Assembly (NCBI RefSeq): GCF_003362725.1 | Contig: NZ_QKTV01000003.1 | Location: 186,001 to 250,000, forward strand | Length of the DNA: 64,000 bases | From: Winogradskyella aurantiaca | GTDB taxonomy: Bacteria > Bacteroidota > Bacteroidia > Flavobacteriales > Flavobacteriaceae | Direction: 5' to 3' | Shown: positions 1-64,000 of the stretch, one piece after another | How positions within the stretch are numbered: position 1 is the stretch's first letter | Layout: each line of letters starts with the position of its first letter | Made by a program: the position numbers and the translations under genes | Notes under the pieces: model-generated | The model's database searches: none | Told to the model about the DNA's origin: nothing | The model's input: the letters and a program-made list of their open reading frames with translations, nothing else

Positions 1-2
1 GT

Positions 3-806
3 GTTACCAAAAACCCCGAATTTAAAGTTTCGGAAGATTTTCTACCAAAAAAGTTAGAAACCATAGAATTTAATGACGCTAGCCTGTATAGCACATCTTC
101 TGGCTATAGAGATTTGGCAATGAAAAAATCTTTAGATGACCTGTTTAGCAATATGGAAGACTTTCAATCTGTTTCCCCTTCTGAGCTAGCTGCTATTGGT
201 GACGTTTCAATTCCAGAATTGAAAAACGAAATCATTGCTAGCTATGGAACATTGTTTGTGTCTCCAGGAAACCCCAATATGGAGGCTAACTATAAATTTC
301 TTGAAAGCGAAACCACTTCAGAAACAACACAACAAAGCCTGAATATTGCCTATGAAAGAGGACTCACATTGCGACCAGGCCAACCTTCACCAGAATTTGT
401 CAACTACGAAAATCATAAAGGTGGTGAAACCTCACTAGCCGACTTAAGAGGCAAATATGTTTACGTTGATGTTTGGGCAACCTGGTGTGGTCCTTGTATA
501 GGAGAGATCCCTTCGTTAAAAGAGGTTGAGGCCAAATATCATAACAGCAATATTGCTTTTGTTAGCACCTCCATTGATCAAGCAAGAGATCACGATAAAT
601 GGGTGGCTATGGTCAATGATAAGCAACTTGGTGGCATGCAATTAATGGCCGATAATGATTGGCAGTCGCAATTTGTGAAAGACTATGGTATTGAAGGAAT
701 TCCAAGGTTTATTCTTATTGATCCTGATGGAAATATTGTTAGTGCAGATGCACCTAGACCATCCAACCCCAAACTGGTGGAAATGCTAGATGAATTAAAC
801 ATGTAA
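3..806 (+). CDS. TlpA-family thioredoxin-like protein (5' end outside window)
   Basis: The frame is open from the first bases of the window, so only the C-terminal 267 residues are present and the true start lies upstream. The last ~140 residues form a thioredoxin/AhpC-TSA fold with the redox motif WCGPC (codons near nt 483-497), followed by the cis-proline stretch EGIPRFILID. This is the layout of TlpA/ResA-like thiol-disulfide reductases, which in Bacteroidota usually carry a helical N-terminal extension as seen here. The family normally acts in the periplasm on c-type cytochrome or envelope thiols, but no signal peptide can be checked because the N-terminus is missing. Convergent with nnr; a terminator lies between them. 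Confidence 0.85.
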   Translation, partial: VTKNPEFKVSEDFLPKKLETIEFNDASLYSTSSGYRDLAMKKSLDDLFSNMEDFQSVSPSELAAIGDVSIPELKNEIIASYGTLFVSPGNPNMEANYKFLESETTSETTQQSLNIAYERGLTLRPGQPSPEFVNYENHKGGETSLADLRGKYVYVDVWATWCGPCIGEIPSLKEVEAKYHNSNIAFVSTSIDQARDHDKWVAMVNDKQLGGMQLMADNDWQSQFVKDYGIEGIPRFILIDPDGNIVSADAPRPSNPKLVEMLDELNM

Positions 807-810
807 TTAA

Positions 811-832
811 AAAGCCTTCGAATGAAGGCTTT
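811..832. terminator. Bidirectional terminator between tlpA-like gene and nnr
   Basis: A 9-bp perfect stem (AAAGCCTTC / GAAGGCTTT) with a 4-nt loop is flanked by A-runs on the left and T-runs on the right. It starts 4 nt after the plus-strand stop and ends 2 nt before the minus-strand stop, so it can serve both convergent genes. Confidence 0.8.
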
Positions 833-834
833 TT

Positions 835-2376
835 TTATGATTCTTCCTCAGGAGGTGGTGGCACATCCTGTTCAAATAAACTTAAAAAACTTGCCCCTAG
901 ATGGTATATGAGGTCACCAGCTATTAGACTTTGGTACCCTGTTTTTTCTACAGCTAAATCACCTGATTTACCATGTAAATAGACTCCCATAATAGCCGCA
1001 TCAATAGCGCTGTAATTTTGCCCCATCAATCCAGTGATAACCCCTGAAAGGACATCACCACTGCCCGCTGTTGCCATACCCGGATTACCAGTAGTATTAA
1101 TATAACGCTTGTCCTCAAATACCGTAATGGTATGAGCCCCTTTTATGACAACAATCAGACTGTACTTATTTGAGAATTGCGTCACACGTTCAAGCATCTC
1201 AAAATCATCCGACCATTCACCTATTAACCTCCTTAATTCACCTCTATGAGGAGTTAAAATAGAATTTTTAGGAACCAAATCTATCATGCTCTGATTCTTA
1301 CTAAGCATATTAACTGCATCAGCATCCATAACCATTGGCGCTTTGTTCTGTTCTAAAAAGGTACGCAAGGCTCCAACAGTTTCTGCATGGGTCCCCATAC
1401 CCATACCTATACCAACAACATCAAAATTTATGGAGGATTTAATTTCAGTAATCCTATTGGTATGTGGATCCGTTTCCACCATGGCTTCCGGCAAAGAGTT
1501 TTGCAAAATATTATAGCCGCATTGAGGAATGTAAGACGTAACCAACCCTGCACCTGCCTGTAAACTAGCCCTTGAAGCTAAAGTAATAGCTCCCATCTTA
1601 CCATAACTTCCCCCAATCATTAAAGCATGTCCATAATCTCCTTTATGGGCATATTTGTCGCGAGGCTGGTACTTAACTACAACTTCATTTTTTCCAATGA
1701 GTTCATCCTTTGTTTCTACATTACCCAAATACTGTCTATCAATACCAATATCCAATACTTCCCATTGGACGGTATATGAATAGGTATCTTTTAGAAAGAA
1801 CACTAATTTTGGTGTCTGGAAGCTCAGCGTATAGTTAGCTCTTATGGCGTGACTTGCATCTTCGAGGGCACGATCTGTATATAAGCCAGACGGAATATCA
1901 ACAGAGAGTGTAAATGCCTTTGTAGATTCTAAGTGACGAAATAAGTCCAAAACCCAATCCGCGGGTGGACGATTAATTCCTATTCCAAAAACAGCATCAA
2001 TAATAATATCTTGAGGTGCGATTTCTGGTTTGGTAAATTCTTCATTTAAAACTATTGGCCATTCCTTGGTTACTCCCTTAATGCGATCGTAATTCACCAA
2101 AAAGTCCTTAGAACGTTTTTCACTGTAATTAACGATATAGGTATTTACCTCGTAACCATGGGTAATAAGATGCCTTGCGATTACCAAACCATCACCACCA
2201 TTATTACCAATTCCGCAAAAAATATGAATTGGAACCTGCGCCCCCTGCATGCGATCATGGATCCAATTGAATATTTGTATGCCGGCACGTTCCATTAAAT
2301 CTGAAGATAAAATCCCCTGGCGTTCTGTTGTTAGACGATCACCTTCATATACTTGCTCTTTGGATAGGAGTTTCAT
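835..2376 (-). CDS. nnr: Bifunctional NAD(P)H-hydrate epimerase / ADP-dependent NAD(P)H-hydrate dehydratase
   Basis: This enzyme repairs hydrated NAD(P)H: the N-terminal YjeF_N domain (about residues 1-215) epimerises R- and S-NAD(P)HX, and the C-terminal ribokinase-like domain (about 235-500) dehydrates S-NAD(P)HX using ADP. Visible motifs are the GNNGGDG loop in the N-terminal half and the NPGMATAGSGDVLSG motif in the C-terminal half, where the GSGD aspartate is catalytic. The 513-residue length fits the fused family. It lies 13 nt downstream of holA on the same strand and probably shares its transcript. The C-terminal tail is proline and glutamate rich and not conserved in the family. Confidence 0.95.
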   Translation of the reverse strand: MKLLSKEQVYEGDRLTTERQGILSSDLMERAGIQIFNWIHDRMQGAQVPIHIFCGIGNNGGDGLVIARHLITHGYEVNTYIVNYSEKRSKDFLVNYDRIKGVTKEWPIVLNEEFTKPEIAPQDIIIDAVFGIGINRPPADWVLDLFRHLESTKAFTLSVDIPSGLYTDRALEDASHAIRANYTLSFQTPKLVFFLKDTYSYTVQWEVLDIGIDRQYLGNVETKDELIGKNEVVVKYQPRDKYAHKGDYGHALMIGGSYGKMGAITLASRASLQAGAGLVTSYIPQCGYNILQNSLPEAMVETDPHTNRITEIKSSINFDVVGIGMGMGTHAETVGALRTFLEQNKAPMVMDADAVNMLSKNQSMIDLVPKNSILTPHRGELRRLIGEWSDDFEMLERVTQFSNKYSLIVVIKGAHTITVFEDKRYINTTGNPGMATAGSGDVLSGVITGLMGQNYSAIDAAIMGVYLHGKSGDLAVEKTGYQSLIAGDLIYHLGASFLSLFEQDVPPPPEEES

Positions 2377-2389
2377 AACACAAATAGAA

Positions 2390-3394
2390 TTAGTTGATTA
2401 TACGAACCAGCAGCTCTTTTAATAACTGATCCTGAGGAACACTTTTAGCCCCAACCCCCTTACTCTTAACATCGTACTCATGCAATAAGCTTATGACCAT
2501 ACTCACTTTCTTCATTGGGTAATTTCGTGAAGCTGAGATATACTCATTTACAAAGTAGGGATTGATGCGCAGTGCCGAGGCTACAGCTCTTGGGGATTTA
2601 TCATGAAGACCATGGAGATGTAGCAATTGTGAAAAGAAGCCATGCAATAGTGAAATGGTAACCACAATTGGATTATCCTTTGGATTTTCAGCAAAATAAT
2701 GCGCTATTTGGTGTGCTTTAAAACTATTACGCATCCCTACCGCCTTGCGTAATTCGAAGTTGTTAAAATCCTTGCTTATACCAATGTTCTCCTCAATATG
2801 ATCTGGTTTAATCTGGGTGCCTTCTGGTAAAAGGATTTTTAATTTATTAAGCTCATTGGATATCTTACTGAGATCTGTACCCAAATATTCAACTAACATC
2901 TCGGCAGCCTTTGGAGTAATTGTATAACCCTGGCCCGCTAAGACACGTCGTATCCATTCTGGTACTTTGTTGTCATAGAGCTTTTTACTTTCGAATACAA
3001 CTCCACTTTTATTGATGGCCTGATAGAGTTTCTTCCGCTTATCAATCTTTTTATATTTATAGTTGACCACCAAAATTGTTGAAGGTTGAGGCTGCTCTGC
3101 ATAGGCCGTCAATTTATCGATACTACGACTTAATTCCTGGGCTTCTTTAACAATAACTACTTGATAGTCCGCCATCATAGGAAAACGTTTAGCGTTAGAA
3201 GTTATGTCATCTATGGTTACATCCTTTCCATAGAGCACCATTTGATTAAACTCACGTTCATGTTCCTGCAGCACTGTTGTCTCAATAAAATCTGAAATCT
3301 TATCAATATAATAAGGCTCCTCACCCATTAAAAAATATATTGGCTTTAATCGTCCGCTTTTAATATCGGTCACCAGTGCTTTTACTTCATCCAA
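2390..3394 (-). CDS. holA: DNA polymerase III subunit delta
   Basis: Delta subunit of the clamp loader, which opens the beta clamp during replication. The N-terminal region (FLMGEEPYYIDKISDFIE) and the pattern of an AAA+ fold without a working ATPase site match bacterial HolA; 334 residues is normal for the family. The start is TTG at 3394; an ATG two bases further in is out of frame. It heads an operon with nnr. A divergent gene begins 100 nt away. A minus-strand TAccTTTG box (3455-3462) lies upstream, but no TTG is seen at the expected -33 distance. Confidence 0.92.
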   Translation of the reverse strand: MDEVKALVTDIKSGRLKPIYFLMGEEPYYIDKISDFIETTVLQEHEREFNQMVLYGKDVTIDDITSNAKRFPMMADYQVVIVKEAQELSRSIDKLTAYAEQPQPSTILVVNYKYKKIDKRKKLYQAINKSGVVFESKKLYDNKVPEWIRRVLAGQGYTITPKAAEMLVEYLGTDLSKISNELNKLKILLPEGTQIKPDHIEENIGISKDFNNFELRKAVGMRNSFKAHQIAHYFAENPKDNPIVVTISLLHGFFSQLLHLHGLHDKSPRAVASALRINPYFVNEYISASRNYPMKKVSMVISLLHEYDVKSKGVGAKSVPQDQLLKELLVRIIN

Positions 3395-3442
3395 GACAAA
3401 ACTATATTTACGTAAGAATCAAATTATTAAAATCGCAGTTAA

Positions 3443-3473
3443 TTGGAAGTTCCCCAAAGGTAGATTACTTTTG
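3443..3473 (+). promoter_or_regulatory. Predicted Bacteroidota promoter for the HsdR-N domain gene
   Basis: TTG (3443-3445), a 20-nt spacer and TACTTTTG (3466-3473) match the Bacteroidota -33/-7 consensus TTG-N19-21-TAnnTTTG. The element ends about 20 nt before the GTG start at 3495. A minus-strand -7-like box overlaps at 3455-3462, so the two divergent promoters probably interleave. Confidence 0.55.
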
Positions 3474-3494
3474 GCGCTTCAGAGTTTCTAAATA

Positions 3495-3938
3495 GTGCAA
3501 GAACTAAATTTTCCAAAGTTTCCCTACCGTTTCAAAAGTACAGAAAATAACATTTCGATATTTGACGTCATCAGAAAAAAGTTTGTGGTTTTACAACCTG
3601 AGGAATGGGTAAGACAGCATTGCATTCATTACTTGATTTCAGTTAAAAAGTATCCGAAATCATTAATCAATGTTGAGAAACTTTTGAAAATTAACGATCT
3701 GAAGAAGCGATATGATATTGTGGTTTATAATACTAAAGGTGAAGTTGAAATTATGGTGGAATGCAAAGCCCCACAAATAACAATTGACCAAAGCACGTTT
3801 GATCAAATTGCGCGTTATAATTTGGTGTTAAATGCTAACTATCTTATGGTCACAAATGGAATTAACCATTATTATTGCCAGATGGATTATGAGCAAGGCA
3901 GCTATAACTTTTTAAAAGACCTTCCAAGTTACTGTTAA
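3495..3938 (+). CDS. Stand-alone HsdR N-terminal (PD-(D/E)XK-like) domain protein
   Basis: A 147-residue protein that resembles only the N-terminal nuclease domain of type I restriction HsdR subunits. A PD-(D/E)XK-like pattern is visible: RYDIVVYN gives the acidic residue, followed about 17 residues later by VECKAP (the ExK element), then QITIDQSTFDQIARYN, which recalls the QxxxY helix of RecB-like nucleases. No helicase domain and no hsdM or hsdS gene is nearby, so it is not a restriction system in itself. The start is GTG, and a good -33/-7 promoter sits just upstream. It overlaps the next gene by one base (TAATG), so the two are translationally coupled. The cellular role is unknown; DNA binding or cleavage is inferred from the fold only. 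Confidence 0.75.
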   Translation: MQELNFPKFPYRFKSTENNISIFDVIRKKFVVLQPEEWVRQHCIHYLISVKKYPKSLINVEKLLKINDLKKRYDIVVYNTKGEVEIMVECKAPQITIDQSTFDQIARYNLVLNANYLMVTNGINHYYCQMDYEQGSYNFLKDLPSYC

Positions 3939-4945
3939 TGACTAATTACTCAAGCAACGATATCGCCATTGCCATTATTAATTGGAATGGAAAACACTTA
4001 TTAGAACAATTTTTACCCAGCGTTACCAAATACTCAGGTGATGCTACTGTATACATTATAGACAATGCTTCTTCAGATGAATCCATACCTTTTATTGAAG
4101 CCAACTACCCTCAGGTAAAAACAATAATTCTTGATGATAACTATGGCTATGCAGGAGGATATAATAAGGGGATAGGGCAAATTTCAGAGCCCATAATTTG
4201 TTGCTTAAATAACGATGTAGAAGTAACCAATGACTGGCTAGACCCAATAATCGATAGTTTCAACAGGGACCATACCTGTGCCATCATGCAACCGAAGATA
4301 CTTGATTATAAGAATCCAGAAAGCTTCGAATATGCTGGGGCCGCTGGTGGATTTGTAGATAAATATGGCTACCCTTTTTGCCGAGGTCGCCTTTTTAATG
4401 CTATCGAACAAGACAATGGTCAATATGATGATGAACGCGAAATTTTTTGGGCTTCAGGCGCTTGTTTATTTATTAAAAAAACGGTGTTTACAAACCTCAA
4501 AGGATTTGATGCCGAATTCTTTGCACACATTGAAGAAATTGATCTTTGTTGGAGAGCCTTTAATACCGGATATACTGTAAAATACAATGGTAAGTCTAAG
4601 ATTTATCATGTTGGTGGTTCAACATTAAAAAATTCTAATCCCCAAAAGACCTTTTTGAATTTTAGAAACAGCTTATATGCCCTTCTTAAAAATACCCCGT
4701 CGCCTTCAAAATTAATATTTATGCGATTACTTTTGGATGGTATTGCAGGTGTTCGCTTTTTGGTGCACCTACAACCAAGACATTTTTTAGCCATTATTAA
4801 AGCACACTTGTCGTTCTATAAGAACTTTTCTAAAATACAGTCAAAAAGAACTTACACTAAAAACAAACAAGGCAGCTATTTTAAGATTACCTCCGCTGTT
4901 TGGCTATATTTTGTTTTAAGAATTAAAGTTCTAAAGGAATTATAA
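3938..4945 (+). CDS. Family 2 glycosyltransferase
   Basis: GT-A-fold glycosyltransferase similar to rhamnosyl- and galactofuranosyl-transferases of envelope polysaccharide synthesis. Motifs include the N-terminal nucleotide-binding strand IAIAIINWNG, the metal/nucleotide motif NNDVEV replacing classic DxD, and the acceptor-site stretch AHIEEIDLCWRAF with the ED/ID base. A hydrophobic stretch and a basic C-terminal tail (about residues 265-335) suggest peripheral membrane attachment. The donor and acceptor cannot be predicted. It overlaps the HsdR-N domain gene by one base; no other polysaccharide genes are adjacent. Confidence 0.9.
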   Translation: MTNYSSNDIAIAIINWNGKHLLEQFLPSVTKYSGDATVYIIDNASSDESIPFIEANYPQVKTIILDDNYGYAGGYNKGIGQISEPIICCLNNDVEVTNDWLDPIIDSFNRDHTCAIMQPKILDYKNPESFEYAGAAGGFVDKYGYPFCRGRLFNAIEQDNGQYDDEREIFWASGACLFIKKTVFTNLKGFDAEFFAHIEEIDLCWRAFNTGYTVKYNGKSKIYHVGGSTLKNSNPQKTFLNFRNSLYALLKNTPSPSKLIFMRLLLDGIAGVRFLVHLQPRHFLAIIKAHLSFYKNFSKIQSKRTYTKNKQGSYFKITSAVWLYFVLRIKVLKEL

Positions 4946-4972
4946 TTCTTTCAAAAAAATCGTTAATACCTG

Positions 4973-5001
4973 TTGCATCAGGCTAATTTTCAATATTTTT
5001 G
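4973..5001 (+). promoter_or_regulatory. Predicted promoter of the OmpA-type lipoprotein gene
   Basis: TTG (4973-4975), an 18-nt spacer, then TATTTTTG (4994-5001) match the Bacteroidota -33/-7 consensus. The start codon is at 5041, giving a leader of roughly 35 nt. Confidence 0.55.
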
Positions 5002-5040
5002 GAATTCAGATTTACTGACAACTAAAAATTAAAATCAATT

Positions 5041-5874
5041 ATGAAAAAACTAATTTTACTAGGGGTATGTGCCGCTTTTACTTTAGCTTCTTGTGTTTCT
5101 AAAAAAGAGTACGCGGCTCTTGAAGCTAAGCAGAAAGAGACTGAGGACCTATTAAATAGTGCAACTGTTAAATTAAACAAGTGTTTGGCTGACGAGGCAG
5201 CTGCTCAAGCACGTCTTGAAGGATTGAGAGAGCAAGTAGCAGATTTAAGAAAGGCGAATGACAACCTTCAAATTTTATCAGCTAAAGGAGCAAGTAATGT
5301 TGAAAAAACTTTAGAAAGCATTAAGGAAAAAGACATGAAGATTTCAAGACTTCAGGATGCTTTAACTAAAAAAGATAGTGTAACTCTTGCCCTAGTAACA
5401 AGTTTGAAAAAGGAAGTTGGTATCAACGATCCTGATATTGAGGTCAATGTAGAAAAAGGTGTGGTATTTATTTCCATTGCTGACAAATTATTGTTTAAAA
5501 CAGGTAGTTATACCGTTTCTGAAAGAGCAAAAGAAGTACTTGGAAAAGTAGCAACAGTTGTAAACGGTAAGCCAAACTTTGAATGTATGGTTGAGTCGCA
5601 CACTGATAATGTTCCTTATAAAAAAGACCCACTTATTGATAACTGGGATTTAAGTGTGAAGCGCGCTACCTCTGTTGTAAGGGTCCTTGAAGAATTAGGG
5701 GTTCAATCTTCCAAATTAATTGCGGCTGGTCGTGGTGAATTCCAACCTTTAGTACCAAATGATACTGCAGAAAATAGAGCAACCAATAGAAGAACACGCA
5801 TTGTTGTACTTCCAAAAATTGATGAGTTCTATGAAATGATTGAGGAAGAAATGAAAGAACTATCAGAAGGTTAG
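5041..5874 (+). CDS. OmpA-family peptidoglycan-binding lipoprotein
   Basis: The N-terminus is a lipoprotein signal peptide with lipobox LASC (Cys18). Next comes a predicted coiled coil (about residues 25-115, rich in E, K, A, L heptads), then a C-terminal OmpA domain (about 140-265) with the peptidoglycan-binding signature SHTDN and NRRTRIVV. The protein should be anchored in the outer membrane and tether it to the peptidoglycan through diaminopimelate. The layout lipid anchor, coiled coil, OmpA is common in Bacteroidota. It is a single-gene unit with its own promoter and terminator. Confidence 0.92.
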   Translation: MKKLILLGVCAAFTLASCVSKKEYAALEAKQKETEDLLNSATVKLNKCLADEAAAQARLEGLREQVADLRKANDNLQILSAKGASNVEKTLESIKEKDMKISRLQDALTKKDSVTLALVTSLKKEVGINDPDIEVNVEKGVVFISIADKLLFKTGSYTVSERAKEVLGKVATVVNGKPNFECMVESHTDNVPYKKDPLIDNWDLSVKRATSVVRVLEELGVQSSKLIAAGRGEFQPLVPNDTAENRATNRRTRIVVLPKIDEFYEMIEEEMKELSEG

Positions 5875-5896
5875 AATATTTTATATCATATATAAA

Positions 5897-5926
5897 AAGC
5901 CGAAGTTAATAGCTTCGGTTTTTTTT
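5897..5926. terminator. Terminator after the OmpA-type gene
   Basis: A CCGAAG / CTTCGG stem (extended by G-U and A-U pairs) with a 7-nt loop is followed by an eight-T run. It lies between the convergent OmpA-type gene and menE and has A-rich sequence on the other side, so it may act in both directions. Confidence 0.8.
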
Positions 5927-5948
5927 GTTATCCAATAAATTGTTCATT

Positions 5949-7034
5949 CTATTTTATGAGAGCAGCTTCTAGCGTTTTTGCTCGTTGTATCTTTCCATTA
6001 ACAGTTTCAACAAATTCAGTTACTCCAATAATTTCTTTTGGCACTTCGAACTTGCTAAAGGATTTATCGCTACTTATCTTCGTTAGTAAATCGTTCGTAT
6101 CAATATTTTCACCTTCCACAACTAATACTAATTTTTCTCCCAGGGCTTCATCATCAATTCCTGCGACAATATAGCGTGTGTTGATCAAGGGTTGAAGCTT
6201 ATCTTCAATCTGTTCTGGAAATAACTTCACCCCAGTAGAATTTATAACATTGTCATACCTTCCTTTCCAAACAAAAGTAAAAGCGTCTTCAAGCTCTACA
6301 ATATCATTAGTAACTAGATGCTCATCTAATACATTTGGAGCTTCTATGATTAAGCAATCACGGTCATCTTGAGAGAAGTTAACATTTGGTAAGGCGTGAA
6401 AACTCGATTCTGCGGCATGATCCTTAGATTCTAAACGTCTAACTGCCACATGAGTAATAGTTTCAGTCATGCCATACGTTTCATAGAACAAATTTGGTCG
6501 CAAGGCAATCTTGTCTCTTAAAGGTTTAGTCACCTTTGAACCTCCAACAATCATAGTCTCAATATTTCCTGTTCGTTCCAATGTATTTTTAAGCTGCAAA
6601 GGAATCATAGCACAAAACTGATACTTTTTGTCGTAATCAAATACAGGATTAGATGAAGGTTCTATACAATCAATTTCTAAGCCTAAAATTAAGGCACGAA
6701 CTAACATCATTTTACCTGCAATAAAATGACTTGGCAAACAATCAATAGCTTTATCACCGGGATTCAAACCAAAGAAATCTCCAGTAGCAATGGCTGAATT
6801 AACCATAGCTTGTTTCATTAGACGAATGCTCTTAGGCTGACCTGTAGAACCGGAGGTTCTTACGTAAATATGGTCTTTATCATTGAGCCAATCTATTAAA
6901 AAGTCGCCTGTAACCTGCTCATAAGGTTCCCCTTCTTTGATCAGACTATAGCTAACTTCTTTTAATTCTTCATGACTGAAGTGAAGTCCATTAAACTTAA
7001 ATCTATTGTGTACTTTGTCAAATGTTGGAGTCAT
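5949..7034 (-). CDS. menE: o-Succinylbenzoate-CoA ligase
   Basis: Adenylate-forming enzyme that activates o-succinylbenzoate with ATP and CoA in menaquinone synthesis. The P-loop-like motif TSGSTGQPKS (about residues 60-69), the YGMTET motif (about 187-192) and the C-terminal WKGRYDNVINSTG hinge and GKIQR lysine are visible. At 361 residues it is shorter than the ~450-residue enterobacterial enzyme because of a reduced N-terminal domain, which is usual for the Bacteroidota form. It follows the CPBP protease gene by one base and menC further upstream, so all three are probably co-transcribed. Confidence 0.9.
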   Translation of the reverse strand: MTPTFDKVHNRFKFNGLHFSHEELKEVSYSLIKEGEPYEQVTGDFLIDWLNDKDHIYVRTSGSTGQPKSIRLMKQAMVNSAIATGDFFGLNPGDKAIDCLPSHFIAGKMMLVRALILGLEIDCIEPSSNPVFDYDKKYQFCAMIPLQLKNTLERTGNIETMIVGGSKVTKPLRDKIALRPNLFYETYGMTETITHVAVRRLESKDHAAESSFHALPNVNFSQDDRDCLIIEAPNVLDEHLVTNDIVELEDAFTFVWKGRYDNVINSTGVKLFPEQIEDKLQPLINTRYIVAGIDDEALGEKLVLVVEGENIDTNDLLTKISSDKSFSKFEVPKEIIGVTEFVETVNGKIQRAKTLEAALIK

Positions 7035-7035
7035 A

Positions 7036-7998
7036 TCATTCCAGAATTTTATAATCCTCTTTTGGTGGTGGCGTTATTTTACCAAATAATTTTTCTTTCC
7101 AGTCAGACCATTTGTAAACCTTTGATAAGATAAGAAGCATAATTGGGAATAACACAAAGACAGGAACAAAAATGCTGGCAACAGTTGCTTGCGTTGGATC
7201 TGATAAATCTTTTAGAATCGAATTGGTTTGAAAAGCAGTCCAATCAGCTGTTACAAGCAGTGCTGTAAAAAGGTTATTAGCGGCATGGAACCCAATAGCC
7301 AATTCCAACCCTTCATCCATCAAGGTCATGATGCCTAAGAATAAACCTGTGCCTATGTAATAGATTAAAATTACATACCCTAATTTATCCACCTCTGGAT
7401 TTGCAATGTGTAATAATCCAAATATAACTGACGTAATAACAAGAGGTACCCAACGGTTGCCGGCATGAATACCTATTCCCTGCATGAGATAACCTCTAAA
7501 TAAGTATTCCTCACAAGACGTTTGCAAGGGTACTAATAAAATTGCAATGGCTGCCAATATTAAAAAGGGTACTAAATCAAAGTTCCAGGCGTAGTTTTCA
7601 GGATTTGTGAAATAGTCTATCCCAACCGTTGCCGATGTAAAGATTCCCCAAACAAAAAATATGGTAAAAACACGCTTCCAATCTATCTTAGATCTTGAGG
7701 TGGTTAAGGATTTAAAAGTTTGAGCATGCAACAATTTAACAGCCAAAAACAAGAATATTAGCCCTCCAGTAAATGGCAACAAGAGAAAGACAAGATTCAA
7801 ATTTGGATCAAATAAAGTCATTAAGTAATTGATATCCTCAAGCTTGGAAGCATCTACCGTACCATTAATCTGCTTCATACCTATAGCTAATACATGTGGC
7901 ATGGAAAAAACACCAATACCAACTAGGACTAGAGCTAACCCAATAAGGTACCTCCACCAATCATGATTAAACTTATAGGCTTGTTGTATATAGTTCAT
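7036..7998 (-). CDS. CPBP-family intramembrane metalloprotease
   Basis: A polytopic membrane protein of 320 residues with about eight hydrophobic segments. The CPBP/Abi motifs are present: motif 1 CEEYLFRG (EExxxR, about residues 163-168), motif 2 FGLLHIANP, and motif 3 GFHAANNLF. These are the glutamate and histidine residues of Rce1-type intramembrane proteases. Substrates are unknown. It sits between menC and menE with spacings of 1-2 nt, so it is expressed with menaquinone genes; a functional link is not established. Confidence 0.85.
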   Translation of the reverse strand: MNYIQQAYKFNHDWWRYLIGLALVLVGIGVFSMPHVLAIGMKQINGTVDASKLEDINYLMTLFDPNLNLVFLLLPFTGGLIFLFLAVKLLHAQTFKSLTTSRSKIDWKRVFTIFFVWGIFTSATVGIDYFTNPENYAWNFDLVPFLILAAIAILLVPLQTSCEEYLFRGYLMQGIGIHAGNRWVPLVITSVIFGLLHIANPEVDKLGYVILIYYIGTGLFLGIMTLMDEGLELAIGFHAANNLFTALLVTADWTAFQTNSILKDLSDPTQATVASIFVPVFVLFPIMLLILSKVYKWSDWKEKLFGKITPPPKEDYKILE

Positions 7999-8000
7999 AT

Positions 8001-9035
8001 TTAAAATTTGAATTTCCAGTCCATGTGAGACTGGTAGTGTAAATTACCATTTTTAACTAATAATGGGGATTTAATATTGTTAGTAAACAAACCTCCTGTT
8101 CCTAGTCCTTGCGTCACCTTTGTATTGAGGCTGTAGGTCCATTGTGCTATAGCATTAAGACCCAAATTGCTTTCTAAGGCACTTGTAATCCACCATTTTA
8201 TTCCTTTGTCTTCCGCTGTCGATATCCAATTTTCACTCCCGCTAAATCCGCCTACTAAAGCTGGTTTTAATATAATATATTGAGGATTTATGGCTGATAG
8301 CAATCTCTCCTTTTCCTTCTCTTTAAAGACACCAATCAACTCCTCATCTAATGCAATCGGTAATGGAGACTGTTGACAAAGCTCCGCCATTGACTCCCAT
8401 TGACGCGGTTTAATAGGTTGTTCGATAGAATGTATATCAAATTCTGACAGCCTTTTTAATTTTTCTAAAGCCTCTTTAGGACCAAAGGCTCCATTAGCGT
8501 CAACCCTTAGTTCCATATCAGTTGATGAAAATTCGTTTCTAATATCCGCTATAAGCTTCAACTCCTGATTAAAATCAATGGCGCCAATTTTCATTTTAAC
8601 ACAAGTAAATCCCTGTTCAATTTTCTCCTTAATCTGACATCTCATGAAATTAAAATCACCCATCCAGACCAATCCATTAATAGGAATGGCATCTGATGAA
8701 CTTGTAAAATCAGAGGGGTACAATACAAAAGGATTGTCCTGTGAAAGTGACCTTAATGCTGTCTCCAGACCAAATTGAATACTTGGAAACTTAACCAGTT
8801 GTTTCAAAAGTAAACCAGGGTCCTCATCAATGTGGTCGCAGGCCCATTGTAACATGCTTTCATATTCAGGAACATCATCAACAGAAAGTCCTTTAAAAAG
8901 TGCAGCTTCACCATAACCAAATTGGCCATTAGATTCAATTTCAATAAGGTAGGTGTCTTTCGTGTGAAGTACTCCTCTAGAGGTTCCGCTAGCTCTTTTA
9001 AAATTTAGGGTATATGGTCTAAATCTGGCGATCAT
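8001..9035 (-). CDS. menC: o-Succinylbenzoate synthase
   Basis: Enolase-superfamily dehydratase that makes o-succinylbenzoate from SHCHC. Catalytic elements are in order: the KMKIG lysine pair (about residue 148), metal ligands in DANGAF, EQPI and DEE, and the second lysine in LKPALVGG. I place the start at ATG 9035 (MIARFRPYTL); a frame extension to a TTG at 9047 adds only four residues. It probably heads the menC-CPBP-menE transcription unit. A TAttTTTG box lies at 9045-9052, very close to the start. Confidence 0.92.
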   Translation of the reverse strand: MIARFRPYTLNFKRASGTSRGVLHTKDTYLIEIESNGQFGYGEAALFKGLSVDDVPEYESMLQWACDHIDEDPGLLLKQLVKFPSIQFGLETALRSLSQDNPFVLYPSDFTSSSDAIPINGLVWMGDFNFMRCQIKEKIEQGFTCVKMKIGAIDFNQELKLIADIRNEFSSTDMELRVDANGAFGPKEALEKLKRLSEFDIHSIEQPIKPRQWESMAELCQQSPLPIALDEELIGVFKEKEKERLLSAINPQYIILKPALVGGFSGSENWISTAEDKGIKWWITSALESNLGLNAIAQWTYSLNTKVTQGLGTGGLFTNNIKSPLLVKNGNLHYQSHMDWKFKF

Positions 9036-9093
9036 ATGAAGCTGCAAAAATAGCTATAAATTTTGTATTTTGTCCTGCAATTAAGCGTCTCAA

Positions 9094-9993
9094 ATGCCCG
9101 ATTTCCCTAACATTATCTTATTCGCTATCCCATTTTTTATTCTGGCCATGTTGCTAGAATTATATGTGACTCTAAAACAGAACATCAAAACCTATGAACC
9201 CAAGGATGCTTTCTCGAGTATAGCTATGGGACTGGGAAATGTATTTATTGGTTTTTTAAGTAAAGCATTAGTTCTTTTGGCATTGACATGGGTTTATAAA
9301 TTCAGGATTTTTACCATTCCTGTCACCTGGTGGAGTTTTGTCCTAATATTTTTTGCAGATGACTTTTCCTATTATTGGTTTCATAGGATATCTCATGAAT
9401 GTCGCCTATTTTGGGCATCTCATGTGGTTCACCACTCTTCTCAAAAATACAATCTCAGTACAGCTTTAAGACAAACCTGGTCGGGAGGTTTTTACACGTT
9501 TATATTCTGGTTGTGGTTACCTCTTTTAGGATTTCACCCAGCAATGATATTACTTCAAATGTCCATTAGTTTATTATACCAATTCTGGATTCATACAGAA
9601 ACCATAGACCAAATGCCTAAATGGTTTGAAGCCATATTTAATACACCTTCACATCATAGAGTACATCACGGCAGCAACCCAATCTATCTGGATCGTAATC
9701 ACGCTGGTATTCTAATTATTTGGGATAAAATGTTTGGAACCTTTCAACCTGAACTTAAAAATGAAAAAGTCACCTATGGTTTAGTAAAGAACATTAACAC
9801 GTTTAACCCTATTAAGATTGCATTTTTAGAGTGGCTATATATGTTCAAAGATGCATTTACTGGACATAAATCCTTTAAAGATCGTCTTAATTACTTATTC
9901 AAACCACCTGGATGGAAGCATGATGGCAGTGGTAAAATAAGTAATGACCTAAGACGTGAGTGGTTAAACAACAAGCCAAAATCCACAAGGTAA
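9094..9993 (+). CDS. Sterol desaturase / fatty acid hydroxylase family protein
   Basis: Membrane-bound non-haem di-iron oxygenase of the sterol desaturase superfamily. The eight-histidine pattern is present: HRISH (about residue 98), HVVHHSS (about 110), and HRVHHG (about 189-194). Three or four hydrophobic segments precede and surround these motifs. The substrate is not determined by sequence; in bacteria relatives act on lipids such as fatty acids, carotenoids or hopanoids. It is translationally coupled (TAATG, one-base overlap) to an SDR oxidoreductase. Confidence 0.87.
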   Translation: MPDFPNIILFAIPFFILAMLLELYVTLKQNIKTYEPKDAFSSIAMGLGNVFIGFLSKALVLLALTWVYKFRIFTIPVTWWSFVLIFFADDFSYYWFHRISHECRLFWASHVVHHSSQKYNLSTALRQTWSGGFYTFIFWLWLPLLGFHPAMILLQMSISLLYQFWIHTETIDQMPKWFEAIFNTPSHHRVHHGSNPIYLDRNHAGILIIWDKMFGTFQPELKNEKVTYGLVKNINTFNPIKIAFLEWLYMFKDAFTGHKSFKDRLNYLFKPPGWKHDGSGKISNDLRREWLNNKPKSTR

Positions 9994-10787
9994 TGGCATT
10001 TTATAATAATAAAACCATTTGGGTCACTGGGGCTTCTAGCGGTATTGGGAAAGCATTGGCTGTCTTTTTATCACGGTATGATTGCAAGCTAATATTATCG
10101 GCCAGGCGTGAAGAAGTTCTAAATGAGGTTCGATTGGAATGTAACAATCCTGAGCGAGTGGCAGTACTTGCATTCGATTTAAAAGACTATAATTTATTTC
10201 CGGGTCTTGTTAAACAAGCAACTGATATGTTTGGGTCAGTAGACATTATGATTTTAAATGGCGGTATAAGCCAAAGGTCAGCCCTTATTGATACGGATAT
10301 AGAGGTTGACAAACAATTAATGGAAATCGATTACCTAAGTAATGTGGCCTTAAGTAAGGCTTTATTGCCACATTTTATACAAAACAAATATGGGCATTTT
10401 GTAGTAGTAACTAGTTTGATGGGCAAATTCAGTTCCCCATTCAGATCCTCTTATTGTGGTGCTAAGCATGCCTTGCATGGTTTCTTTAACGCGTTGAGAT
10501 TAGAGCATTATCGAGATAACGTGAAAGTTACCTTAGTTGGCCCTGGTTTTGTAAATACCAATATCGCTCGAAATGCATTAACAGAAGATGGTTCGTTGCA
10601 AGGACATCAAGATAAAAAAACAGAACAAGGGATGTCACCTGAGCTATTCGCTAAAAAAATGGCACGGGCTATAAGAAAGGGTAAGTTTGAAGTTTACATT
10701 GGTGGTTTTGAAAAGATTGGTGTGCTAGTCAGTCGGTTATCACCAAAGCTCATTCATACCATGGTAAAAAATATGCAGGTGCGTTAG
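9993..10787 (+). CDS. SDR-family oxidoreductase
   Basis: Classical short-chain dehydrogenase with the cofactor motif TGASSGIG (about residues 11-18), NGG motif, and catalytic Ser-Tyr-Lys in TSLMG and SSYCGAKHA. I choose ATG 9993, which overlaps the upstream stop by one base, over an in-frame start at 9960 inside the desaturase gene. The C-terminal half resembles DHRS7-like or fatty/sterol-type reductases. Coupling to the desaturase-like gene suggests both act on the same lipid. It converges on a methyltransferase gene with a 4-nt overlap of the ends. Confidence 0.87.
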   Translation: MAFYNNKTIWVTGASSGIGKALAVFLSRYDCKLILSARREEVLNEVRLECNNPERVAVLAFDLKDYNLFPGLVKQATDMFGSVDIMILNGGISQRSALIDTDIEVDKQLMEIDYLSNVALSKALLPHFIQNKYGHFVVVTSLMGKFSSPFRSSYCGAKHALHGFFNALRLEHYRDNVKVTLVGPGFVNTNIARNALTEDGSLQGHQDKKTEQGMSPELFAKKMARAIRKGKFEVYIGGFEKIGVLVSRLSPKLIHTMVKNMQVR

Positions 10788-11524
10788 GCATTGTTTTTCT
10801 CAACAATACAATAGGTACTAACACCAAAAGGAAATGAAATTTTTCCAAATAAGGGTTGTTCCGCTTTCAATATTCGATACATGATAGGGTTGAAAACTGA
10901 AAGACTTTCTAAGTCACCCTTTGCTTTTTTAGTTTCTGACGAACTCACTTTATTAAATTGCCTGTACAACCATATTAAAGGAAACAAAAATACATTCCAA
11001 TAACCTGATTTTAATATAGTTACGTTTTTATATCTAAATAAGCTAATTAACTCTCTCTTTGTATAGCGTCTCTTATGATTATTTACCACATCGTGATCAC
11101 TCCAAAGACTCATAAAGGCCGGAACAAAAATAATTAACTTCCCTTCTGGCTTAAGATGTGATAACCAGGTTTCAATTGCTTTAACATCATTTGACAAATG
11201 CTCTAAACAGTCTGAAGCTATGATGACATCAAACGAATGCTCAAACCTAAAATCCTGGGCATCTCCAACACTTACATTTTTAAGTCCGCGCGAATTGGCT
11301 TGTGAAACAGCTTTTTCACTAATATCGATGCCAAAAAGTTGATTTTGATCAAATCCATTCTTATGAAGATCTTCCAATAGTATCCCTGTAGAGCATCCAA
11401 CGTCTAGTATACTTATTGATTTAGAATTCTTATTAAGAATATTACAAACAAGTTCACGCCTGCTGCGAAACCAAAAGTGTTTTGCCTCAAGATTATGATA
11501 GGACTGTTCAAATTGAGTATCCAT
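10784..11524 (-). CDS. Class I SAM-dependent methyltransferase
   Basis: Rossmann-fold methyltransferase: motif I is ILDVGCSTGILLEDL, followed by GIDIS, and motif IV-like DCLEHL. The N-terminal EAKHFWFRSRRE stretch is typical of methyltransferases that act on glycans or lipid-linked sugars. The ATG at 11524 is preferred over a TTG three bases upstream. It follows menA by 15 nt, so it is in a menB-menA-methyltransferase unit, but it lacks the UbiE/MenG signatures and I do not assign the quinone methylation step to it. Confidence 0.82.
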   Translation of the reverse strand: MDTQFEQSYHNLEAKHFWFRSRRELVCNILNKNSKSISILDVGCSTGILLEDLHKNGFDQNQLFGIDISEKAVSQANSRGLKNVSVGDAQDFRFEHSFDVIIASDCLEHLSNDVKAIETWLSHLKPEGKLIIFVPAFMSLWSDHDVVNNHKRRYTKRELISLFRYKNVTILKSGYWNVFLFPLIWLYRQFNKVSSSETKKAKGDLESLSVFNPIMYRILKAEQPLFGKISFPFGVSTYCIVEKNNA

Positions 11525-11539
11525 CAAACCTAAGGTAAG

Positions 11540-12445
11540 CTAAAATAAAATATACCCAACCCCTAAAAGAAGTGAGAATAAAAAAGTGGACAAAGCCAGT
11601 ACTTTTAACTGCTTATCAAACGCCTCTGGATTGTCAGTTTTAGAAATAATTCTAAGATGAATCAATAAGGGTATATAGGAAATAAATACCAGAGCATTAT
11701 AACTAGAAACATAATAAAGGACAAAGAATAGAGCGGTTAAGAGCATCGCTCCGAAAACCAGGATATAATGATATTGCTTAGCCTTTTTTAAACCCAATTT
11801 TACAGCCACCGTTATTTTACCTGATTTCTCATCAGAATCAATATCTCTCATATTATTGAGATTAAGTACTGCCATACTCAACATTCCAAGAGATATGGCC
11901 GGTAACAAGACCACATGATCTAATTGCTTGACATTTAAAAAGTAGGTTCCTAAAACACTTAATAGACCAAAAAATATAAAGACAAAAACATCACCTAAGG
12001 CCTTGTATCCGTATGGAGAATCACCCATAGTATAGGTTATTGCCGCATAAACAGAGAATCCTCCCAGAGCTACAAATAGCAATACATAGAAGAAATTGGT
12101 AAAACCAAATGCAAAAAATAATAAAGCAAGAACCAAGAAAATGATAATTAGAATATTCATTTTAATAGCTTCCAGCATGTCCTGTGGTGAAATTGCTCCA
12201 CTTTGGATAGCTCTTTTTGGACCAAGTCGCTCATTATTGTCAGTCCCCTTGACCCCATCACCATAGTCATTAGCAAGGTTTGAAAGAATTTGAAGCGCTG
12301 TAGTAACCATTAGAGCCAGGATAAAAACCCCCCAGTTAAACGCTCCGTTGTAATAAGCCATACAGGTTCCAATCACAACACCAGAAACAGATAATGGCAG
12401 TGTTCTTAATCGCATGGCCGAAATCCATGGTTTTAATTTACTCAT
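11540..12445 (-). CDS. menA: 1,4-Dihydroxy-2-naphthoate polyprenyltransferase
   Basis: UbiA-family integral membrane prenyltransferase that attaches the isoprenoid tail to DHNA, giving demethylmenaquinone. The first Asp-rich motif NLANDYGDGVKGTDN (about residues 56-70) and the second, NNMRDIDSDEKSGK (about 192-205), bind the prenyl diphosphate through magnesium. About eight or nine membrane segments are evident. The N-terminal WISAMRLRTLPLS is typical of MenA. It lies 15 nt behind menB. Confidence 0.93.
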   Translation of the reverse strand: MSKLKPWISAMRLRTLPLSVSGVVIGTCMAYYNGAFNWGVFILALMVTTALQILSNLANDYGDGVKGTDNNERLGPKRAIQSGAISPQDMLEAIKMNILIIIFLVLALLFFAFGFTNFFYVLLFVALGGFSVYAAITYTMGDSPYGYKALGDVFVFIFFGLLSVLGTYFLNVKQLDHVVLLPAISLGMLSMAVLNLNNMRDIDSDEKSGKITVAVKLGLKKAKQYHYILVFGAMLLTALFFVLYYVSSYNALVFISYIPLLIHLRIISKTDNPEAFDKQLKVLALSTFLFSLLLGVGYILF

Positions 12446-12460
12446 AAAGTAACGATTGAT

Positions 12461-13300
12461 TTAGGGGATCCACTTTTTCTCAAAATTAGGTTTTCTTTTT
12501 TCAAGAAAGGCATCTCTACCCTCCTTTGCCTCATCGGTCATATATGCCAATCTGGTAGCTTCTCCAGCAAAAACCTGTTGTCCAACCATACCATCATCTG
12601 TAAGGTTCATGGCAAATTTCAACATTTTAATTGAAGTTGGTGATTTGGCTAATATTTCCTGAGCCCATTTATAGGCTTCAGATTCAAGCTCATCATGAGG
12701 AACCACCTTATTAACCATACCCATTTCAAAAGCCTCTTGCGCAGAGTAATTCTTTCCTAAGAAGAAGATTTCCCTGGCTTTCTTCTGCCCAACCATTTTT
12801 GCCAGGTAAGCAGAACCATATCCTCCATCAAAACTTGTAACATCCGCATCCGTCTGTTTAAAAATAGCATGTTCTTTACTAGCGAGAGTTAAGTCACATA
12901 CCACATGAAGACTATGTCCTCCGCCAACTGCCCATCCAGGTACAACGGCAATAACCGCTTTAGGCATAAACCGAATTAGTCGTTGTACTTCTAAAATATT
13001 GAGTCTGTGATAGCCATCTTCGCCAACGTAACCTTGATGTCCTCGAGCAGATTGATCACCACCAGAACAGAAGCTCCATACACCATCCTTAGTTGAAGGT
13101 CCTTCAGCACTCAAAAGTACTACCCCAATATTCACATCTTCATTAGCATCGTAAAAGGCATCGTATAATTCAGAAGTTGTCTTAGGACGAAATGCGTTTC
13201 TTATGTTAGGCCTGTTGAAAGCAATCCTTGCAACCCCATTGTATTTCTTATAGGTGATATCTTCATAGGATTTGGCAATTTGCCATGGAATATCTTTCAT
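12461..13300 (-). CDS. menB: 1,4-Dihydroxy-2-naphthoyl-CoA synthase
   Basis: Crotonase-fold enzyme that closes the naphthoquinone ring. Recognised by FNRPNIRNAFRP, the oxyanion-hole region GVWSFCSGGDQSARG and VVPGWAVGGGHSLHV, and the C-terminal EKRKPNF that completes the active site. I use ATG 13300 (MKDIPWQIA), giving 279 residues; the frame extends to 13384 but the added residues do not look like MenB. A TACTTTTG box on the minus strand (13321-13328) lies about 20 nt upstream of this start. Confidence 0.95.
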   Translation of the reverse strand: MKDIPWQIAKSYEDITYKKYNGVARIAFNRPNIRNAFRPKTTSELYDAFYDANEDVNIGVVLLSAEGPSTKDGVWSFCSGGDQSARGHQGYVGEDGYHRLNILEVQRLIRFMPKAVIAVVPGWAVGGGHSLHVVCDLTLASKEHAIFKQTDADVTSFDGGYGSAYLAKMVGQKKAREIFFLGKNYSAQEAFEMGMVNKVVPHDELESEAYKWAQEILAKSPTSIKMLKFAMNLTDDGMVGQQVFAGEATRLAYMTDEAKEGRDAFLEKRKPNFEKKWIP

Positions 13301-13320
13301 ATTTCTCAATATTTTGAATG

Positions 13321-13328
13321 CAAAAGTA
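13321..13328 (-). promoter_or_regulatory. Predicted -7 box upstream of menB
   Basis: An exact TAnnTTTG match (TACTTTTG read on the minus strand), 20 nt from the menB ATG. No TTG is found at the standard -33 spacing, so confidence is limited. The surrounding 250-nt gap between menB and cvfB otherwise shows only AT-rich sequence with no gene. Confidence 0.35.
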
Positions 13329-13550
13329 AGGAATAATAAACAATGATTTATGGGTTTAAATTCTACCCAAAATTGGAATATCATCCTATGTTACGATCTA
13401 TAATATTGGATCATGGCATTACAGAAATTAGACTACCATATGACATCATCAATAAGAGGATTGACCTTATAATCAATTCTTCAATTATGTTTTAATAGTA
13501 AATAAAGGATTAATTGATTCTGTTAACTGAATCGCATACGATATAATTGT

Positions 13551-14381
13551 CTAAACCAGGTAAATACCATCAGGTTCTATACGAATTTGGCGTGCTTTGT
13601 ACAAGGTCCCAATCGCTTTTTTAAAGCTCTTTTTACTCATCTCTAAAGTATCCTTAATGGCTTCAGGGTCAGATTTGTCATGAAGAGCTAGATGTCCATC
13701 ATTATCTTGAAGAGCATCTAATATTTTTTGAGCATTAGGCTCGATACTTTTGTAACCAATTTGGCCAAGTACAATGTCAAGTTTATTATCAGATCTCACT
13801 TTCTTAACTACACCTTTTAGACGGTCACCAACATTTAATTCTGAATAAATGTCCTTTTGATAAATAAAGCCTCGATGCTTGTTGTTTACAATCACATTCA
13901 TGCCTAAATCTGAAGGGTGTGAAATAATAACATTTACTTCATCAAATTTATCGACTGTTAAATTTGAGTTGTCTAAAAACTTATTAGTTCTGCTTGATGC
14001 CGCTAATCTATTAGTGCGTTCATCTAAATAACAATGTACCAGATACCAGCCTCCAGGTTTCATTTTAAAGACTTGTTCTTTAAACGGGCAAAATAATTCT
14101 TTTACCAAACCCCAGTCTAAAAAAGCACCATGCTTACTAACTTCGTTACAACGCAGAAGCGCAAAGCCACCGCGCTCAATGTAAGGTTTATCGGTGGTTG
14201 CAATAATACGCTCCTCATTATCTAAATAAACAAACACCTCAATTTCGTCACCAATATCAAACAACTGTGGGGCATACCTATTTGGAAGTAACACTTCATT
14301 GCCGTCTTCATCCCCTAAAAATAATCCAGGATCGGTATCTCTTAATATTTTAAGCTTCTTATATACTCCTAAGTCTAACAT
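13551..14381 (-). CDS. CvfB-like S1 RNA-binding protein
   Basis: 276-residue protein of the CvfB/YitL family: tandem S1-like OB domains (residues ~1-60, 65-135 and 145-210) and a C-terminal winged helix (about 225-276). Motifs such as GAFLDWGLVKELFCPFKEQ and the ending SKKSFKKAIGTLYK match the family. In firmicutes the family affects virulence gene expression and binds RNA; here a general RNA-binding regulatory role is inferred. Separated from the upstream DUF2853 gene by a terminator and so probably transcribed alone. Confidence 0.88.
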   Translation of the reverse strand: MLDLGVYKKLKILRDTDPGLFLGDEDGNEVLLPNRYAPQLFDIGDEIEVFVYLDNEERIIATTDKPYIERGGFALLRCNEVSKHGAFLDWGLVKELFCPFKEQVFKMKPGGWYLVHCYLDERTNRLAASSRTNKFLDNSNLTVDKFDEVNVIISHPSDLGMNVIVNNKHRGFIYQKDIYSELNVGDRLKGVVKKVRSDNKLDIVLGQIGYKSIEPNAQKILDALQDNDGHLALHDKSDPEAIKDTLEMSKKSFKKAIGTLYKARQIRIEPDGIYLV

Positions 14382-14413
14382 GGTGTAAAGGTATCTATAT
14401 AATTAAGACTCGT

Positions 14414-14440
14414 AAAAAAAGCGTTAATTAATATTAACGC
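14414..14440 (-). terminator. Terminator after the DUF2853 gene
   Basis: An 8-bp perfect stem GCGTTAAT / ATTAACGC with a 4-nt loop is followed, on the minus strand, by a seven-T run. It lies 15 nt past the DUF2853 stop and upstream of cvfB. Confidence 0.75.
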
Positions 14441-14455
14441 ATTTAAGAAATTTCT

Positions 14456-14797
14456 TTAACGATAAATACTCTCTTTACCAAAATGCTTCACTAGCAGATA
14501 ATACACCACAGCTCTATATTTAGTTCTGTTTGTTCGACCATAACGTTCCAAAACATCACTAATACCTTGATCCAGTGCTTCGGTATCTTCTAGACCCAAT
14601 TTTCCAATTAAATATTTGGATCTAACAGTTTCTATTTCCTTGGCATCTGAACTTGAAACCGTAGACGAATCGAGGTTGTAAATAGATGGTCCTAATCCAA
14701 TTGTTACTTTTTTAAGCAACTCAGTATCAGCATCTATGTCAAATTTATCTTTTAAATCTTTAACGTACTTGACTATAAGTTCGTCCCGTTTATTCAT
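14456..14797 (-). CDS. DUF2853 family protein
   Basis: A small soluble 113-residue protein that is all-helical in appearance. Its N-terminal motif RDELIVKYVKDLKDKF and C-terminal RTKYRAVVYYLLVKHFGKES match DUF2853, a family of known structure but unknown function. It is downstream of menD by 57 nt and followed by a clear terminator, so it may be the last gene of the thioesterase-menF-menD unit. No catalytic residues are recognised. Confidence 0.82.
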   Translation of the reverse strand: MNKRDELIVKYVKDLKDKFDIDADTELLKKVTIGLGPSIYNLDSSTVSSSDAKEIETVRSKYLIGKLGLEDTEALDQGISDVLERYGRTNRTKYRAVVYYLLVKHFGKESIYR

Positions 14798-14854
14798 TTC
14801 TAATTTTCATTAAGGTTACAGTCTTTAAAGGTACTTATTTATGCGATTTTATAA

Positions 14855-16531
14855 TCATTTAATAAATTCGAAATAATTCAATAGAACTTCATCGTTTAGT
14901 TGAGAGGGTGTAGACACTTCTAACAGCACAGGGGTATCTTCAATACGGAAAAAGGTCTTTAATTGATTATTTAAGTCAGCTTCATTAGACGCTGACAAAT
15001 ATTGAAACCCAAACATTTTGCATAGATGTTGTGCATTTAGATGGTGTTTAGTTTCAAAATACGTATCAAAATTATCAGTGTTTTTATGACCTGGAAGTAT
15101 GCGGAAGATTCCACCTCCACTATTATTTATTAAAAGAATTTTAAAATTGTTGGGGATGTAATTGTTCCATAGTGCATTGCTATCATAAAAGAAACTCAAA
15201 TCACCTGTTACAAAAAGGGTGGCTCTTCTTGAAACTACTGCTGCTCCAATCGCTGTACTCGTACTACCATCAATACCACTTGTACCTCTATTGCAAAACA
15301 TACTTGAATTATGATTCCAACGAAATAACTGTGCATAACGTATGGTAGAACTGTTCCCCATTTGTATTAACAGGTCTTTAGGCAACTGTTGTAAAAGCAT
15401 ATGAAAAACCAAAAGATCTGAAAATGGAATCTCCTTCATATAGTCATTGTGCAACATATCTCGATGATTAGCGATTTTTTTCCAACTGGTTCTATAAGTG
15501 CTGTTATCAGTACTTTGAAGATTGGTTTTTATCTTTTTAAACCAGGCATTTGGTGACGCTGTAACATGCTCAGTTAAATAAAAGAAGGTATCATTGGCTC
15601 TATTTGTGCCTATATGCCAATGCTCTTTGGCAGGAAAGTCTCTTAGAAAGGCCTTTATTTTCTTTGATACCACCAGTCCACCCATAGTTACTAGAAGATC
15701 TGGCTGTAAGTCTTTAAATCCTGATTCGTTCAATGGCGCAATGATCTTATCAATGGATGGAAAAAACTCATCATTAACCAAATTAGATGTCGTTTCAGTA
15801 AAAACCATCAAACCATCATCTTGGGCTAAAAAATCAATTACTTCTTGATCCAATTCATTGGGATTTAGAACTCCAACCAGTAACATTTTCTTTTTACTAG
15901 TTTTCCATAGCTCGTTAAACCGCCTCTCCTGTTCAGAATCCAATTTAGAATGTTGCTCTTGTGTAAGAGCTTTAGGTAACGGAACTAGCAATTTATCCGT
16001 TCTTCCGTATAGAGGCTCGTTAAACGGCACATTGATATGGACGGGACCATTAGATTTTAAACATGTACTTAGCGTTCTTTCAATTTCGCGTGCATTGTGT
16101 TCTAATAGACCACTATCGATCCCGGACTTCAAATTAGCCGCTGCAACTACATGCTTACCATATACATTTTCTTGATAAATAGTTTGCCCATCTCCTATAC
16201 CAATGCGGTCTTCTGGCCTATCGGCCGACAATACTACTAATGGAATATCACTAAAAAAGGCCTCAGAGATAGCTGGGTAATAGTTTAAGAGAGCACTACC
16301 AGAGGTACATAGAAGAGCTACAGGCTCTTGTAATTGTTGAGCTATACCTAACGCAAAGAAAGCAGCGCATCGCTCATCTACTATACTATAGCATTTAAAG
16401 CTTGGGTTAAAAGTAAAACCAATTGTTAGTGGTGCATTTCTACTTCCAGGAGAAATAACTATGTGTTGTATTTTATTGGCCTCACAATAGGCCACCACCA
16501 TCTGGGCTAAGGGGATATTAGAATATTGCAT
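14855..16531 (-). CDS. menD: SEPHCHC synthase (MenD)
   Basis: Thiamine-diphosphate enzyme that condenses 2-oxoglutarate with isochorismate, the first committed step of menaquinone synthesis. N-terminal VISPGSRNAPLTIGF and DERCAAFFALG are hallmark MenD motifs; the ThDP/Mg region GDLSFFYDSNALWN with INNSGGGIF is near residues 440-480. At 558 residues it has the full three-domain length. It follows menF closely (36 nt). A minus-strand TATCTTTG box at 16540-16547 could give a very short leader. Confidence 0.95.
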   Translation of the reverse strand: MQYSNIPLAQMVVAYCEANKIQHIVISPGSRNAPLTIGFTFNPSFKCYSIVDERCAAFFALGIAQQLQEPVALLCTSGSALLNYYPAISEAFFSDIPLVVLSADRPEDRIGIGDGQTIYQENVYGKHVVAAANLKSGIDSGLLEHNAREIERTLSTCLKSNGPVHINVPFNEPLYGRTDKLLVPLPKALTQEQHSKLDSEQERRFNELWKTSKKKMLLVGVLNPNELDQEVIDFLAQDDGLMVFTETTSNLVNDEFFPSIDKIIAPLNESGFKDLQPDLLVTMGGLVVSKKIKAFLRDFPAKEHWHIGTNRANDTFFYLTEHVTASPNAWFKKIKTNLQSTDNSTYRTSWKKIANHRDMLHNDYMKEIPFSDLLVFHMLLQQLPKDLLIQMGNSSTIRYAQLFRWNHNSSMFCNRGTSGIDGSTSTAIGAAVVSRRATLFVTGDLSFFYDSNALWNNYIPNNFKILLINNSGGGIFRILPGHKNTDNFDTYFETKHHLNAQHLCKMFGFQYLSASNEADLNNQLKTFFRIEDTPVLLEVSTPSQLNDEVLLNYFEFIK

Positions 16532-16567
16532 CTAGAAAACAAAGATACGAATACCATAAGGATTGCC

Positions 16568-17677
16568 CTAAAGAATACTCATCATCGTGCCTGACTTTTC
16601 TACCGTCTCCAACCACTCTTGTAAAGGTTCAGATCCTGAAACAATTCCTCCGCCTACATATACGATACTGCCCTCTTTCTCAATTTCCATACAGCGAAGA
16701 TTCACATATAATTCAGAGCTTTTAACAACTGATCGAAACACCTTGTTTTCTGTATTGCGTTTTTGAGTACTTCTTGAAGTGGAAGTTGTTTCGTTGATTA
16801 CTCCAAGAAAACCCGTATAAAAACCTCTATCATAGGATTCATTATCATGAATGAATTTTCTTGCCAAATCCTTAGGGAAGCCACAAACAGCAGGTGTTGG
16901 ATGCAATTTATATATCACTTCCGACAAGGAACAGTGTTCAGTCCTTAAACTAGCGGTAATCTCTGTTTTGAGATGTTTTAACTTACCCGCAAAAGATGTC
17001 CCAGGTTGGTCATAACTCACCTTAGATGCAATAGGTTCCAATTCTGAGACTATAAAATCAGTCACCAGTTGTTGCTCTTGAATTTCCTTTGAAGACCAAT
17101 CTTGATCGGAATCAATTGGTAGTGTCCCTGCTAAAGCCACCGTTTTTAATTGATTGCGCTTTAAACTCAATAATTTTTCAGGAGTAGCTCCAAGCCAAAG
17201 CCCCACTTTAGGATGGTACCATAAATAAGTAAAAGCGTTGTGATATTTATGAAACAACCGATCAAAAAGTAAAACAGGAGAAACATCTGGTTTGTCGATA
17301 TGAATGGCTCTTGACAATACAACCTTAGAAAGATCCGATGCCTGAATAGCTTCTATAGCTTTCTTAATAAGGTTTTGATATACGCCAGCGTCACTCTCAT
17401 CATTAGATTTTTGTACTTGAAAAGATTCATCAATAGACGTTGAACCTTCTGCTGTTAAAATTCGAGCTTTATCCTTTGGTAGTACAACAGACGGAGATTC
17501 TAAATTAAATGGAGCGAATACAAATCCTTCCTCCTTAAATCCCCGAGATTCATACAGGTTATCATTATCCTGTAGCCAGACATGTATCTCTGGGTTATTT
17601 GGATAACTAAACACGACCATCGGCAGATCTCGATCGTAATGATTATTTACCTCATCTATAAGTGAGTCGTATTTCAT
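16568..17677 (-). CDS. menF: Isochorismate synthase
   Basis: Chorismate-utilising enzyme that isomerises chorismate to isochorismate. C-terminal half carries the family motifs: KVVLSRAIHI, LGATPEKLLS, ALAGTLPI, KLHPTPAVCGFPK, and YVGGGIVSGSEP. The HPTPAVCG and LAGT motifs favour isochorismate synthase over anthranilate or PABA synthases. I use ATG 17677; a TTG lies one codon upstream. It is 4 nt downstream of the hotdog thioesterase stop, so they are one unit. The N-terminal ~110 residues are divergent, as usual. Confidence 0.92.
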   Translation of the reverse strand: MKYDSLIDEVNNHYDRDLPMVVFSYPNNPEIHVWLQDNDNLYESRGFKEEGFVFAPFNLESPSVVLPKDKARILTAEGSTSIDESFQVQKSNDESDAGVYQNLIKKAIEAIQASDLSKVVLSRAIHIDKPDVSPVLLFDRLFHKYHNAFTYLWYHPKVGLWLGATPEKLLSLKRNQLKTVALAGTLPIDSDQDWSSKEIQEQQLVTDFIVSELEPIASKVSYDQPGTSFAGKLKHLKTEITASLRTEHCSLSEVIYKLHPTPAVCGFPKDLARKFIHDNESYDRGFYTGFLGVINETTSTSRSTQKRNTENKVFRSVVKSSELYVNLRCMEIEKEGSIVYVGGGIVSGSEPLQEWLETVEKSGTMMSIL

Positions 17678-17681
17678 CAAG

Positions 17682-18107
17682 CTACGGCGTCTTTGGGAGT
17701 GATACTGTTGATAATCTACATATTGAAATTAAATTATCATCATCATCAGTAACCCGAATATCTAATAATTGAGTTGTACGTCCTTTGTGAAGAAAAGTAG
17801 CCTTGGCATATACAAATCCATTTTTAACTGCTTTTAGGTGGTTTGCTATAATTTCAATACCTCTTACAAAGAACTTATCGGTATCTATAAACACATGAGA
17901 AGCAAACGAACCAGCACTCTCGGCTAAGGCTGCTGTTGCTCCGCCGTGAAGGAGCCCATCAGGCTGATGTACTTTGGGAGTTACAGGCATTCTAGCAATA
18001 ACAAAATCATCACCAAAATCTATCATTTCAATACCTAAAGTTTCCAATAAAGTGTCTTTGGAAATAGCATTAGCTTTAGCCAGTAATTCTTTTTTCGATA
18101 TTTGCAT
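17682..18107 (-). CDS. Hotdog-fold thioesterase, probable DHNA-CoA thioesterase
   Basis: A PaaI/YdiI-type hotdog protein of 141 residues. The signature HQPDGLLHGGATAALAESAGS includes the catalytic-region glutamate and the HGG turn typical of 4-hydroxybenzoyl-CoA-thioesterase-like and DHNA-CoA thioesterases. It directly precedes menF and menD; this placement strongly suggests it hydrolyses 1,4-dihydroxy-2-naphthoyl-CoA (the MenI step). I choose ATG 18107; an extension to 18182 would overlap the divergent gene. A TAttTTTG box (18131-18138, minus strand) lies upstream. Confidence 0.85.
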   Translation of the reverse strand: MQISKKELLAKANAISKDTLLETLGIEMIDFGDDFVIARMPVTPKVHQPDGLLHGGATAALAESAGSFASHVFIDTDKFFVRGIEIIANHLKAVKNGFVYAKATFLHKGRTTQLLDIRVTDDDDNLISICRLSTVSLPKTP

Positions 18108-18129
18108 TAGGCTCTTTCTTTTTAGCCTA
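18108..18129. repeat. Inverted repeat in the divergent thioesterase/esterase promoter region
   Basis: TAGGCT and AGCCTA, perfect 6-bp arms separated by 10 nt of pyrimidines, begin right next to the minus-strand ATG at 18107 and end 21 nt before the plus-strand ATG at 18150. It could be an operator or a leader hairpin; no T-run follows on the plus strand. Confidence 0.3.
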
Positions 18130-18130
18130 G

Positions 18131-18138
18131 CAAAAATA
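18131..18138 (-). promoter_or_regulatory. Predicted -7 box for the thioesterase-menF-menD unit
   Basis: Exact TAnnTTTG match (TATTTTTG on the minus strand), 24 nt upstream of the thioesterase ATG. The expected -33 TTG is not seen. The inverted repeat at 18108-18129 would lie over the start of transcription. Confidence 0.35.
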
Positions 18139-18149
18139 CTTAAAGTCCT

Positions 18150-18794
18150 ATGAATACCCATTTGGAAGAAAAAGAAATACACTTCACGGCAAAAAACACT
18201 TATTCAACCCTCAACCAGCTAACCGATTCAACGGAAAATATTTGGTTTGTGTGTCATGGTATGGGGTATCTAAGTCGGTATTTTTTAAAATACTTCAAGG
18301 AATTGGACCCTAGTAAAAACTACATTGTAGCGCCCCAGGCCCCAAGTAAATATTACCAACAGCCAAAAATGCATGTGGGTGCCAACTGGCTCACAAGAGA
18401 TAATACAAATATGGGTATGGAGACCATCATCAATTACTTCGATGCGGTATTTGAGGCCGAATCCTTAAATCAATCCTCTAACTTAATTGTTCTGGGATAT
18501 TCTCAAGGGGTAAGTGTAGCCATGCGTTATTTAGCGAAACGACAACTTCAATGTCAACACCTCGTTCTGCACTCAGGTGGTATACCAAAAGAACTGCAAG
18601 CTTCAGATTTTGATTATATGAACACCAATACAAAAGTGTCACTGGTTTATGGAACAGAAGATGAATACTTAAATAAGGATCGAATAGCAAACGAATTAGC
18701 TCGCGCTCAAGAACTATTCAATCAAAGACTGCATGTCGAACGCTTTAAAGGGCCTCATGTGGTTAATGTATCATTTATTAAAAGCCTGGCATGA
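18150..18794 (+). CDS. Alpha/beta-hydrolase, phospholipase/carboxylesterase type
   Basis: Serine hydrolase of 214 residues. The strand-turn VCHGMGYLSRYF gives the oxyanion region, GYSQG (about residue 112) is the nucleophile elbow, GTEDE carries the likely acid, and GPHVV near the end the histidine. It resembles small serine esterases (phospholipase/carboxylesterase family). It lies next to menaquinone genes but divergent from them; it lacks features that would support calling it MenH. It overlaps the downstream GNAT gene by 4 nt (ATGA). Confidence 0.83.
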   Translation: MNTHLEEKEIHFTAKNTYSTLNQLTDSTENIWFVCHGMGYLSRYFLKYFKELDPSKNYIVAPQAPSKYYQQPKMHVGANWLTRDNTNMGMETIINYFDAVFEAESLNQSSNLIVLGYSQGVSVAMRYLAKRQLQCQHLVLHSGGIPKELQASDFDYMNTNTKVSLVYGTEDEYLNKDRIANELARAQELFNQRLHVERFKGPHVVNVSFIKSLA

Positions 18795-19372
18795 TTTCTC
18801 CAATTTTAGAAAACGACCGTGTTAAACTTAGTCTGTTGGATCTTAGCAACTATGAACAGTTACTTGACATTTCACAGCAAGACAATCTAATTTTTTATTC
18901 TCCTTCCGATATATCAAGCCCTGAAAAACTAAGAGACTATGTGAGTCTAGCAGTAGATGGGTACTACCATAAGACCACGATTCCATATTTAATTTTCGAC
19001 AAGAAGTTTCAATCCTATGCAGGGTCTACACGATTTGGTCTAATTAATTGGCACCATAAAATCCTTCACATAGGATGGACATGGATTGGTAGGCAATTTC
19101 ACGGTTCTGGTTTAAACACCCATATGAAGTACCTAATGCTTGAATACGCTTTTGAGACTTTGGATTTTGAAAAAGTAGAATTTCGAATCGATGAGCGAAA
19201 TCTTCGGTCGCGACGAGCTGTTGAAAAATTGGGAGCCCAATTAGAAGGTGTTTTAAGAAAAGATACTCTTATGACGGATGGATACCGCAGAAATACCTGT
19301 TGCTATGGGATTTTAAAATCAGAATGGCCCGACATCAAAAAGTCGCTCTTAAAACTCATATCTTCTAAATAA
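18791..19372 (+). CDS. GNAT-family N-acetyltransferase (RimJ/RimL type)
   Basis: A 193-residue acetyltransferase: IGWTWIGRQFHGSGLNTHMKYLMLEYAF carries the acetyl-CoA loop region, although the usual Q/RxxGxG/A signature is changed to RQFHGSG, and VEFRIDERNLRSRRAVEKLGAQLEG is the classic RimJ/RimL helix. Such enzymes acetylate ribosomal protein N-termini or small amines; the substrate here is unknown. Translationally coupled to the upstream esterase. Ends convergently with the nitronate monooxygenase gene. Confidence 0.87.
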   Translation: MISPILENDRVKLSLLDLSNYEQLLDISQQDNLIFYSPSDISSPEKLRDYVSLAVDGYYHKTTIPYLIFDKKFQSYAGSTRFGLINWHHKILHIGWTWIGRQFHGSGLNTHMKYLMLEYAFETLDFEKVEFRIDERNLRSRRAVEKLGAQLEGVLRKDTLMTDGYRRNTCCYGILKSEWPDIKKSLLKLISSK

Positions 19373-19385
19373 TTGAATCTAACAG

Positions 19386-20345
19386 TTAAGCTGCCGTAGT
19401 TAAATTGGCAATAATTTGTTTTACTGGAAGAATTTGCCTGGTATGCTCAATACTTGGACCCGCAACCCAAACGGTTTTGTAAGTGGCTTTTTTAGCTGCT
19501 TTTTCCGTCGCCCTCATTCCTATTGAGAACCGGATCATTTTAACCCATTTCTTTAGCTTTCTATTTTTATTAAGTAGCCGCTCAATCCATGGAGACTTAG
19601 TGCCAATTTTTTGGACATAGGGTGTATTTATAACTGTACATGGAGTGCCAGAAATACGTTCTGTCATTATAATATCATTTGCGCCATAATCCACACAAGC
19701 TTGCTTGTACTCTTCTGTTACCTCCGCTTCAACAGAAGCTATAAAGGGTGATCCTACCGACACACCAGCAGCACCATAGCCCAACATTTCATCTATATCT
19801 GCTTTGCATCCTACTCCACCCGCAGAAATCACAGGTATATTACAGTTCGACTTTAATTGTTTGATTAATTCTTCTGGACCAAGATTTCCGCGATGCCCAC
19901 CTGCCTCATTGTTAACAGCAATCACAGCATCGGCTCCTAAACCTTCTACCTTCTTGGCAAACTTTAAATCGGTAACATCACAAAACACCTTAATACCTGC
20001 TTTATGTGCCTCTTTAATTGTTTCTTCCGGGCTTCCCAAGGAAGTGATAATAAAGTCGCAACCTTCCTCACATAATACCGCCAATTGACCTTTATATTTT
20101 ATGTTAGATTTATTGACAATAAGGTTAAAGCCAAAGGCCCCATTAGGTGTTTTAGACATTTTTAGTTCTCTAATAGCATTTCTTAGTTCATCTAAGGTTC
20201 GGTAGTTTAGAGCTGGAATGCAACCGGCAATACCAGCTTCCATAGCCGCTTTAACCATCGCAGTATTAGACACCAAAAACATGGGTGCCTGAATAATGGG
20301 GTGTTCTATTTGTAACAAAGAAGTAAGCATATTCTTAGAGGACAT
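19386..20345 (-). CDS. Nitronate monooxygenase-family FMN oxidoreductase
   Basis: TIM-barrel flavoprotein related to 2-nitropropane dioxygenase and FabK. Motifs include IIQAPMFLVSN at the N-terminus, the catalytic-region histidine in NNEAGGHRGN, PVISAGGVG for phosphate binding and GAAGVSVGSPFIAS. The family oxidises alkyl nitronates such as propionate-3-nitronate; true substrate not known. 319 residues is normal. It is 18 nt downstream of a lipoprotein gene and probably co-transcribed. Confidence 0.88.
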   Translation of the reverse strand: MSSKNMLTSLLQIEHPIIQAPMFLVSNTAMVKAAMEAGIAGCIPALNYRTLDELRNAIRELKMSKTPNGAFGFNLIVNKSNIKYKGQLAVLCEEGCDFIITSLGSPEETIKEAHKAGIKVFCDVTDLKFAKKVEGLGADAVIAVNNEAGGHRGNLGPEELIKQLKSNCNIPVISAGGVGCKADIDEMLGYGAAGVSVGSPFIASVEAEVTEEYKQACVDYGANDIIMTERISGTPCTVINTPYVQKIGTKSPWIERLLNKNRKLKKWVKMIRFSIGMRATEKAAKKATYKTVWVAGPSIEHTRQILPVKQIIANLTTAA

Positions 20346-20363
20346 ATTATTAATAATTGAGTT

Positions 20364-20876
20364 TTATAAACGGGACAATTCAATTTCAATGTCTACCGTT
20401 CCGTTTGCTGAGATGGGGCCTTCTTCTAAAACAATTTCTTCTTCAAACTCCAAAATAATACGATCATTAGAAATAATTTCCACATCTACAGTTATGGTCT
20501 CCCCATTCTCAGTCATACTGAGGTTTCCATTTTCATAAACCCAGGAGCCATCCCCAAATACTTCCAAATCTTCTTGAACTTGTTCACCAATCAAGGTACA
20601 CTCGTTTAAAACTGAAAAGGTACCATCGGCGCTGTACTCATTTGGTCCATCTGTAAACGTAATTAAGAAGTTAACGTCAAAACCTTCTCCATCACAGATC
20701 ACTGGAATCTGCTCACCGGCAATTTCAACTACAGCACTAGTATCAAAATCTACGGCAACTCCTTGCCAGACTCCAACCATATTAAAGTCTTCATCTGGAT
20801 TGCTATCATCACTCGAGCTGCAGGAAACTATTAAATAGAACGAAATTAAAAGAATAAAAATTTGGGATGGTTTCAT
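20364..20876 (-). CDS. Lipocalin-like lipoprotein of unknown function
   Basis: A 170-residue protein with a lipoprotein signal (lipobox IVSC, Cys19) followed by SSSDDSNPDED, the acidic linker typical of Bacteroidota lipoproteins (SxxDD after Cys often marks surface export). The remainder is beta-rich with a VGVWQG opening and alternating strands, as in lipocalin-like families. The role is unknown. It is in a run of minus-strand genes between an RNA methyltransferase and nitronate monooxygenase. Confidence 0.72.
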   Translation of the reverse strand: MKPSQIFILLISFYLIVSCSSSDDSNPDEDFNMVGVWQGVAVDFDTSAVVEIAGEQIPVICDGEGFDVNFLITFTDGPNEYSADGTFSVLNECTLIGEQVQEDLEVFGDGSWVYENGNLSMTENGETITVDVEIISNDRIILEFEEEIVLEEGPISANGTVDIEIELSRL

Positions 20877-20918
20877 AACTGAATTTTGTTAAAACTATAA
20901 AAAATTATGAGTATGCCC

Positions 20919-22142
20919 TTATGGTAGTTGTAAATAAATCGATTTTAAATACGCTGCTTCCGCAAATCCAATTGGATGGTCCACATCATGCGTGGTGGTT
21001 TTAATAATCTTGTAGGTTCTTCCTGTTTTCAAGATGGCGTTTAAGGATGTTTCAACAAACACATCTTTACTAACACGTGATGAACACGATGCTAAGACAA
21101 GAATTCCATTTGCTTTCGTTAATTGCGCCCCTAACTTGGCCAGTTGTGCATACTTTTTCTTGGCAAGATTTACCTCGGATTGTTGTTTGGCAAAGCTTGG
21201 GGGGTCAATAACTACGAGATCATAACTAATTTTTTGTTCAATCATTTGATTTAAAATCTCAAATGCATCACCAGCAAGTGTATGGTGTTTTCCTTCGTGA
21301 GCATTTAAACTTGCATTAAATTGAGCAACTTCCAGTGCCTGAGCACTTATATCAATGCTTTTAACCTCTTTTGCCCCATTGGCAAGCGCATGAACTGAAA
21401 ATCCTCCCGAATATGAGAATACATCTAATACGGTTTTTCCCCTACTCATCTCACCCACTCTTTTACGATTATCTCGATGATCTAAAAAATAGCCTGTTTT
21501 ATGACCTTTAATAACATTGGCTGAAAATCTAACCCCATGCTCTCTAAATACGACGATCTCATCCTCTAATTCACCATAAACAATCATACCGTCATTGAGA
21601 TTGTGCCGATCTGATTGTTGAAGTTTTCTACTAAGGCGCAGTACAACAGTTTTACACTCAGTAATCTCAATTAAACTGTCCAAAAAATCAGAAAAGTAGG
21701 GAAACCAAATTCCCGAATAGAATTTGACTACTAGTACTTTATCATACACATCAGCTATAAGCCCAGGAAACCCATCACTCTCACCAAATAGCAGTCGGTA
21801 ACTATTGGTGTCTGTTTCTAGTAAGGGATGACGTTTACTGTAAGCTTTTTGAACTTGATCTTTAAAAAATTCAGCATCTATCTGTTTGGACTCACTACCG
21901 TTATAGAGCATTTTTATGCGAATATCAGAATCCTTATCGTAGAGTCCAATACCGATAAACTTATTACCCGATTTTCTAAAAATCACTGCCAAGTCTCCTG
22001 TTTCGGGAGGTTTATTAATTTTTTGAATACTATTAGAAAAAATCCAGGGATGCCCTTTTAAAACATATTGCTCACCTTTAGCACTAAGCTTAACGGCAAG
22101 TCTTTTTGGTTGATAGATTGTGAAACTTTGAAAACTCTTCAT
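20919..22142 (-). CDS. RlmI-like class I rRNA (cytosine-C5) methyltransferase
   Basis: N-terminal PUA domain (about residues 10-85; GHPWIFSNSI) followed by an EEHEE linker domain and a Rossmann methyltransferase. VLDVFSYSGGFSVHAL is motif I, VVIDPPSFAK motif IV, and LVLASCSS the later motif. This matches RlmI/YccW, which makes m5C1962 in 23S rRNA in E. coli. I use ATG 22142; a TTG four codons upstream is possible. A single RlmI-type protein in this position is typical for Bacteroidota. Confidence 0.87.
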   Translation of the reverse strand: MKSFQSFTIYQPKRLAVKLSAKGEQYVLKGHPWIFSNSIQKINKPPETGDLAVIFRKSGNKFIGIGLYDKDSDIRIKMLYNGSESKQIDAEFFKDQVQKAYSKRHPLLETDTNSYRLLFGESDGFPGLIADVYDKVLVVKFYSGIWFPYFSDFLDSLIEITECKTVVLRLSRKLQQSDRHNLNDGMIVYGELEDEIVVFREHGVRFSANVIKGHKTGYFLDHRDNRKRVGEMSRGKTVLDVFSYSGGFSVHALANGAKEVKSIDISAQALEVAQFNASLNAHEGKHHTLAGDAFEILNQMIEQKISYDLVVIDPPSFAKQQSEVNLAKKKYAQLAKLGAQLTKANGILVLASCSSRVSKDVFVETSLNAILKTGRTYKIIKTTTHDVDHPIGFAEAAYLKSIYLQLP

Positions 22143-22191
22143 GGTCTTAGACAAAAATACCTATTGTACCGCATTGAAAAGTGGATTCCAT

Positions 22192-22222
22192 AAAAAAAAG
22201 CCCAACTAAAAGTTGGGCTTTT
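22192..22222 (-). terminator. Terminator of dnaK
   Basis: A ten-bp stem AAGCCCAACT / AGTTGGGCTT with a three-base loop is followed on the minus strand by a long T-run. It begins about 20 nt beyond the dnaK stop. Confidence 0.85.
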
Positions 22223-22242
22223 ACAATTTATATAGGGATAAA

Positions 22243-24150
22243 TTACTTCACCTCTTCAAAATCTACATCTTCCACATTGCTGCTTTCATCGGCCTGACCG
22301 TTTTGACTTGCATCTGGTCCTGGCTGCGCACCACCTTGTTGTGCTTCAGCTTGTGCTTTGTACATTTCCTCACTGGCAACTTTCCAGGCCTCATTGATCT
22401 TTTCTAATGCTGGATCAATAACGGCTAGGTCCTTAGTCTCATAAGCTTTCTTCAACTCTTCAAGAGCAGCTTCAATTGGTTGCTTCTTATCATCAGATAA
22501 CTTATCACCAAACTCCTCTAATTGCTTCTCGGTTTGGAAGATCATGGCGTCTGCCTGATTTAATTTATCAGCAGTTTCTTTAGCCTTAGCATCTGCTTCT
22601 GCATTAGCCTCAGCCTCAGCTTTCATTTTCTCGATTTCTTCCTCTGTTAATCCTGAAGAAGCTTCAATTCTAATGTCTTGTGACTTTCCAGTAGCCTTAT
22701 CTGTTGCCGATACTTTAATAATACCATTAGCATCTATATCAAAGGTTACCTCAATCTGTGGTGTACCACGTCTAGCTGGTGGAATACCATCTAAATGGAA
22801 ACGACCAATAGTCTTGTTGTCAGCAGCCATAGGGCGCTCTCCCTGTAGTACATGGATCTCTACGGAAGGCTGATTATCAGCTGCTGTAGAAAACACTTGT
22901 GACTTCTTAGTTGGAATGGTCGTATTCGCGTCGATCAATTTAGTCATCACATTACCCATAGTTTCAATACCTAGTGATAAAGGAGTCACATCTAAAAGAA
23001 GTACATCCTTAACATCACCCGTTAAAACTCCACCCTGGATACCAGCACCAAGAGAAACAACCTCATCTGGATTTACTCCCTTACTTGGAGCTTTTCCAAA
23101 GAAACTCTCAACAGCGGCTTGAACTGCAGGAATACGTGTAGAACCACCAACAAGAATAATCTCATCAATATCACTCTTAGAAAGACCTGCCGCTTTAAGC
23201 GCAGACTCACAAGGCTCGATCGTACGTTTTACCAAGTCATCGATTAATTGCTCAAACTTAGAACGTGTTAAGGTTCTAACTAAGTGCTTAGGACCACTAG
23301 CAGTCGCTGTTATATATGGTAAATTGATCTCTGTTTGCGCAGATGAAGACAACTCAATCTTAGCTTTCTCAGCAGCCTCCTTAAGACGTTGTAAAGCCAT
23401 CGGATCTTGTGTTAGATCCATATTTTCATCAGCCTTAAACTCATCTGCTAACCAGTTGATAATACGCTCATCAACATCATCACCACCTAAGTGTGTATCA
23501 CCATCGGTAGATAATACTTCAAATACACCATCCCCTAATTCAAGGATAGAAACATCATGGGTACCACCACCAAAGTCAAAAACTACGATTTTTTGATCTG
23601 TTCCTTTCTTGTCCATACCATAAGCCAATGCCGCAGCTGTAGGCTCATTGATAATTCTCTGTACCTTTAAACCAGCAATTTCTCCGGCTTCTTTAGTAGC
23701 CTGACGCTGTGCATCGTTAAAGTAAGCTGGTACGGTAATTACCGCCTCACTTACATCCTGGCCTAAATAATCCTCAGCTGTTTTCTTCATTTTCTGAAGA
23801 ATCATTGCTGATAATTCCTGAGGGGTGTATAGTCGACCATCGATATCCACTCTTGGAGTATCGTTATCACCTTTTACCACTTTATACGGTACGCGTTCTG
23901 CTTCATTTTTAGATTCAGAATACTTGTTACCCATAAAACGCTTAATAGAATAAACCGTTTTTGTTGGGTTGGTCACGGCTTGTCTTTTCGCCGGATCGCC
24001 CACTTTTATTTCACCACCTTCTACAAAGGCAATTACTGAAGGTGTGGTACGCTTACCTTCTGCATTAGGAATTACAACAGGCTCATTACCTTCCATTACT
24101 GAAACACAAGAGTTGGTTGTTCCTAAATCGATTCCAATAATTTTACTCAT
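22243..24150 (-). CDS. dnaK: Chaperone DnaK (Hsp70)
   Basis: Complete 635-residue Hsp70: N-terminal ATPase domain with [15 protein letters not shown], phosphate-2 motif [14 protein letters not shown], and [12 protein letters not shown]; linker [15 protein letters not shown] (about residues 385-399); substrate-binding beta domain; then a helical lid with a Gln/Ala/Gly-rich tail ending DVDFEEVK. It folds and protects cytosolic proteins with DnaJ and GrpE, neither of which is beside it here. The ATG is preceded by an AT-rich 170-nt divergent region. No CIRCE-type inverted repeat is visible in it. Confidence 0.98.
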
Positions 24151-24322
24151 AATATCTTTATACTTAATTGTTGCGATTTAATTTATAACTCGGTCAACAA
24201 AAGTCAAGTATTATGCCATGGACTAAAATGTGACATGATGTCAGCAAAAAAAATGAAGGTATTTCTTGAAGGAATTATTTTTTGGTACGGCATTTGATAT
24301 CTTTAACCGAAAATACATACTT

Positions 24323-24826
24323 ATGAAAAATTTATACTCCTTGTTAACCGTGTTTAGTTTATTGTTTATTGCCTGTGAAGGCCCTCAGGGAATTCCGGGA
24401 CCTCCAGGATCTCCGGGTCAGGATGGCGGTGTCTTTGTAGCACAGTCTTTTGAAGTGACAGAGGATTTCTTACCACCCTCTTACCAATTTACAGTTGAAG
24501 TACCTTTAGATATCGAATTATTTGAGAGTGATATGGTTTTGGTTTACCATCTAGTAGGAATTGTCGATGGCTTCGATGTATGGAGAATTCTTCCAGAGAC
24601 TGTTTATATTGAAACAGGTGAAGAATTCCAGTATAACTATGAGCATAATTTTGATTTCGTAACCATCTACATTGATGCTCCGGCAACCTTTAATTTTAAT
24701 GATTTACTGCCTTCAGAAACCTTAGGTCAGACCTTCAGAGTTGTGGTTCTTCCAGTAGATTTCGCAATCGATAATAATATTGACGTCGCCAATTTTGACG
24801 AAGTACTTCCCTATATTGAGAACTAA
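24323..24826 (+). CDS. Lipoprotein with short collagen-like segment
   Basis: A lipoprotein of 167 residues starting at ATG 24323 (an in-frame upstream start at 24266 would put extra residues before the signal peptide). The lipobox is LFIAC; immediately after the cysteine comes a run of about five Gly-X-Y triplets (GPQGIPGPPGSPGQDGG). The rest is beta-rich with many acidic and aromatic residues. This signal, Gly-X-Y, beta-domain architecture recurs in Bacteroidota surface lipoproteins, but the function is unknown. Single gene with own terminator. Confidence 0.72.
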   Translation: MKNLYSLLTVFSLLFIACEGPQGIPGPPGSPGQDGGVFVAQSFEVTEDFLPPSYQFTVEVPLDIELFESDMVLVYHLVGIVDGFDVWRILPETVYIETGEEFQYNYEHNFDFVTIYIDAPATFNFNDLLPSETLGQTFRVVVLPVDFAIDNNIDVANFDEVLPYIEN

Positions 24827-24831
24827 TAAAT

Positions 24832-24857
24832 AAACCCACCTATTTGGTGGGTTTTTA
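24832..24857 (+). terminator. Terminator after the collagen-like lipoprotein gene
   Basis: Nine-bp perfect stem AAACCCACC / GGTGGGTTT with a 5-nt loop, followed by a T-rich tract, starting 6 nt after the stop codon. Confidence 0.8.
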
Positions 24858-24872
24858 TTTAATGTATTTCTA

Positions 24873-25573
24873 ATGAATCAGTACCCCAAGATTGTTAATG
24901 TTTTAATATTATTAACTTTTTCACTCCCGTCAATTAGTCAAATTGAGCTACTTCCCAGGGCAATTTCATCCCTAGAAATTTCAAAATCTGATGTGTATAA
25001 TAGATTGTGTCATGTTAAGAAATTTGAATTTGGTTCTGTTGTATTTCTATCGGAATTAATAATACAAGAAGACGATTATCTGAAGCTCAAAGGACATATT
25101 CTTTTGTATGGAACTAACCAAAAATTAACAGCAAAGCACACTTTAAAAGAGCCACTATATATTGATGCTGTAAACATTGCTACTGTAAGAGTTGCGAAAA
25201 GCCCTTTCTTCCTGGCAAAACAATTTTTGGAATTTATTTCACATATGAAGGCCCTAGTCGAGTCAATCCTTTTCAGGAAATTTTTCTAGATGTTTTTGAA
25301 ATAAGAGAAGACAATATCAAACCAATTGTTAACCAGCTAAATATTAAGTCAAAGATTGGAACATCTAATGGTAGTTTCAATTGGAGATATACAAATAAGA
25401 GAACCACTTTATTTACAGTTAAACAAAGCCTAAATGAATATCAAGAAATTGTTGCCATTGATTCTTTATTAACCTACCGTATAAAACAAGGGGTGGAAAA
25501 ATTAATTTCTATTGAGACCAAATCAGATACTCTTTTTTATAGATCAGGGAAATATAAAAGTCTGTTTCCTTGA
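24873..25573 (+). pseudogene. Frameshifted gene for a secreted protein of unknown function
   Basis: The first frame runs from ATG 24873 with a signal-peptide-like start (ILLTFSLPSIS) and closes at 25289. From about 25202 the -1 frame is open and reads like a natural continuation (GIYFTYEGPSR, then FLDVFEIRED) to a TGA at 25571-25573. The two frames overlap across about 25195-25275; one missing or extra base near 25200-25225 joins them into a protein of about 233 residues. No homopolymer of a length typical of phase variation is at the junction. Either a real inactivating mutation or a sequencing error; the function is not recognised. Confidence 0.65.
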
Positions 25574-25580
25574 TTTATGA

Positions 25581-26036
25581 CTAACAACCCTCTCGTCGTC
25601 TTGTATCCACTAAATAAATGATCTTCCAGCCATCTGATTCTTTTATCAGTTGGAATGAATTGACTCCGCAATGGCTAAAATTGCCATTATACCAAAACTC
25701 GTAGGGAGTCCAGGCATTTGCCATATTGCCATCCACCTTAATTGTAAAGTCGAGTAGTTTTTCTTCAAAGGTATTTTCTTTTGGAATACTTCCTATCGAG
25801 CCGACAAATTGGTGGTAATCATTTTCATTAAGAACAGTAAGTCCTTCCTTGTTCGTACCAATAGATTGCATTTTAATATTGCCTTTGGCCATAGCCTTTA
25901 AAGCAACAGTGTCTTGTTTATGAAAGGCCTCAAAAAAAGCTTCAATGGTGGCCTTTACATTCGCCTCCTCAGAAGATTGTGCATTAACTGTCATTGTAAG
26001 TGTGATCAAAAAAATAAAAATGAGTGATTTTTTCAT
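25581..26036 (-). CDS. Secreted NTF2-like (SnoaL/DUF4440-type) protein
   Basis: 151-residue protein with a cleavable signal peptide (MKKSLIFIFLITLTMTVNAQ), then a single NTF2-like cone fold: helical EEANVKATIEAFFEAFHKQDTVAL, followed by beta strands including WTPYEFWYNG and the C-terminal GWKIIYLVDTRRREGC. The fold can be an enzyme or a binding module; no catalytic residues can be assigned. I use ATG 26036. Ends 7 nt from the frameshifted gene (convergent) and is divergent from panB. Confidence 0.78.
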   Translation of the reverse strand: MKKSLIFIFLITLTMTVNAQSSEEANVKATIEAFFEAFHKQDTVALKAMAKGNIKMQSIGTNKEGLTVLNENDYHQFVGSIGSIPKENTFEEKLLDFTIKVDGNMANAWTPYEFWYNGNFSHCGVNSFQLIKESDGWKIIYLVDTRRREGC

Positions 26037-26143
26037 GAAAGTAAGATTTGTCACAATTTAGCAAGAACAGGCCTTTTGAGTCTATAAAACTGTAAAATTT
26101 AACTATTCTCACTATTTTTACAACAGCTAACTAAACAAACCAT

Positions 26144-26962
26144 ATGTCTATCGCAAAAAAAGAATATAAGCGGATCACTGTAAAAACATTGGTGGATATG
26201 AAGGCCAAGGGTGAAAAGATATCCATGCTTACTGCCTATGACTATACCATGGCCAAAATCGTTGATGGTGCCGGTGTTGACGTTATCCTTGTTGGGGACT
26301 CTGCATCTAATGTCATGGCTGGTCATGAAACAACCTTGCCTATTACACTTGATCAAATGATTTACCACGCTTCTTCTGTTGTTCGCGCTATTGATAGAGC
26401 TCTTGTTGTGGTTGACTTACCATTTGGAACCTATCAGAGCGATCCTAAAGAAGCTTTGCGTTCTGCTATTAGAATTATGAAAGAAAGTGGTGGACATGCT
26501 GTTAAATTAGAAGGTGGTAAGGAAATTAAGGATTCCATTAAACGCATCTTAAACGCTGGTATTCCTGTTATGGGTCATTTAGGTTTAACTCCTCAGTCCA
26601 TTTATAAGTTTGGCACCTACACTGTAAGAGCTAAAGAGGAAGAAGAGGCGCAACGTCTCAAAGACGATGCCATTATGCTGGAAAAAGGGGGTTGCTTTGC
26701 TATTGTTTTGGAAAAAATCCCAGCAGCATTGGCAAAGGAGGTAGCAGACAGTGTCAGCATTCCTATAATTGGAATTGGCGCCGGTGATGGCGTGGATGGC
26801 CAGGTCCTTGTTTTGCACGATATGCTCGGTATGACACATGAATTCAACCCACGGTTTCTTCGCCGTTACATGAATTTATTTGAAGATATGACTACCGCTA
26901 TTGGGCAATATGTCAAGGATGTTAAGTCTGAGGATTTTCCTAATTCCACAGAGCAGTATTAA
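26144..26962 (+). CDS. panB: 3-Methyl-2-oxobutanoate hydroxymethyltransferase
   Basis: First enzyme of pantothenate synthesis; transfers a hydroxymethyl group from methylene-THF to 2-oxoisovalerate. TIM-barrel motifs are intact: [31 protein letters not shown] (metal ligand D), [24 protein letters not shown], and the C-terminal [22 protein letters not shown]. The 272-residue length is normal. No panC or panD is adjacent; an RluA-type gene follows by 26 nt. Confidence 0.97.
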
Positions 26963-26988
26963 GCATTCATAACTTAAACTAACATCTT

Positions 26989-27690
26989 GTGACTAAAATA
27001 CGTTCAACTCACAAGAATCTTCAGGTGATTTACGAGGACAACCACGTGATTGTGGTGAATAAACGTGCAGGTGATATTGTACAAGGCGATAAAACTGGTG
27101 ACACACCTCTAAGTGAGATTGTTAAACAGTATCTTAAAACTAAATACAATAAACCGGGAAATGTTTTTTTAGGTGTGGTACATCGCTTGGATCGCCCTAC
27201 AACCGGTATCGTGCTTTTTGCCAAAACGAGTAAAGCCTTACCAAGGCTTAATAAAATGTTTGCTGAAAAGAAGACTCAAAAAACCTATTGGGCTTTGGTA
27301 AAAAATCCACCACCAAAAAACCAAGATCGCTTAACCCATTGGCTCAAGAAAAATCCAAAAAACAATAGATCCACAGCTTATCATAAGGAGACAACTGGAA
27401 GTAAAAAGGCTATTTTAAATTATAAGGTTCTTAAAACTCTGGACTCCTACTCCCTCTTAGAAATTGACCTCGAGACCGGAAGACATCATCAAATTCGATC
27501 GCAATTGGCGGCCATCGGTAGTCCTATCAAAGGAGATTTAAAATACGGTTTCCCAAGAAGCAATCCTGACGCTAGTATCTCGCTTCATGCGCGGCAATTA
27601 GAGCTCGAACATCCCGTAAAAAAGGAATCCATAAAGTTTGTAGCAGATGTTCCAAACGATCCCTTATGGCAAGCAAGTTTAGACGTTTAA
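26989..27690 (+). CDS. RluA-family pseudouridine synthase
   Basis: Isomerises uridine to pseudouridine in rRNA or tRNA. The catalytic motif HRLDRPTTG (Asp near residue 69), the ALVKNPP strand, and the late ETGRHHQIRSQLAAIGSPIKGDLKYG motif are all present. At 233 residues it is a catalytic domain without the S4 domain, as in RluA/TruC/RluC-short forms; the target site cannot be told. The start is GTG 26989. Probably co-transcribed with panB. Its end overlaps the convergent histidine-kinase gene by 12 nt. Confidence 0.92.
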   Translation: MTKIRSTHKNLQVIYEDNHVIVVNKRAGDIVQGDKTGDTPLSEIVKQYLKTKYNKPGNVFLGVVHRLDRPTTGIVLFAKTSKALPRLNKMFAEKKTQKTYWALVKNPPPKNQDRLTHWLKKNPKNNRSTAYHKETTGSKKAILNYKVLKTLDSYSLLEIDLETGRHHQIRSQLAAIGSPIKGDLKYGFPRSNPDASISLHARQLELEHPVKKESIKFVADVPNDPLWQASLDV

Positions 27691-28494
27691 AAAGGGGTAT
27701 TGAAGTTTTAGCGATGTACCCTTATGTAATTGAGAAGAAAATTGAAAATCGGTATTAATCAAAGCTGCCCGCTTTTCCATATTAATAAGTCCTGAACCTT
27801 TTTTGATATTATTCAATTCAAAACCAATACCATTGTCACTCAGTTCAATATCTAAATGAGATGGGGAATAATTAAGTACTAAGTTGAGTTCACTAGCCTC
27901 GCTGTACTTCAAGGCGTTTGAAATAAACTCCTGAATAATTCTAAAAAGCATCAAACGATCCTGATTTTTATTGAGATGGCGATGCGCCCCATTTTGTTTA
28001 AATGTGATTTCTAGTGTCCCTAACTTATTAATTCGATTGATCTCGTTTTGAATGATTTCGAAAAAGGTGGAGTTAAGAATAACATCGCTATTAAGAGATT
28101 TGGATAGCGCCCTTACTTCAGCTAAGGATGTCTTTAGAGAATCTGATGCATTATCCAGTTTTTGTTTGGTTTCTTCTTCGGCCGATGACTTAGCGAGATT
28201 CAAGTGCATTGAGGCTAAGGCTAGTAATTGCCCCACATTATCATGCAGCTCACGCCCAACTTGCTTAAAGGTTTCATCCTGTATTTCCTGTTGTGTTTTA
28301 ATGAGCTCCTCGTCAAAACGTTTTTGCTGTTCCATTTTTTCCAGGAGTAGCTTACTCTTGCGTTTTTGGAAAACTAGAAAAATAGTGATTATCAAACCCG
28401 ACACCACAAACAAAACTCCAATCATGTAAACAAGTAAGTTTCGTTCAGCATTTGAACTTGCCTTCTGAATCAAAAAAGTTACCAATGTGATCAT
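27679..28494 (-). CDS. Sensor histidine kinase of the HisKA_3 (NarL-partner) type
   Basis: A small kinase with one clear transmembrane segment (about residues 20-43), a coiled linker, dimerisation/phosphoacceptor helix GRELHDNVGQLLALAS (phospho-His about residue 83), and an HATPase_c domain with FISNALKYSEA (N box), DNGIGFE (G1) and GSGLINMEKRA (G2). There is no periplasmic sensor domain of any size. No response regulator is beside it, so the partner is elsewhere. It follows a polytopic membrane protein gene by 21 nt, which may supply the sensing function. Confidence 0.88.
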   Translation of the reverse strand: MITLVTFLIQKASSNAERNLLVYMIGVLFVVSGLIITIFLVFQKRKSKLLLEKMEQQKRFDEELIKTQQEIQDETFKQVGRELHDNVGQLLALASMHLNLAKSSAEEETKQKLDNASDSLKTSLAEVRALSKSLNSDVILNSTFFEIIQNEINRINKLGTLEITFKQNGAHRHLNKNQDRLMLFRIIQEFISNALKYSEASELNLVLNYSPSHLDIELSDNGIGFELNNIKKGSGLINMEKRAALINTDFQFSSQLHKGTSLKLQYPFLNV

Positions 28495-28515
28495 TCTAAA
28501 TACAAAGTACTACCA

Positions 28516-29232
28516 TTAGTGATTTTGAGGTTTACAAAAGAGGAGCGCTATAGAAAAACTTATATACATGAAGATATTACTAAAAAATAGAATTAAGGGA
28601 CGCAGACGCCGATAACCGGGATCTCTAGGATGGTAATATTCTTCAAAAAAGACAATTGGGGTCACCACCAACCACCAGATAAATAAGGCTCCCAGAACAA
28701 TTAAACTAAACGACCCTTTGAATTCTAAAATCCGATCGTTTGACAAAACATCAACTATATATAATACAACACTAAATAAAACAATAGCACATGCTATTAA
28801 TATTAGACCTACAATAAAGCCATTAAAAAACAGATCTAATTTTGTTGAAATTAAAACGAATGCAATTATTGGAAAGCCAATCATTGTATACTTGATAATA
28901 GTTTTGAACTGTTGATTTTTTAACAATCTGTATATATAGTTAAGCACAAGCAGCACCCCAAAAACATTCCATGTGAGAGCATACCACCAGTAATTTTTTC
29001 TAAATTTTGATTCTAATATATGAGCCTTAATAGGTTCAAGAAAATCAAACTCTAATAAGTATGTCGGATAACTAGCAACCACTTCTATTAGTAAAACAAA
29101 CCACAAATAGTATATAAAAAACCGGGTGTTGAAATTCCGATGGTTTCGAAAGACCAATAATCCAATAAGGGAGCATAAAATTATGACTCCCTTTGTAAGA
29201 ATAGTATAGTTCTTAAGTATAAAATCTGTCAA
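28516..29232 (-). CDS. Polytopic membrane protein of unknown function
   Basis: 238 residues with about seven hydrophobic segments of membrane-spanning length and almost no soluble loops. The start is TTG 29232; no ATG is available in a sensible place. Sequence gives no recognised family motif; residues EEYYHPRDPGYRRLRP form a polar loop before the final segment. It stands between a small soluble protein (upstream, 8-nt gap) and a sensor kinase (downstream), suggesting a membrane sensor or input module for the kinase. This role is inference only. Confidence 0.65.
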   Translation of the reverse strand: MTDFILKNYTILTKGVIILCSLIGLLVFRNHRNFNTRFFIYYLWFVLLIEVVASYPTYLLEFDFLEPIKAHILESKFRKNYWWYALTWNVFGVLLVLNYIYRLLKNQQFKTIIKYTMIGFPIIAFVLISTKLDLFFNGFIVGLILIACAIVLFSVVLYIVDVLSNDRILEFKGSFSLIVLGALFIWWLVVTPIVFFEEYYHPRDPGYRRLRPLILFFSNIFMYISFSIALLFCKPQNH

Positions 29233-29240
29233 TTTATAAA

Positions 29241-29636
29241 CTATTGTGGATAATTGGCACCTGGAGGATCACCTGGATCGCTGAAATTTAATCCATCAGC
29301 GCCTTGTATGTCTGGGTGATCATCACCATTTCCATCTTTACCCAAGCTATTTTCCGAGGTTGGAATTAAAAAAACAGTTGAATAGCCGCCTTTATCATTT
29401 TCGGTTTTATAGGCACCATTGTAAATTCTAATCCCACTAAGCTCCACCTTAAACTTATTTTTAGCTTGAGCCTTGGCATGGGTAATGTAGGCCTCTAATT
29501 CTTCAATTGAAAACCAATTGGAACGGTTATCATCTCGTTTTGTTATATCACGCGATACTAAATTATAACGCTGTGAGTAATTAGTATCAAGCTCTTTGGC
29601 TTGATCTGGGGTAATTAACCCTTTAATTTTTGACAT
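29241..29636 (-). CDS. Small soluble protein of unknown function
   Basis: A 131-residue protein without signal peptide. The N-terminal part is helical (LITPDQAKELDTNYSQRYNLVSRDI), the middle shows beta strands (KVELSGIRIYNGAYKTE), and the tail is Gly/Asp/Pro-rich and ends PPGANYPQ. Similar small proteins with this tail are familiar in flavobacterial genomes, but no function is known to me. It is the first gene of a three-gene minus-strand group with the membrane protein and the histidine kinase. Confidence 0.65.
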   Translation of the reverse strand: MSKIKGLITPDQAKELDTNYSQRYNLVSRDITKRDDNRSNWFSIEELEAYITHAKAQAKNKFKVELSGIRIYNGAYKTENDKGGYSTVFLIPTSENSLGKDGNGDDHPDIQGADGLNFSDPGDPPGANYPQ

Positions 29637-29697
29637 GCTTTTTGTAAATTTTGGTTAATAAAAGTCTAAAGTAACCATATTTTTCTACTTATCTTTC

Positions 29698-30543
29698 TTA
29701 CAAATTAAGCGCTAATCTGAAATGTTTACCGGGTTGAATTTGACACAATTTATTCAATTCCTCTTTTGGGATATAAAGTACTCTTGGATAGCCACCAGTA
29801 GATTGTCCATCGCGCATTAAACAGATAAATCTCCCTTCTGGTGTCCATTGAATCATGCCCGGAATTATGGGGGCGGTTACTATTGTGTGATCATGAGGCC
29901 ATAAAGGATGTTCTAGTATATAGGCCATGCGATTACTTTGATGGTCTATACTAAATTCTATTTTAGAAAGGTTGGCTTGCAACCCTTTTGGCAATGATTT
30001 AAATTCAGGTCCAGCTTGAACTTCTATTCTATTTAAGGTGTCAGAAAAATTCGTGATTCGCAGTCTTGAATTTGATGAACTTGATAATGGCAGTAGTTCA
30101 GTTTGAATTACATCACCAGCCTTTAATTTTGCAGTCTTTGTTATGCTGGAATATTGACTTTGACTCCCCAATACCTGCTCTGTTAAAACCCTAGCCTGAA
30201 TGCCCAAATAGCTCCACACTCCTTCTTCTATCTTTGTTATCACTAGTTCATCCCCTTCACTGACTGCAATCATTTGGTTGATGGACAATTTATTTCCATT
30301 CAGATAAGCCTCAACCTGAGCTCCACATAAAGCTAACTGATAATCTTGATGAAACTTTAAATGCAGTCCTGTAAAAGCAGCCTCAATTAAAGCTGAACCT
30401 GATTCCTTACCAACAAGCTTATTAGCCAACTCAGCAGAAAAGGCATCCATAAACCCGGATACTGGCACTCCCAGGTGTCTAAAACCAAACCTACCATTAT
30501 CTTGAATGGAACTGTAAATACCAGGATTTATTACTTCTATCAC
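29698..30543 (-). CDS. pxpC: 5-Oxoprolinase subunit PxpC (KipA-like)
   Basis: Member of the biotin-dependent carboxyltransferase-like family; with PxpA and PxpB it forms the prokaryotic ATP-dependent 5-oxoprolinase that opens pyroglutamate to glutamate. Recognised by IQDNGRFGFRHLGVPVSGFMD at the N-terminus and MRDGQSTGGYPRVL near the end. The start is GTG 30543, overlapping the pxpB stop by four bases. Last gene of the operon. Confidence 0.93.
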   Translation of the reverse strand: MIEVINPGIYSSIQDNGRFGFRHLGVPVSGFMDAFSAELANKLVGKESGSALIEAAFTGLHLKFHQDYQLALCGAQVEAYLNGNKLSINQMIAVSEGDELVITKIEEGVWSYLGIQARVLTEQVLGSQSQYSSITKTAKLKAGDVIQTELLPLSSSSNSRLRITNFSDTLNRIEVQAGPEFKSLPKGLQANLSKIEFSIDHQSNRMAYILEHPLWPHDHTIVTAPIIPGMIQWTPEGRFICLMRDGQSTGGYPRVLYIPKEELNKLCQIQPGKHFRLALNL

Positions 30544-31280
30544 GCAACAACCTCCTTCCTAATCTGATAATCCTCAATATTTGAAGCTATCCTTTTGAAT
30601 TCATCAATCGTAATGGACTCAAAATGAATAACATCTCCAATCGCGGCAAATACAGGTGGATCTTTATCAATATCAAACAACGAAATTGGTGTCTTTCCAA
30701 TCAAATGCCACCCCCCAGGGCTCTCAGAGGGGTAAATCCCCGTCTGAGCTCCACCAATAGCAACCGACCCTTTTGGAACTCTGGATATAGGTCTTGGCTT
30801 GCGAGCTAAATGCAGACGTTCATCCAAGCCACTCAAATAACAGAATCCAGGAAGAAAGCCAAAAAAATGAATGGAGTAATCAACCGATGTATGTAATCGG
30901 ACAAAGTCCCACAGGCTTAATTGTTTTCCATGACAAAAATCTTCTAGATCAGGTGCATAGTCGGGATGATAGCAAACTGGAATAATCCATTTGGTCACTG
31001 ACCCTTTTTCATGTTGCTTGGTATTTGATATAAGTACTTCTAATTCCTTTAATAGTTGATGGATGCCTTCTGATGACTTAAATACAATCAGAATTTTGGT
31101 ATAACTAGGAATGATGTCCAATATCTGATCACGATAGGCTATTGACAGTTCATGGTAGACACCTTGAAGCTCTTGGAATGTAACCGAGGAAATGTCACAC
31201 GGCCAGGATAATTCAATGGCTTGTTCACCTACAATAGAAATATCAATAGAACGGGAATGCTTCGATTTATCCAATTTCAA
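30540..31280 (-). CDS. pxpB: 5-Oxoprolinase subunit PxpB (KipI-like)
   Basis: Allophanate-hydrolase subunit-1-like protein. The characteristic motif HFFGFLPGFCYLSGLD, then RPISRVPKGSVAIGGAQTGIYPSESPGGW lies at about residues 140-195. Works with PxpC and PxpA in cytosolic 5-oxoproline hydrolysis. The start appears to be TTG 31280, overlapping pxpA by 14 nt. The KipI name refers to the Bacillus kinase inhibitor; here the complete PxpABC set indicates the metabolic role. Confidence 0.93.
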   Translation of the reverse strand: MKLDKSKHSRSIDISIVGEQAIELSWPCDISSVTFQELQGVYHELSIAYRDQILDIIPSYTKILIVFKSSEGIHQLLKELEVLISNTKQHEKGSVTKWIIPVCYHPDYAPDLEDFCHGKQLSLWDFVRLHTSVDYSIHFFGFLPGFCYLSGLDERLHLARKPRPISRVPKGSVAIGGAQTGIYPSESPGGWHLIGKTPISLFDIDKDPPVFAAIGDVIHFESITIDEFKRIASNIEDYQIRKEVVA

Positions 31281-31995
31281 TTCCTTTAGAATTTAAATCT
31301 TCAGATAATTGTCTTATTAAAAACTCCGCATTAGGGCTATCGCTATGCATGCATATGGTTTTAGCTTTAATGGCTATCCAGTTATGATTGATACTCTTAA
31401 CGCGATTGTTAGTGATGATTTCCAATATATGATCTAAAATCTGATTTGATTCCAAAATCAAAGCCTGATCATTTACTCTTGACACTAAAGTTAGATCGTC
31501 ATTGTAGTTTCTATCAGCGAAGGCTTCCAAAACAACCCTTAAATCATAATGTTTTGCTACTTGTGAGAGCACAGATTTATAAGGAGCATATATAGGAACA
31601 TTTAATTCCTCTTTAACCACTTCTGCAAAGAGTGAGGCCGTAGAAATATCTTTGGCCGCTAAATTATACAAAGCACCATGAGCTTTAACATGATTTATGG
31701 GACAATCGTTATCTGCAGCAACCTTAGCAAAATCCAATAGCTGCTTTCGAAGAGACGATTTTAAGTCGGTAGGGTTAATATCGATGACTTTTCGACCAAA
31801 ATTAGATTTATCAGGAAAAGACGGATGCGCTCCTATTTTTACATTATGTGAATTGGCTAGCCTTATAACGCTAGCTATAGATTCATAAGTTCCCGCATGT
31901 CCGCCGCAGGCAATATTACAGGAAGATATATATGGAAATAATTGAGCTTCATTATTCATTCCTTCACCCACATCCATGTTTAAGTCGATTACCAT
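31267..31995 (-). CDS. pxpA: 5-Oxoprolinase subunit PxpA (LamB/YcsF family)
   Basis: The N-terminus IDLNMDVGEGMNNEAQLFPYISSCNIACGGHAG is the family signature, including the conserved Asp and His residues of the (beta/alpha) barrel; later VKAHGALYNLAA and the C-terminal ICMHSDSPNA are also conserved. 242 residues, full length. It starts 7 nt after the transporter gene, giving a transporter-pxpA-pxpB-pxpC operon that imports and hydrolyses 5-oxoproline or a related lactam. Confidence 0.95.
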   Translation of the reverse strand: MVIDLNMDVGEGMNNEAQLFPYISSCNIACGGHAGTYESIASVIRLANSHNVKIGAHPSFPDKSNFGRKVIDINPTDLKSSLRKQLLDFAKVAADNDCPINHVKAHGALYNLAAKDISTASLFAEVVKEELNVPIYAPYKSVLSQVAKHYDLRVVLEAFADRNYNDDLTLVSRVNDQALILESNQILDHILEIITNNRVKSINHNWIAIKAKTICMHSDSPNAEFLIRQLSEDLNSKGIEIG

Positions 31996-32002
31996 TGTAA
32001 TA

Positions 32003-33223
32003 TTAAAATAGATTTATAAGAATTCTATAACTTAAGGCGAGAGTGATAAGAAATACAAGTAGACCAACTATGTTTTGAAATACTGTATTCGTAAACTTCC
32101 CCAGAATTAGCTTTTTATTCATAACCCAAATCAAAATAAGTGCTATTATCGGAAGAAAAACTCCATTAGCCACTTGGGCAAATGTTATTAGTACTATTGG
32201 TTTTAGATTAAATGTAGCCACTACGGTTCCAAATATCAAAACCACTTTCCATACCATTTTGTATAGTTTATCCCCTGAGGTTTCAGATTGCCCAAACAAA
32301 CCAGACACTACAAAAGCCGCTGCCAAAGGTGCGGTAATAGCACTAGTCAAGCCCGCTGCAAACAACCCCATTCCCATCAAATGTTTAGCAGTAACACCAA
32401 AAATTGGCTCTAAAGCCATGGCTAAATCAGAACCCGATTTCACAGTATCAAGATTAACACTTGCCGCTGCTACAACAACAGCCATGGAAACGAATCCACC
32501 CAAAATAACAGCCAAAAAGGTATCAAATCGCGCGTCTCCTAACCCATCGATAGAATTCCATTTTTTGATAACTAGTGCCGAATGAAGGAACAAGTTATAG
32601 GGAACAACCGTTGTTCCAATAAGACCAACCACAACTAAAACAGCATTGCTTGGAAGTTCAAACTGGAATAGGCCAGAGAGTATTCCACTTAATTCCGGTT
32701 TCGTAACCACCGCTGCCGAAACAAATGCAATACTCATCAGTATTACCAGAATTAATAATAGGTTTTGTATCAATTTAAAGGATTCAAAAGAGAGAAGAAT
32801 AAAGGCACTCAGGCCAACGATTAACGATGCAAGGTCTAGCCTAAACCCAAGAACAACTGCGTTTAAATCATTGAAAAATACCTTAAGTCCTAAAGATCCA
32901 CCAGAAACATTGCCCGCTTCATAGGCTGTATTCCCAATGAGAATGGCAGAAAGTACAAGAATAATAATGATCCATTTAAGAACAGGAGTTGTTTTTAATT
33001 CTGAAATGATCTGGGCCAAATCTTTTCTACTTACCAAGCCAAGGCGGGCAGCCATTTCTTGTAAGGAGATGGTAGCTATAATTGATAACAAAAGTGCCCA
33101 TAACAAGCCATATCCAAATCCAACCCCAGCAGAACTGCATAAGGTGATGGTACCAGGACCAATAAATGCAGCAGCAACTAAAGGTCCCGGTCCTATTTTA
33201 TTAAGCCATTTTTTTATATACAT
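32003..33223 (-). CDS. NRAMP-fold transporter lacking the canonical metal site
   Basis: An eleven-helix LeuT-fold protein of the NRAMP (SLC11) family. Conserved framework motifs are seen, e.g. IGPGPLVAAAFI before TM1 and NLFLHSALV in TM6. But the metal-coordinating TM1 motif DPGN reads GPGT and the TM6 motif MPH reads VPY, so all the main manganese/iron ligands are gone. It is the first gene of the 5-oxoprolinase operon, which suggests an organic substrate rather than a metal. I use ATG 33223; a TTG at 33256 would add 11 residues. Confidence 0.88.
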   Translation of the reverse strand: MYIKKWLNKIGPGPLVAAAFIGPGTITLCSSAGVGFGYGLLWALLLSIIATISLQEMAARLGLVSRKDLAQIISELKTTPVLKWIIIILVLSAILIGNTAYEAGNVSGGSLGLKVFFNDLNAVVLGFRLDLASLIVGLSAFILLSFESFKLIQNLLLILVILMSIAFVSAAVVTKPELSGILSGLFQFELPSNAVLVVVGLIGTTVVPYNLFLHSALVIKKWNSIDGLGDARFDTFLAVILGGFVSMAVVVAAASVNLDTVKSGSDLAMALEPIFGVTAKHLMGMGLFAAGLTSAITAPLAAAFVVSGLFGQSETSGDKLYKMVWKVVLIFGTVVATFNLKPIVLITFAQVANGVFLPIIALILIWVMNKKLILGKFTNTVFQNIVGLLVFLITLALSYRILINLF

Positions 33224-33331
33224 CGATTCAAATGATGCTAAAATTAAACGTTTCAATTAAATTCTAAGAGAATTGATGGTCTTGCAATAGAAATTTTTAT
33301 CTTTCGGCGTAACCTTCAATAATAATATTAT

Positions 33332-34006
33332 ATGAATCGATATTTAAAACCTCTAGCCCTAATATGCTTTTTAACTTTAGTCAGTTGTGGAAGCGGCATA
33401 AAAGTATTGGATGCCTGGCGTTCACCTGACGCTGCTGGTGCTAGTTCTGGACATTGGTTAATTGTAGCAAGAACTCTTGATGAAACTGCTAGAATTGCTT
33501 TTGAAAGAGAAATTGCAGATGCCTTAATAGCTAGGGGTGCCAATGCTACACCGAGTTATAGCAAGTTTCCGCCCTTTGACCCGGACGCTGAAATGACAGA
33601 AGAACGAAGAAATATGATTCTTCAAATATTAGATGACGAAGGCTTTGATAACATTGTGGTAACCTCCCTAAAAGATGAAAGAGAGCGCACCACCACAAGA
33701 GGTGGTTATTATTACAATGACCCATGGAACATGTATTATCCGGGTTATTATGGCGGATTTAATAGTTATTATTACCATCCCTATCCCTATTATGGTGTGA
33801 CCATTCCAATAGTTGGAGGTCAACCAACAACCTACACTACAAAAACCTATTATTTAGAAACTGTAGCCTTTGATCTTAAGGCCGAGGACAACAATCAACT
33901 TCTCGCTGTGGTTACTACCTCGGTAGAAAATCCAAAAGATGCTTATAAAACAGCCAATAAGTATACAGAGGAGATTTTAAAAGCTTTAGACAAAGAGAAA
34001 AAATAA
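33332..34006 (+). CDS. DUF4136-like lipoprotein
   Basis: 224-residue lipoprotein (lipobox LVSC, Cys19). The body has the mixed alpha/beta appearance of DUF4136-like lipoproteins (EREIADALIARGANA; DDEGFDNIVVTSL). A strongly tyrosine- and glycine-rich insertion (about residues 125-155, with YYYNDPWNMYYPGYYGG) interrupts the domain before the final strands. Function unknown. First gene of the plus-strand envelope block; the next gene follows after 33 nt. Confidence 0.75.
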   Translation: MNRYLKPLALICFLTLVSCGSGIKVLDAWRSPDAAGASSGHWLIVARTLDETARIAFEREIADALIARGANATPSYSKFPPFDPDAEMTEERRNMILQILDDEGFDNIVVTSLKDERERTTTRGGYYYNDPWNMYYPGYYGGFNSYYYHPYPYYGVTIPIVGGQPTTYTTKTYYLETVAFDLKAEDNNQLLAVVTTSVENPKDAYKTANKYTEEILKALDKEKK

Positions 34007-34039
34007 AAATATCTTTAATCAAAAACACCGATAAAAACT

Positions 34040-34669
34040 ATGAAAAAATTTATATTAAGTGCTTGTTTAGCAGCTACTTGCTTCTTTTATTCTCAAGCTC
34101 AAGTTGAGATTACTGCCTCCTATGGATATCAGTTTGGAACGAAGTTAAATTACTTTGGTGGGTATGTAAAAGCCCAGGGAAGTGGCCAGTTTGGTATCTC
34201 AGCAGGCATGGAATTTTCACCAGGTATGATTGCCAAATTATCATATGTAAGTATGGGCACTGAATTGAGAGGTAGAGATATTGAATTCACCAATAATATC
34301 GAACAAGTTATTTCAGACTTACAGAACGATTGGTTTTTTCTTGGAGTACAACGTTATTTCCAGGATGGCCCAGTAAAACCTTTTGCTGGAGCGGGACTTG
34401 GTCTGGTAGTTGTATCTCCAAAAAATATCAATAGACAAGAATTCCCTAATTTAAATCTTGGTAGCGGTACTTATTTTGCATTTAATTTTGAGGCTGGAGT
34501 TAATTTTATGTTTACCGATAATATTGGTTTAAATGTACAAGGCAACCTTTACTTACCCATTAACTATGGAGGCTTTGTAGTCGGTACCGGTGGTTTTGGT
34601 ATCAGCACAGGTTCGACCCAAATTGTTGGCGGCTTTAGTGGTGGTCTGGTCTTTAGAATAGACGGTTAA
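34040..34669 (+). CDS. Outer-membrane beta-barrel protein
   Basis: 209 residues with a signal peptide ending SQAQ, followed by alternating amphipathic strands characteristic of an eight-stranded OmpA/OmpX-like barrel (e.g. VEITASYGYQFGT, FGISAGMEFSP, FAGAGLGLVVVSP, FEAGVNFMFTDNIGLNVQGNLYLP) and ending in an aromatic/hydrophobic strand. Probably a small porin-like or structural outer-membrane protein. Terminated right after its stop. Confidence 0.78.
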   Translation: MKKFILSACLAATCFFYSQAQVEITASYGYQFGTKLNYFGGYVKAQGSGQFGISAGMEFSPGMIAKLSYVSMGTELRGRDIEFTNNIEQVISDLQNDWFFLGVQRYFQDGPVKPFAGAGLGLVVVSPKNINRQEFPNLNLGSGTYFAFNFEAGVNFMFTDNIGLNVQGNLYLPINYGGFVVGTGGFGISTGSTQIVGGFSGGLVFRIDG

Positions 34670-34687
34670 ACATTTGACACTAAACAA

Positions 34688-34717
34688 ATAAAGCTCTTTT
34701 TGAAAGGGCTTTTTTTA
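34688..34717 (+). terminator. Terminator after the beta-barrel gene
   Basis: An imperfect stem (AAAGCTCTTT / GAAAGGGCTTT with G-U pairs and a short loop) followed by a seven-T run, 19 nt after the stop codon. Confidence 0.65.
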
Positions 34718-34780
34718 TGAATTATTAGTAACTTCATTGGCTCATCTATTAATTAATCTTAATCACAAACACTAACTTCT

Positions 34781-36334
34781 ATGAAACAAAAAATCATTTT
34801 AACCTTAATGCTAACCTGCTTTTTGTCTAGTTATGGACAGAAACAACCAAACATTCTGGTCATCTGGGGAGATGACATCGGGCAATCCAATATCAGTGCC
34901 TATACCAAGGGCATGATGGGATACCAAACCCCAAATATTGATCGTATTGCTAATGAAGGGATAATTTTCACAGATTATTATGGAGAACAGTCTTGTACCG
35001 CAGGACGATCGTCCTACATTATGGGGCAAAGTGTCTTTAGAACAGGCTTATCTAAAGTTGGCCTTCCTGGCGCTAAAGAGGGAATGCAGGTCGAGGATAT
35101 CACCATTGCAACCGTTCTTAAAGATCAGGGCTATGTTACCGGGCAATTTGGTAAAAACCACTTGGGTGATCGTGATGAAATGCTTCCAACCAACCATGGT
35201 TTCGACGTATTCTTTGGAAATCTTTACCACCTAAACGCTGAGGAAGAACCAGAGAATGAAGATTACCCAGGAGATATGGTAATGCCCAATGGTAAAACGT
35301 TTAGAGAAAATTACGGCCCTCGTGGTGTCATAAAATCGGCCGCTGACGGCAGTATCCAGGATACAGGACCATTGACTAAAAAGCGTATGGAAACTGTGGA
35401 TGACGAAACTTCTGAAGCAGCAATTGCCTTTATAAGAGAACAGCACAAAACTGGTAAACCTTGGTTTGTTTGGTGGAATGGCACACGAATGCACTTTAGA
35501 ACACACGTTAAAGAGGAACTCAGAGGCATTTCAGGGCAGGACGAGTATTCTGATGGAATGGTAGAACATGATATGCATATTGGTAAGTTCTTAGACCTTT
35601 TAGATGAATTAGGTATTGCAGATAATACCATTGTGCATTATTCTACAGATAATGGCCCTCATATGAACACATGGCCAGACGCTGCCATGACTCCGTTTAG
35701 GGGTGAAAAAAACACTAACTGGGAAGGTGGTTGGAGAGTACCTTCTATGGTACGTTGGCCAGGCGTTATACAGCCGGGGTCCATAAGTAATGATGTTGTT
35801 CATCATATGGATTGGTTGCCAACCTTAGCTGCTGCAGCTGGCAAAACCGACATTAAGGAAGATCTTTTAGATGGGTATACCTCTAGTGCATTAGGTCGTT
35901 CTTACAAGTTGCACCTCGATGGCTATGACATCACTGAGCACCTTAAAGACCCGCAAAACAATCCATCTCCGAGAAAAGAAATTTTCTATTTTACAGATGA
36001 TGGTGATCTCAGTGCGTTGCGCTACGCAGATTGGAAAATGATTTTTATGGAACAAAAGGTAGAGGGAACACTTGAAATTTGGGCTAACCCGTTCACACCA
36101 TTAAGGGTTCCTCTAATTTTTAATTTACGAAGAGACCCATATGAAAGGGCACAGAAAACATCTAACACGTACTATGACTGGTTGATAGACCGTGTGTACC
36201 TATTAGTTCCAGCTCAACAATATGTAGGTAAGTTTTTAGAAACCTTCAAAGAGTATCCTCCACGTCAAAAAGCAGCTAGTTTCTCCTTAGATCAGGTTAT
36301 GGCTAAATTGGCAGAAGGATCAGGGTCTAAATAG
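34781..36334 (+). CDS. Secreted arylsulfatase-type sulfatase
   Basis: A type I sulfatase (alkaline-phosphatase superfamily) of 517 residues with a signal peptide ending SSYGQ. Metal-binding Asp-Asp in VIWGDDIGQSN, maturation motif CTAGRSSYIMG (Cys72, CxAxR form; the Cys is converted to formylglycine), catalytic-region GKNHLGD, and TDNGPH for the second metal side are all intact. It should cleave sulfate esters in the periplasm or outside; the substrate is not predictable. A formylglycine-generating enzyme gene lies 8 kb downstream on the same strand. A terminator follows, so it is likely a single-gene transcript. Confidence 0.9.
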   Translation: MKQKIILTLMLTCFLSSYGQKQPNILVIWGDDIGQSNISAYTKGMMGYQTPNIDRIANEGIIFTDYYGEQSCTAGRSSYIMGQSVFRTGLSKVGLPGAKEGMQVEDITIATVLKDQGYVTGQFGKNHLGDRDEMLPTNHGFDVFFGNLYHLNAEEEPENEDYPGDMVMPNGKTFRENYGPRGVIKSAADGSIQDTGPLTKKRMETVDDETSEAAIAFIREQHKTGKPWFVWWNGTRMHFRTHVKEELRGISGQDEYSDGMVEHDMHIGKFLDLLDELGIADNTIVHYSTDNGPHMNTWPDAAMTPFRGEKNTNWEGGWRVPSMVRWPGVIQPGSISNDVVHHMDWLPTLAAAAGKTDIKEDLLDGYTSSALGRSYKLHLDGYDITEHLKDPQNNPSPRKEIFYFTDDGDLSALRYADWKMIFMEQKVEGTLEIWANPFTPLRVPLIFNLRRDPYERAQKTSNTYYDWLIDRVYLLVPAQQYVGKFLETFKEYPPRQKAASFSLDQVMAKLAEGSGSK

Positions 36335-36353
36335 AAATAACACATTTAAGACT

Positions 36354-36383
36354 AAAAGGGATTACGTATGTAGTCCCTTTTTT
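36354..36383 (+). terminator. Strong terminator between sulfatase and moxR
   Basis: A 12-bp stem (one G-U pair) with a four-base loop, from AAAAGGGATTAC to its complement, ends in a T-run. Located 20 nt after the sulfatase stop and 33 nt before moxR. Confidence 0.8.
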
Positions 36384-36415
36384 AGTAATTTTCATAGACT
36401 ATTAATCATCACTAA

Positions 36416-37387
36416 ATGAATTCATACTTAGAACGAATTAAAGAACTAGAGACTCGGATGAATGCGTCGATTCTTGGTCAAGAAAATGTTGTAGAGCGTA
36501 TACTCATTGTTCTATTGGCCAATGGTAATCTCTTACTTGAAGGCCTACCTGGACTAGCCAAGACAAGAGCCATTAGAAGTTTATCTCAAAATTTAGATGC
36601 CGGTCTCAGTAGAATCCAGTTTACCCCGGATTTATTACCATCAGATATTACTGGTACGGAGGTTTACCAGCCCGAGGCTAAAGAGTCTTTTATTTTTCAA
36701 AAGGGGCCTATCTTTAATAACCTTATTCTGGCAGACGAAATCAATAGAGCGCCAGCAAAGGTACAATCTGCCTTGTTAGAAGCTATGGAAGAGCGTCAAG
36801 TAACCGTTGCTGGAAATAGTCATAAGCTCGATCCTCTTTTTATGGTCATGGCTACACAAAACCCTATTGAACAAGAAGGAACCTATCCCCTACCAGAAGC
36901 ACAAATGGATCGTTTTCTTATGCATGTCATTGTTAACTATCCAGATAAACAATCAGAAATAGAAGTATTGAACCTTGTGAGATCTGAAGAACGTTCAAAA
37001 GGGGGTGAAACTAAAGCAATAGAATCGATACCTCAAGACGTGATTTTTAATGCAAGGAAAGAAATTCTAGATATTAATGTTTCGGAAGCTATTCAAAACT
37101 ACATCGTTGATTTGGTAAATGCCACAAGGTATCCAGAAAAATATTCCGAAAACCTGGCACTATGGATCGACTATGGTGCGAGTCCAAGAGCCTCCATCGC
37201 TCTTGATAAATGTGCAAGGGTCAATGCCTGGTTAAATGAGCGGGATTTTGTTTCACCTGAAGATGTTAGGGCTGTTGTTCATGATATTTTGAGACATCGA
37301 ATCAGTAGTAGCTACGAAGCTAATGCTGAAGGAATTTCTAAAACCACAATTATTGACGAACTGCTAAAACAGGTGGCAGTTGCATAA
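36416..37387 (+). CDS. MoxR-family AAA+ ATPase
   Basis: 323-residue AAA+ protein: Walker A GLPGLAKTR (about residues 42-50), Walker B LADEINRAPAKVQ, sensor ATQNPIEQEGTYPLPEAQMDRF, and lid domain. MoxR proteins act as chaperone-like partners of VWA proteins in metal insertion or complex assembly. It leads a tight operon with a HAD lipoprotein, DUF58 and Bat proteins (gaps 11, 0, 6 nt, then overlaps), which is the classic MoxR/Bat layout. Confidence 0.94.
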   Translation: MNSYLERIKELETRMNASILGQENVVERILIVLLANGNLLLEGLPGLAKTRAIRSLSQNLDAGLSRIQFTPDLLPSDITGTEVYQPEAKESFIFQKGPIFNNLILADEINRAPAKVQSALLEAMEERQVTVAGNSHKLDPLFMVMATQNPIEQEGTYPLPEAQMDRFLMHVIVNYPDKQSEIEVLNLVRSEERSKGGETKAIESIPQDVIFNARKEILDINVSEAIQNYIVDLVNATRYPEKYSENLALWIDYGASPRASIALDKCARVNAWLNERDFVSPEDVRAVVHDILRHRISSSYEANAEGISKTTIIDELLKQVAVA

Positions 37388-37398
37388 ATCTTATTATT

Positions 37399-38436
37399 AT
37401 GAAATCACACAATATCATTTTAATCATTTTTATTGCAGTATTTGGTACTGCATGTGATAAAGTAAAAACAAGCACATCCAATGGACCGGTTACAATTTCC
37501 GTAGATAGTGAAGATCCTTTACCCTCCTGGAATGACGGGGCCACAAAGTCAGCCATTGTAGATTATATAAAATTGGTAACAACCGATGGAATTGACTCAT
37601 TTATACCAATTGAAGATCGGATTGCCACCTTTGATAACGATGGTAATTTATGGGCAGAACAGCCAGCCTATTTTCAATTATTCTTCGCCTTAGATCAAAT
37701 AAAAGCTCAAGCAGATGACCATCCAGAATGGCAAGAACAGGAACCTTTTAAATCTGTTCTCAATGATGATATGGATGGTGTCATGAAGTCGGGCATGCAT
37801 GGTCTAATGGAGATTATTATGAACAGTCATGCCGGTACTACGAGTCAGGAATATAGATCTGCTGTGAGTCAATGGCTATCAACGGCAAAACACCCTAGAT
37901 TTGGTGTTGGCTACAATGAATTAATCTACCAACCTATGTTAGAACTTCTTGATTTTCTGAGAGCGAACCAATTCAAGGTATTCATAGTTTCAGGCGGTGG
38001 TATAGATTTTATGAGAGTTTGGGCCACCGAAGCTTATGGAATCCCATCAGACCAAATAATAGGTAGTAGTATTAAGGCTGAATTCTCTTATTCCGATGAA
38101 AAGGCTGAGATCATTAAAATTCCAGAATTAAATTTTATTGATGATAAAGAAGGTAAACCGGTAGGTATTTATCAGCACATTGGCAAAATACCTGTGTTTG
38201 CTTCAGGCAATTCCGACGGAGATCTTCAAATGCTACAATACTGCGACTCTAATTCTTATCCCAGTTTTCAATTATACCTGCAGCATACTGATGCGGAACG
38301 TGAATGGGCCTATGATAGAGATTCGCACATAGGGAAATTGGACAAAGGATTGGACGAGGCTAGAGCTAAAGGATGGACGGTTATCGATATGAAGAATGAT
38401 TGGAAGACAATTTTCCCATTTCAATTGGAGCAATAA
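37399..38436 (+). CDS. HAD-fold phosphatase-like lipoprotein
   Basis: 345 residues; lipoprotein signal (lipobox GTAC, Cys16). Haloacid-dehalogenase motifs are present: motif I FDNDGNLW (DxDG, near residue 75), motif II VFIVSGGG, motif III lysine region, motif IV FASGNSDGDLQML. Such secreted phosphoserine-phosphatase-like HADs are hydrolases of phosphomonoesters. It is unusual inside a Bat operon: it lies 11 nt after moxR and abuts the DUF58 gene without a gap. Substrate unknown; periplasmic location inferred from the lipobox. Confidence 0.83.
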   Translation: MKSHNIILIIFIAVFGTACDKVKTSTSNGPVTISVDSEDPLPSWNDGATKSAIVDYIKLVTTDGIDSFIPIEDRIATFDNDGNLWAEQPAYFQLFFALDQIKAQADDHPEWQEQEPFKSVLNDDMDGVMKSGMHGLMEIIMNSHAGTTSQEYRSAVSQWLSTAKHPRFGVGYNELIYQPMLELLDFLRANQFKVFIVSGGGIDFMRVWATEAYGIPSDQIIGSSIKAEFSYSDEKAEIIKIPELNFIDDKEGKPVGIYQHIGKIPVFASGNSDGDLQMLQYCDSNSYPSFQLYLQHTDAEREWAYDRDSHIGKLDKGLDEARAKGWTVIDMKNDWKTIFPFQLEQ

Positions 38437-39399
38437 ATGCCAAAAGAACCATTAAAGCCTGATTTGGACACCAAGCGTAAAGGACCGAGAACAGTGTATG
38501 CAACACTGCAGGATCTGGTTAAGCTACAATTAGATGCCAAAGGGTTTAGCTTTCTACCAAAATTTGCCGTGCAAAGCATTCTTTCTGGTAAACATCGTTC
38601 CAAATTACGCGGGCGTGGTTTGGATTTTGACGAGGTTAGAAAGTACATTCCCGGTGATGACATACGCAATATTGATTGGAAGGTAACCGCGCGTGTTGGT
38701 GTAACACATACCAAAGAATATACTGAAGAACGCGAACGACCTGTGTTTATCCTTACGGACCAATCTAGAAGTATGTTTTTTGGATCCAGTTTATATTTCA
38801 AATCGGTTATGGCAACCCATCTCACAGCACTCTCCTGTTGGAGAACAATTAATGTAAGTGATCGTGTTGGAGGTATTGTCTTTAATGACCAAACTGATAG
38901 TTACATAAAGCCACAACGAAATCGAAAAACTGTACAACAGTTCTTAAGCCAAATTTCGGATTACAATCATAGGCTATCTTTAACCAAAGAGACCCCTGCC
39001 GATCAAAACCCATTGCTTAAAGCCTTGACCAAAGCTAATCAACTGATTACGCATGATCATCTGGTGGTTGTCCTTTCAGACTTACAGAAGGTAGACAACG
39101 AGACCATAAAGCAGCTTATTAAGATTAAGAAAAACAATGATTTAATCTTTGTAAACATTTCTGATCCTCTCGAGACGCATATGGATTTCCAGCAGATAGT
39201 TATTTCAGATGGACACTATCGAATAAATGTATCTGGAAGGTCTAAGCTCATCAATTCGTATAAATCAAAACAGAAGGAAATGATGGTAGAGCATAAAAAC
39301 ACATTCAACAAATATGGGATTCCTCTTTTACAAATAACTACTGAAGAAGAAGCTATTACACAATTAAGGAGCCACCTTAGTCATCTACAAAAAAACTAA
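38437..39399 (+). CDS. DUF58 domain protein
   Basis: 320-residue cytosolic protein with the DUF58 core GRGLDFDEVRKYIPGDDIRNIDWKVTAR (about residues 64-90) and a VWA-like fold behind it (FILTDQSRSMFFG as a MIDAS-like DxSxS). DUF58 proteins always accompany MoxR ATPases and VWA membrane proteins and are thought to couple them. Start codon immediately follows the HAD stop. Confidence 0.93.
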   Translation: MPKEPLKPDLDTKRKGPRTVYATLQDLVKLQLDAKGFSFLPKFAVQSILSGKHRSKLRGRGLDFDEVRKYIPGDDIRNIDWKVTARVGVTHTKEYTEERERPVFILTDQSRSMFFGSSLYFKSVMATHLTALSCWRTINVSDRVGGIVFNDQTDSYIKPQRNRKTVQQFLSQISDYNHRLSLTKETPADQNPLLKALTKANQLITHDHLVVVLSDLQKVDNETIKQLIKIKKNNDLIFVNISDPLETHMDFQQIVISDGHYRINVSGRSKLINSYKSKQKEMMVEHKNTFNKYGIPLLQITTEEEAITQLRSHLSHLQKN

Positions 39400-39405
39400 T
39401 TAGAA

Positions 39406-40446
39406 ATGGAAGAATTGAAAGCTATATTAGATTCTGGTGATTTCCAGTTCGAGTATCCATGGATTTGGTGGCTAGCGATTCTTCCAGTTTTTGTAATGTT
39501 TCTACCATCCAGAAAAACCAAACCTGAGGCTTTGGTAACCCCATCTTTTAAAGTTATTTCAGAATTACATAGTTCCAAGCTGTCAACAGGTGTTAAAGTT
39601 GCAAAGCGGCATATTATAGCTTGGTTGTTAGCTATACTTGTTTGGATGTGCCTTATTTGTGCGGCAGCCTCCCCACAAATTGTTGGCGAACCAGAGAAAC
39701 AGATTAAAACAGCTCGAAATTTTTTATTGAATATTGATCTGTCGCTAAGCATGGAGACCAAAGACTGGGTCAATAACCAAAATCAAAAGGTTTCGAGATG
39801 GGAAGCTGTTAAAGAGGTTATGGAGGAGTTTATAAGTGAACGTGAAGGAGATCGTATGGGGCTTATTCTTTTTGGGTCACAAGCTTATTTACAAACCCCA
39901 TTCACAGATGATCTTACGGTTGTACAAGCCTTGCTAAATGAATCAGAAGTTGGTATGGCAGGAGCAAAAACTGCCATTGGAAATGCTGTTGGTAAGGCCG
40001 TAGAACTTTTTGAACGCGATAGCATTCAAAAAAAGGTGATGGTCTTGTTAACAGATGGAGAGGATAGCGGAAGCGAGTTAAAGCCGATTCAAGCGGCTAG
40101 ATTGGCTGCAGTAGACAGTATTACCATATACACTATAGGAATTGGTACTAAAGGGAACAATCAAACCTATGAGCTTGACGACTATACCTTAAAAGAAATG
40201 GCCAGGGTAGCAAATGGTCAATATTTTGAAGCGAGTGATAGAGCTCAGTTGGAACAGGTATATAGCACACTGGAAGCTTTGGAACCAATAGAATATGAAA
40301 ACAACGATTTTATTCCAAAGAAACAACTATTTCATTATCCTTTGATATTTGCCTTACTCATAACACTTATCTATCATTTTTTAAGGGGAGGCATGTCTTT
40401 TTTCAAAAATTTCATAGCTAAAATTCAAACCGGTGGAACAACTTAG
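39406..40446 (+). CDS. batA: VWA-domain membrane protein (BatA)
   Basis: Von Willebrand A protein anchored by N-terminal hydrophobic segments (about residues 20-36 and 68-90) and one C-terminal segment (about 307-325). The MIDAS motif NIDLSLSMET (about residue 109) and LTDGEDSGSE are intact, so metal binding is expected. In Bacteroides fragilis the bat genes aid oxygen tolerance; the molecular role is still unclear. Overlaps the next gene by 14 nt, with which it is translationally coupled. Confidence 0.9.
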   Translation: MEELKAILDSGDFQFEYPWIWWLAILPVFVMFLPSRKTKPEALVTPSFKVISELHSSKLSTGVKVAKRHIIAWLLAILVWMCLICAAASPQIVGEPEKQIKTARNFLLNIDLSLSMETKDWVNNQNQKVSRWEAVKEVMEEFISEREGDRMGLILFGSQAYLQTPFTDDLTVVQALLNESEVGMAGAKTAIGNAVGKAVELFERDSIQKKVMVLLTDGEDSGSELKPIQAARLAAVDSITIYTIGIGTKGNNQTYELDDYTLKEMARVANGQYFEASDRAQLEQVYSTLEALEPIEYENNDFIPKKQLFHYPLIFALLITLIYHFLRGGMSFFKNFIAKIQTGGTT

Positions 40447-42160
40447 TTGGCAAGAGCAAATAAGTAATATATGGGAGAACCTCTGGTTTTTAAGACCTGA
40501 ATGGCTCTACACCTTTATACCAATTGGTCTGATTCTGGTTTTTGTTATCGTGTTGCAACAGCAAAAATCTAAATGGAAAAATAACATACACCCTAAACTA
40601 CTTCCCTACTTAATCTTACCTGGAAATGAAAAATATGCCTTGATTCCTAAAATCAGTCTTATCCTATTTTTAAGCATAGGAGCGCTGGGATTAGCAGGGC
40701 CAACCTGGGAAAAAATAGAACGCCCTGGAGAAAAAACAGAAGCAGTTCTTTTAGTTCTTTTAGACATGTCCAATTCAATGCTTGCAGAAGATATTCAGCC
40801 CAACCGTTTAGAACGATCTAAATTAAAGCTTGAGGACTTTTTTAATGCAAAACCAAAATCTAAAATTGGTTTGGTTGCCTTCGCAGGTTCGGCTCATAGT
40901 GTTGTACCCTTCAGTAAAGATTATAAAACTATTAATCGTCAATTAGAGGCTCTCCAGCCAGAAATCATGCCCATACAGGGAAGTAATCTCAATGCGGCTC
41001 TTGACTTAGCAGATTCGCTATTGCAACCAATCGTTGCCCCTAGTACAATTCTCATTGTTACAGATAACATCCCATCCTCACTAATATCACGGGTAGCTCA
41101 ATCAGCCGTTTCCTCTCATATCGAGGTTATGGCTATTAGCACACCAGGTGGTGGCGTGATCCCTTACAGAAATAGAACACTAAGAGATACTGAAGGACGA
41201 GAGGTAGTTACGCAATTAGATATTGCAACCTTAGATCAATTGAGCGAAATTGAAAATGTCAATAGCATTACAGTAACGCTTGACAATAGTGATGTGGAAA
41301 TCTTGGCAGCCAGAACCAGACAGAACCTTGAGTTCGAAATTGATAAGGAGAACCCTGAAGATCAATGGAGAGACTTTGGATACTTTTTGGTGTTTCCTTT
41401 GCTATTTTTTAGTCTTCTTTCATTTCGGCGGGGATGGAAAGTGCAGTGGCTATGGCTCATTCTATTATCCTATTCCTGCAGTCAAAACAAATATTTGGGC
41501 TTAAGTGAATTATTCTTTACTCAAGATCAGAAAGCAGAACGATACCTAAAGAAAGGTGACAGTATAATAGCTGCGGAGACCTTTAAATCCAGTGATCAAA
41601 AAGGGTTTCTTTACTACCAGATGGGTGATTTGGAGAAGGCTGCTCAGGCTTACAGTGACGATGTGTCTGCCGAAGGGTTCTACAATTTAGGGGTTGTATA
41701 CTATAAGATGGGAGACTATGTAGCCGCACAACAGGCTTTTAACTCTGCTCTAGAAATTGATCCTAATATGCAAATTGCAAGTGAGAATCTAGACAAGACA
41801 GCCACAGCGATCGAAATCCTTAATGCCAATGCCGAGTTGGGTACTGAAAAAGCTAAAGATCCTCTCCGAGACCCTGAGGAATTTCAAGAATACACAGATT
41901 CACCTGATGAGAAGGATAGTGCTCAAAAGAGTGATAAAACCTACGAAGGCAAAGGAGACATAACAGAGATGGGATCCAAGGAAGTTGACGAAAACACTAT
42001 TGACGTATTTGAATTTGATGAAAACGCGGTTATCGATAAAGAGGCGGCTAAGCAAACCTTGTTAAGACAAGTAACAGAGGATCCGTCTATTTTTTTAAGA
42101 CGAAAATTTGCGTATCAAGTTCGAGGGAAAAACCTAAAAAAACCAAAGCAGAATTGGTAG
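40433..42160 (+). CDS. VWA plus TPR protein (BatB-BatC fusion)
   Basis: 575 residues. Residues about 1-325 are a BatB-like VWA membrane protein with MIDAS LDMSNSMLAED (about residue 111) and flanking hydrophobic segments. After a segment at 305-345 comes a lipobox-like SYSCSQ, then TPR repeats (FYNLGVVYYKMGDYVAAQQAFNSALEI at about 415-440) like BatC, and an acidic linker leading to a basic end. BatB and BatC are separate genes in some Bacteroidota, so here they appear fused. The start is GTG 40433. Confidence 0.87.
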   Translation: MEQLSWQEQISNIWENLWFLRPEWLYTFIPIGLILVFVIVLQQQKSKWKNNIHPKLLPYLILPGNEKYALIPKISLILFLSIGALGLAGPTWEKIERPGEKTEAVLLVLLDMSNSMLAEDIQPNRLERSKLKLEDFFNAKPKSKIGLVAFAGSAHSVVPFSKDYKTINRQLEALQPEIMPIQGSNLNAALDLADSLLQPIVAPSTILIVTDNIPSSLISRVAQSAVSSHIEVMAISTPGGGVIPYRNRTLRDTEGREVVTQLDIATLDQLSEIENVNSITVTLDNSDVEILAARTRQNLEFEIDKENPEDQWRDFGYFLVFPLLFFSLLSFRRGWKVQWLWLILLSYSCSQNKYLGLSELFFTQDQKAERYLKKGDSIIAAETFKSSDQKGFLYYQMGDLEKAAQAYSDDVSAEGFYNLGVVYYKMGDYVAAQQAFNSALEIDPNMQIASENLDKTATAIEILNANAELGTEKAKDPLRDPEEFQEYTDSPDEKDSAQKSDKTYEGKGDITEMGSKEVDENTIDVFEFDENAVIDKEAAKQTLLRQVTEDPSIFLRRKFAYQVRGKNLKKPKQNW

Positions 42161-43527
42161 CAACTAGATTATTAAGCTGGATACTATTTGTTTTAATCTG
42201 TACCACAAGCGTATTGGCACAGACAAAACCTGCCAAAATATGGGCAACCGCGACCTTTAATAAGTCTGAAGTAATGTTAGGTGAGCCAATTGTTGTAACG
42301 GTTACTGTCTATACAAGCACCTGGTTTTCGAGTCCACCAATTTTTGAAGAAATTCAGGTAAAAGGCAGTCTAATGGCCAAGCTGGAACAGCGCAACAGTG
42401 CAACCTCAGTTACGATTGGTAGAAAACAATACCCTGCTATAAAACAGCGGTTTGTAATATATCCTAACGTGATAGGGACTAATACACTTCCGGGATTTAA
42501 AGTTACTACCAACTGTCCACCTGAAGGAGGTTATAAGGGTGAACGGAGAGAAATTTTCAGCAAAGAAAGGACCTTCAATGTGTTAGCACCACCAGAAGGA
42601 ATTGATCCAAAATCCTATATAGCGGCCTATAAAGTTTCTTTAAAAGATCAATGGAATTCGAACTTTAAAAACCTAAAAGCTGGTGATGTCTTAGAGCGAC
42701 GCGTAACGATTACGGCCTCTGGTGCCTTGGCGGCAGCGATTCCACCTATAGCTTATGACTCCGTTGAATTTGGTAGCATCTATGTCAAGTCGCCTATGCT
42801 GGTTAACCGTCAGAACCGTAATAGATTTAGTGGAGAGAGAACTGAAATTATTAATTATCTGCTGGAAAAGGAGGGTGACTTTAGCCTTCCGTCGATTAAA
42901 GTGCCTTGGTTTAATATAAAAACAAAATCAATGGACACTTCTTCTCTGGATTCTATTAATCTTTCAATTGCCGCTAACCCGGACCTCAGTTTTATATTGT
43001 CCAGACAAAAAGAATTGCAGAACGAACTGGCTGAGTCTAATAAACAAACAGGAGTGACTAAAAGTCCCTTTGAATTATTAGGTCTTAATTGGTGGCAACT
43101 ATTTATCGTTCTTTTACTTGTTTTAGTGGCACTAAAAATGGTGATCAGTTGGGGCAAAAGAATCAATAATGTAAGGATACATAAGAAAAATAAACACCTC
43201 GATTCCGCAGACTATTATTTTAACATACTGAAGAGATCTGTGCAAAGTGAATCTAGCAATGATATTATTAAGGATTTTTATGCATGGTATGATAGATATC
43301 GGCAGCATGAATTTGGGCCTCAGTTTACCGAATTTCTGATAGAGTTAAATAACCCAACCTTAAACGAATTACTAAGGCATGACATGAGGCAAATCTATTT
43401 ATCGAACTCTTCAATAAAGCCTGAGTCCATGAAGAAACTTGTGAAGGCTATTGAATCTCATAAATCACATAAAATAAAGAATAGCTTAAAAAGCTTAACT
43501 CAAGATTTAAATCCAATAAATCCATGA
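42154..43527 (+). CDS. BatD-like beta-rich membrane protein
   Basis: 457 residues: signal peptide (LFVLICTTSVLAQ), a large periplasmic beta-sandwich region (GEPIVVTVTVYTSTWF, ... PEGG ... KTKSMDTSS) characteristic of BatD, then one transmembrane helix (about residues 312-330) and a cytosolic helical tail. The start is TTG 42154; it overlaps batB-C by 7 nt. BatD is thought to work with BatA-C and MoxR in the envelope. Confidence 0.85.
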   Translation: MVATRLLSWILFVLICTTSVLAQTKPAKIWATATFNKSEVMLGEPIVVTVTVYTSTWFSSPPIFEEIQVKGSLMAKLEQRNSATSVTIGRKQYPAIKQRFVIYPNVIGTNTLPGFKVTTNCPPEGGYKGERREIFSKERTFNVLAPPEGIDPKSYIAAYKVSLKDQWNSNFKNLKAGDVLERRVTITASGALAAAIPPIAYDSVEFGSIYVKSPMLVNRQNRNRFSGERTEIINYLLEKEGDFSLPSIKVPWFNIKTKSMDTSSLDSINLSIAANPDLSFILSRQKELQNELAESNKQTGVTKSPFELLGLNWWQLFIVLLLVLVALKMVISWGKRINNVRIHKKNKHLDSADYYFNILKRSVQSESSNDIIKDFYAWYDRYRQHEFGPQFTEFLIELNNPTLNELLRHDMRQIYLSNSSIKPESMKKLVKAIESHKSHKIKNSLKSLTQDLNPINP

Positions 43528-43982
43528 TAATTCAAGATCAGGATATTAATAATGTAATAGAACCAACCAGCGTCTCTTATTGGCCTCTCCAGCCGGGCTG
43601 GTATATTTTGATTGCCATTGTAATTATTGTACTCATACTAGTGGCCTGGAATCGTTACAAGAAGTGGCTTAAGAATGCTTACAAACGAGACGCCATTAAA
43701 ACTATTAATTCCCTTCCCAATGATGCGAACTTCTTTTTCCAATTAAATAGCATCATAAAAGCGGTAGCAATTGAATCTTACGGCCGCAATAGCGTGGCCA
43801 GTTTAACTGGGAAAGAATGGACTTCTTTTCTCGCTAAACCTGAAAATTGCAGGGATTTAAATTCCAAGGTGCTCAAAAGTCTTGAGTCCCAACAATATCA
43901 GAAACATGATTCACCAATCGACGACTTAATTATAACTGCAACTAAATTTGAATCAATCAACTGGATAAAAAAGCACAAATAA
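43524..43982 (+). CDS. DUF4381 domain protein
   Basis: 152 residues with one N-terminal membrane segment (WYILIAIVIIVLILVAW, about residues 27-45), a basic stretch, then a cytosolic helical part ending in a Lys-rich tail. Matches DUF4381, a family found beside MoxR/DUF58/VWA genes. It overlaps batD by four bases (ATGA). Probably a small membrane partner of the VWA proteins. Confidence 0.83.
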   Translation: MIIQDQDINNVIEPTSVSYWPLQPGWYILIAIVIIVLILVAWNRYKKWLKNAYKRDAIKTINSLPNDANFFFQLNSIIKAVAIESYGRNSVASLTGKEWTSFLAKPENCRDLNSKVLKSLESQQYQKHDSPIDDLIITATKFESINWIKKHK

Positions 43983-44006
43983 TTACAAAAATTAACACCT
44001 GAATAT

Positions 44007-44014
44007 TATTTTTG
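44007..44014 (+). promoter_or_regulatory. Predicted -7 box upstream of the FGE gene
   Basis: Exact TATTTTTG match, 18 nt before the ATG at 44032, in the 49-nt gap after the DUF4381 gene. No clear -33 TTG. It raises the possibility that the FGE gene also has its own start of transcription. Confidence 0.3.
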
Positions 44015-44031
44015 AGTATCTCCATGAAACC

Positions 44032-45228
44032 ATGATATTTAAAAAACTACTTCTACTCGTCGCTTTTAGTTTAATGCTTGGATGCAAATCTGAACCCAAG
44101 CAACAAATAGTCCAAGACAAAGTTGATTCTAAAACCGATTGCCATCCACAAGGTGGACGATCAGCCCTTATTGCAGGTGGTTCTGATGTGATCAACCAAC
44201 ATAAAATCCAAATCGATTCCAACAGTATTCATGAGTCGATTGAAAAGACTAACGAAATACATTCAGATAAAAAGGTGAAAGAAGGTGTTCCTGATGGAAT
44301 GGTCCTTATCAATGGAGGCACGTTTACTATGGGTGCTGTTGGTGACCTAACCCTCCCAAGAGAATATCCGCGACACCCTGTTACAGTAAGCAGTTTTTAT
44401 ATGGATACACACGAGGTAACCAATGCAGAGTTCAAAGTATTTGTTGATGCTACAGGATACAAAACCATTGCAGAACGTCCAATAGATTGGGAAGAACTTA
44501 AAAAGCAGTTACCAGCTGGAACGCCTAAACCACCAGAAGAGAATCTAAGACCTGGTTCCTTATTATTTAAATTAAGGCCAGGAGTTACCGACCTCACCAA
44601 TTATTTTCAATGGTGGGAATGGACTGTTGGCACCAATTGGAAACATCCCGACGGTCCAGGAAGCAGCATTCAAGGTAAGGAGAGTCATCCTGTGGTCCAT
44701 ATTGCCTATGCCGATGCCAAGGCTTATGCCCAATGGGCTGGTAAACGTTTACCAACTGAAGCTGAATGGGAATATGCGGCTCAAGGTGGTCTAAAAGATC
44801 CTATTTACCCATGGGGTGATAAAGATGTTAACGACACACCCTTTGAGTGCAATTTCTTTCAGGGTCAATTCCCATCTTTCAATTCGTCGGAAGATGGATA
44901 TTTAACTACGGCACCAGTAGGAAGCTTCAAATCTAATGGTTATGGCTTATATGATATGGCTGGAAATGTCTGGGAAATTGTGAGCGATAAATTCGATGAG
45001 GATTATTATTCAATGCTATCAACAGAAACACCGACCATAAACCCAAAAGGTTCTTATCGCAGTTACTACCGCGAGAACAACTACGCCAAACACACCGTCA
45101 TCAAAGGAGGTTCCTTTTTATGCAATGATAGTTACTGTTCTAGTTATCGTGTGTCTGCGAAAATGCCACTCGAAACTGATTCAGCCATGAATCATGTAGG
45201 ATTTAGATGTGTTCAAGACATCAAATGA
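44032..45228 (+). CDS. Formylglycine-generating enzyme, lipoprotein type
   Basis: 398 residues; lipoprotein signal (lipobox LGC, Cys19), a 60-residue linker, then the FGE-sulfatase/C-type-lectin-like domain. Landmarks: MVLINGGTFTMG, DTHEVTNAEFKVFV, HPVVHIAYADAKAYAQWAGKRLPTEAEWEYAA and the end KGGSFLCNDSYCSSYR ... NHVGFRC. The two cysteines spaced by five (Cys364 and Cys369) correspond to the catalytic pair of human FGE (Cys336/Cys341), so activity on CxAxR/CxPxR sulfatases is likely. The lipobox places it outside the cytosol. Confidence 0.87.
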   Translation: MIFKKLLLLVAFSLMLGCKSEPKQQIVQDKVDSKTDCHPQGGRSALIAGGSDVINQHKIQIDSNSIHESIEKTNEIHSDKKVKEGVPDGMVLINGGTFTMGAVGDLTLPREYPRHPVTVSSFYMDTHEVTNAEFKVFVDATGYKTIAERPIDWEELKKQLPAGTPKPPEENLRPGSLLFKLRPGVTDLTNYFQWWEWTVGTNWKHPDGPGSSIQGKESHPVVHIAYADAKAYAQWAGKRLPTEAEWEYAAQGGLKDPIYPWGDKDVNDTPFECNFFQGQFPSFNSSEDGYLTTAPVGSFKSNGYGLYDMAGNVWEIVSDKFDEDYYSMLSTETPTINPKGSYRSYYRENNYAKHTVIKGGSFLCNDSYCSSYRVSAKMPLETDSAMNHVGFRCVQDIK

Positions 45229-45291
45229 TTCTTCTAATTGTTTTGTGCCTCCTAAAATTATCTTAAATTAACCTCACTAAACATCAATCTC

Positions 45292-46047
45292 ATGAAAAAG
45301 ACCCTTCTCCTGTTAGCCGTATTGTTCTCATCTCTAATGTTTGCTCAAAATGATGATGATACTTCCAGTAGTTCTGCACAACCTACAAACGAAAAACAAC
45401 GACGGAATGAAGTCAGCCTGGAATTTCTAGGAATGATTGACGGAAGGTTTATACCTGCTTACGAACGCTCTTTTGGGAAGCACTGGTCCGCAAAAGTTGG
45501 AATTGGATATAAAGTTAAGGAAGGACTCGTAAATTTCTCCGGCCTTGATGGAGAAAAATTAAAGACAGGTGATATTAATTATGACGGGGGAGTGTTTTAT
45601 GGAGAAGGGCGTTATTATGTAAATGCCTTTAATAATGGACGTGCCGTTGGTTTTTATTTTGGATTGTATATTAAATATTCAGGGTTCCAATCAGACATTG
45701 GAGGTACCTATATTACAGACGAAGGAGAAAACTTCAACTTTTTGTTTGATACAAATATTGGGGTAACTTCAAGTGGTTTTCAATTAGGTTATAAACTACC
45801 AATTGGGAAGCGTTTTGCCGTGGACTTTTTAATTGCTGGACCTGGAACTGCCAGATACAGTTTCGATATAAAGAATAGATCTGACCCCTTACCAGATGAG
45901 TTCTTTGATGACCTGAATGATCTTCTTGAAGAATACGGTTTTTTTGAATTAATTGATACTGATTTTGATTTTCAACCAAGTGATAGTTCAAGTGCTTTTA
46001 ATACCGTTAACTTTAGATACGCTATAAGCTTTTCGTTTAACTTCTAA
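45292..46047 (+). CDS. Outer-membrane beta-barrel-like protein
   Basis: 251 residues with a signal peptide (LLAVLFSSLMFAQ) followed by an Asp/Ser-rich linker and alternating strands (EVSLEFLGMIDGRFIPAYER; WSAKVGIGYKVKEG; YYVNAFNNGRAVGFYFGLYIKYSG) ending RYAISFSFNF, a classic C-terminal barrel strand with terminal Phe. Resembles DUF3575-like barrels, but this is not certain. It lies 63 nt behind the FGE gene and 13 nt before the first of the tandem paralogues. Confidence 0.72.
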   Translation: MKKTLLLLAVLFSSLMFAQNDDDTSSSSAQPTNEKQRRNEVSLEFLGMIDGRFIPAYERSFGKHWSAKVGIGYKVKEGLVNFSGLDGEKLKTGDINYDGGVFYGEGRYYVNAFNNGRAVGFYFGLYIKYSGFQSDIGGTYITDEGENFNFLFDTNIGVTSSGFQLGYKLPIGKRFAVDFLIAGPGTARYSFDIKNRSDPLPDEFFDDLNDLLEEYGFFELIDTDFDFQPSDSSSAFNTVNFRYAISFSFNF

Positions 46048-46060
46048 GTTACTGTAACAT

Positions 46061-47077
46061 CTGCAACGATTAGTATTAACCCTTATTATAGTCTTAAACT
46101 GCTGGACAATTGCAGCACAAAACGACACCATAAGAGTTAAAAACGGTGGTGTTTTTTATGGTAGAATTAAAGGATTAAAATCAAGTGTTTTAATTGTTAA
46201 AACTCCCAATAGTAAAAAAGACTACCAGATCAAATTTTCTCGTGTGACCGAGCTAATTGTACAACGGCAATGTTACGTCATCCTTTCTGGTGGGCGAAGA
46301 AAGGCCGGCTATATCAAATCATTCAACCCTGATGAATTTACTCTCACCTATTCTGATGGAAGTTCGGAGACCTATCCCCTAACAGACTTAGTAGTTTTTG
46401 ATATTATTGGCAGCACTTTTTTTAGGAGATTCAGAGCCTATATAGATGTGAGTTATAATCTCACAAGAGCCGACAATGCGAGTCAAATTTCAGTTGGTGG
46501 AGGCCTGCGTTACATCAGTCCGCAATGGAAATCTTCTTTAGACTTTTCAGCACTGGATTCCCAACGAAATAATGCCGACAATATTAGCAGGGTTAGTGCG
46601 CAATTAGACGTACAACGTGTGACAAATAATCGAAATTTCCTGCTTGGTGGTCTCGCCTACTTATCTAATACCGAACAATCGCTCCAAGGACGGTACTTGT
46701 TTAGATTGGGTTTTGGACGGTATATGGTTTTGTCCAATAAACTCGCCTGGGGCGTTAACCTTGGGATTAATTACAACGTTGAGAATTTTAATGATATGAC
46801 CACCCTTGCTCAACAATCAGTAGAATTAGGTATTGGCACTGAATTGGATATGTTTGATTTTAAGAATTGGACCCTGAAATCCACACTCATTGTATATCCC
46901 AGTTTAAGTGAAAGCGGGCGATGGAGAGCGGATTACAATCTTTATTTTAAATGGAATTTACCACTTGATTTTTATTTAAAGCCCAACCTGCAATTTAATT
47001 ATGACAATCAGGCGGCTAGTCGAGGGAGCGAATTCGATTATATTTTTACGCTAGGTGTGGGTTGGAAATTTGACTGA
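46061..47077 (+). CDS. Outer-membrane barrel protein, tandem paralogue 1 (probable CTG start)
   Basis: The reading frame stays open back to a TAA at 46055, and contains a signal peptide (LVLTLIIVLNC, then IAAQ) and the QNDTIRVKNGGVFYG region seen in paralogue 2. Aligned with paralogue 2, the CTG at 46061 matches its ATG exactly, and each protein has about 338 residues. No ATG, GTG or TTG exists at a suitable place; the next usable start (GTG 46244) would remove the signal peptide and the first domain. The C-terminal half is a DUF481-like barrel. So either translation starts at CTG or the start codon was lost. Confidence 0.7.
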   Translation: MQRLVLTLIIVLNCWTIAAQNDTIRVKNGGVFYGRIKGLKSSVLIVKTPNSKKDYQIKFSRVTELIVQRQCYVILSGGRRKAGYIKSFNPDEFTLTYSDGSSETYPLTDLVVFDIIGSTFFRRFRAYIDVSYNLTRADNASQISVGGGLRYISPQWKSSLDFSALDSQRNNADNISRVSAQLDVQRVTNNRNFLLGGLAYLSNTEQSLQGRYLFRLGFGRYMVLSNKLAWGVNLGINYNVENFNDMTTLAQQSVELGIGTELDMFDFKNWTLKSTLIVYPSLSESGRWRADYNLYFKWNLPLDFYLKPNLQFNYDNQAASRGSEFDYIFTLGVGWKFD

Positions 47078-47192
47078 TTTCATTAAATGTTTATTGCTTA
47101 AAACGAAACTTTTTCATCTTCAGAGAAATGCGGTATATTTAAAGCAAAAAACACAATCAATTATTTATTGTACCAACCAAACTAAAACGTCT

Positions 47193-48206
47193 ATGAAATT
47201 TATCTTATCTCTCATGATACTTTTGGTTTCAGTCCAACTTGCGACTTCTCAAAATGATACTATAAAAGTTAAAAACGGAAATGTTATTTATGGGGAGATT
47301 AAAAAACTCAGATCCAGTGTCATCACCATTGAAACCCCTTACAGTGATAGCGATTTTCAAGTAGAGTTCCCACAGGTGACTGAAATTCATATACAAAGGC
47401 TATGTTTTATAGTATTGACTGGTGGGGTTCGCAGAACTGGTTACATCAAATCTGAGGAGCCTAATCAATTTACCCTAACACTGCAAGATGGCACTAAGGA
47501 GACCTATCCTCTGACCCATTTAGTGGTATTAGATGAATTAAAAGACAGTTTCTGGAAACGGATTAAAGGAAATGTGGACCTCAGTTACAATCTCACTAAA
47601 GCCAATAATGCCAGACAATTGACCTTGGGAGGAGGCTTAAGTTATAGAGGACCCAGGTGGAATTCTAGTGCCACCTTTACATCTTTAAAATCCAACCAGG
47701 ATAATGTGGATGAAATCCAAAGAACGGATGCCAATGCCAATGTGCAACGTGTCCTTCCAAGGAATTGGTATCTGTTAGCTACCTATAGTTTCCTTTCCAA
47801 CACTGAACAGGCGTTAAATGCCCGTAACTCTATTAGACCAGGTGCGGGTCGCTTCCTAGTGTTATCCAATCGTTTATCATGGGGACTTAATGCCGGTCTC
47901 AACTTTAACTTTGAAAGTTTCTCGGATGCCACCCCTGACAGGAATTCAACAGAACTTTATCTTGGATCTCAATTTGATATGTTTGATTTTAAGGACTGGA
48001 GCCTCTTAACCAACATTAATATCTTTCCAAGTTTAAGTGAAAGTGGACGATGGAGGATTGATTACAACCTGGATATCAAATGGGACCTACCATTGGATTT
48101 CTATATCAAGACCAATTTCCAGATCAATTATGATAACAGGCCAGCAGCAGCAGGTAGTGATCTGGATTATATCTGGACTACAGGTGTTGGTTGGGAGTTT
48201 AATTAA
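47193..48206 (+). CDS. Outer-membrane barrel protein, tandem paralogue 2
   Basis: 337 residues with a signal peptide (MKFILSLMILLVSVQLATSQ), an N-terminal small beta domain (residues 20-100, KVKNGNVIYGEIKKL and YIKSEEPNQFTLTLQDGTKETYPL) and a C-terminal DUF481-like barrel (VDLSYNLTKANNARQLTLGGGLSYRG ... YIWTTGVGWEFN). Closely similar to paralogue 1 along its length, so a tandem duplication. The ATG at 47193 is preferred; the frame extends upstream to 47055. Outer-membrane location inferred. Confidence 0.83.
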   Translation: MKFILSLMILLVSVQLATSQNDTIKVKNGNVIYGEIKKLRSSVITIETPYSDSDFQVEFPQVTEIHIQRLCFIVLTGGVRRTGYIKSEEPNQFTLTLQDGTKETYPLTHLVVLDELKDSFWKRIKGNVDLSYNLTKANNARQLTLGGGLSYRGPRWNSSATFTSLKSNQDNVDEIQRTDANANVQRVLPRNWYLLATYSFLSNTEQALNARNSIRPGAGRFLVLSNRLSWGLNAGLNFNFESFSDATPDRNSTELYLGSQFDMFDFKDWSLLTNINIFPSLSESGRWRIDYNLDIKWDLPLDFYIKTNFQINYDNRPAAAGSDLDYIWTTGVGWEFN

Positions 48207-48262
48207 ACCTGGTATTATCATCATCATTAATCAAACAACATCAATCCTCAATCAAATAAACC

Positions 48263-50422
48263 TTGACTACTGAATCCACAAAGAAGAAATGGTTACAGAC
48301 CTTACAATTTTTGGCTGCCTATTTGGTGGCTGCGTGGACTTTTTTGCAATTTGTAGATTGGATATTGAATCGTTACAACATATCACCCTATTGGGTTGAT
48401 TTATTACTTTGGGTGTTTGTTGGTATAATTCCATCACTCGCTATTTACTTCTTCAATAAAGAACGTATCAATAAACGCCTACTTAACAGGCGTGAAAAAA
48501 TACTTTTTCCTTTAAATGTACTCTTAATTATGGCTGCTACCTATTTTGGGTTCAGCAATAGCGATTTAGGAGCCACTACCAAAGAGATTAAGTATACGGA
48601 TGAGGCTGGTGTACCACAGAGTAAGACCATTACCAAAGAAGAATTTAGAATTGGCATACCTATTTACGGCTTCGAAAACACCAAAAACAATGACAGCATC
48701 TCCTGGTGGCGTTATGGTATTGGAGACCTTTTAGTTTATGATTTGGAACAGAACAAAAGCCTAAGCCCATATGCCTTCTTTTTTACTGATACCTCTACGA
48801 AAATAACCGAAGCATCCACATTTGAAGACTTTTATGTGGACGGAAATTATGAGAAAAATGGCGATGATATCACCATTAACGTATTTATTAGAAAATCTAA
48901 TAATGCCAAAGTTCTCAGCAAGCAGACTTTTACTGGCACAAGCTTTCTTGACCTATTAGATGAGATTAGCTACTTTATAACAGAACAAGCGGGATTTGTT
49001 GAAACAAACACTATTCGATACCTGGACTATCCATTGAGTGAATTCATGAGCGCCTCAGAAGAAGCTATGAAAGAGTTTGTGAATGGTAACTATGACGATG
49101 CTGTAGCTATTGACACCACATTTGCCATGGCCTATCTTGAAGATGCAAAAAGAGCGCAACGCTTTAATCGTGGCAGCTTAGAAGTACAAGATATTATTGA
49201 CAAGGCCTATTCCTATAGAAATGAGCTCCCGCTTCAAAAACAACTAGAGGTTAATATACAACGAAGTTTAGCCTATGGTAATTTGGAAGAAGCGGAAGAA
49301 CTGGTAGACTTACAATTGCAAGTTGATCCTACCAATGAATTCTATAATCAAGTTCTATTCTCAATATATGGGAAAGAGAAAGAATTGGATAAATATTACG
49401 AGCGATCCGAGTTCTTATTTTACCAGGATCCCAAACCGGCAAATGGGGTTAATATGGCTAATGCGGCCTTGGTGACGGGTCAGGACAAATTACTACTGCA
49501 AGAAATAAAGGCCTTTGAATTAGTGAATCCTGATTTAAAATTCTTCAGGATTCAACCATATTTGTTTCAAGAAAAATATGACGAAGCTGAAGACTTATTA
49601 AAAGAATTAGATTTGGTCAAGTCGGGCTATCAATTTAGAGCTCAGGTTTATGATACCGCTGTTACCTATCTGCAAAAAAACAAGTTAAATAAAGAGTATT
49701 ATCAACCTTTTGTTGGACGCTTTAGATATGATGTTAATGAGCAAGTAAAAACCTTTTGGATAGAAAACAATCGATTGCTTTGCTATACAAATAACAGAGG
49801 AACAATGCCATACGTACTCTCAGGAAAATATAAGGCAGCAGCTGGCGCGGTTAATGACTATACAAGTGAGTTGGAACTTGTACTTGATAGTTCAAAGAGA
49901 GTTGTTGGCATGTTAGAGCGTGTTTATGACTATAGAACTATGGGAACTTATTGGCATTGGAAAGAGGACCAATCTATCACAGCAGCCCATATGGCATTCG
50001 AGGCAGGAGATCTAGACAAAGCAAAATCCTTGTATGAAATTGCCTTAAGAAATAATCCAAAGCATAGTTATTTAAAAAATATATTGGATCACATCAATTA
50101 TAAATTTACTACGGATCCTGAAATCATTAAAGCGCAGAATGAACGCTACGTCGGTACTTACGGTCCACGTCAATTTTACATCATTGATGATAAGTTTTAC
50201 TATAAGCGAAAAAGCGAGGATACCAATCTCCCTAGAGTTCAACTCTTACCAATGGATGAAACAAGATACATGGATCTCACCCGTTTTAATACCATCATGG
50301 AGTTTAGCAAGGATTCAACGGGTGTTATGGCCTCTAGCGGCTATAATTTTAGTGTTGCAGACAACAAATTTGCTTGGGAAGAATTAAATAGAGAGCGCAA
50401 TTATTTTCTAAAAGACAACTAA
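48263..50422 (+). CDS. Membrane-anchored TPR protein
   Basis: 719 residues starting at TTG 48263. Three predicted membrane segments at the N-terminus (about residues 12-28, 40-65 and 75-95; resembling the anchor region of TolB-like/adenylate-cyclase-linked proteins), then a soluble alpha/beta part with a TolB-N-like strand pattern, then TPR-like repeats (e.g. [48 protein letters not shown]) and a final beta segment. Probably an envelope scaffolding protein; no enzymatic motif. Overlaps the convergent yifB stop by four bases. Confidence 0.75.
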
Positions 50423-51957
50423 CCTAACCACCCCTCCCTATCCAGGCTTCTATACTGGATAGCTTCACTTATATGACTTCCAACAATAGATTCTGACTGA
50501 TCGAGGTCTGCTATAGTTCTGGCCACCTTTAAAATGCGATCATAGGCTCTTGCCGATAAATTCAATCGTTCCATGGCAGATTTTAACAGTTCTAAAGAAG
50601 CTGAATCTAACTGGCAGTATTCTCTAATTTGTTTGGTACTCATTTGTGCATTGTAATGCACTGTGTCCAGGTCTTTGAATCGTTCGGTCTGAACGTCTCT
50701 TGCTAGGGTAACCCTTTTTCTTATTTCAATTGATGCTTCCCCTTTTCTGCTTTCTGCCAGTTTTTCAAAAGGAACAGGGGTTACTTCAATATGAATATCG
50801 ATTCGGTCCAATAAGGGACCAGATATTTTACTAAGATAACGCTGCATCTCAGCGGGAGAAGAGGTCACTGGAGCATCCGGATCGTTAAAGTAACCCCCAG
50901 GACTTGGATTCATACTGGCAACTAACATAAAAGAAGACGGATAAGTAACCGTAAATTTTGCTCTGGAAATGGTCACATCCCGATCTTCTAATGGTTGCCG
51001 CATCACTTCCAGAACACTGCGTTTAAATTCGGGTAATTCATCTAAAAACAGTACACCATTATGTGCCAGAGAAATCTCTCCAGGCTGTGGATAGGTTCCG
51101 CCACCAACCAAAGCAACGTCACTAATTGTGTGATGTGGACTTCTAAACGGACGCTGGGTCATCAATCCTGTATGCTCTTTAACGCGTCCAACCACAGAAT
51201 GAATCTTAGTGGTCTCCAATGCCTCATGTAGAGTCATTGGTGGTAAAATACTTGGTAAGCGTTTAGCTAGCATTGTTTTTCCAGAACCTGGTGGCCCAAT
51301 TAATATAATATTATGTCCCCCAGCAGCCGCTATTTCCATACAGCGTTTAATACTCTCCTGCCCTTTGACATCCGAGAAATCGAATTCAGGAAAATCCAAA
51401 TGTTTATAAAACTCTTCCCGGGTATCTACAATGGTTGGTGCAATTTGTTCATTACTGTCAAAATGCTCTATTACCTCTAGAATGTTTGAAGCTCCCAATA
51501 CTTCTAAATCATTGACTATAGCCGCCTCTTTAGCGTTTTGCTCAGGAAGAATAAAGGCCTTAAACCCCTCTTCCCTTGCCTTGATGGCAATCGGTAACGC
51601 TCCTTTAATTGGTTGAAGACTTCCATCTAAAGATAGTTCTCCCATGATCAGGTATTTATCCAAATCCTCCGATTGTATTTGGTTGGAAGCAGACAAAATT
51701 CCAACGGCCAGAGTTAGGTCATAAGCAGAGCCTTCTTTTCTAAGGTCTGCCGGTGCCATATTAATGGTTATTTTTTTGCCCGGAATTTTATATCCATTAT
51801 TCTGTAAGGCAGCAGCAATACGGTAATTACTTTCTTTAATGGCATTATCTGGCAAACCTACTAAGTGATAGCCAATACCTGAGTCAATATTAACCTCAAC
51901 TACAATGGTTGTTGCCTCTACCCCAAAAACGGCACTGCCATAAACCTTTTTTAGCAT
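50419..51957 (-). CDS. YifB/ComM-type Mg-chelatase-like AAA+ ATPase
   Basis: 512 residues: N-terminal ChlI-like domain ([31 protein letters not shown]), Walker [21 protein letters not shown] (about residue 222), Walker [12 protein letters not shown], and a C-terminal helical domain. In Gram-negatives ComM is a branch-migration helicase that aids natural transformation; in Bacteroidota the role is presumed similar. Single gene at the end of the plus-strand block, 28 nt before the hydrolase gene upstream. Confidence 0.93.
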
Positions 51958-51985
51958 AAGGAGTTGATTTCCTTAAAGCTACAAA

Positions 51986-52945
51986 TTAAATATCAGATAA
52001 AAACTCGAGGGCCCGAAGCTCATTGTAGTAATATTCTTGTTTTGATTTAAACCCAACATGACCCCCATATTTGGGCATTTCTAAATACAAATTTGAATTG
52101 GTTTTGGCCTCTTTTACTGGATAACAACCATGCGATAAAAATGAGTCATTTAAGGCGTTGATGATTAAAGTAGGAATCTGAATTCCTGAGAGAAACTGCA
52201 AACTACTACATTTTTCGTAGTAATCTAGTGCATCCCTAAAACCATGAGCTCTGGAGGTATATACATTGTCAAAGTCAATTAATAGTTTAATAGAATCGAT
52301 ATCTTGTTTGGAAATGCGTTTTGGAAATTGTTGCTGTTTCTGCTGAAGTTTTGCTTTTAGATGGTCTAAAAACCGCATCGCATAGGGTTTGTTTTTTAGC
52401 TTGTGCAATTCGTAACATGAGCCATTAAGATCGCAGGGTACCGACACAGCTACAACACCTTTTAACTCTTTTGGTATAATATTTCCTTCACCAAGAAATT
52501 TTAGAGCCAAATTACCACCCAGACTAAAACCTTTAATATACATGTGCTCATACTTATCTAACTCGACCAGATGGTCCAGGACTTCTTTTAAATCCTCTGT
52601 AGCTCCAGAATGATATGAGCGATACAGTAAATTAGGCTCCCCGCTGCAACTACGAAAGTTAACAGCTACCGCATCAAATCCATTCTCACTAAATAGCTTA
52701 GCGGCTGAGGTTATATAAGGTCTCTGCGCAGTTCCCTCAAGGCCGTGTAATAAAATAATGAGCTTTTCAGTTGATTGATTGGAGTAACTCCAATCCAAAT
52801 CAAGAAAATCACCATCGGATAGATTTATTCGTGTCCTGGATTGTTCCAATCCATGGACCTTTCTAAACAGTCCTGAATAAACTGTAGAAACGTAGCCATT
52901 TTTAGCCCAAAATGGGGGTTGGTATGTGGATTCTATTATGGGCAA
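51986..52945 (-). CDS. YheT-family alpha/beta-hydrolase
   Basis: 319-residue serine hydrolase: HGLEGTAQRPYI (oxyanion region), NFRSCSGEPNLLYRSYHSG typical of YheT/EMB8, GFSLGGNLALK (nucleophile Ser about residue 141), ALNDSFLS (acid) and GGHVGF (His). Start is TTG 52945 and no ATG is available nearby. Substrate unknown. Upstream of yifB on the same strand with 28 nt gap. Confidence 0.87.
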   Translation of the reverse strand: MPIIESTYQPPFWAKNGYVSTVYSGLFRKVHGLEQSRTRINLSDGDFLDLDWSYSNQSTEKLIILLHGLEGTAQRPYITSAAKLFSENGFDAVAVNFRSCSGEPNLLYRSYHSGATEDLKEVLDHLVELDKYEHMYIKGFSLGGNLALKFLGEGNIIPKELKGVVAVSVPCDLNGSCYELHKLKNKPYAMRFLDHLKAKLQQKQQQFPKRISKQDIDSIKLLIDFDNVYTSRAHGFRDALDYYEKCSSLQFLSGIQIPTLIINALNDSFLSHGCYPVKEAKTNSNLYLEMPKYGGHVGFKSKQEYYYNELRALEFLSDI

Positions 52946-52985
52946 TTATTTATAACAACTTAGAATCTAAAAATAGGCATTTATT

Positions 52986-54608
52986 CTAGATGGATTCAAG
53001 TGAGGTAAATTGAAATTTAGTGCCGTCAAACAAGCCCAGATCACTCAATTTAAGTGAGGGAATAACAAGAAGTGCCATAAAGGATAAAGTCATGTAAGGA
53101 GCATTAAGTTGCGAACCCAAAGATTTAGCCATTTGATCTAATTGCGCATACGCCTCACCGGTACTTTTGGCATCTGTATTGCTCATGATCCCAGCTACGG
53201 GAAGTGGCATAACTAATTCATTATCATTCGAAACAGCACTTAAACCACCTTTGGATTCAATAATTAAATTTACAGCCTTACAGATAGAAATATCATCAAC
53301 TCCAACCACCACAATATTATGGGAATCATGCGCCACTGAACTTGCAATTGCACCATCTTTTAAGCCGAAATTTTTGATAAAAGCTACTGAGGGTTTTGCA
53401 TTTGAATAGCGATTGATAACCGCAATTTTAAGGATGTCATTACTAATATCGGATATTAAGTTACCACCCACAAGCATTGTCTGAGTAGAGAGACAGTTAG
53501 TTATCAATTGACCTTCTAAACATTCAATAGCTTTAATTTGGTTTGATTTCCCATTTATTTCGAAATCTTCTGGCTGCTTTAAGGACGTTGAAAAATTATT
53601 AAGCACTTCAAATTCCGATGAAGTAATGAGGCTTCTACCTTCATCACTTACCAATTCACCATTGATATAGGTCTGAAGAACCTCAAAAAACTCTATATCT
53701 TTAACCAAAATAAAATCGGCGTTATCCCCAACTCTTAGGGTGCCAACATCCAAATTGTAATGATCAACAGGGTTTAAACAAGCCACCTCAAGAACTTTAA
53801 AAAGGTCTAATCCTCTCGAAATTGCTCTGACCACTAATTGATTGATATGCCCCACCAAAAGCTCGTCCGGGTGCTTATCATCCGAACAAAACATCATGTT
53901 TTGAAAATGGTCTGGAAGTAGATCAATTAAGGCGTTAAAATTTTTGGCGGCACTTCCCTCCCGAATAAGGATTTTCATCCCCTTCTCCAACTTTTCCAAG
54001 GCTTCCTCATAGGTAAAACATTCATGATCAGTTGAAATCCCGGCTGCAATGTAGGCATCCAGATCCGCACCTCTTAATCCGGGTGCATGACCATCAACAG
54101 GTTTATTAAAGGATTGTGCCCAATTAATTTTTTCAAGCACTTCCTCGTCTTTATAAATTACCCCGGGGTAATTCATCATTTCTGCCAGATATAATATCTC
54201 TGGCTTCTGGAGAAGTGCCTTTATACCCTTGGCATCAATGGTGGCACCCGCTGTTTCAAAACTCGTGGCTGGGACACATGAGGGGGCACCAAAATTAAAC
54301 TTGAAGGGAACGGTCTTACCATTTTCAATCATGAATTCCACCCCTTGTACCCCAAGGACATTGGCAATTTCATGTGGGTCTGATACCGTTGCTACTGTGC
54401 CATGATTCACGGCAATTTTGGCAAACTCAGAAGGCACTAGCATGGAACTTTCGATGTGGATATGCGCATCAATAAACCCTGGAAGGATGTAGGTCTGTGG
54501 TGCAGAGTCAATTTCAATTATATCAGAAATGTAGCCGTCAATAATTATGATTTCCCCGGGAAAGATCTTCCGATTTCTGATATCAACTATTTGACCCTGA
54601 ATTTTCAA
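52986..54608 (-). CDS. ade: Adenine deaminase
   Basis: Amidohydrolase converting adenine to hypoxanthine. Motifs: metal ligands in [26 protein letters not shown], and the C-terminal domain with [26 protein letters not shown]. The open frame reaches 54665, inside tilS, but I place the start at TTG 54608 ([18 protein letters not shown]), three bases beyond the tilS stop, because earlier residues have no family match and would cause a 55-nt overlap. About 540 residues, typical for Bacteroidota Ade. Confidence 0.92.
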
Positions 54609-54610
54609 AA

Positions 54611-55924
54611 CTATGCTTCCAATTGAATATGAAGTATCGACTCTGTGTCCGATGTAGCTACGCATTTGTTATTTGCGCGTTTACCAACCACCCAAATAAC
54701 ATCATTCCCAGAACATAAAACCCATGTGCGCTCCTTTTCAGTTAGGGAACACTTTTCATCTTTAAGGAATTTACTAATCTTTTTAGTCCCTGACATGCCC
54801 GAAGGGACAAAACTATCACCTGCTTTCCAAATTCTTAAAACCAGAGGGAATTCTACCTTATTCTCATCCAAATAAACTTCCGACTTTTTTGTTTTACGTA
54901 ATGCCTGTATCTTATTAAATTTTAATTGTCCATGCGGAAATAAAATGCATTCGTCTCCTTCTTTAATTGTGATGGACCTAAAAACTGGAGGGTTAACATC
55001 GGTGAGTATCAACACCTCGCGATGTTTGATTAAACGATGGCTTTCTGATTCAACATATTTACCAGATTTAGCGTCTAATAAATTAAGTACATCATCCCAC
55101 TCCGTAAATCCATAATCTTTAAACATTTCGTGCAAATAAGCCCTTGAATTATTAACCTTTTTGAACTCAGATACTTTATAATGTATTTCATTATCATCCA
55201 AATGGGTAATAGCTCTTTTAGCAACAGCGTTGAGGCTTTCTTCAACAATATCACCCGTTTCATTTAGGTTGTTTATGGTAGATTGAAAACTTCCTATTAA
55301 ATTAGGATTAATGGCCTTTAGAATTGGCACCACTTCATGCCTTAACTTGTTTCTTAAATATTTTCTGGACTTATTGGAGGTGTCCTCTCGCCAGTTCCAA
55401 CCACTTTCAGTTGCGAGTTGAAGAATCTCATCTCGTGAAAATGGTAACAAGGGTCTTACTATGTTTTCATTGAGTATTGGAATTCCTGTTAATCCGTTTA
55501 TACCTGTACCACGGGTGAAGTTGATTAGAAATGTTTCCAGATTGTCATCCGCGTGATGCGCGGTTAATATATAGTCAAAATGGAGCTGACTTGAAAGTTC
55601 CTGAAACCACTTATAACGCAATTCACGGGCAGCCATTTGTAGACTCACTTTATTTTGAGTCATATATTTTTCCGTATTAAACCCTTGAATAAAAACTTCT
55701 AAACCAAGATTGTCAGCGAGGTCCTTTACAAAGCTTTCGTCAGCGTCACTTTCGGCACCTCTTAATTTAAAATTACAATGCGCTAAGGTCAAATCTAAAT
55801 GCGCTTTAAGGCATAATTGGGTCAAAACCACACTATCAATGCCTCCTGAAATAGCAACCAAAAGGCGCTTATCTCGCAGAAATGAAAGTTCATTATTTAA
55901 AATAGAATTAAAGGCATCAAGCAT
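54611..55924 (-). CDS. tilS: tRNA(Ile)-lysidine synthase
   Basis: Makes lysidine at C34 of the AUA-reading tRNA(Ile). PP-loop motif [12 protein letters not shown] (about residue 24) near the N-terminus, [24 protein letters not shown] and [11 protein letters not shown] follow. The C-terminal tRNA-binding domain includes [22 protein letters not shown] 55924 is chosen; a TTG five codons upstream is possible. Essential in bacteria. Confidence 0.95.
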
Positions 55925-56043
55925 GTGGTAAATATACAATTTTGAAATACCTCATGAACGTTTCTTAGATTTCAAAAGTGACAAATATCATAGTAAACCG
56001 AAGTGAAATGCAATAGCTTTAATGGAATTTTAAAACTAAAATT

Positions 56044-56736
56044 ATGAGCACCTTAAAAGACCTTTCGTCAAAATCTGCAAGAGAGACCTTTAATAAAAAG
56101 GTGTTATCGGCAGTACCACATTTACATCCTTATGTTAAGCACCGCATTTACATAGGCGAATCCACTGGAATCATCCCAAAAAACATGTACTCTTCCAATG
56201 GTATTATTGATGAATGTATTATTAAACTATATTCTAACGGTTATGATATTGAAGCCAAATCAAACATTATAAAGCTTCAGCTGTTTAAACTTGTTGACGA
56301 ATATTTAGTTCAGCTGTTTAAAAAAGAGGCATTCCATAAGAATACAACAAGTACCGACACCATTCTTAAGGACGAACTTTCACGCCTAAATGAAGACTTT
56401 ACCATGGATGCCGATTCAGATCTGATTCTGAATACCGAGTTAACAGATATTAGTTACCATCAGCATGATAAGGATCCTCACATTTATTTGTATACCGACA
56501 AGGAAACTTCATTTTTAAATGCATTCGAAATTGAAGATTTAAGTAAATCTAAAGCTCCTAAACTGGTGCATCATTTTTACAGTTGGTTGCCTGTTAATAT
56601 TTCCAGTATAGTTGACATGTACCTGTTTGGACATTTAACTTTTGAGGAGATTGCCAAGGTTAAAGAACAACAAAAAGAACGTATTGAAAGTATATTCGAT
56701 AAGGTCAAGAAAAGCTTTAGAACTCATTTAGAATAG
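56044..56736 (+). CDS. Unknown protein with sigma-factor-like C-terminal helix-turn-helix
   Basis: 230 soluble residues without signal or membrane segments. N-terminal about 100 residues are helical and start SARETFNKKVLSAVPHLHPYVKHRI, reminiscent of sigma-70 region 2-like proteins; the tail VDMYLFGHLTFEEIAKVKEQQKERIESIFDKVKKSF resembles sigma region 4 helices (EEIA..., then a recognition-like helix). An Asp/His-rich middle (DKDPHIYLYTDKE) is unusual. So a divergent sigma-like regulator is possible, but no experimental anchor is known to me. Convergent with pabB; single gene. Confidence 0.6.
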   Translation: MSTLKDLSSKSARETFNKKVLSAVPHLHPYVKHRIYIGESTGIIPKNMYSSNGIIDECIIKLYSNGYDIEAKSNIIKLQLFKLVDEYLVQLFKKEAFHKNTTSTDTILKDELSRLNEDFTMDADSDLILNTELTDISYHQHDKDPHIYLYTDKETSFLNAFEIEDLSKSKAPKLVHHFYSWLPVNISSIVDMYLFGHLTFEEIAKVKEQQKERIESIFDKVKKSFRTHLE

Positions 56737-56739
56737 TGG

Positions 56740-58038
56740 TTAATTCTCCAGAACTTCCCGCATGGCCTTTGCTTTGAGGAGGCATTCCTCATATTCAGTC
56801 TGAGGATGACTTTTTGAGGTAATAGCACTTCCTACGGAAAAGGAAGCATATTTTTTTGTCGCATTATAAAGAATGCTCCTAATGACGACATTAAAATCAA
56901 AATCCCCATTGGGTTTAAAATAGCCGACACTTCCTGAATAGAGGCCTCTTTTAGTTTCTTCTAGTTCTTCTATGATTTTCATGGCCGAAATCTTTGGAGC
57001 CCCAGTCATACTGCCCATTGGGAAGGCTTGTTTTATAACTTCTATTCCAGAAACATCAGCCCGCATTTCAGATTCTATGGTCGATATCATTTGATGCACC
57101 TGCATAAAAGAATACACTTTGCACAACTCTGTTACCTTAACCGTTCCAGCTTTAGCTGTCTGAGACAAATCGTTTCTAACCAAATCCACAATCATAATAT
57201 TTTCACTGCGTTCTTTTTCATCTACAACTAACGCTTCTTTTAATGCATGGTCTTCATCCGGGTTTGATGAGCGACGCGCCGTACCTTTTATTGGCTGAGA
57301 TATAATGCGTCGACCTTCTCGCTTAATAAAACGTTCAGGCGTTGCAGATAACAGATACTTATCTTCAAATCGTAAAAAGGTTGAAAATGGTGGCCTAGAG
57401 ATGCTATTGAGATGTTTGTATGTAGCAATTGGAAACAATTCTATCTCTTCAGCATAAAACTCCTGGCAAAAATTAGCCTCATAAATATCCCCTCTATGAA
57501 TATGCTCCAAAAGCGTATTGACCTTATCAAAATAGGCATCCTTATGAATACGCATCTTGATCTTTGGTGGATCATGCTTAAAAGAATTGATTTCAGGAGT
57601 ATTGTTTATTTGAACCAGATCAGATTGTAATTCCTGTTCAAATTCAGCTAGATATTGGATCTTAACATTATTACCCTCTATTAAAAACAATTTCTTTGGT
57701 TGAAAAAAACACAACTCTGGAAATTCCAATTCATCAAAATTATTTGATGACAAATCTTCAATGCTGTTTTTAAGGTCATAAGTCAAATACCCAAATACCC
57801 AATCTTTAAGGGACTCTATAAATTGTTCCAGCTCAGTGAAGGCGTTTGGTGAAGCCGATTCAATTTTGCTATGTGCTCCTACGGCTAGAATAGCGTCATA
57901 CTGCGTATAACCACTATTGTGGTTATTTGAGTCCATCCATATACAATGCGTTCCGTTTTGAGCCCAGTGCAACAACCGCTCGTTGAATGCCTCAATACTA
58001 TCAACCTCAATTTGTGTGGTAGTTCTCAAATGCAACAA
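56740..58038 (-). CDS. pabB: Aminodeoxychorismate synthase component I
   Basis: Chorismate-binding enzyme of folate synthesis: glutamine-dependent partner pabA is not adjacent. Motifs: IHRGDIYEANFCQEFYAE, LLSATPERFI, ISQPIKGTARR, MIVDLVRNDLS, and AFPMGSMTGAPKISAM, the last with the PABA-type GSMTGAPK sequence that favours PabB over anthranilate or isochorismate synthase. Starts at a TTG pair near 58038; a stop codon directly precedes them. 432 residues is normal. Confidence 0.92.
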   Translation of the reverse strand: MLHLRTTTQIEVDSIEAFNERLLHWAQNGTHCIWMDSNNHNSGYTQYDAILAVGAHSKIESASPNAFTELEQFIESLKDWVFGYLTYDLKNSIEDLSSNNFDELEFPELCFFQPKKLFLIEGNNVKIQYLAEFEQELQSDLVQINNTPEINSFKHDPPKIKMRIHKDAYFDKVNTLLEHIHRGDIYEANFCQEFYAEEIELFPIATYKHLNSISRPPFSTFLRFEDKYLLSATPERFIKREGRRIISQPIKGTARRSSNPDEDHALKEALVVDEKERSENIMIVDLVRNDLSQTAKAGTVKVTELCKVYSFMQVHQMISTIESEMRADVSGIEVIKQAFPMGSMTGAPKISAMKIIEELEETKRGLYSGSVGYFKPNGDFDFNVVIRSILYNATKKYASFSVGSAITSKSHPQTEYEECLLKAKAMREVLEN

Positions 58039-58078
58039 TTACAAAAACTAAAATATAGCGAAATATTTAAAGGATGAT

Positions 58079-58489
58079 TCATTTACGGGTTTGCATATCG
58101 TTTTCTATATCACTCAAATGATGACTAAGAGCCTGAGAAGAGATATAAATTTCCTGAATTAATAAAGCCAACGATATAATTAAAAGTAATAAGGCCAATC
58201 CAAAAATCCAGACTGCTGCATTCTGTTGCTCGATATAAATTAAAAACATGGTCAAAACACAAAGCAATAAACTGCTGATACCAAATATTTGCATCCAACG
58301 CGTTAGGGTCAACCGCAGCTTTAGGTTTTTTATTTGCCGAATTAACGATTCTTCCTTTCGTTCTAAGTACTTATCTCTAAGACCTCTTATGACTGCAGCA
58401 TATGCCAAAAATCTATTGGTATATGCCAGCATGATCAATGATATGGCTGAGAATAATAGTGCCGGAGTTGTTAATGTAAGTGCTTCCAA
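58079..58489 (-). CDS. DUF2721 membrane protein
   Basis: 136 residues with three hydrophobic segments (about residues 7-22, 65-87, 92-115) and a central basic/Glu-rich stretch. The start LTTPALLFSAISLIMLAYTNRFLA and YLERKEESLIRQIKNLKLRL match DUF2721. Start is TTG 58489 preceded by AAGAAGAAGG, a purine run that could act as a ribosome-binding site. Function unknown. Sits alone between pabB and the dihydrolipoyl dehydrogenase gene. Confidence 0.78.
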   Translation of the reverse strand: MEALTLTTPALLFSAISLIMLAYTNRFLAYAAVIRGLRDKYLERKEESLIRQIKNLKLRLTLTRWMQIFGISSLLLCVLTMFLIYIEQQNAAVWIFGLALLLLIISLALLIQEIYISSQALSHHLSDIENDMQTRK

Positions 58490-58520
58490 AACCTTCTTCT
58501 TTTAGTCAACAAATTACCAA

Positions 58521-58550
58521 AAAACAAAAAAGCGAGTTTTTAACTCGCTT
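58521..58550 (-). terminator. Terminator of the dihydrolipoyl dehydrogenase gene
   Basis: Perfect 9-bp stem AAGCGAGTT / AACTCGCTT with a 3-nt loop, followed on the minus strand by a T-rich run; starts 9 nt after the lpdA stop. Confidence 0.8.
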
Positions 58551-58558
58551 AATTCTAT

Positions 58559-59959
58559 TTAAATATGCAGTGCCCGATCATCAGTTGCTGCCAGAGCAGC
58601 TTCCTTGATCGCTTCCGTATATGTTGGATGTGCGTGCGACATTCTTGAGATATCTTCTGCGGAGGCCCTAAACTCCATGGCAGTTACAGCTTCAGCAATT
58701 AAATCAGCACAGCGGGCCCCAATCATATGGACACCAAGAACCTCATCTGTTTCTTTATCAGCCAAAATCTTTACAAACCCATCAATATCCATACTAGCAC
58801 GACTTCTGCCCAAAGCTCGCATGGGGAATTGTCCTGCTTTATAAGCAATTCCAGATTCTTTAAGTTCTTCTTCGGTCTTTCCTACCGAAGCAACCTCTGG
58901 CCATGTGTATACGACACCTGGAATTAAATTATAATTGATGTGTGGTTTTTGTCCAGCCAATATCTCAGCAACAAAAACACCTTCTTCTTCAGCCTTATGA
59001 GCCAACATGGCACCTTTGACCACATCTCCAATAGCGTAAATATTTGAAGCAGTTGTTTGAAGATGTTCATTAACTTCAACCTGACCTCTATCATTTAATG
59101 CAACACCTGCTGCCTCACAATTAAGCCCGTCTGTGTATGGACGCCTACCAACGGATACCAAACAATAGTCACCTTCAAATACAACTTCTTCACCTTTCTT
59201 GTTATCTGCCTTAACTACAACATTATCACCATTGCGTTCAACAGATTTTACTTTATGAGACACATTAATTTTAAACTTGGCTTTTTTAAAGACCTTATTA
59301 AGTTCTTTAGACAATCCAGAATCCATGGTTGGTATAATACGATCCATATACTCTACTATACTTACCTCTGAACCAAGACGACGGTATACCTGACCCAATT
59401 CCAGGCCAATAACTCCACCACCAATTACAATTAAATGCTTAGGGATCTCTTTTAATTTTAAAGCTTCGGTGGAGGTAATTATACGCTCTTTATCAATATT
59501 TATAAAAGGTAAATTTCCTGGTTTACTTCCGGTTGCAATGATGGTGCTTTTTGCCTCGATCTCAGTAGTTTCTTCACCTTCTATTTTAATATGAGTGGAA
59601 TCCTTAAAACTACCCATTCCGTGATACACGTCGATCTTATTTTTGTTCATTAAAAAATCGATACCTGAGGTGGTCTGATCGACTACGGCCTGTTTTCTAG
59701 CAATCATCTGCTCAAGATTGACCTTAACATCCCCGGGAATATCAATTCCATGATCTTTAAAATGCTTGACAGCATCCTCATAGTGATGCGAGGAATCCAA
59801 AAGTGCTTTACTAGGAATACAACCTACATTTAAACACGTTCCGCCTAAGGTGTTATACTTTTCAATAATGGCAGTTTTCATACCTAATTGAGCACATCTA
59901 ATCGCAGCAACATAGCCACCAGGACCAGATCCAATTACAGCAACATCATAAGAATTCAT
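58559..59959 (-). CDS. lpdA: Dihydrolipoyl dehydrogenase (E3)
   Basis: FAD/NAD flavoprotein of 2-oxo acid dehydrogenase and glycine-cleavage complexes. FAD motif GSGPGGYVAAIRCAQLG, disulfide motif GGTCLNVGCIPSK (redox Cys pair), NAD motif GGGVIGLELGQVYRRLG, second FAD motif YAIGDVVKG and the catalytic HAHPTYTEA (His-Glu) are complete. 466 residues is the usual size. A minus-strand TACTTTTG box (59992-59999) lies 33 nt upstream. No E1 or E2 genes are adjacent. Confidence 0.96.
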   Translation of the reverse strand: MNSYDVAVIGSGPGGYVAAIRCAQLGMKTAIIEKYNTLGGTCLNVGCIPSKALLDSSHHYEDAVKHFKDHGIDIPGDVKVNLEQMIARKQAVVDQTTSGIDFLMNKNKIDVYHGMGSFKDSTHIKIEGEETTEIEAKSTIIATGSKPGNLPFINIDKERIITSTEALKLKEIPKHLIVIGGGVIGLELGQVYRRLGSEVSIVEYMDRIIPTMDSGLSKELNKVFKKAKFKINVSHKVKSVERNGDNVVVKADNKKGEEVVFEGDYCLVSVGRRPYTDGLNCEAAGVALNDRGQVEVNEHLQTTASNIYAIGDVVKGAMLAHKAEEEGVFVAEILAGQKPHINYNLIPGVVYTWPEVASVGKTEEELKESGIAYKAGQFPMRALGRSRASMDIDGFVKILADKETDEVLGVHMIGARCADLIAEAVTAMEFRASAEDISRMSHAHPTYTEAIKEAALAATDDRALHI

Positions 59960-59991
59960 AGAATTTTGGTTTCAAGTTTTAAAAACGACTA

Positions 59992-59999
59992 CAAAAGTA
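59992..59999 (-). promoter_or_regulatory. Predicted -7 box upstream of lpdA
   Basis: Exact TAnnTTTG match (TACTTTTG, minus strand). It fits the start of transcription about 25-30 nt before the lpdA ATG. The -33 element is not clear. Confidence 0.35.
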
Positions 60000-60090
60000 C
60001 AACTTGCATGTTAATTTCTAAATGGAAACCGGTGTAAACTTAGAGCTAATTACACAGAAGAATCTGAATCTTATTGGGAAGACACCATTA

Positions 60091-60131
60091 AAAAACCCAG
60101 CCACAAACTAGCGCAAATTTGTAAGACTGGG
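60091..60131 (-). terminator. Terminator downstream of the PAS-LuxR gene
   Basis: A two-part hairpin: outer CCCAG / CTGGG (60096-60100 with 60127-60131) and inner ACAAA / TTTGT (60103-60107 with 60118-60122), ending in a T-run on the minus strand. It sits about 100 nt past the stop of the regulator gene. The 272-nt gap 59960-60231 holds this and short hairpins (for example AATACTCAA/TTGAGTATT at 60206-60224), but no gene. Confidence 0.5.
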
Positions 60132-60231
60132 ATTTTGAGTTGATCTCTAAATGAGATTGATTAATTAATAGCTACATAAAAATCGTACTTATTGTAATTA
60201 TAATCAATACTCAATTTGAGTATTTTTAGTC

Positions 60232-61002
60232 TTAAATGAGATTTTGATTCATTTTAAGCATACCAATCAATTCTCCAGTAGAACTGATCTTCAGTTTTTT
60301 AAGGATATTTCTACGATGTGTGTCAACGGTATTTGGACTAATACTCAGGCTATTGGCAATCTCTTTACTTGTTTTATTAAGGACTAACAATCTTATAATA
60401 TCGCGTTCTCTATTTGAAATGCCCTCTGATAGTAATTTTCGTGAATAGGTATTAAAATATACAGTCTCATATTCATTATTGGCGTTTAATCGTTTTGCAG
60501 AAGCACAGACCTCCAAAGATATCTCACTATCCAAGACCGTATAATGGGCTAAGCCAATAATGGGTTTATTAGTCTCATCAAATTTTAAAGGAGTCGTATT
60601 CTGAATTACATTTACATACTTACCTTCATGATTTTTAAGTCGGTAATTCCAAGTATAGCTCATAAGACTGCGATCCTCTTCGGGTATTTCAGCTAATGTA
60701 AATTTCATAAGTCCATCCAAGGCCTGCAACCATTTGTCAATATCATCAGGGTGCATAAAACTCCATAAATGACGCATGCCTTTTTCCTCCAGTACATGCT
60801 TATTAATGCCTATGCAAGCCTCGATGTTTTTACTAACAAATTCGAAGCTTAAATCCTGAGTATTTGTTATGCAAAAGAAGGTGGCATTATACGGAAGGTA
60901 GACGTCTAGTTCAATAAATTTCTTAATGTGTTCCTCCAGAGAAGGTTTATCATACGAGGCAAAAATGTCCTCATAGACTTCTTTAATATTTTCTATTATC
61001 AC
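60232..61002 (-). CDS. PAS-domain LuxR-family transcriptional regulator
   Basis: 256 residues: PAS domain (about 35-165; FEFVSKNIEACIGINKHVLEEKG, WNYRLKNHEGKYVNVIQNTTPL) and a C-terminal LuxR/GerE HTH (GISNRERDIIRLLVLNKTSKEIANSLSISPNTVDTHRRNILKKL). No receiver domain. It likely senses a small ligand or redox change and binds DNA directly. Start GTG 61002; a TATATTTG box (61020-61027, minus strand) lies 18 nt upstream. Regulatory targets cannot be told. Confidence 0.88.
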   Translation of the reverse strand: MIIENIKEVYEDIFASYDKPSLEEHIKKFIELDVYLPYNATFFCITNTQDLSFEFVSKNIEACIGINKHVLEEKGMRHLWSFMHPDDIDKWLQALDGLMKFTLAEIPEEDRSLMSYTWNYRLKNHEGKYVNVIQNTTPLKFDETNKPIIGLAHYTVLDSEISLEVCASAKRLNANNEYETVYFNTYSRKLLSEGISNRERDIIRLLVLNKTSKEIANSLSISPNTVDTHRRNILKKLKISSTGELIGMLKMNQNLI

Positions 61003-61053
61003 AGGGGTTGAATATTACTCAAATATAAATAATTAGAAGTAAAATTCTAATTC

Positions 61054-61674
61054 TCACGAGGGGAATCCAAGCATATCACCCATTCCAATGGTGAATATCC
61101 AACAGCCATACAGGGCATGTTCTATAGATACTAAAAGCATGGAATTAGTTCTATTATAAGTAAAGGCAAAAACAAGCCCGCCAATAAAAGTAAGAAGAAG
61201 AACTAATAAATTTCCAAAAAACAGATGGGCCAATGAAAACAGTGTAGCGTTTATAAAAATGAGCATATTTTTTGATTCAAAGAGGCCTCTATACCGCTTG
61301 AAGAAAAAAGAGCGGTACAATAATTCCTGTGGATAAACTGATAAAATCGAATACACTAATAAAATCCCTAGCCACAATAATGGTTTGGTAGTTGGAACTT
61401 TAAAGAGTAAATCAGGATACAAGAAATAAACAAAGGCTGATGATACTACCACCAATAGCGCGAATCTTACACCCAGAATTCCAAAGAAAGCCCTCCAATT
61501 AATGACCATTTGGGTTTTCTCTATGGGATCTTTAGTTCTAACGGCCACCACTATCACATATAACAAACCACCGGCTCCCAACAAAAGTTTTGGTATTAAA
61601 TACACCGGTAAAGCCAGAAATATTGGAATCCCAACAAATAAACTAATTAATTCGTATGAGCGCCGTTGTAACAT
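61054..61674 (-). CDS. CPBP-family membrane protein with altered motif 1
   Basis: 206 residues with about six hydrophobic segments. CPBP motifs: motif 1 reads PQELLYRS where the first glutamate of EExxxR is replaced by glutamine, motif 2 FSLAHLFFGN and motif 3 SIEHALYG are intact. The change may alter or abolish protease activity, although QE forms occur in the family. Start overlaps the lrp-type stop by one base (TGATG), so it is translationally coupled to the regulator. Confidence 0.78.
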   Translation of the reverse strand: MLQRRSYELISLFVGIPIFLALPVYLIPKLLLGAGGLLYVIVVAVRTKDPIEKTQMVINWRAFFGILGVRFALLVVVSSAFVYFLYPDLLFKVPTTKPLLWLGILLVYSILSVYPQELLYRSFFFKRYRGLFESKNMLIFINATLFSLAHLFFGNLLVLLLTFIGGLVFAFTYNRTNSMLLVSIEHALYGCWIFTIGMGDMLGFPS

Positions 61675-62138
61675 CAGGGTACTGGAATTTTAGTAGAATG
61701 CTTGACTTCATTGATCATAAACATACTATGCGTACTTCCAATATGATCAATTTTGGTCAACTTGTTTACCATAAAGGTCCGAAATTCCTGCATATCAGCC
61801 ACCAAAACCTTTAATATGTAGTCATAATCGCCGCTAATATGATAACATTCCAGCACCTCTTCAAGGTTGGCAACCTGTTTTTCAAACCGAACCACATAAT
61901 CTTGAGAATGCTGCACAAGCTTTATGTGACAAAAAGCTACAAAATTTCTATTCACTTGCTTTTTGTCCAACAAAGCCACATAGCCCTTAATAACTCCCGA
62001 TTTCTCAAGTTTTCTAATGCGTTCATAAACCGCAGTTACTGACAGTCCCAGAGAAAGAGATAGTGCTTTATTGGTTTGCTTACTGTCGTTTTGAAGTAGC
62101 TCTAAAAGGGCTTTATCTGTAGCGTCAAGTTGTGGCAT
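61674..62138 (-). CDS. Lrp/AsnC-family transcriptional regulator
   Basis: 154 residues: winged HTH (LDATDKALLELLQNDSKQTNKALSLSLGLSVTAVYERIRKLEKSGVIKGYVALLD) then a RAM/AsnC ligand domain (VLECYHISGDYDYILKVLV). Usual feast/famine regulator responding to amino acids. It is divergent from a Cys/Met-metabolism PLP enzyme, with a 151-nt AT-rich gap between the start codons, and probably controls it. Co-transcribed with the CPBP gene. Confidence 0.92.
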   Translation of the reverse strand: MPQLDATDKALLELLQNDSKQTNKALSLSLGLSVTAVYERIRKLEKSGVIKGYVALLDKKQVNRNFVAFCHIKLVQHSQDYVVRFEKQVANLEEVLECYHISGDYDYILKVLVADMQEFRTFMVNKLTKIDHIGSTHSMFMINEVKHSTKIPVP

Positions 62139-62171
62139 GATGATTTTTCTAGTTATTCAATTAAAAGCAAT

Positions 62172-62179
62172 CAAATTTA
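62172..62179 (-). promoter_or_regulatory. Predicted -7 box of the Lrp-type gene
   Basis: TAAATTTG (minus strand) matches TAnnTTTG exactly, 34 nt from the lrp-type ATG. It lies inside the left arm of an imperfect dyad (62174-62204), the likely operator. Confidence 0.35.
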
Positions 62180-62204
62180 GAATATTTTTCTATAATATTA
62201 AATT
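62174..62204. promoter_or_regulatory. AT-rich imperfect dyad, possible Lrp operator
   Basis: Arms AATTTAGAATATT (62174-62186) and AATATTAAATT (62194-62204) form an imperfect inverted repeat in the divergent region. Lrp-family proteins bind AT-rich dyads. The candidate lies over the -7 box of the regulator's own gene, which would fit autoregulation. Confidence 0.35.
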
Positions 62205-62289
62205 AATATATTATTATTTTCTTTATTATTAATCTTGTATTGTTTTTAATTCTATATAGTTGGAAATTTGCCAAAATAAAATTATAGTT

Positions 62290-63504
62290 ATGGCATTTAA
62301 ACCCGCAAACAACATTCAGGATTTACAGTACTTTGGTGAATTTGGTGGAGTCAACCCATCCATTTCTGATTCTTCAACCTATACCTTTCTGTCAGCGAAA
62401 ACCATGTTTGATACTTTTGAAGGCAATGCCGATGGATGTTACTTATATTCACGTCACTCCTCCCCTTCAAATTTGTATTTAGGCCAGGCTCTTGCGGCTA
62501 TGGAAGGCACTGAAACTGCAACTGTAACGGCCTCTGGAATGGGAGCCATTACTGCAGTTCTCCTGCAATTATGTGGTAACAGTGATCATGTGGTGAGCAG
62601 CAGAACCATTTATGGGGGCACGTATGCCTTTCTGAAGAACTTCACCCCTAGAATGGGCATCTCAACTTCGTTTATTGATATTACAAAATTAGATCGTGTT
62701 GAAGCAGCCATAACAGAACACACCAAAGTTATTTTCTGCGAATCTGTTAGTAATCCTCTTCTGGAAGTAGCTGATATTGCCGCCTTGGCCAAATTGGCTA
62801 AGAAATATAAAATACAACTGGTTGTAGACAATACCTTTTCGCCGCTGTCTATTGCACCACACAAGCTTGGTGCCGATGTGGTTATTCATAGTCTAACAAA
62901 ATTCATTAACGGAGCGTCAGACACTGTTGGAGGGGTTGTTTGCGGATCTCAGGAATTAATTGATCAACTGAGAAATGTTAACGACGGGGCAGCCATGTTA
63001 CTCGGTTCAACAATGGACAGCCTTCGTTCAGCATCTGTTCTTAAAAATTTAAGAACTCTGCATGTACGCATGCAACAGCATAGTTTTAACGCTTTTTACC
63101 TGGCACAACAATTTGAAGCTCTAGGATTAAAAACGGTTTATCCAGGATTAGAGTCTCATCCATCTCATAATCTCTTTAAATCCATGATGCATCGAGACTA
63201 TGGCTTCGGTGGTATGCTAACCATTGATGTTGGATCATTAGAAAAAGCGAACGAACTCATGGAACTTATGCAAGAGGAAAATCTCGGTTACCTTGCCGTA
63301 AGCCTAGGGTTTTATAAAACACTCTTCAGTGCACCAGGATCTTCCACCTCTTCGGAAATTCCAGAAGATGAGCAAGAGGAAATGGGATTATCTGATGGGT
63401 TAATACGATTTTCAATTGGACTCGATGCGGATATTGAGCGTACTTTCTTTAAAATGAAGGAATGTATGGAGCACTTGGAAATATTAGAGCCTGAAGCTGT
63501 CTAA
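62290..63504 (+). CDS. Cys/Met metabolism PLP-dependent enzyme (methionine gamma-lyase-like)
   Basis: 404-residue transsulfuration-family enzyme: substrate region YLYSRHSSPSNLYLGQALAAMEGTE, ASGMGAI, AFLKNFTPRMG, ESVSNPLLEVADI, VVDNTFSPLS and PLP-Lys in VIHSLTKFINGASDTVGG. The start is ATG 62290 (MAFKPANNIQ). The family includes methionine gamma-lyase and cystathionine enzymes; the exact reaction cannot be fixed from sequence. Divergent Lrp regulator suggests amino-acid control. Confidence 0.88.
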   Translation: MAFKPANNIQDLQYFGEFGGVNPSISDSSTYTFLSAKTMFDTFEGNADGCYLYSRHSSPSNLYLGQALAAMEGTETATVTASGMGAITAVLLQLCGNSDHVVSSRTIYGGTYAFLKNFTPRMGISTSFIDITKLDRVEAAITEHTKVIFCESVSNPLLEVADIAALAKLAKKYKIQLVVDNTFSPLSIAPHKLGADVVIHSLTKFINGASDTVGGVVCGSQELIDQLRNVNDGAAMLLGSTMDSLRSASVLKNLRTLHVRMQQHSFNAFYLAQQFEALGLKTVYPGLESHPSHNLFKSMMHRDYGFGGMLTIDVGSLEKANELMELMQEENLGYLAVSLGFYKTLFSAPGSSTSSEIPEDEQEEMGLSDGLIRFSIGLDADIERTFFKMKECMEHLEILEPEAV

Positions 63505-63594
63505 TAATGCACTTAATTGTGATACCCTGAATTGCTCTACTCATTTGCAATTGGCATGGCAATGTTGTAACATTACTTCTTGAAATTTCAAGAT

Positions 63595-64000
63595 ATGCCT
63601 GAGGAAAACAACCTAGAAAAACTAAGTGTTGAGGATCAAACAATTATAAGTAATAAAGAACTAAAAATCTGGGAAGCCTTAATCCCAGTAGTGGCCCTAG
63701 TCGCCTTATTAGCTTATAATATCTATGTGTTTAAAGATGATGCGCTTAGTGGTAGTAACCAGTTCATCTTATTAATTGGTGCCTCCGTAGCGGCCATCGT
63801 AGGGTTCCGTAACAAAGTCTCCTACAAAGTCATGATTAAGGAAGTAGCGGAGAATGTTCGATCCACTACAGGTGCCTTACTTATTCTTTTAATGGTTGGT
63901 GCACTAGCCGGAACCTGGCTCATTAGCGGTATTATTCCCACCATGATTTATTACGGATTACAAATTCTTAATCCCACCATTTTTCTATCGGCATGCGTTA
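63595..64000 (+). CDS. nhaC: Na+/H+ antiporter NhaC (3' end outside window)
   Basis: The frame opens at ATG 63595 and runs off the end of the window, giving the first ~135 residues. After a short acidic cytosolic start come hydrophobic helices and the characteristic STTGALLILLMVGALAGTWL, then SGIIPTMIYYGLQILNP, which is the NhaC signature (ligand and ion binding region). Expected to exchange Na+ for H+ across the inner membrane. Preceded by a 90-nt gap after the PLP-enzyme gene, with no terminator seen. Confidence 0.88.
   Translation, partial: MPEENNLEKLSVEDQTIISNKELKIWEALIPVVALVALLAYNIYVFKDDALSGSNQFILLIGASVAAIVGFRNKVSYKVMIKEVAENVRSTTGALLILLMVGALAGTWLISGIIPTMIYYGLQILNPTIFLSACV

Follow-up and report, generated by a model that had tools for sequence, protein, structure and literature searches.

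What does a protein of the NRAMP superfamily carry when both of the family's metal-binding motifs are replaced and its gene stands first in a 5-oxoprolinase operon? The question is raised by a locus of Winogradskyella aurantiaca lying within a stretch of 64,000 nucleotides of contig NZ_QKTV01000003.1, hereafter the window (Table 1). A preliminary description, made from the sequence alone, had proposed a carrier that has moved from metals to an organic acid, possibly 5-oxoproline.

Table 1. Features of the transporter locus, in window positions.
Feature	Position	Strand	Remarks
NRAMP-fold transporter, group II	32003..33223	-	GPGT in TM1, VPY in TM6; possible TTG start 33256
TM1 motif region AAFIGPGTITLC	33137..33172	-	residues 29-40, numbered from TTG start
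TM6 motif region TTVVPYNLFLH	32582..32614	-	residues 215-225, numbered from TTG start
pxpA (LamB/YcsF family, PF03746), 5-oxoprolinase subunit	31267..31995	-	
pxpB (CT_C_D family, PF02682), 5-oxoprolinase subunit	30540..31280	-	
pxpC (CT_A_B family, PF02626), 5-oxoprolinase subunit	29698..30543	-	

An NRAMP-fold protein without the metal-binding motifs

The transporter open reading frame covers positions 32003-33256 of the minus strand from a TTG start and encodes 417 amino acids, with an in-frame ATG at 33223. Its product scores 250.5 bits against the Pfam profile of the NRAMP superfamily (PF01566; gathering score 29.8) and 88.8 bits against the NCBIfam model NF037982, "Nramp family divalent metal transporter" (cut-off 50), so annotation pipelines would name it a metal transporter, as had been anticipated. 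In TM1, G33 and T36 occupy the positions of Asp and Asn in metal carriers (GPGT vs DPGN); in TM6, V218 and Y220 occupy those of Met and His (VPY vs MPH); and N116 stands in TM3 where 38/38 canonical sequences have Glu. In sequence, the protein thus has none of the three marks of canonical NRAMP (SLC11) carriers, DPGN, MPH and the TM3 glutamate, and G33 and Y220 stand in place of the TM1 Asp and TM6 Trp of the NRMT type. The replacement of both metal motifs within a conserved NRAMP framework, noted in the preliminary description, is therefore borne out by the motifs and by the Pfam score. As regards the coupling ion, residues A301, T304 and S305 in TM8 may resemble the sodium site of LeuT.

An AlphaFold model built from 47 sequences (pLDDT 88.5) predicts an NRAMP/LeuT fold, with the break of TM1 near residues 32-33 and that of TM6 at 218. 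In fold searches this model is closest to NRAMP structures, among them the canonical DraNramp (Z 48.2, with 369 residues superposed at rmsd 2.3). It also matches the magnesium transporter EleNRMT, likewise an NRAMP-related protein with a changed site (Z 45.4, 26% identity), and the amino-acid carriers ApcT and AdiC (Z 29.8).

The transporter gene leads the pxp operon

As had been described, the transporter gene heads a pxpA-pxpB-pxpC operon: all four genes lie on the same strand, with a gap of 7 nt between the transporter gene and pxpA followed by overlaps of 14 and 4 nt. PxpA, PxpB and PxpC all pass their Pfam cut-offs, and a full PxpABC set is therefore present. Of the NCBIfam cut-offs only that of PxpB is passed (151.5 vs 145.55 bits); PxpA and PxpC fall short of the cut-offs of their best models, which indicates that these two subunits are divergent members. 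Scans of positions 29000-33500 for promoters (17 predictions vs 16.3 in shuffled sequences) and terminators (3 vs 3.2) gave results at about chance level. Directly downstream of pxpC, a 131-residue open reading frame (29241-29636, minus strand) has no match in Pfam or NCBIfam at E <= 0.001.

The motif pair defines a clade

We refer to the clade defined by the GPGT/VPY motif pair (G33, T36, V218 and Y220) as group II. Two samples were surveyed, 60 near genomes and 99 genomes spread across Bacteroidota, and in these the group II members share 34-53% identity with the window protein; the closest relative among named loci, L128, reaches 57%. Once re-fetched copies were removed, 153 group II rows gave 132 distinct cores. 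Besides the four group-defining positions, T215, N364, Q361 and S305 are found in 132/132 of these cores and N116 in 131/132. In the 38 canonical sequences positions 116, 215 and 364 are occupied by E, A and L, and Q361 and S305 are as in group II. All 38 differ from it at the DPGN, MPH and TM3 glutamate positions and at position 364 (Leu vs Asn), so that canonical NRAMP/SLC11 carriers such as MntH and DMT1 combine DPGN, MPH, Glu and Leu where group II has GPGT, VPY, Asn and Asn. Unlike group II, NRMT-like (DAGG) sequences have Asp at 33, Glu at 116 and Trp at 220 (11/11). Of 53 further regions fetched from the 99-genome sample, for which no locus had been returned, 52 could be aligned and none carries GPGT/VPY, the types met being DPGN/MPH, DAGG/APW, DPSG/SPY, GTGS and a few odd ones. 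Group II was found in 2/185 gammaproteobacterial genomes (E <= 1e-40), and the 33 pattern matches on viral contigs include no relative of the transporter. These data establish group II as a real, clade-wide feature and not an oddity of one genome. Nearly all annotated plasmid records in our listing name these proteins metal transporters.

The window genome encodes a second, very remote NRAMP-like protein (G000:C20:41218-42354, locus L002; 59.8 bits against PF01566), with IGVSH in TM1 and PAPID in TM6. Its neighbours resemble, by eye, lipoyl synthase and sigma factor genes.

Group II genes occur in genomes that encode an oxoprolinase

In the 99 Bacteroidota genomes, 25 carry group II and all 25 encode an oxoprolinase, which is of the PxpABC type in 18 (scored by PxpA), of the HyuA/HyuB type in 7 (scored by Hydantoinase_B) and of both types together in none. 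An oxoprolinase is found in 11/74 of the genomes devoid of group II (3 by PxpA, 8 by Hydantoinase_B), a difference with a Fisher p of 3.3e-15, the kinship of the genomes being uncorrected. The enzyme adjoins the group II gene in 20 of the 25 genomes (14 pxp, 6 HyuA/HyuB) and is encoded elsewhere in the other 5. As a control, oxoprolinase was counted against canonical NRAMP: it is present in 5/32 genomes with a canonical gene vs 31/67 without. The preliminary description had tied its proposal to a genomic association of the GPGT/VPY variant with pxp genes; such an association is found, both in the 14 genomes in which pxp genes adjoin group II and in the overall distribution of the enzymes (25/25 vs 11/74).

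The same picture is obtained from the other samples. Among the loci returned for the 60 near genomes, a count that leaves aside weaker matches without loci, 20 of 21 group II genes have pxp genes alongside, and the genome of the remaining one (locus L023) has pxpA elsewhere. In the best 80 of at least 589 candidate named loci, which are the best-scoring rather than a random set and in part repeat genomes of the 60-genome sample, so that the two counts are not to be summed, 67 group II genes adjoin pxp genes, 7 adjoin HyuA/HyuB and 6 adjoin neither; pxpA is present elsewhere in the genomes of all 6. On plasmids, HyuA-HyuB lies directly downstream in 22 of 25 group II records, all 22 haloarchaeal; the three others are from Pseudoalteromonas, Natrononativus and Qipengyuania. 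These 25 records come from 100 matched, 34 of which were listed, the lower-ranked ones having <28% identity; two lower-ranked records, L064 and L066, are both canonical.

No oxoprolinase lies alongside the plasmid copies L062, L065 and L283, as judged from the loci, nor within the 1.5 kb flanks of the gammaproteobacterial gene L273. L283, from a Qipengyuania citrea plasmid, belongs to a VPYNLFLG subtype, and the annotation of the surrounding 4.2 kb shows no oxoprolinase. The group II gene of L248 is unlinked, yet its genome has two pxpA genes. In Pseudoalteromonas the group II gene is found away from pxp genes (L071, L078, L120 and the plasmid locus L062); the three genomes searched in this genus all have pxpA elsewhere. 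In L128 (4866-7212) the transporter gene and a DUF2891 gene share 8 nt, and pxpABC is on another contig. No common theme emerges from the genes around four unlinked group II members (L128, L269 and, in part, L151-L153). Locus L271 (genome G010) has two tandem NRAMP-like genes, one of which reads GPGS in TM1 and SIV in TM6; by tblastn no oxoprolinase was found within ~6 kb, and pxpA is on another contig of this genome.

The partner enzyme changes within group II

The B part of the second enzyme belongs to PF02538, a family different from those of the three Pxp subunits (PF03746, PF02682 and PF02626). The best tree, built from 42 proteins, requires 4 switches of enzyme type inside group II (4-4 over the 5-95% bootstrap interval); the well-supported branches taken alone force 2. 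The switches are located in the haloarchaea, which nest alongside pxp-linked Bacillota; in a pair of Bacteroidota assemblies that encode a fused enzyme of 1252 residues; and inside a sister group with 34-38% identity. L062, which earlier trees labelled as a case of pxpA elsewhere on the model of other members of its genus, is absent from the 42-protein tree. With partners drawn from different enzyme families and exchanged four times on the best tree, the transporter seems to follow a chemistry, and a carrier that accompanies either set of lactam-opening enzymes is best explained by a shared substrate.

Which lactam this would be depends in part on HyuA/HyuB. For their relatives N-methylhydantoinase is the best match, followed by chains that bear the name 5-oxoprolinase/hydantoinase (6yra) and by carboxylases; the nearest NCBIfam model is caprolactamase, below its cut-off. 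By their names, these matches include enzymes acting on hydantoins and caprolactam; the shared substrate might therefore be a different lactam, and the HyuA/HyuB matches alone do not single out 5-oxoproline. In the haloarchaeal loci L063, L220-L222, L226, L228, L275, L281 and L282 the operon comprises the transporter, HyuA, HyuB and a racemase-family gene, often with a CopG-type regulator upstream. The racemase-family gene is annotated Asp/Glu racemase (maleate isomerase in L222), and in L063 its best NCBIfam matches are arylmalonate decarboxylase and EutA, both under their cut-offs. Group II might accordingly carry some other cyclic amide or amino acid, such as a hydantoin-like ring, D-5-oxoproline or a derivative of proline or glutamine, 5-oxoproline being at most one of several substrates. 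The order of the HyuA/HyuB matches fits such a specificity, as does the racemase-family gene that continues many haloarchaeal operons and suggests a chiral ring or product, but the commoner partner, PxpABC (67 of the best 80 of at least 589 loci), is described as a 5-oxoprolinase (PMC10448178, PMC13274462, citing Niehaus et al. 2017), and we consider such a specificity quite improbable. In the literature searched, which takes in only a minor part of the subscription papers, no paper mentions Nramp together with hydantoinase.

Likeness to and difference from YcsG and PxpT

NRAMP-superfamily proteins encoded in pxp operons, and in this respect like the window protein, have been reported in three species (PMC13274462): YcsG of Bacillus subtilis (also called MntG), PxpT of Corynebacterium glutamicum and PxpG of Clostridioides difficile. 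PxpT, 50% identical to YcsG, is reported to be encoded by the first gene of its operon, to be required for growth on 5-oxoproline and, when expressed alone, to restore growth of its mutant on this compound, its authors leaving metal transport possible (PMC13274462). An earlier 5-oxoproline phenotype of ycsG has been questioned as possibly polar (PMC10448178); the restoration by PxpT alone answers this objection in C. glutamicum, as far as the published account goes. In searches of the same literature on 5-oxoprolinase, 5-oxoproline or pyroglutamate together with Nramp, only these two papers bear on the carrier, by title and abstract.

The YcsG type shares G33, T38, N116, Y220 and N364 with group II (9/9 sequences), a set absent from the 38 canonical sequences, and is unlike it in having GPGF in TM1 and GGY in TM6. 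One GPGF/GGY member was modelled, and its model shares 68% identity with 9a52, the model of YcsG; this type therefore represents the YcsG clade, a placement that rests on identity between models in fold searches. PxpT is provisionally assigned to the same clade through its published 50% identity to YcsG; a search of genome contigs for C. glutamicum pxpT with a stretch of a published primer gave no match. In the tree the 9 YcsG-type sequences group together (SH-aLRT 100), and the window protein falls outside them. Our first assumption, that the window protein is the YcsG/PxpT ortholog, was ruled out by this separation and by the low identity, 21-22% between its model and 9a52 in the fold search and 27% to a YcsG-type protein by BLASTP. 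An AU test did not reject group II and the YcsG type as one clade (p = 0.50), with which either shared descent or convergence would be compatible.

The two clades resemble each other in their genomic surroundings. In the order of Alkalihalobacillus algicola, all seven GPGF/GGY genes read adjoin pxp genes, and 20/25 genes with the YcsG-type profile span lie within 5 kb of pxpA; A. algicola itself, a member of Bacillota, has both transporter types, each with its own pxpABC. Two of the 99 Bacteroidota genomes encode a YcsG-type protein; each has pxpA, adjoining the transporter gene, and neither has group II. These are two of the three pxpA genomes that are devoid of group II, so that 20/21 pxpA genomes of this sample have one or the other type; in the remaining one (G105) neither was found. 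As YcsG and, by its 50% identity, PxpT belong to another clade, their results do not transfer directly to group II. Group II is most likely a new clade of a kind of carrier already reported for the clade of YcsG and PxpT.

The results obtained with PxpT also bear on the direction of transport. The sequence does not fix this direction, and a 5-oxoproline exporter, or a sensor or bystander of the operon, would be compatible with it; but export beside an ATP-consuming ring opener would be wasteful, and PxpT, whose gene likewise heads its operon, is needed by C. glutamicum to grow on 5-oxoproline supplied from outside (PMC13274462). A role other than uptake is thus very improbable.

A possible alternative: metal import through a non-canonical site

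Group II proteins could also import Mn2+ or another metal through a non-canonical site, the link to the oxoprolinase operon then arising from the metal need of the enzymes or from nitrogen metabolism. In the window genome, searches for a canonical NRAMP and for a ZnuA-type binding protein found neither, and in the 99-genome sample a canonical NRAMP is present in 2/25 group II genomes vs 30/74 others (p = 0.0026, kinship uncorrected). A metal role would predict this avoidance and this absence likewise. PxpB/PxpC-like proteins are frequently annotated as allophanate hydrolase and urea carboxylase. An operon that pairs proteins of these names with an NRAMP might therefore serve 5-oxoproline. In Acinetobacter baumannii proteins so named are paired with an NRAMP in the operon mumT, mumL, mumU, mumH, mumC, which has been interpreted in terms of Mn and urea metabolism; deletion of mumT, of whichever NRAMP clade, is reported to lower cellular Mn, with complementation (PMC5050338). 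For B. subtilis it is reported that overexpression of YcsG raised cellular Mn, that an mntH mntA ycsG triple mutant could be obtained only with a second ycsG copy and that MntR bound the promoter of the ycsG operon (PMC10448178); YcsG, however, belongs to another clade. At the sequence level Asp, Asn, Met and His are all missing from the DPGN/MPH positions (G33, T36, V218 and Y220, by which the group is defined), and in 131/132 distinct cores Asn stands in place of the TM3 glutamate; residues from elsewhere in the fold might still act as metal ligands. Metal supply, moreover, leaves unexplained why group II is restricted, in the 99-genome sample, to genomes with lactam-opening enzymes. We therefore regard metal import by group II as unlikely.

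Direction of change

A preprint describes "Nramp-related" groups, of the same superfamily as group II and equally devoid of DPGN/MPH, as paraphyletic to the canonical carriers in every tree that it sampled (PMC12873925), and NRAMP-related proteins without the metal motifs have been treated as an outgroup (PMC9606685). In the preprint the "G-motif 3" group contains MntG, the other groups except the NRMT-like one are termed entirely uncharacterized, and "oxoprolin" does not occur in the main text. The reported paraphyly and outgroup use make it more likely that the ligands were gained by the metal carriers than lost here. The proposal of the preliminary description thus stands in part: the protein is devoid of the metal motifs and tied to 5-oxoproline chemistry, but a carrier that has "moved from metals" is probably the wrong way round.

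A wider reading would be that the organic-acid site shared with YcsG/PxpT (G33, T38, N116, Y220 and N364) preceded the metal site, and that metal carriers arose from organic-acid carriers. Group II would then be a second family of dedicated 5-oxoproline carriers, present in bacteria and haloarchaea, that retains its substrate while unrelated oxoprolinases are swapped in the genomes, and the Mn phenotypes of YcsG, and perhaps MumT, would be indirect. We put this forward as a tentative proposal, possible but more doubtful than not.

Discussion

Group II proteins are devoid of DPGN and MPH, have the NRAMP/LeuT fold in a confident model of the window protein, are encoded with pxpABC in this operon and are partnered with two oxoprolinase families. 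From these features we infer, with a probability of roughly seven in ten, that they are LeuT-fold secondary transporters importing 5-oxoproline (pyroglutamate), or a close small cyclic amide, for ring opening. The enzyme that opens the imported ring would be ATP-dependent and encoded in the same genome: PxpABC in the window, HyuA/HyuB or the fused form in other lineages. The uncharged break of TM1 (GPGT), together with Y220 in TM6, N116 in TM3 and N364 in TM10, may receive the carboxylate and the amide of the substrate. TM1 glycine motifs serve such a role in amino-acid carriers of the APC superfamily.

The metal-transporter names given to these proteins in NCBIfam and in plasmid records mislead the modelling of how metals and nitrogen are used. 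For the YcsG/PxpT type the literature is split between Mn2+ and 5-oxoproline, and group II provides a separate clade for deciding between them, made useful for this question by its different enzyme partners in several lineages. Should 5-oxoproline prove to be the substrate of both clades, the question of how NRAMP proteins became selective for metals could be approached through a tractable comparison of sites.
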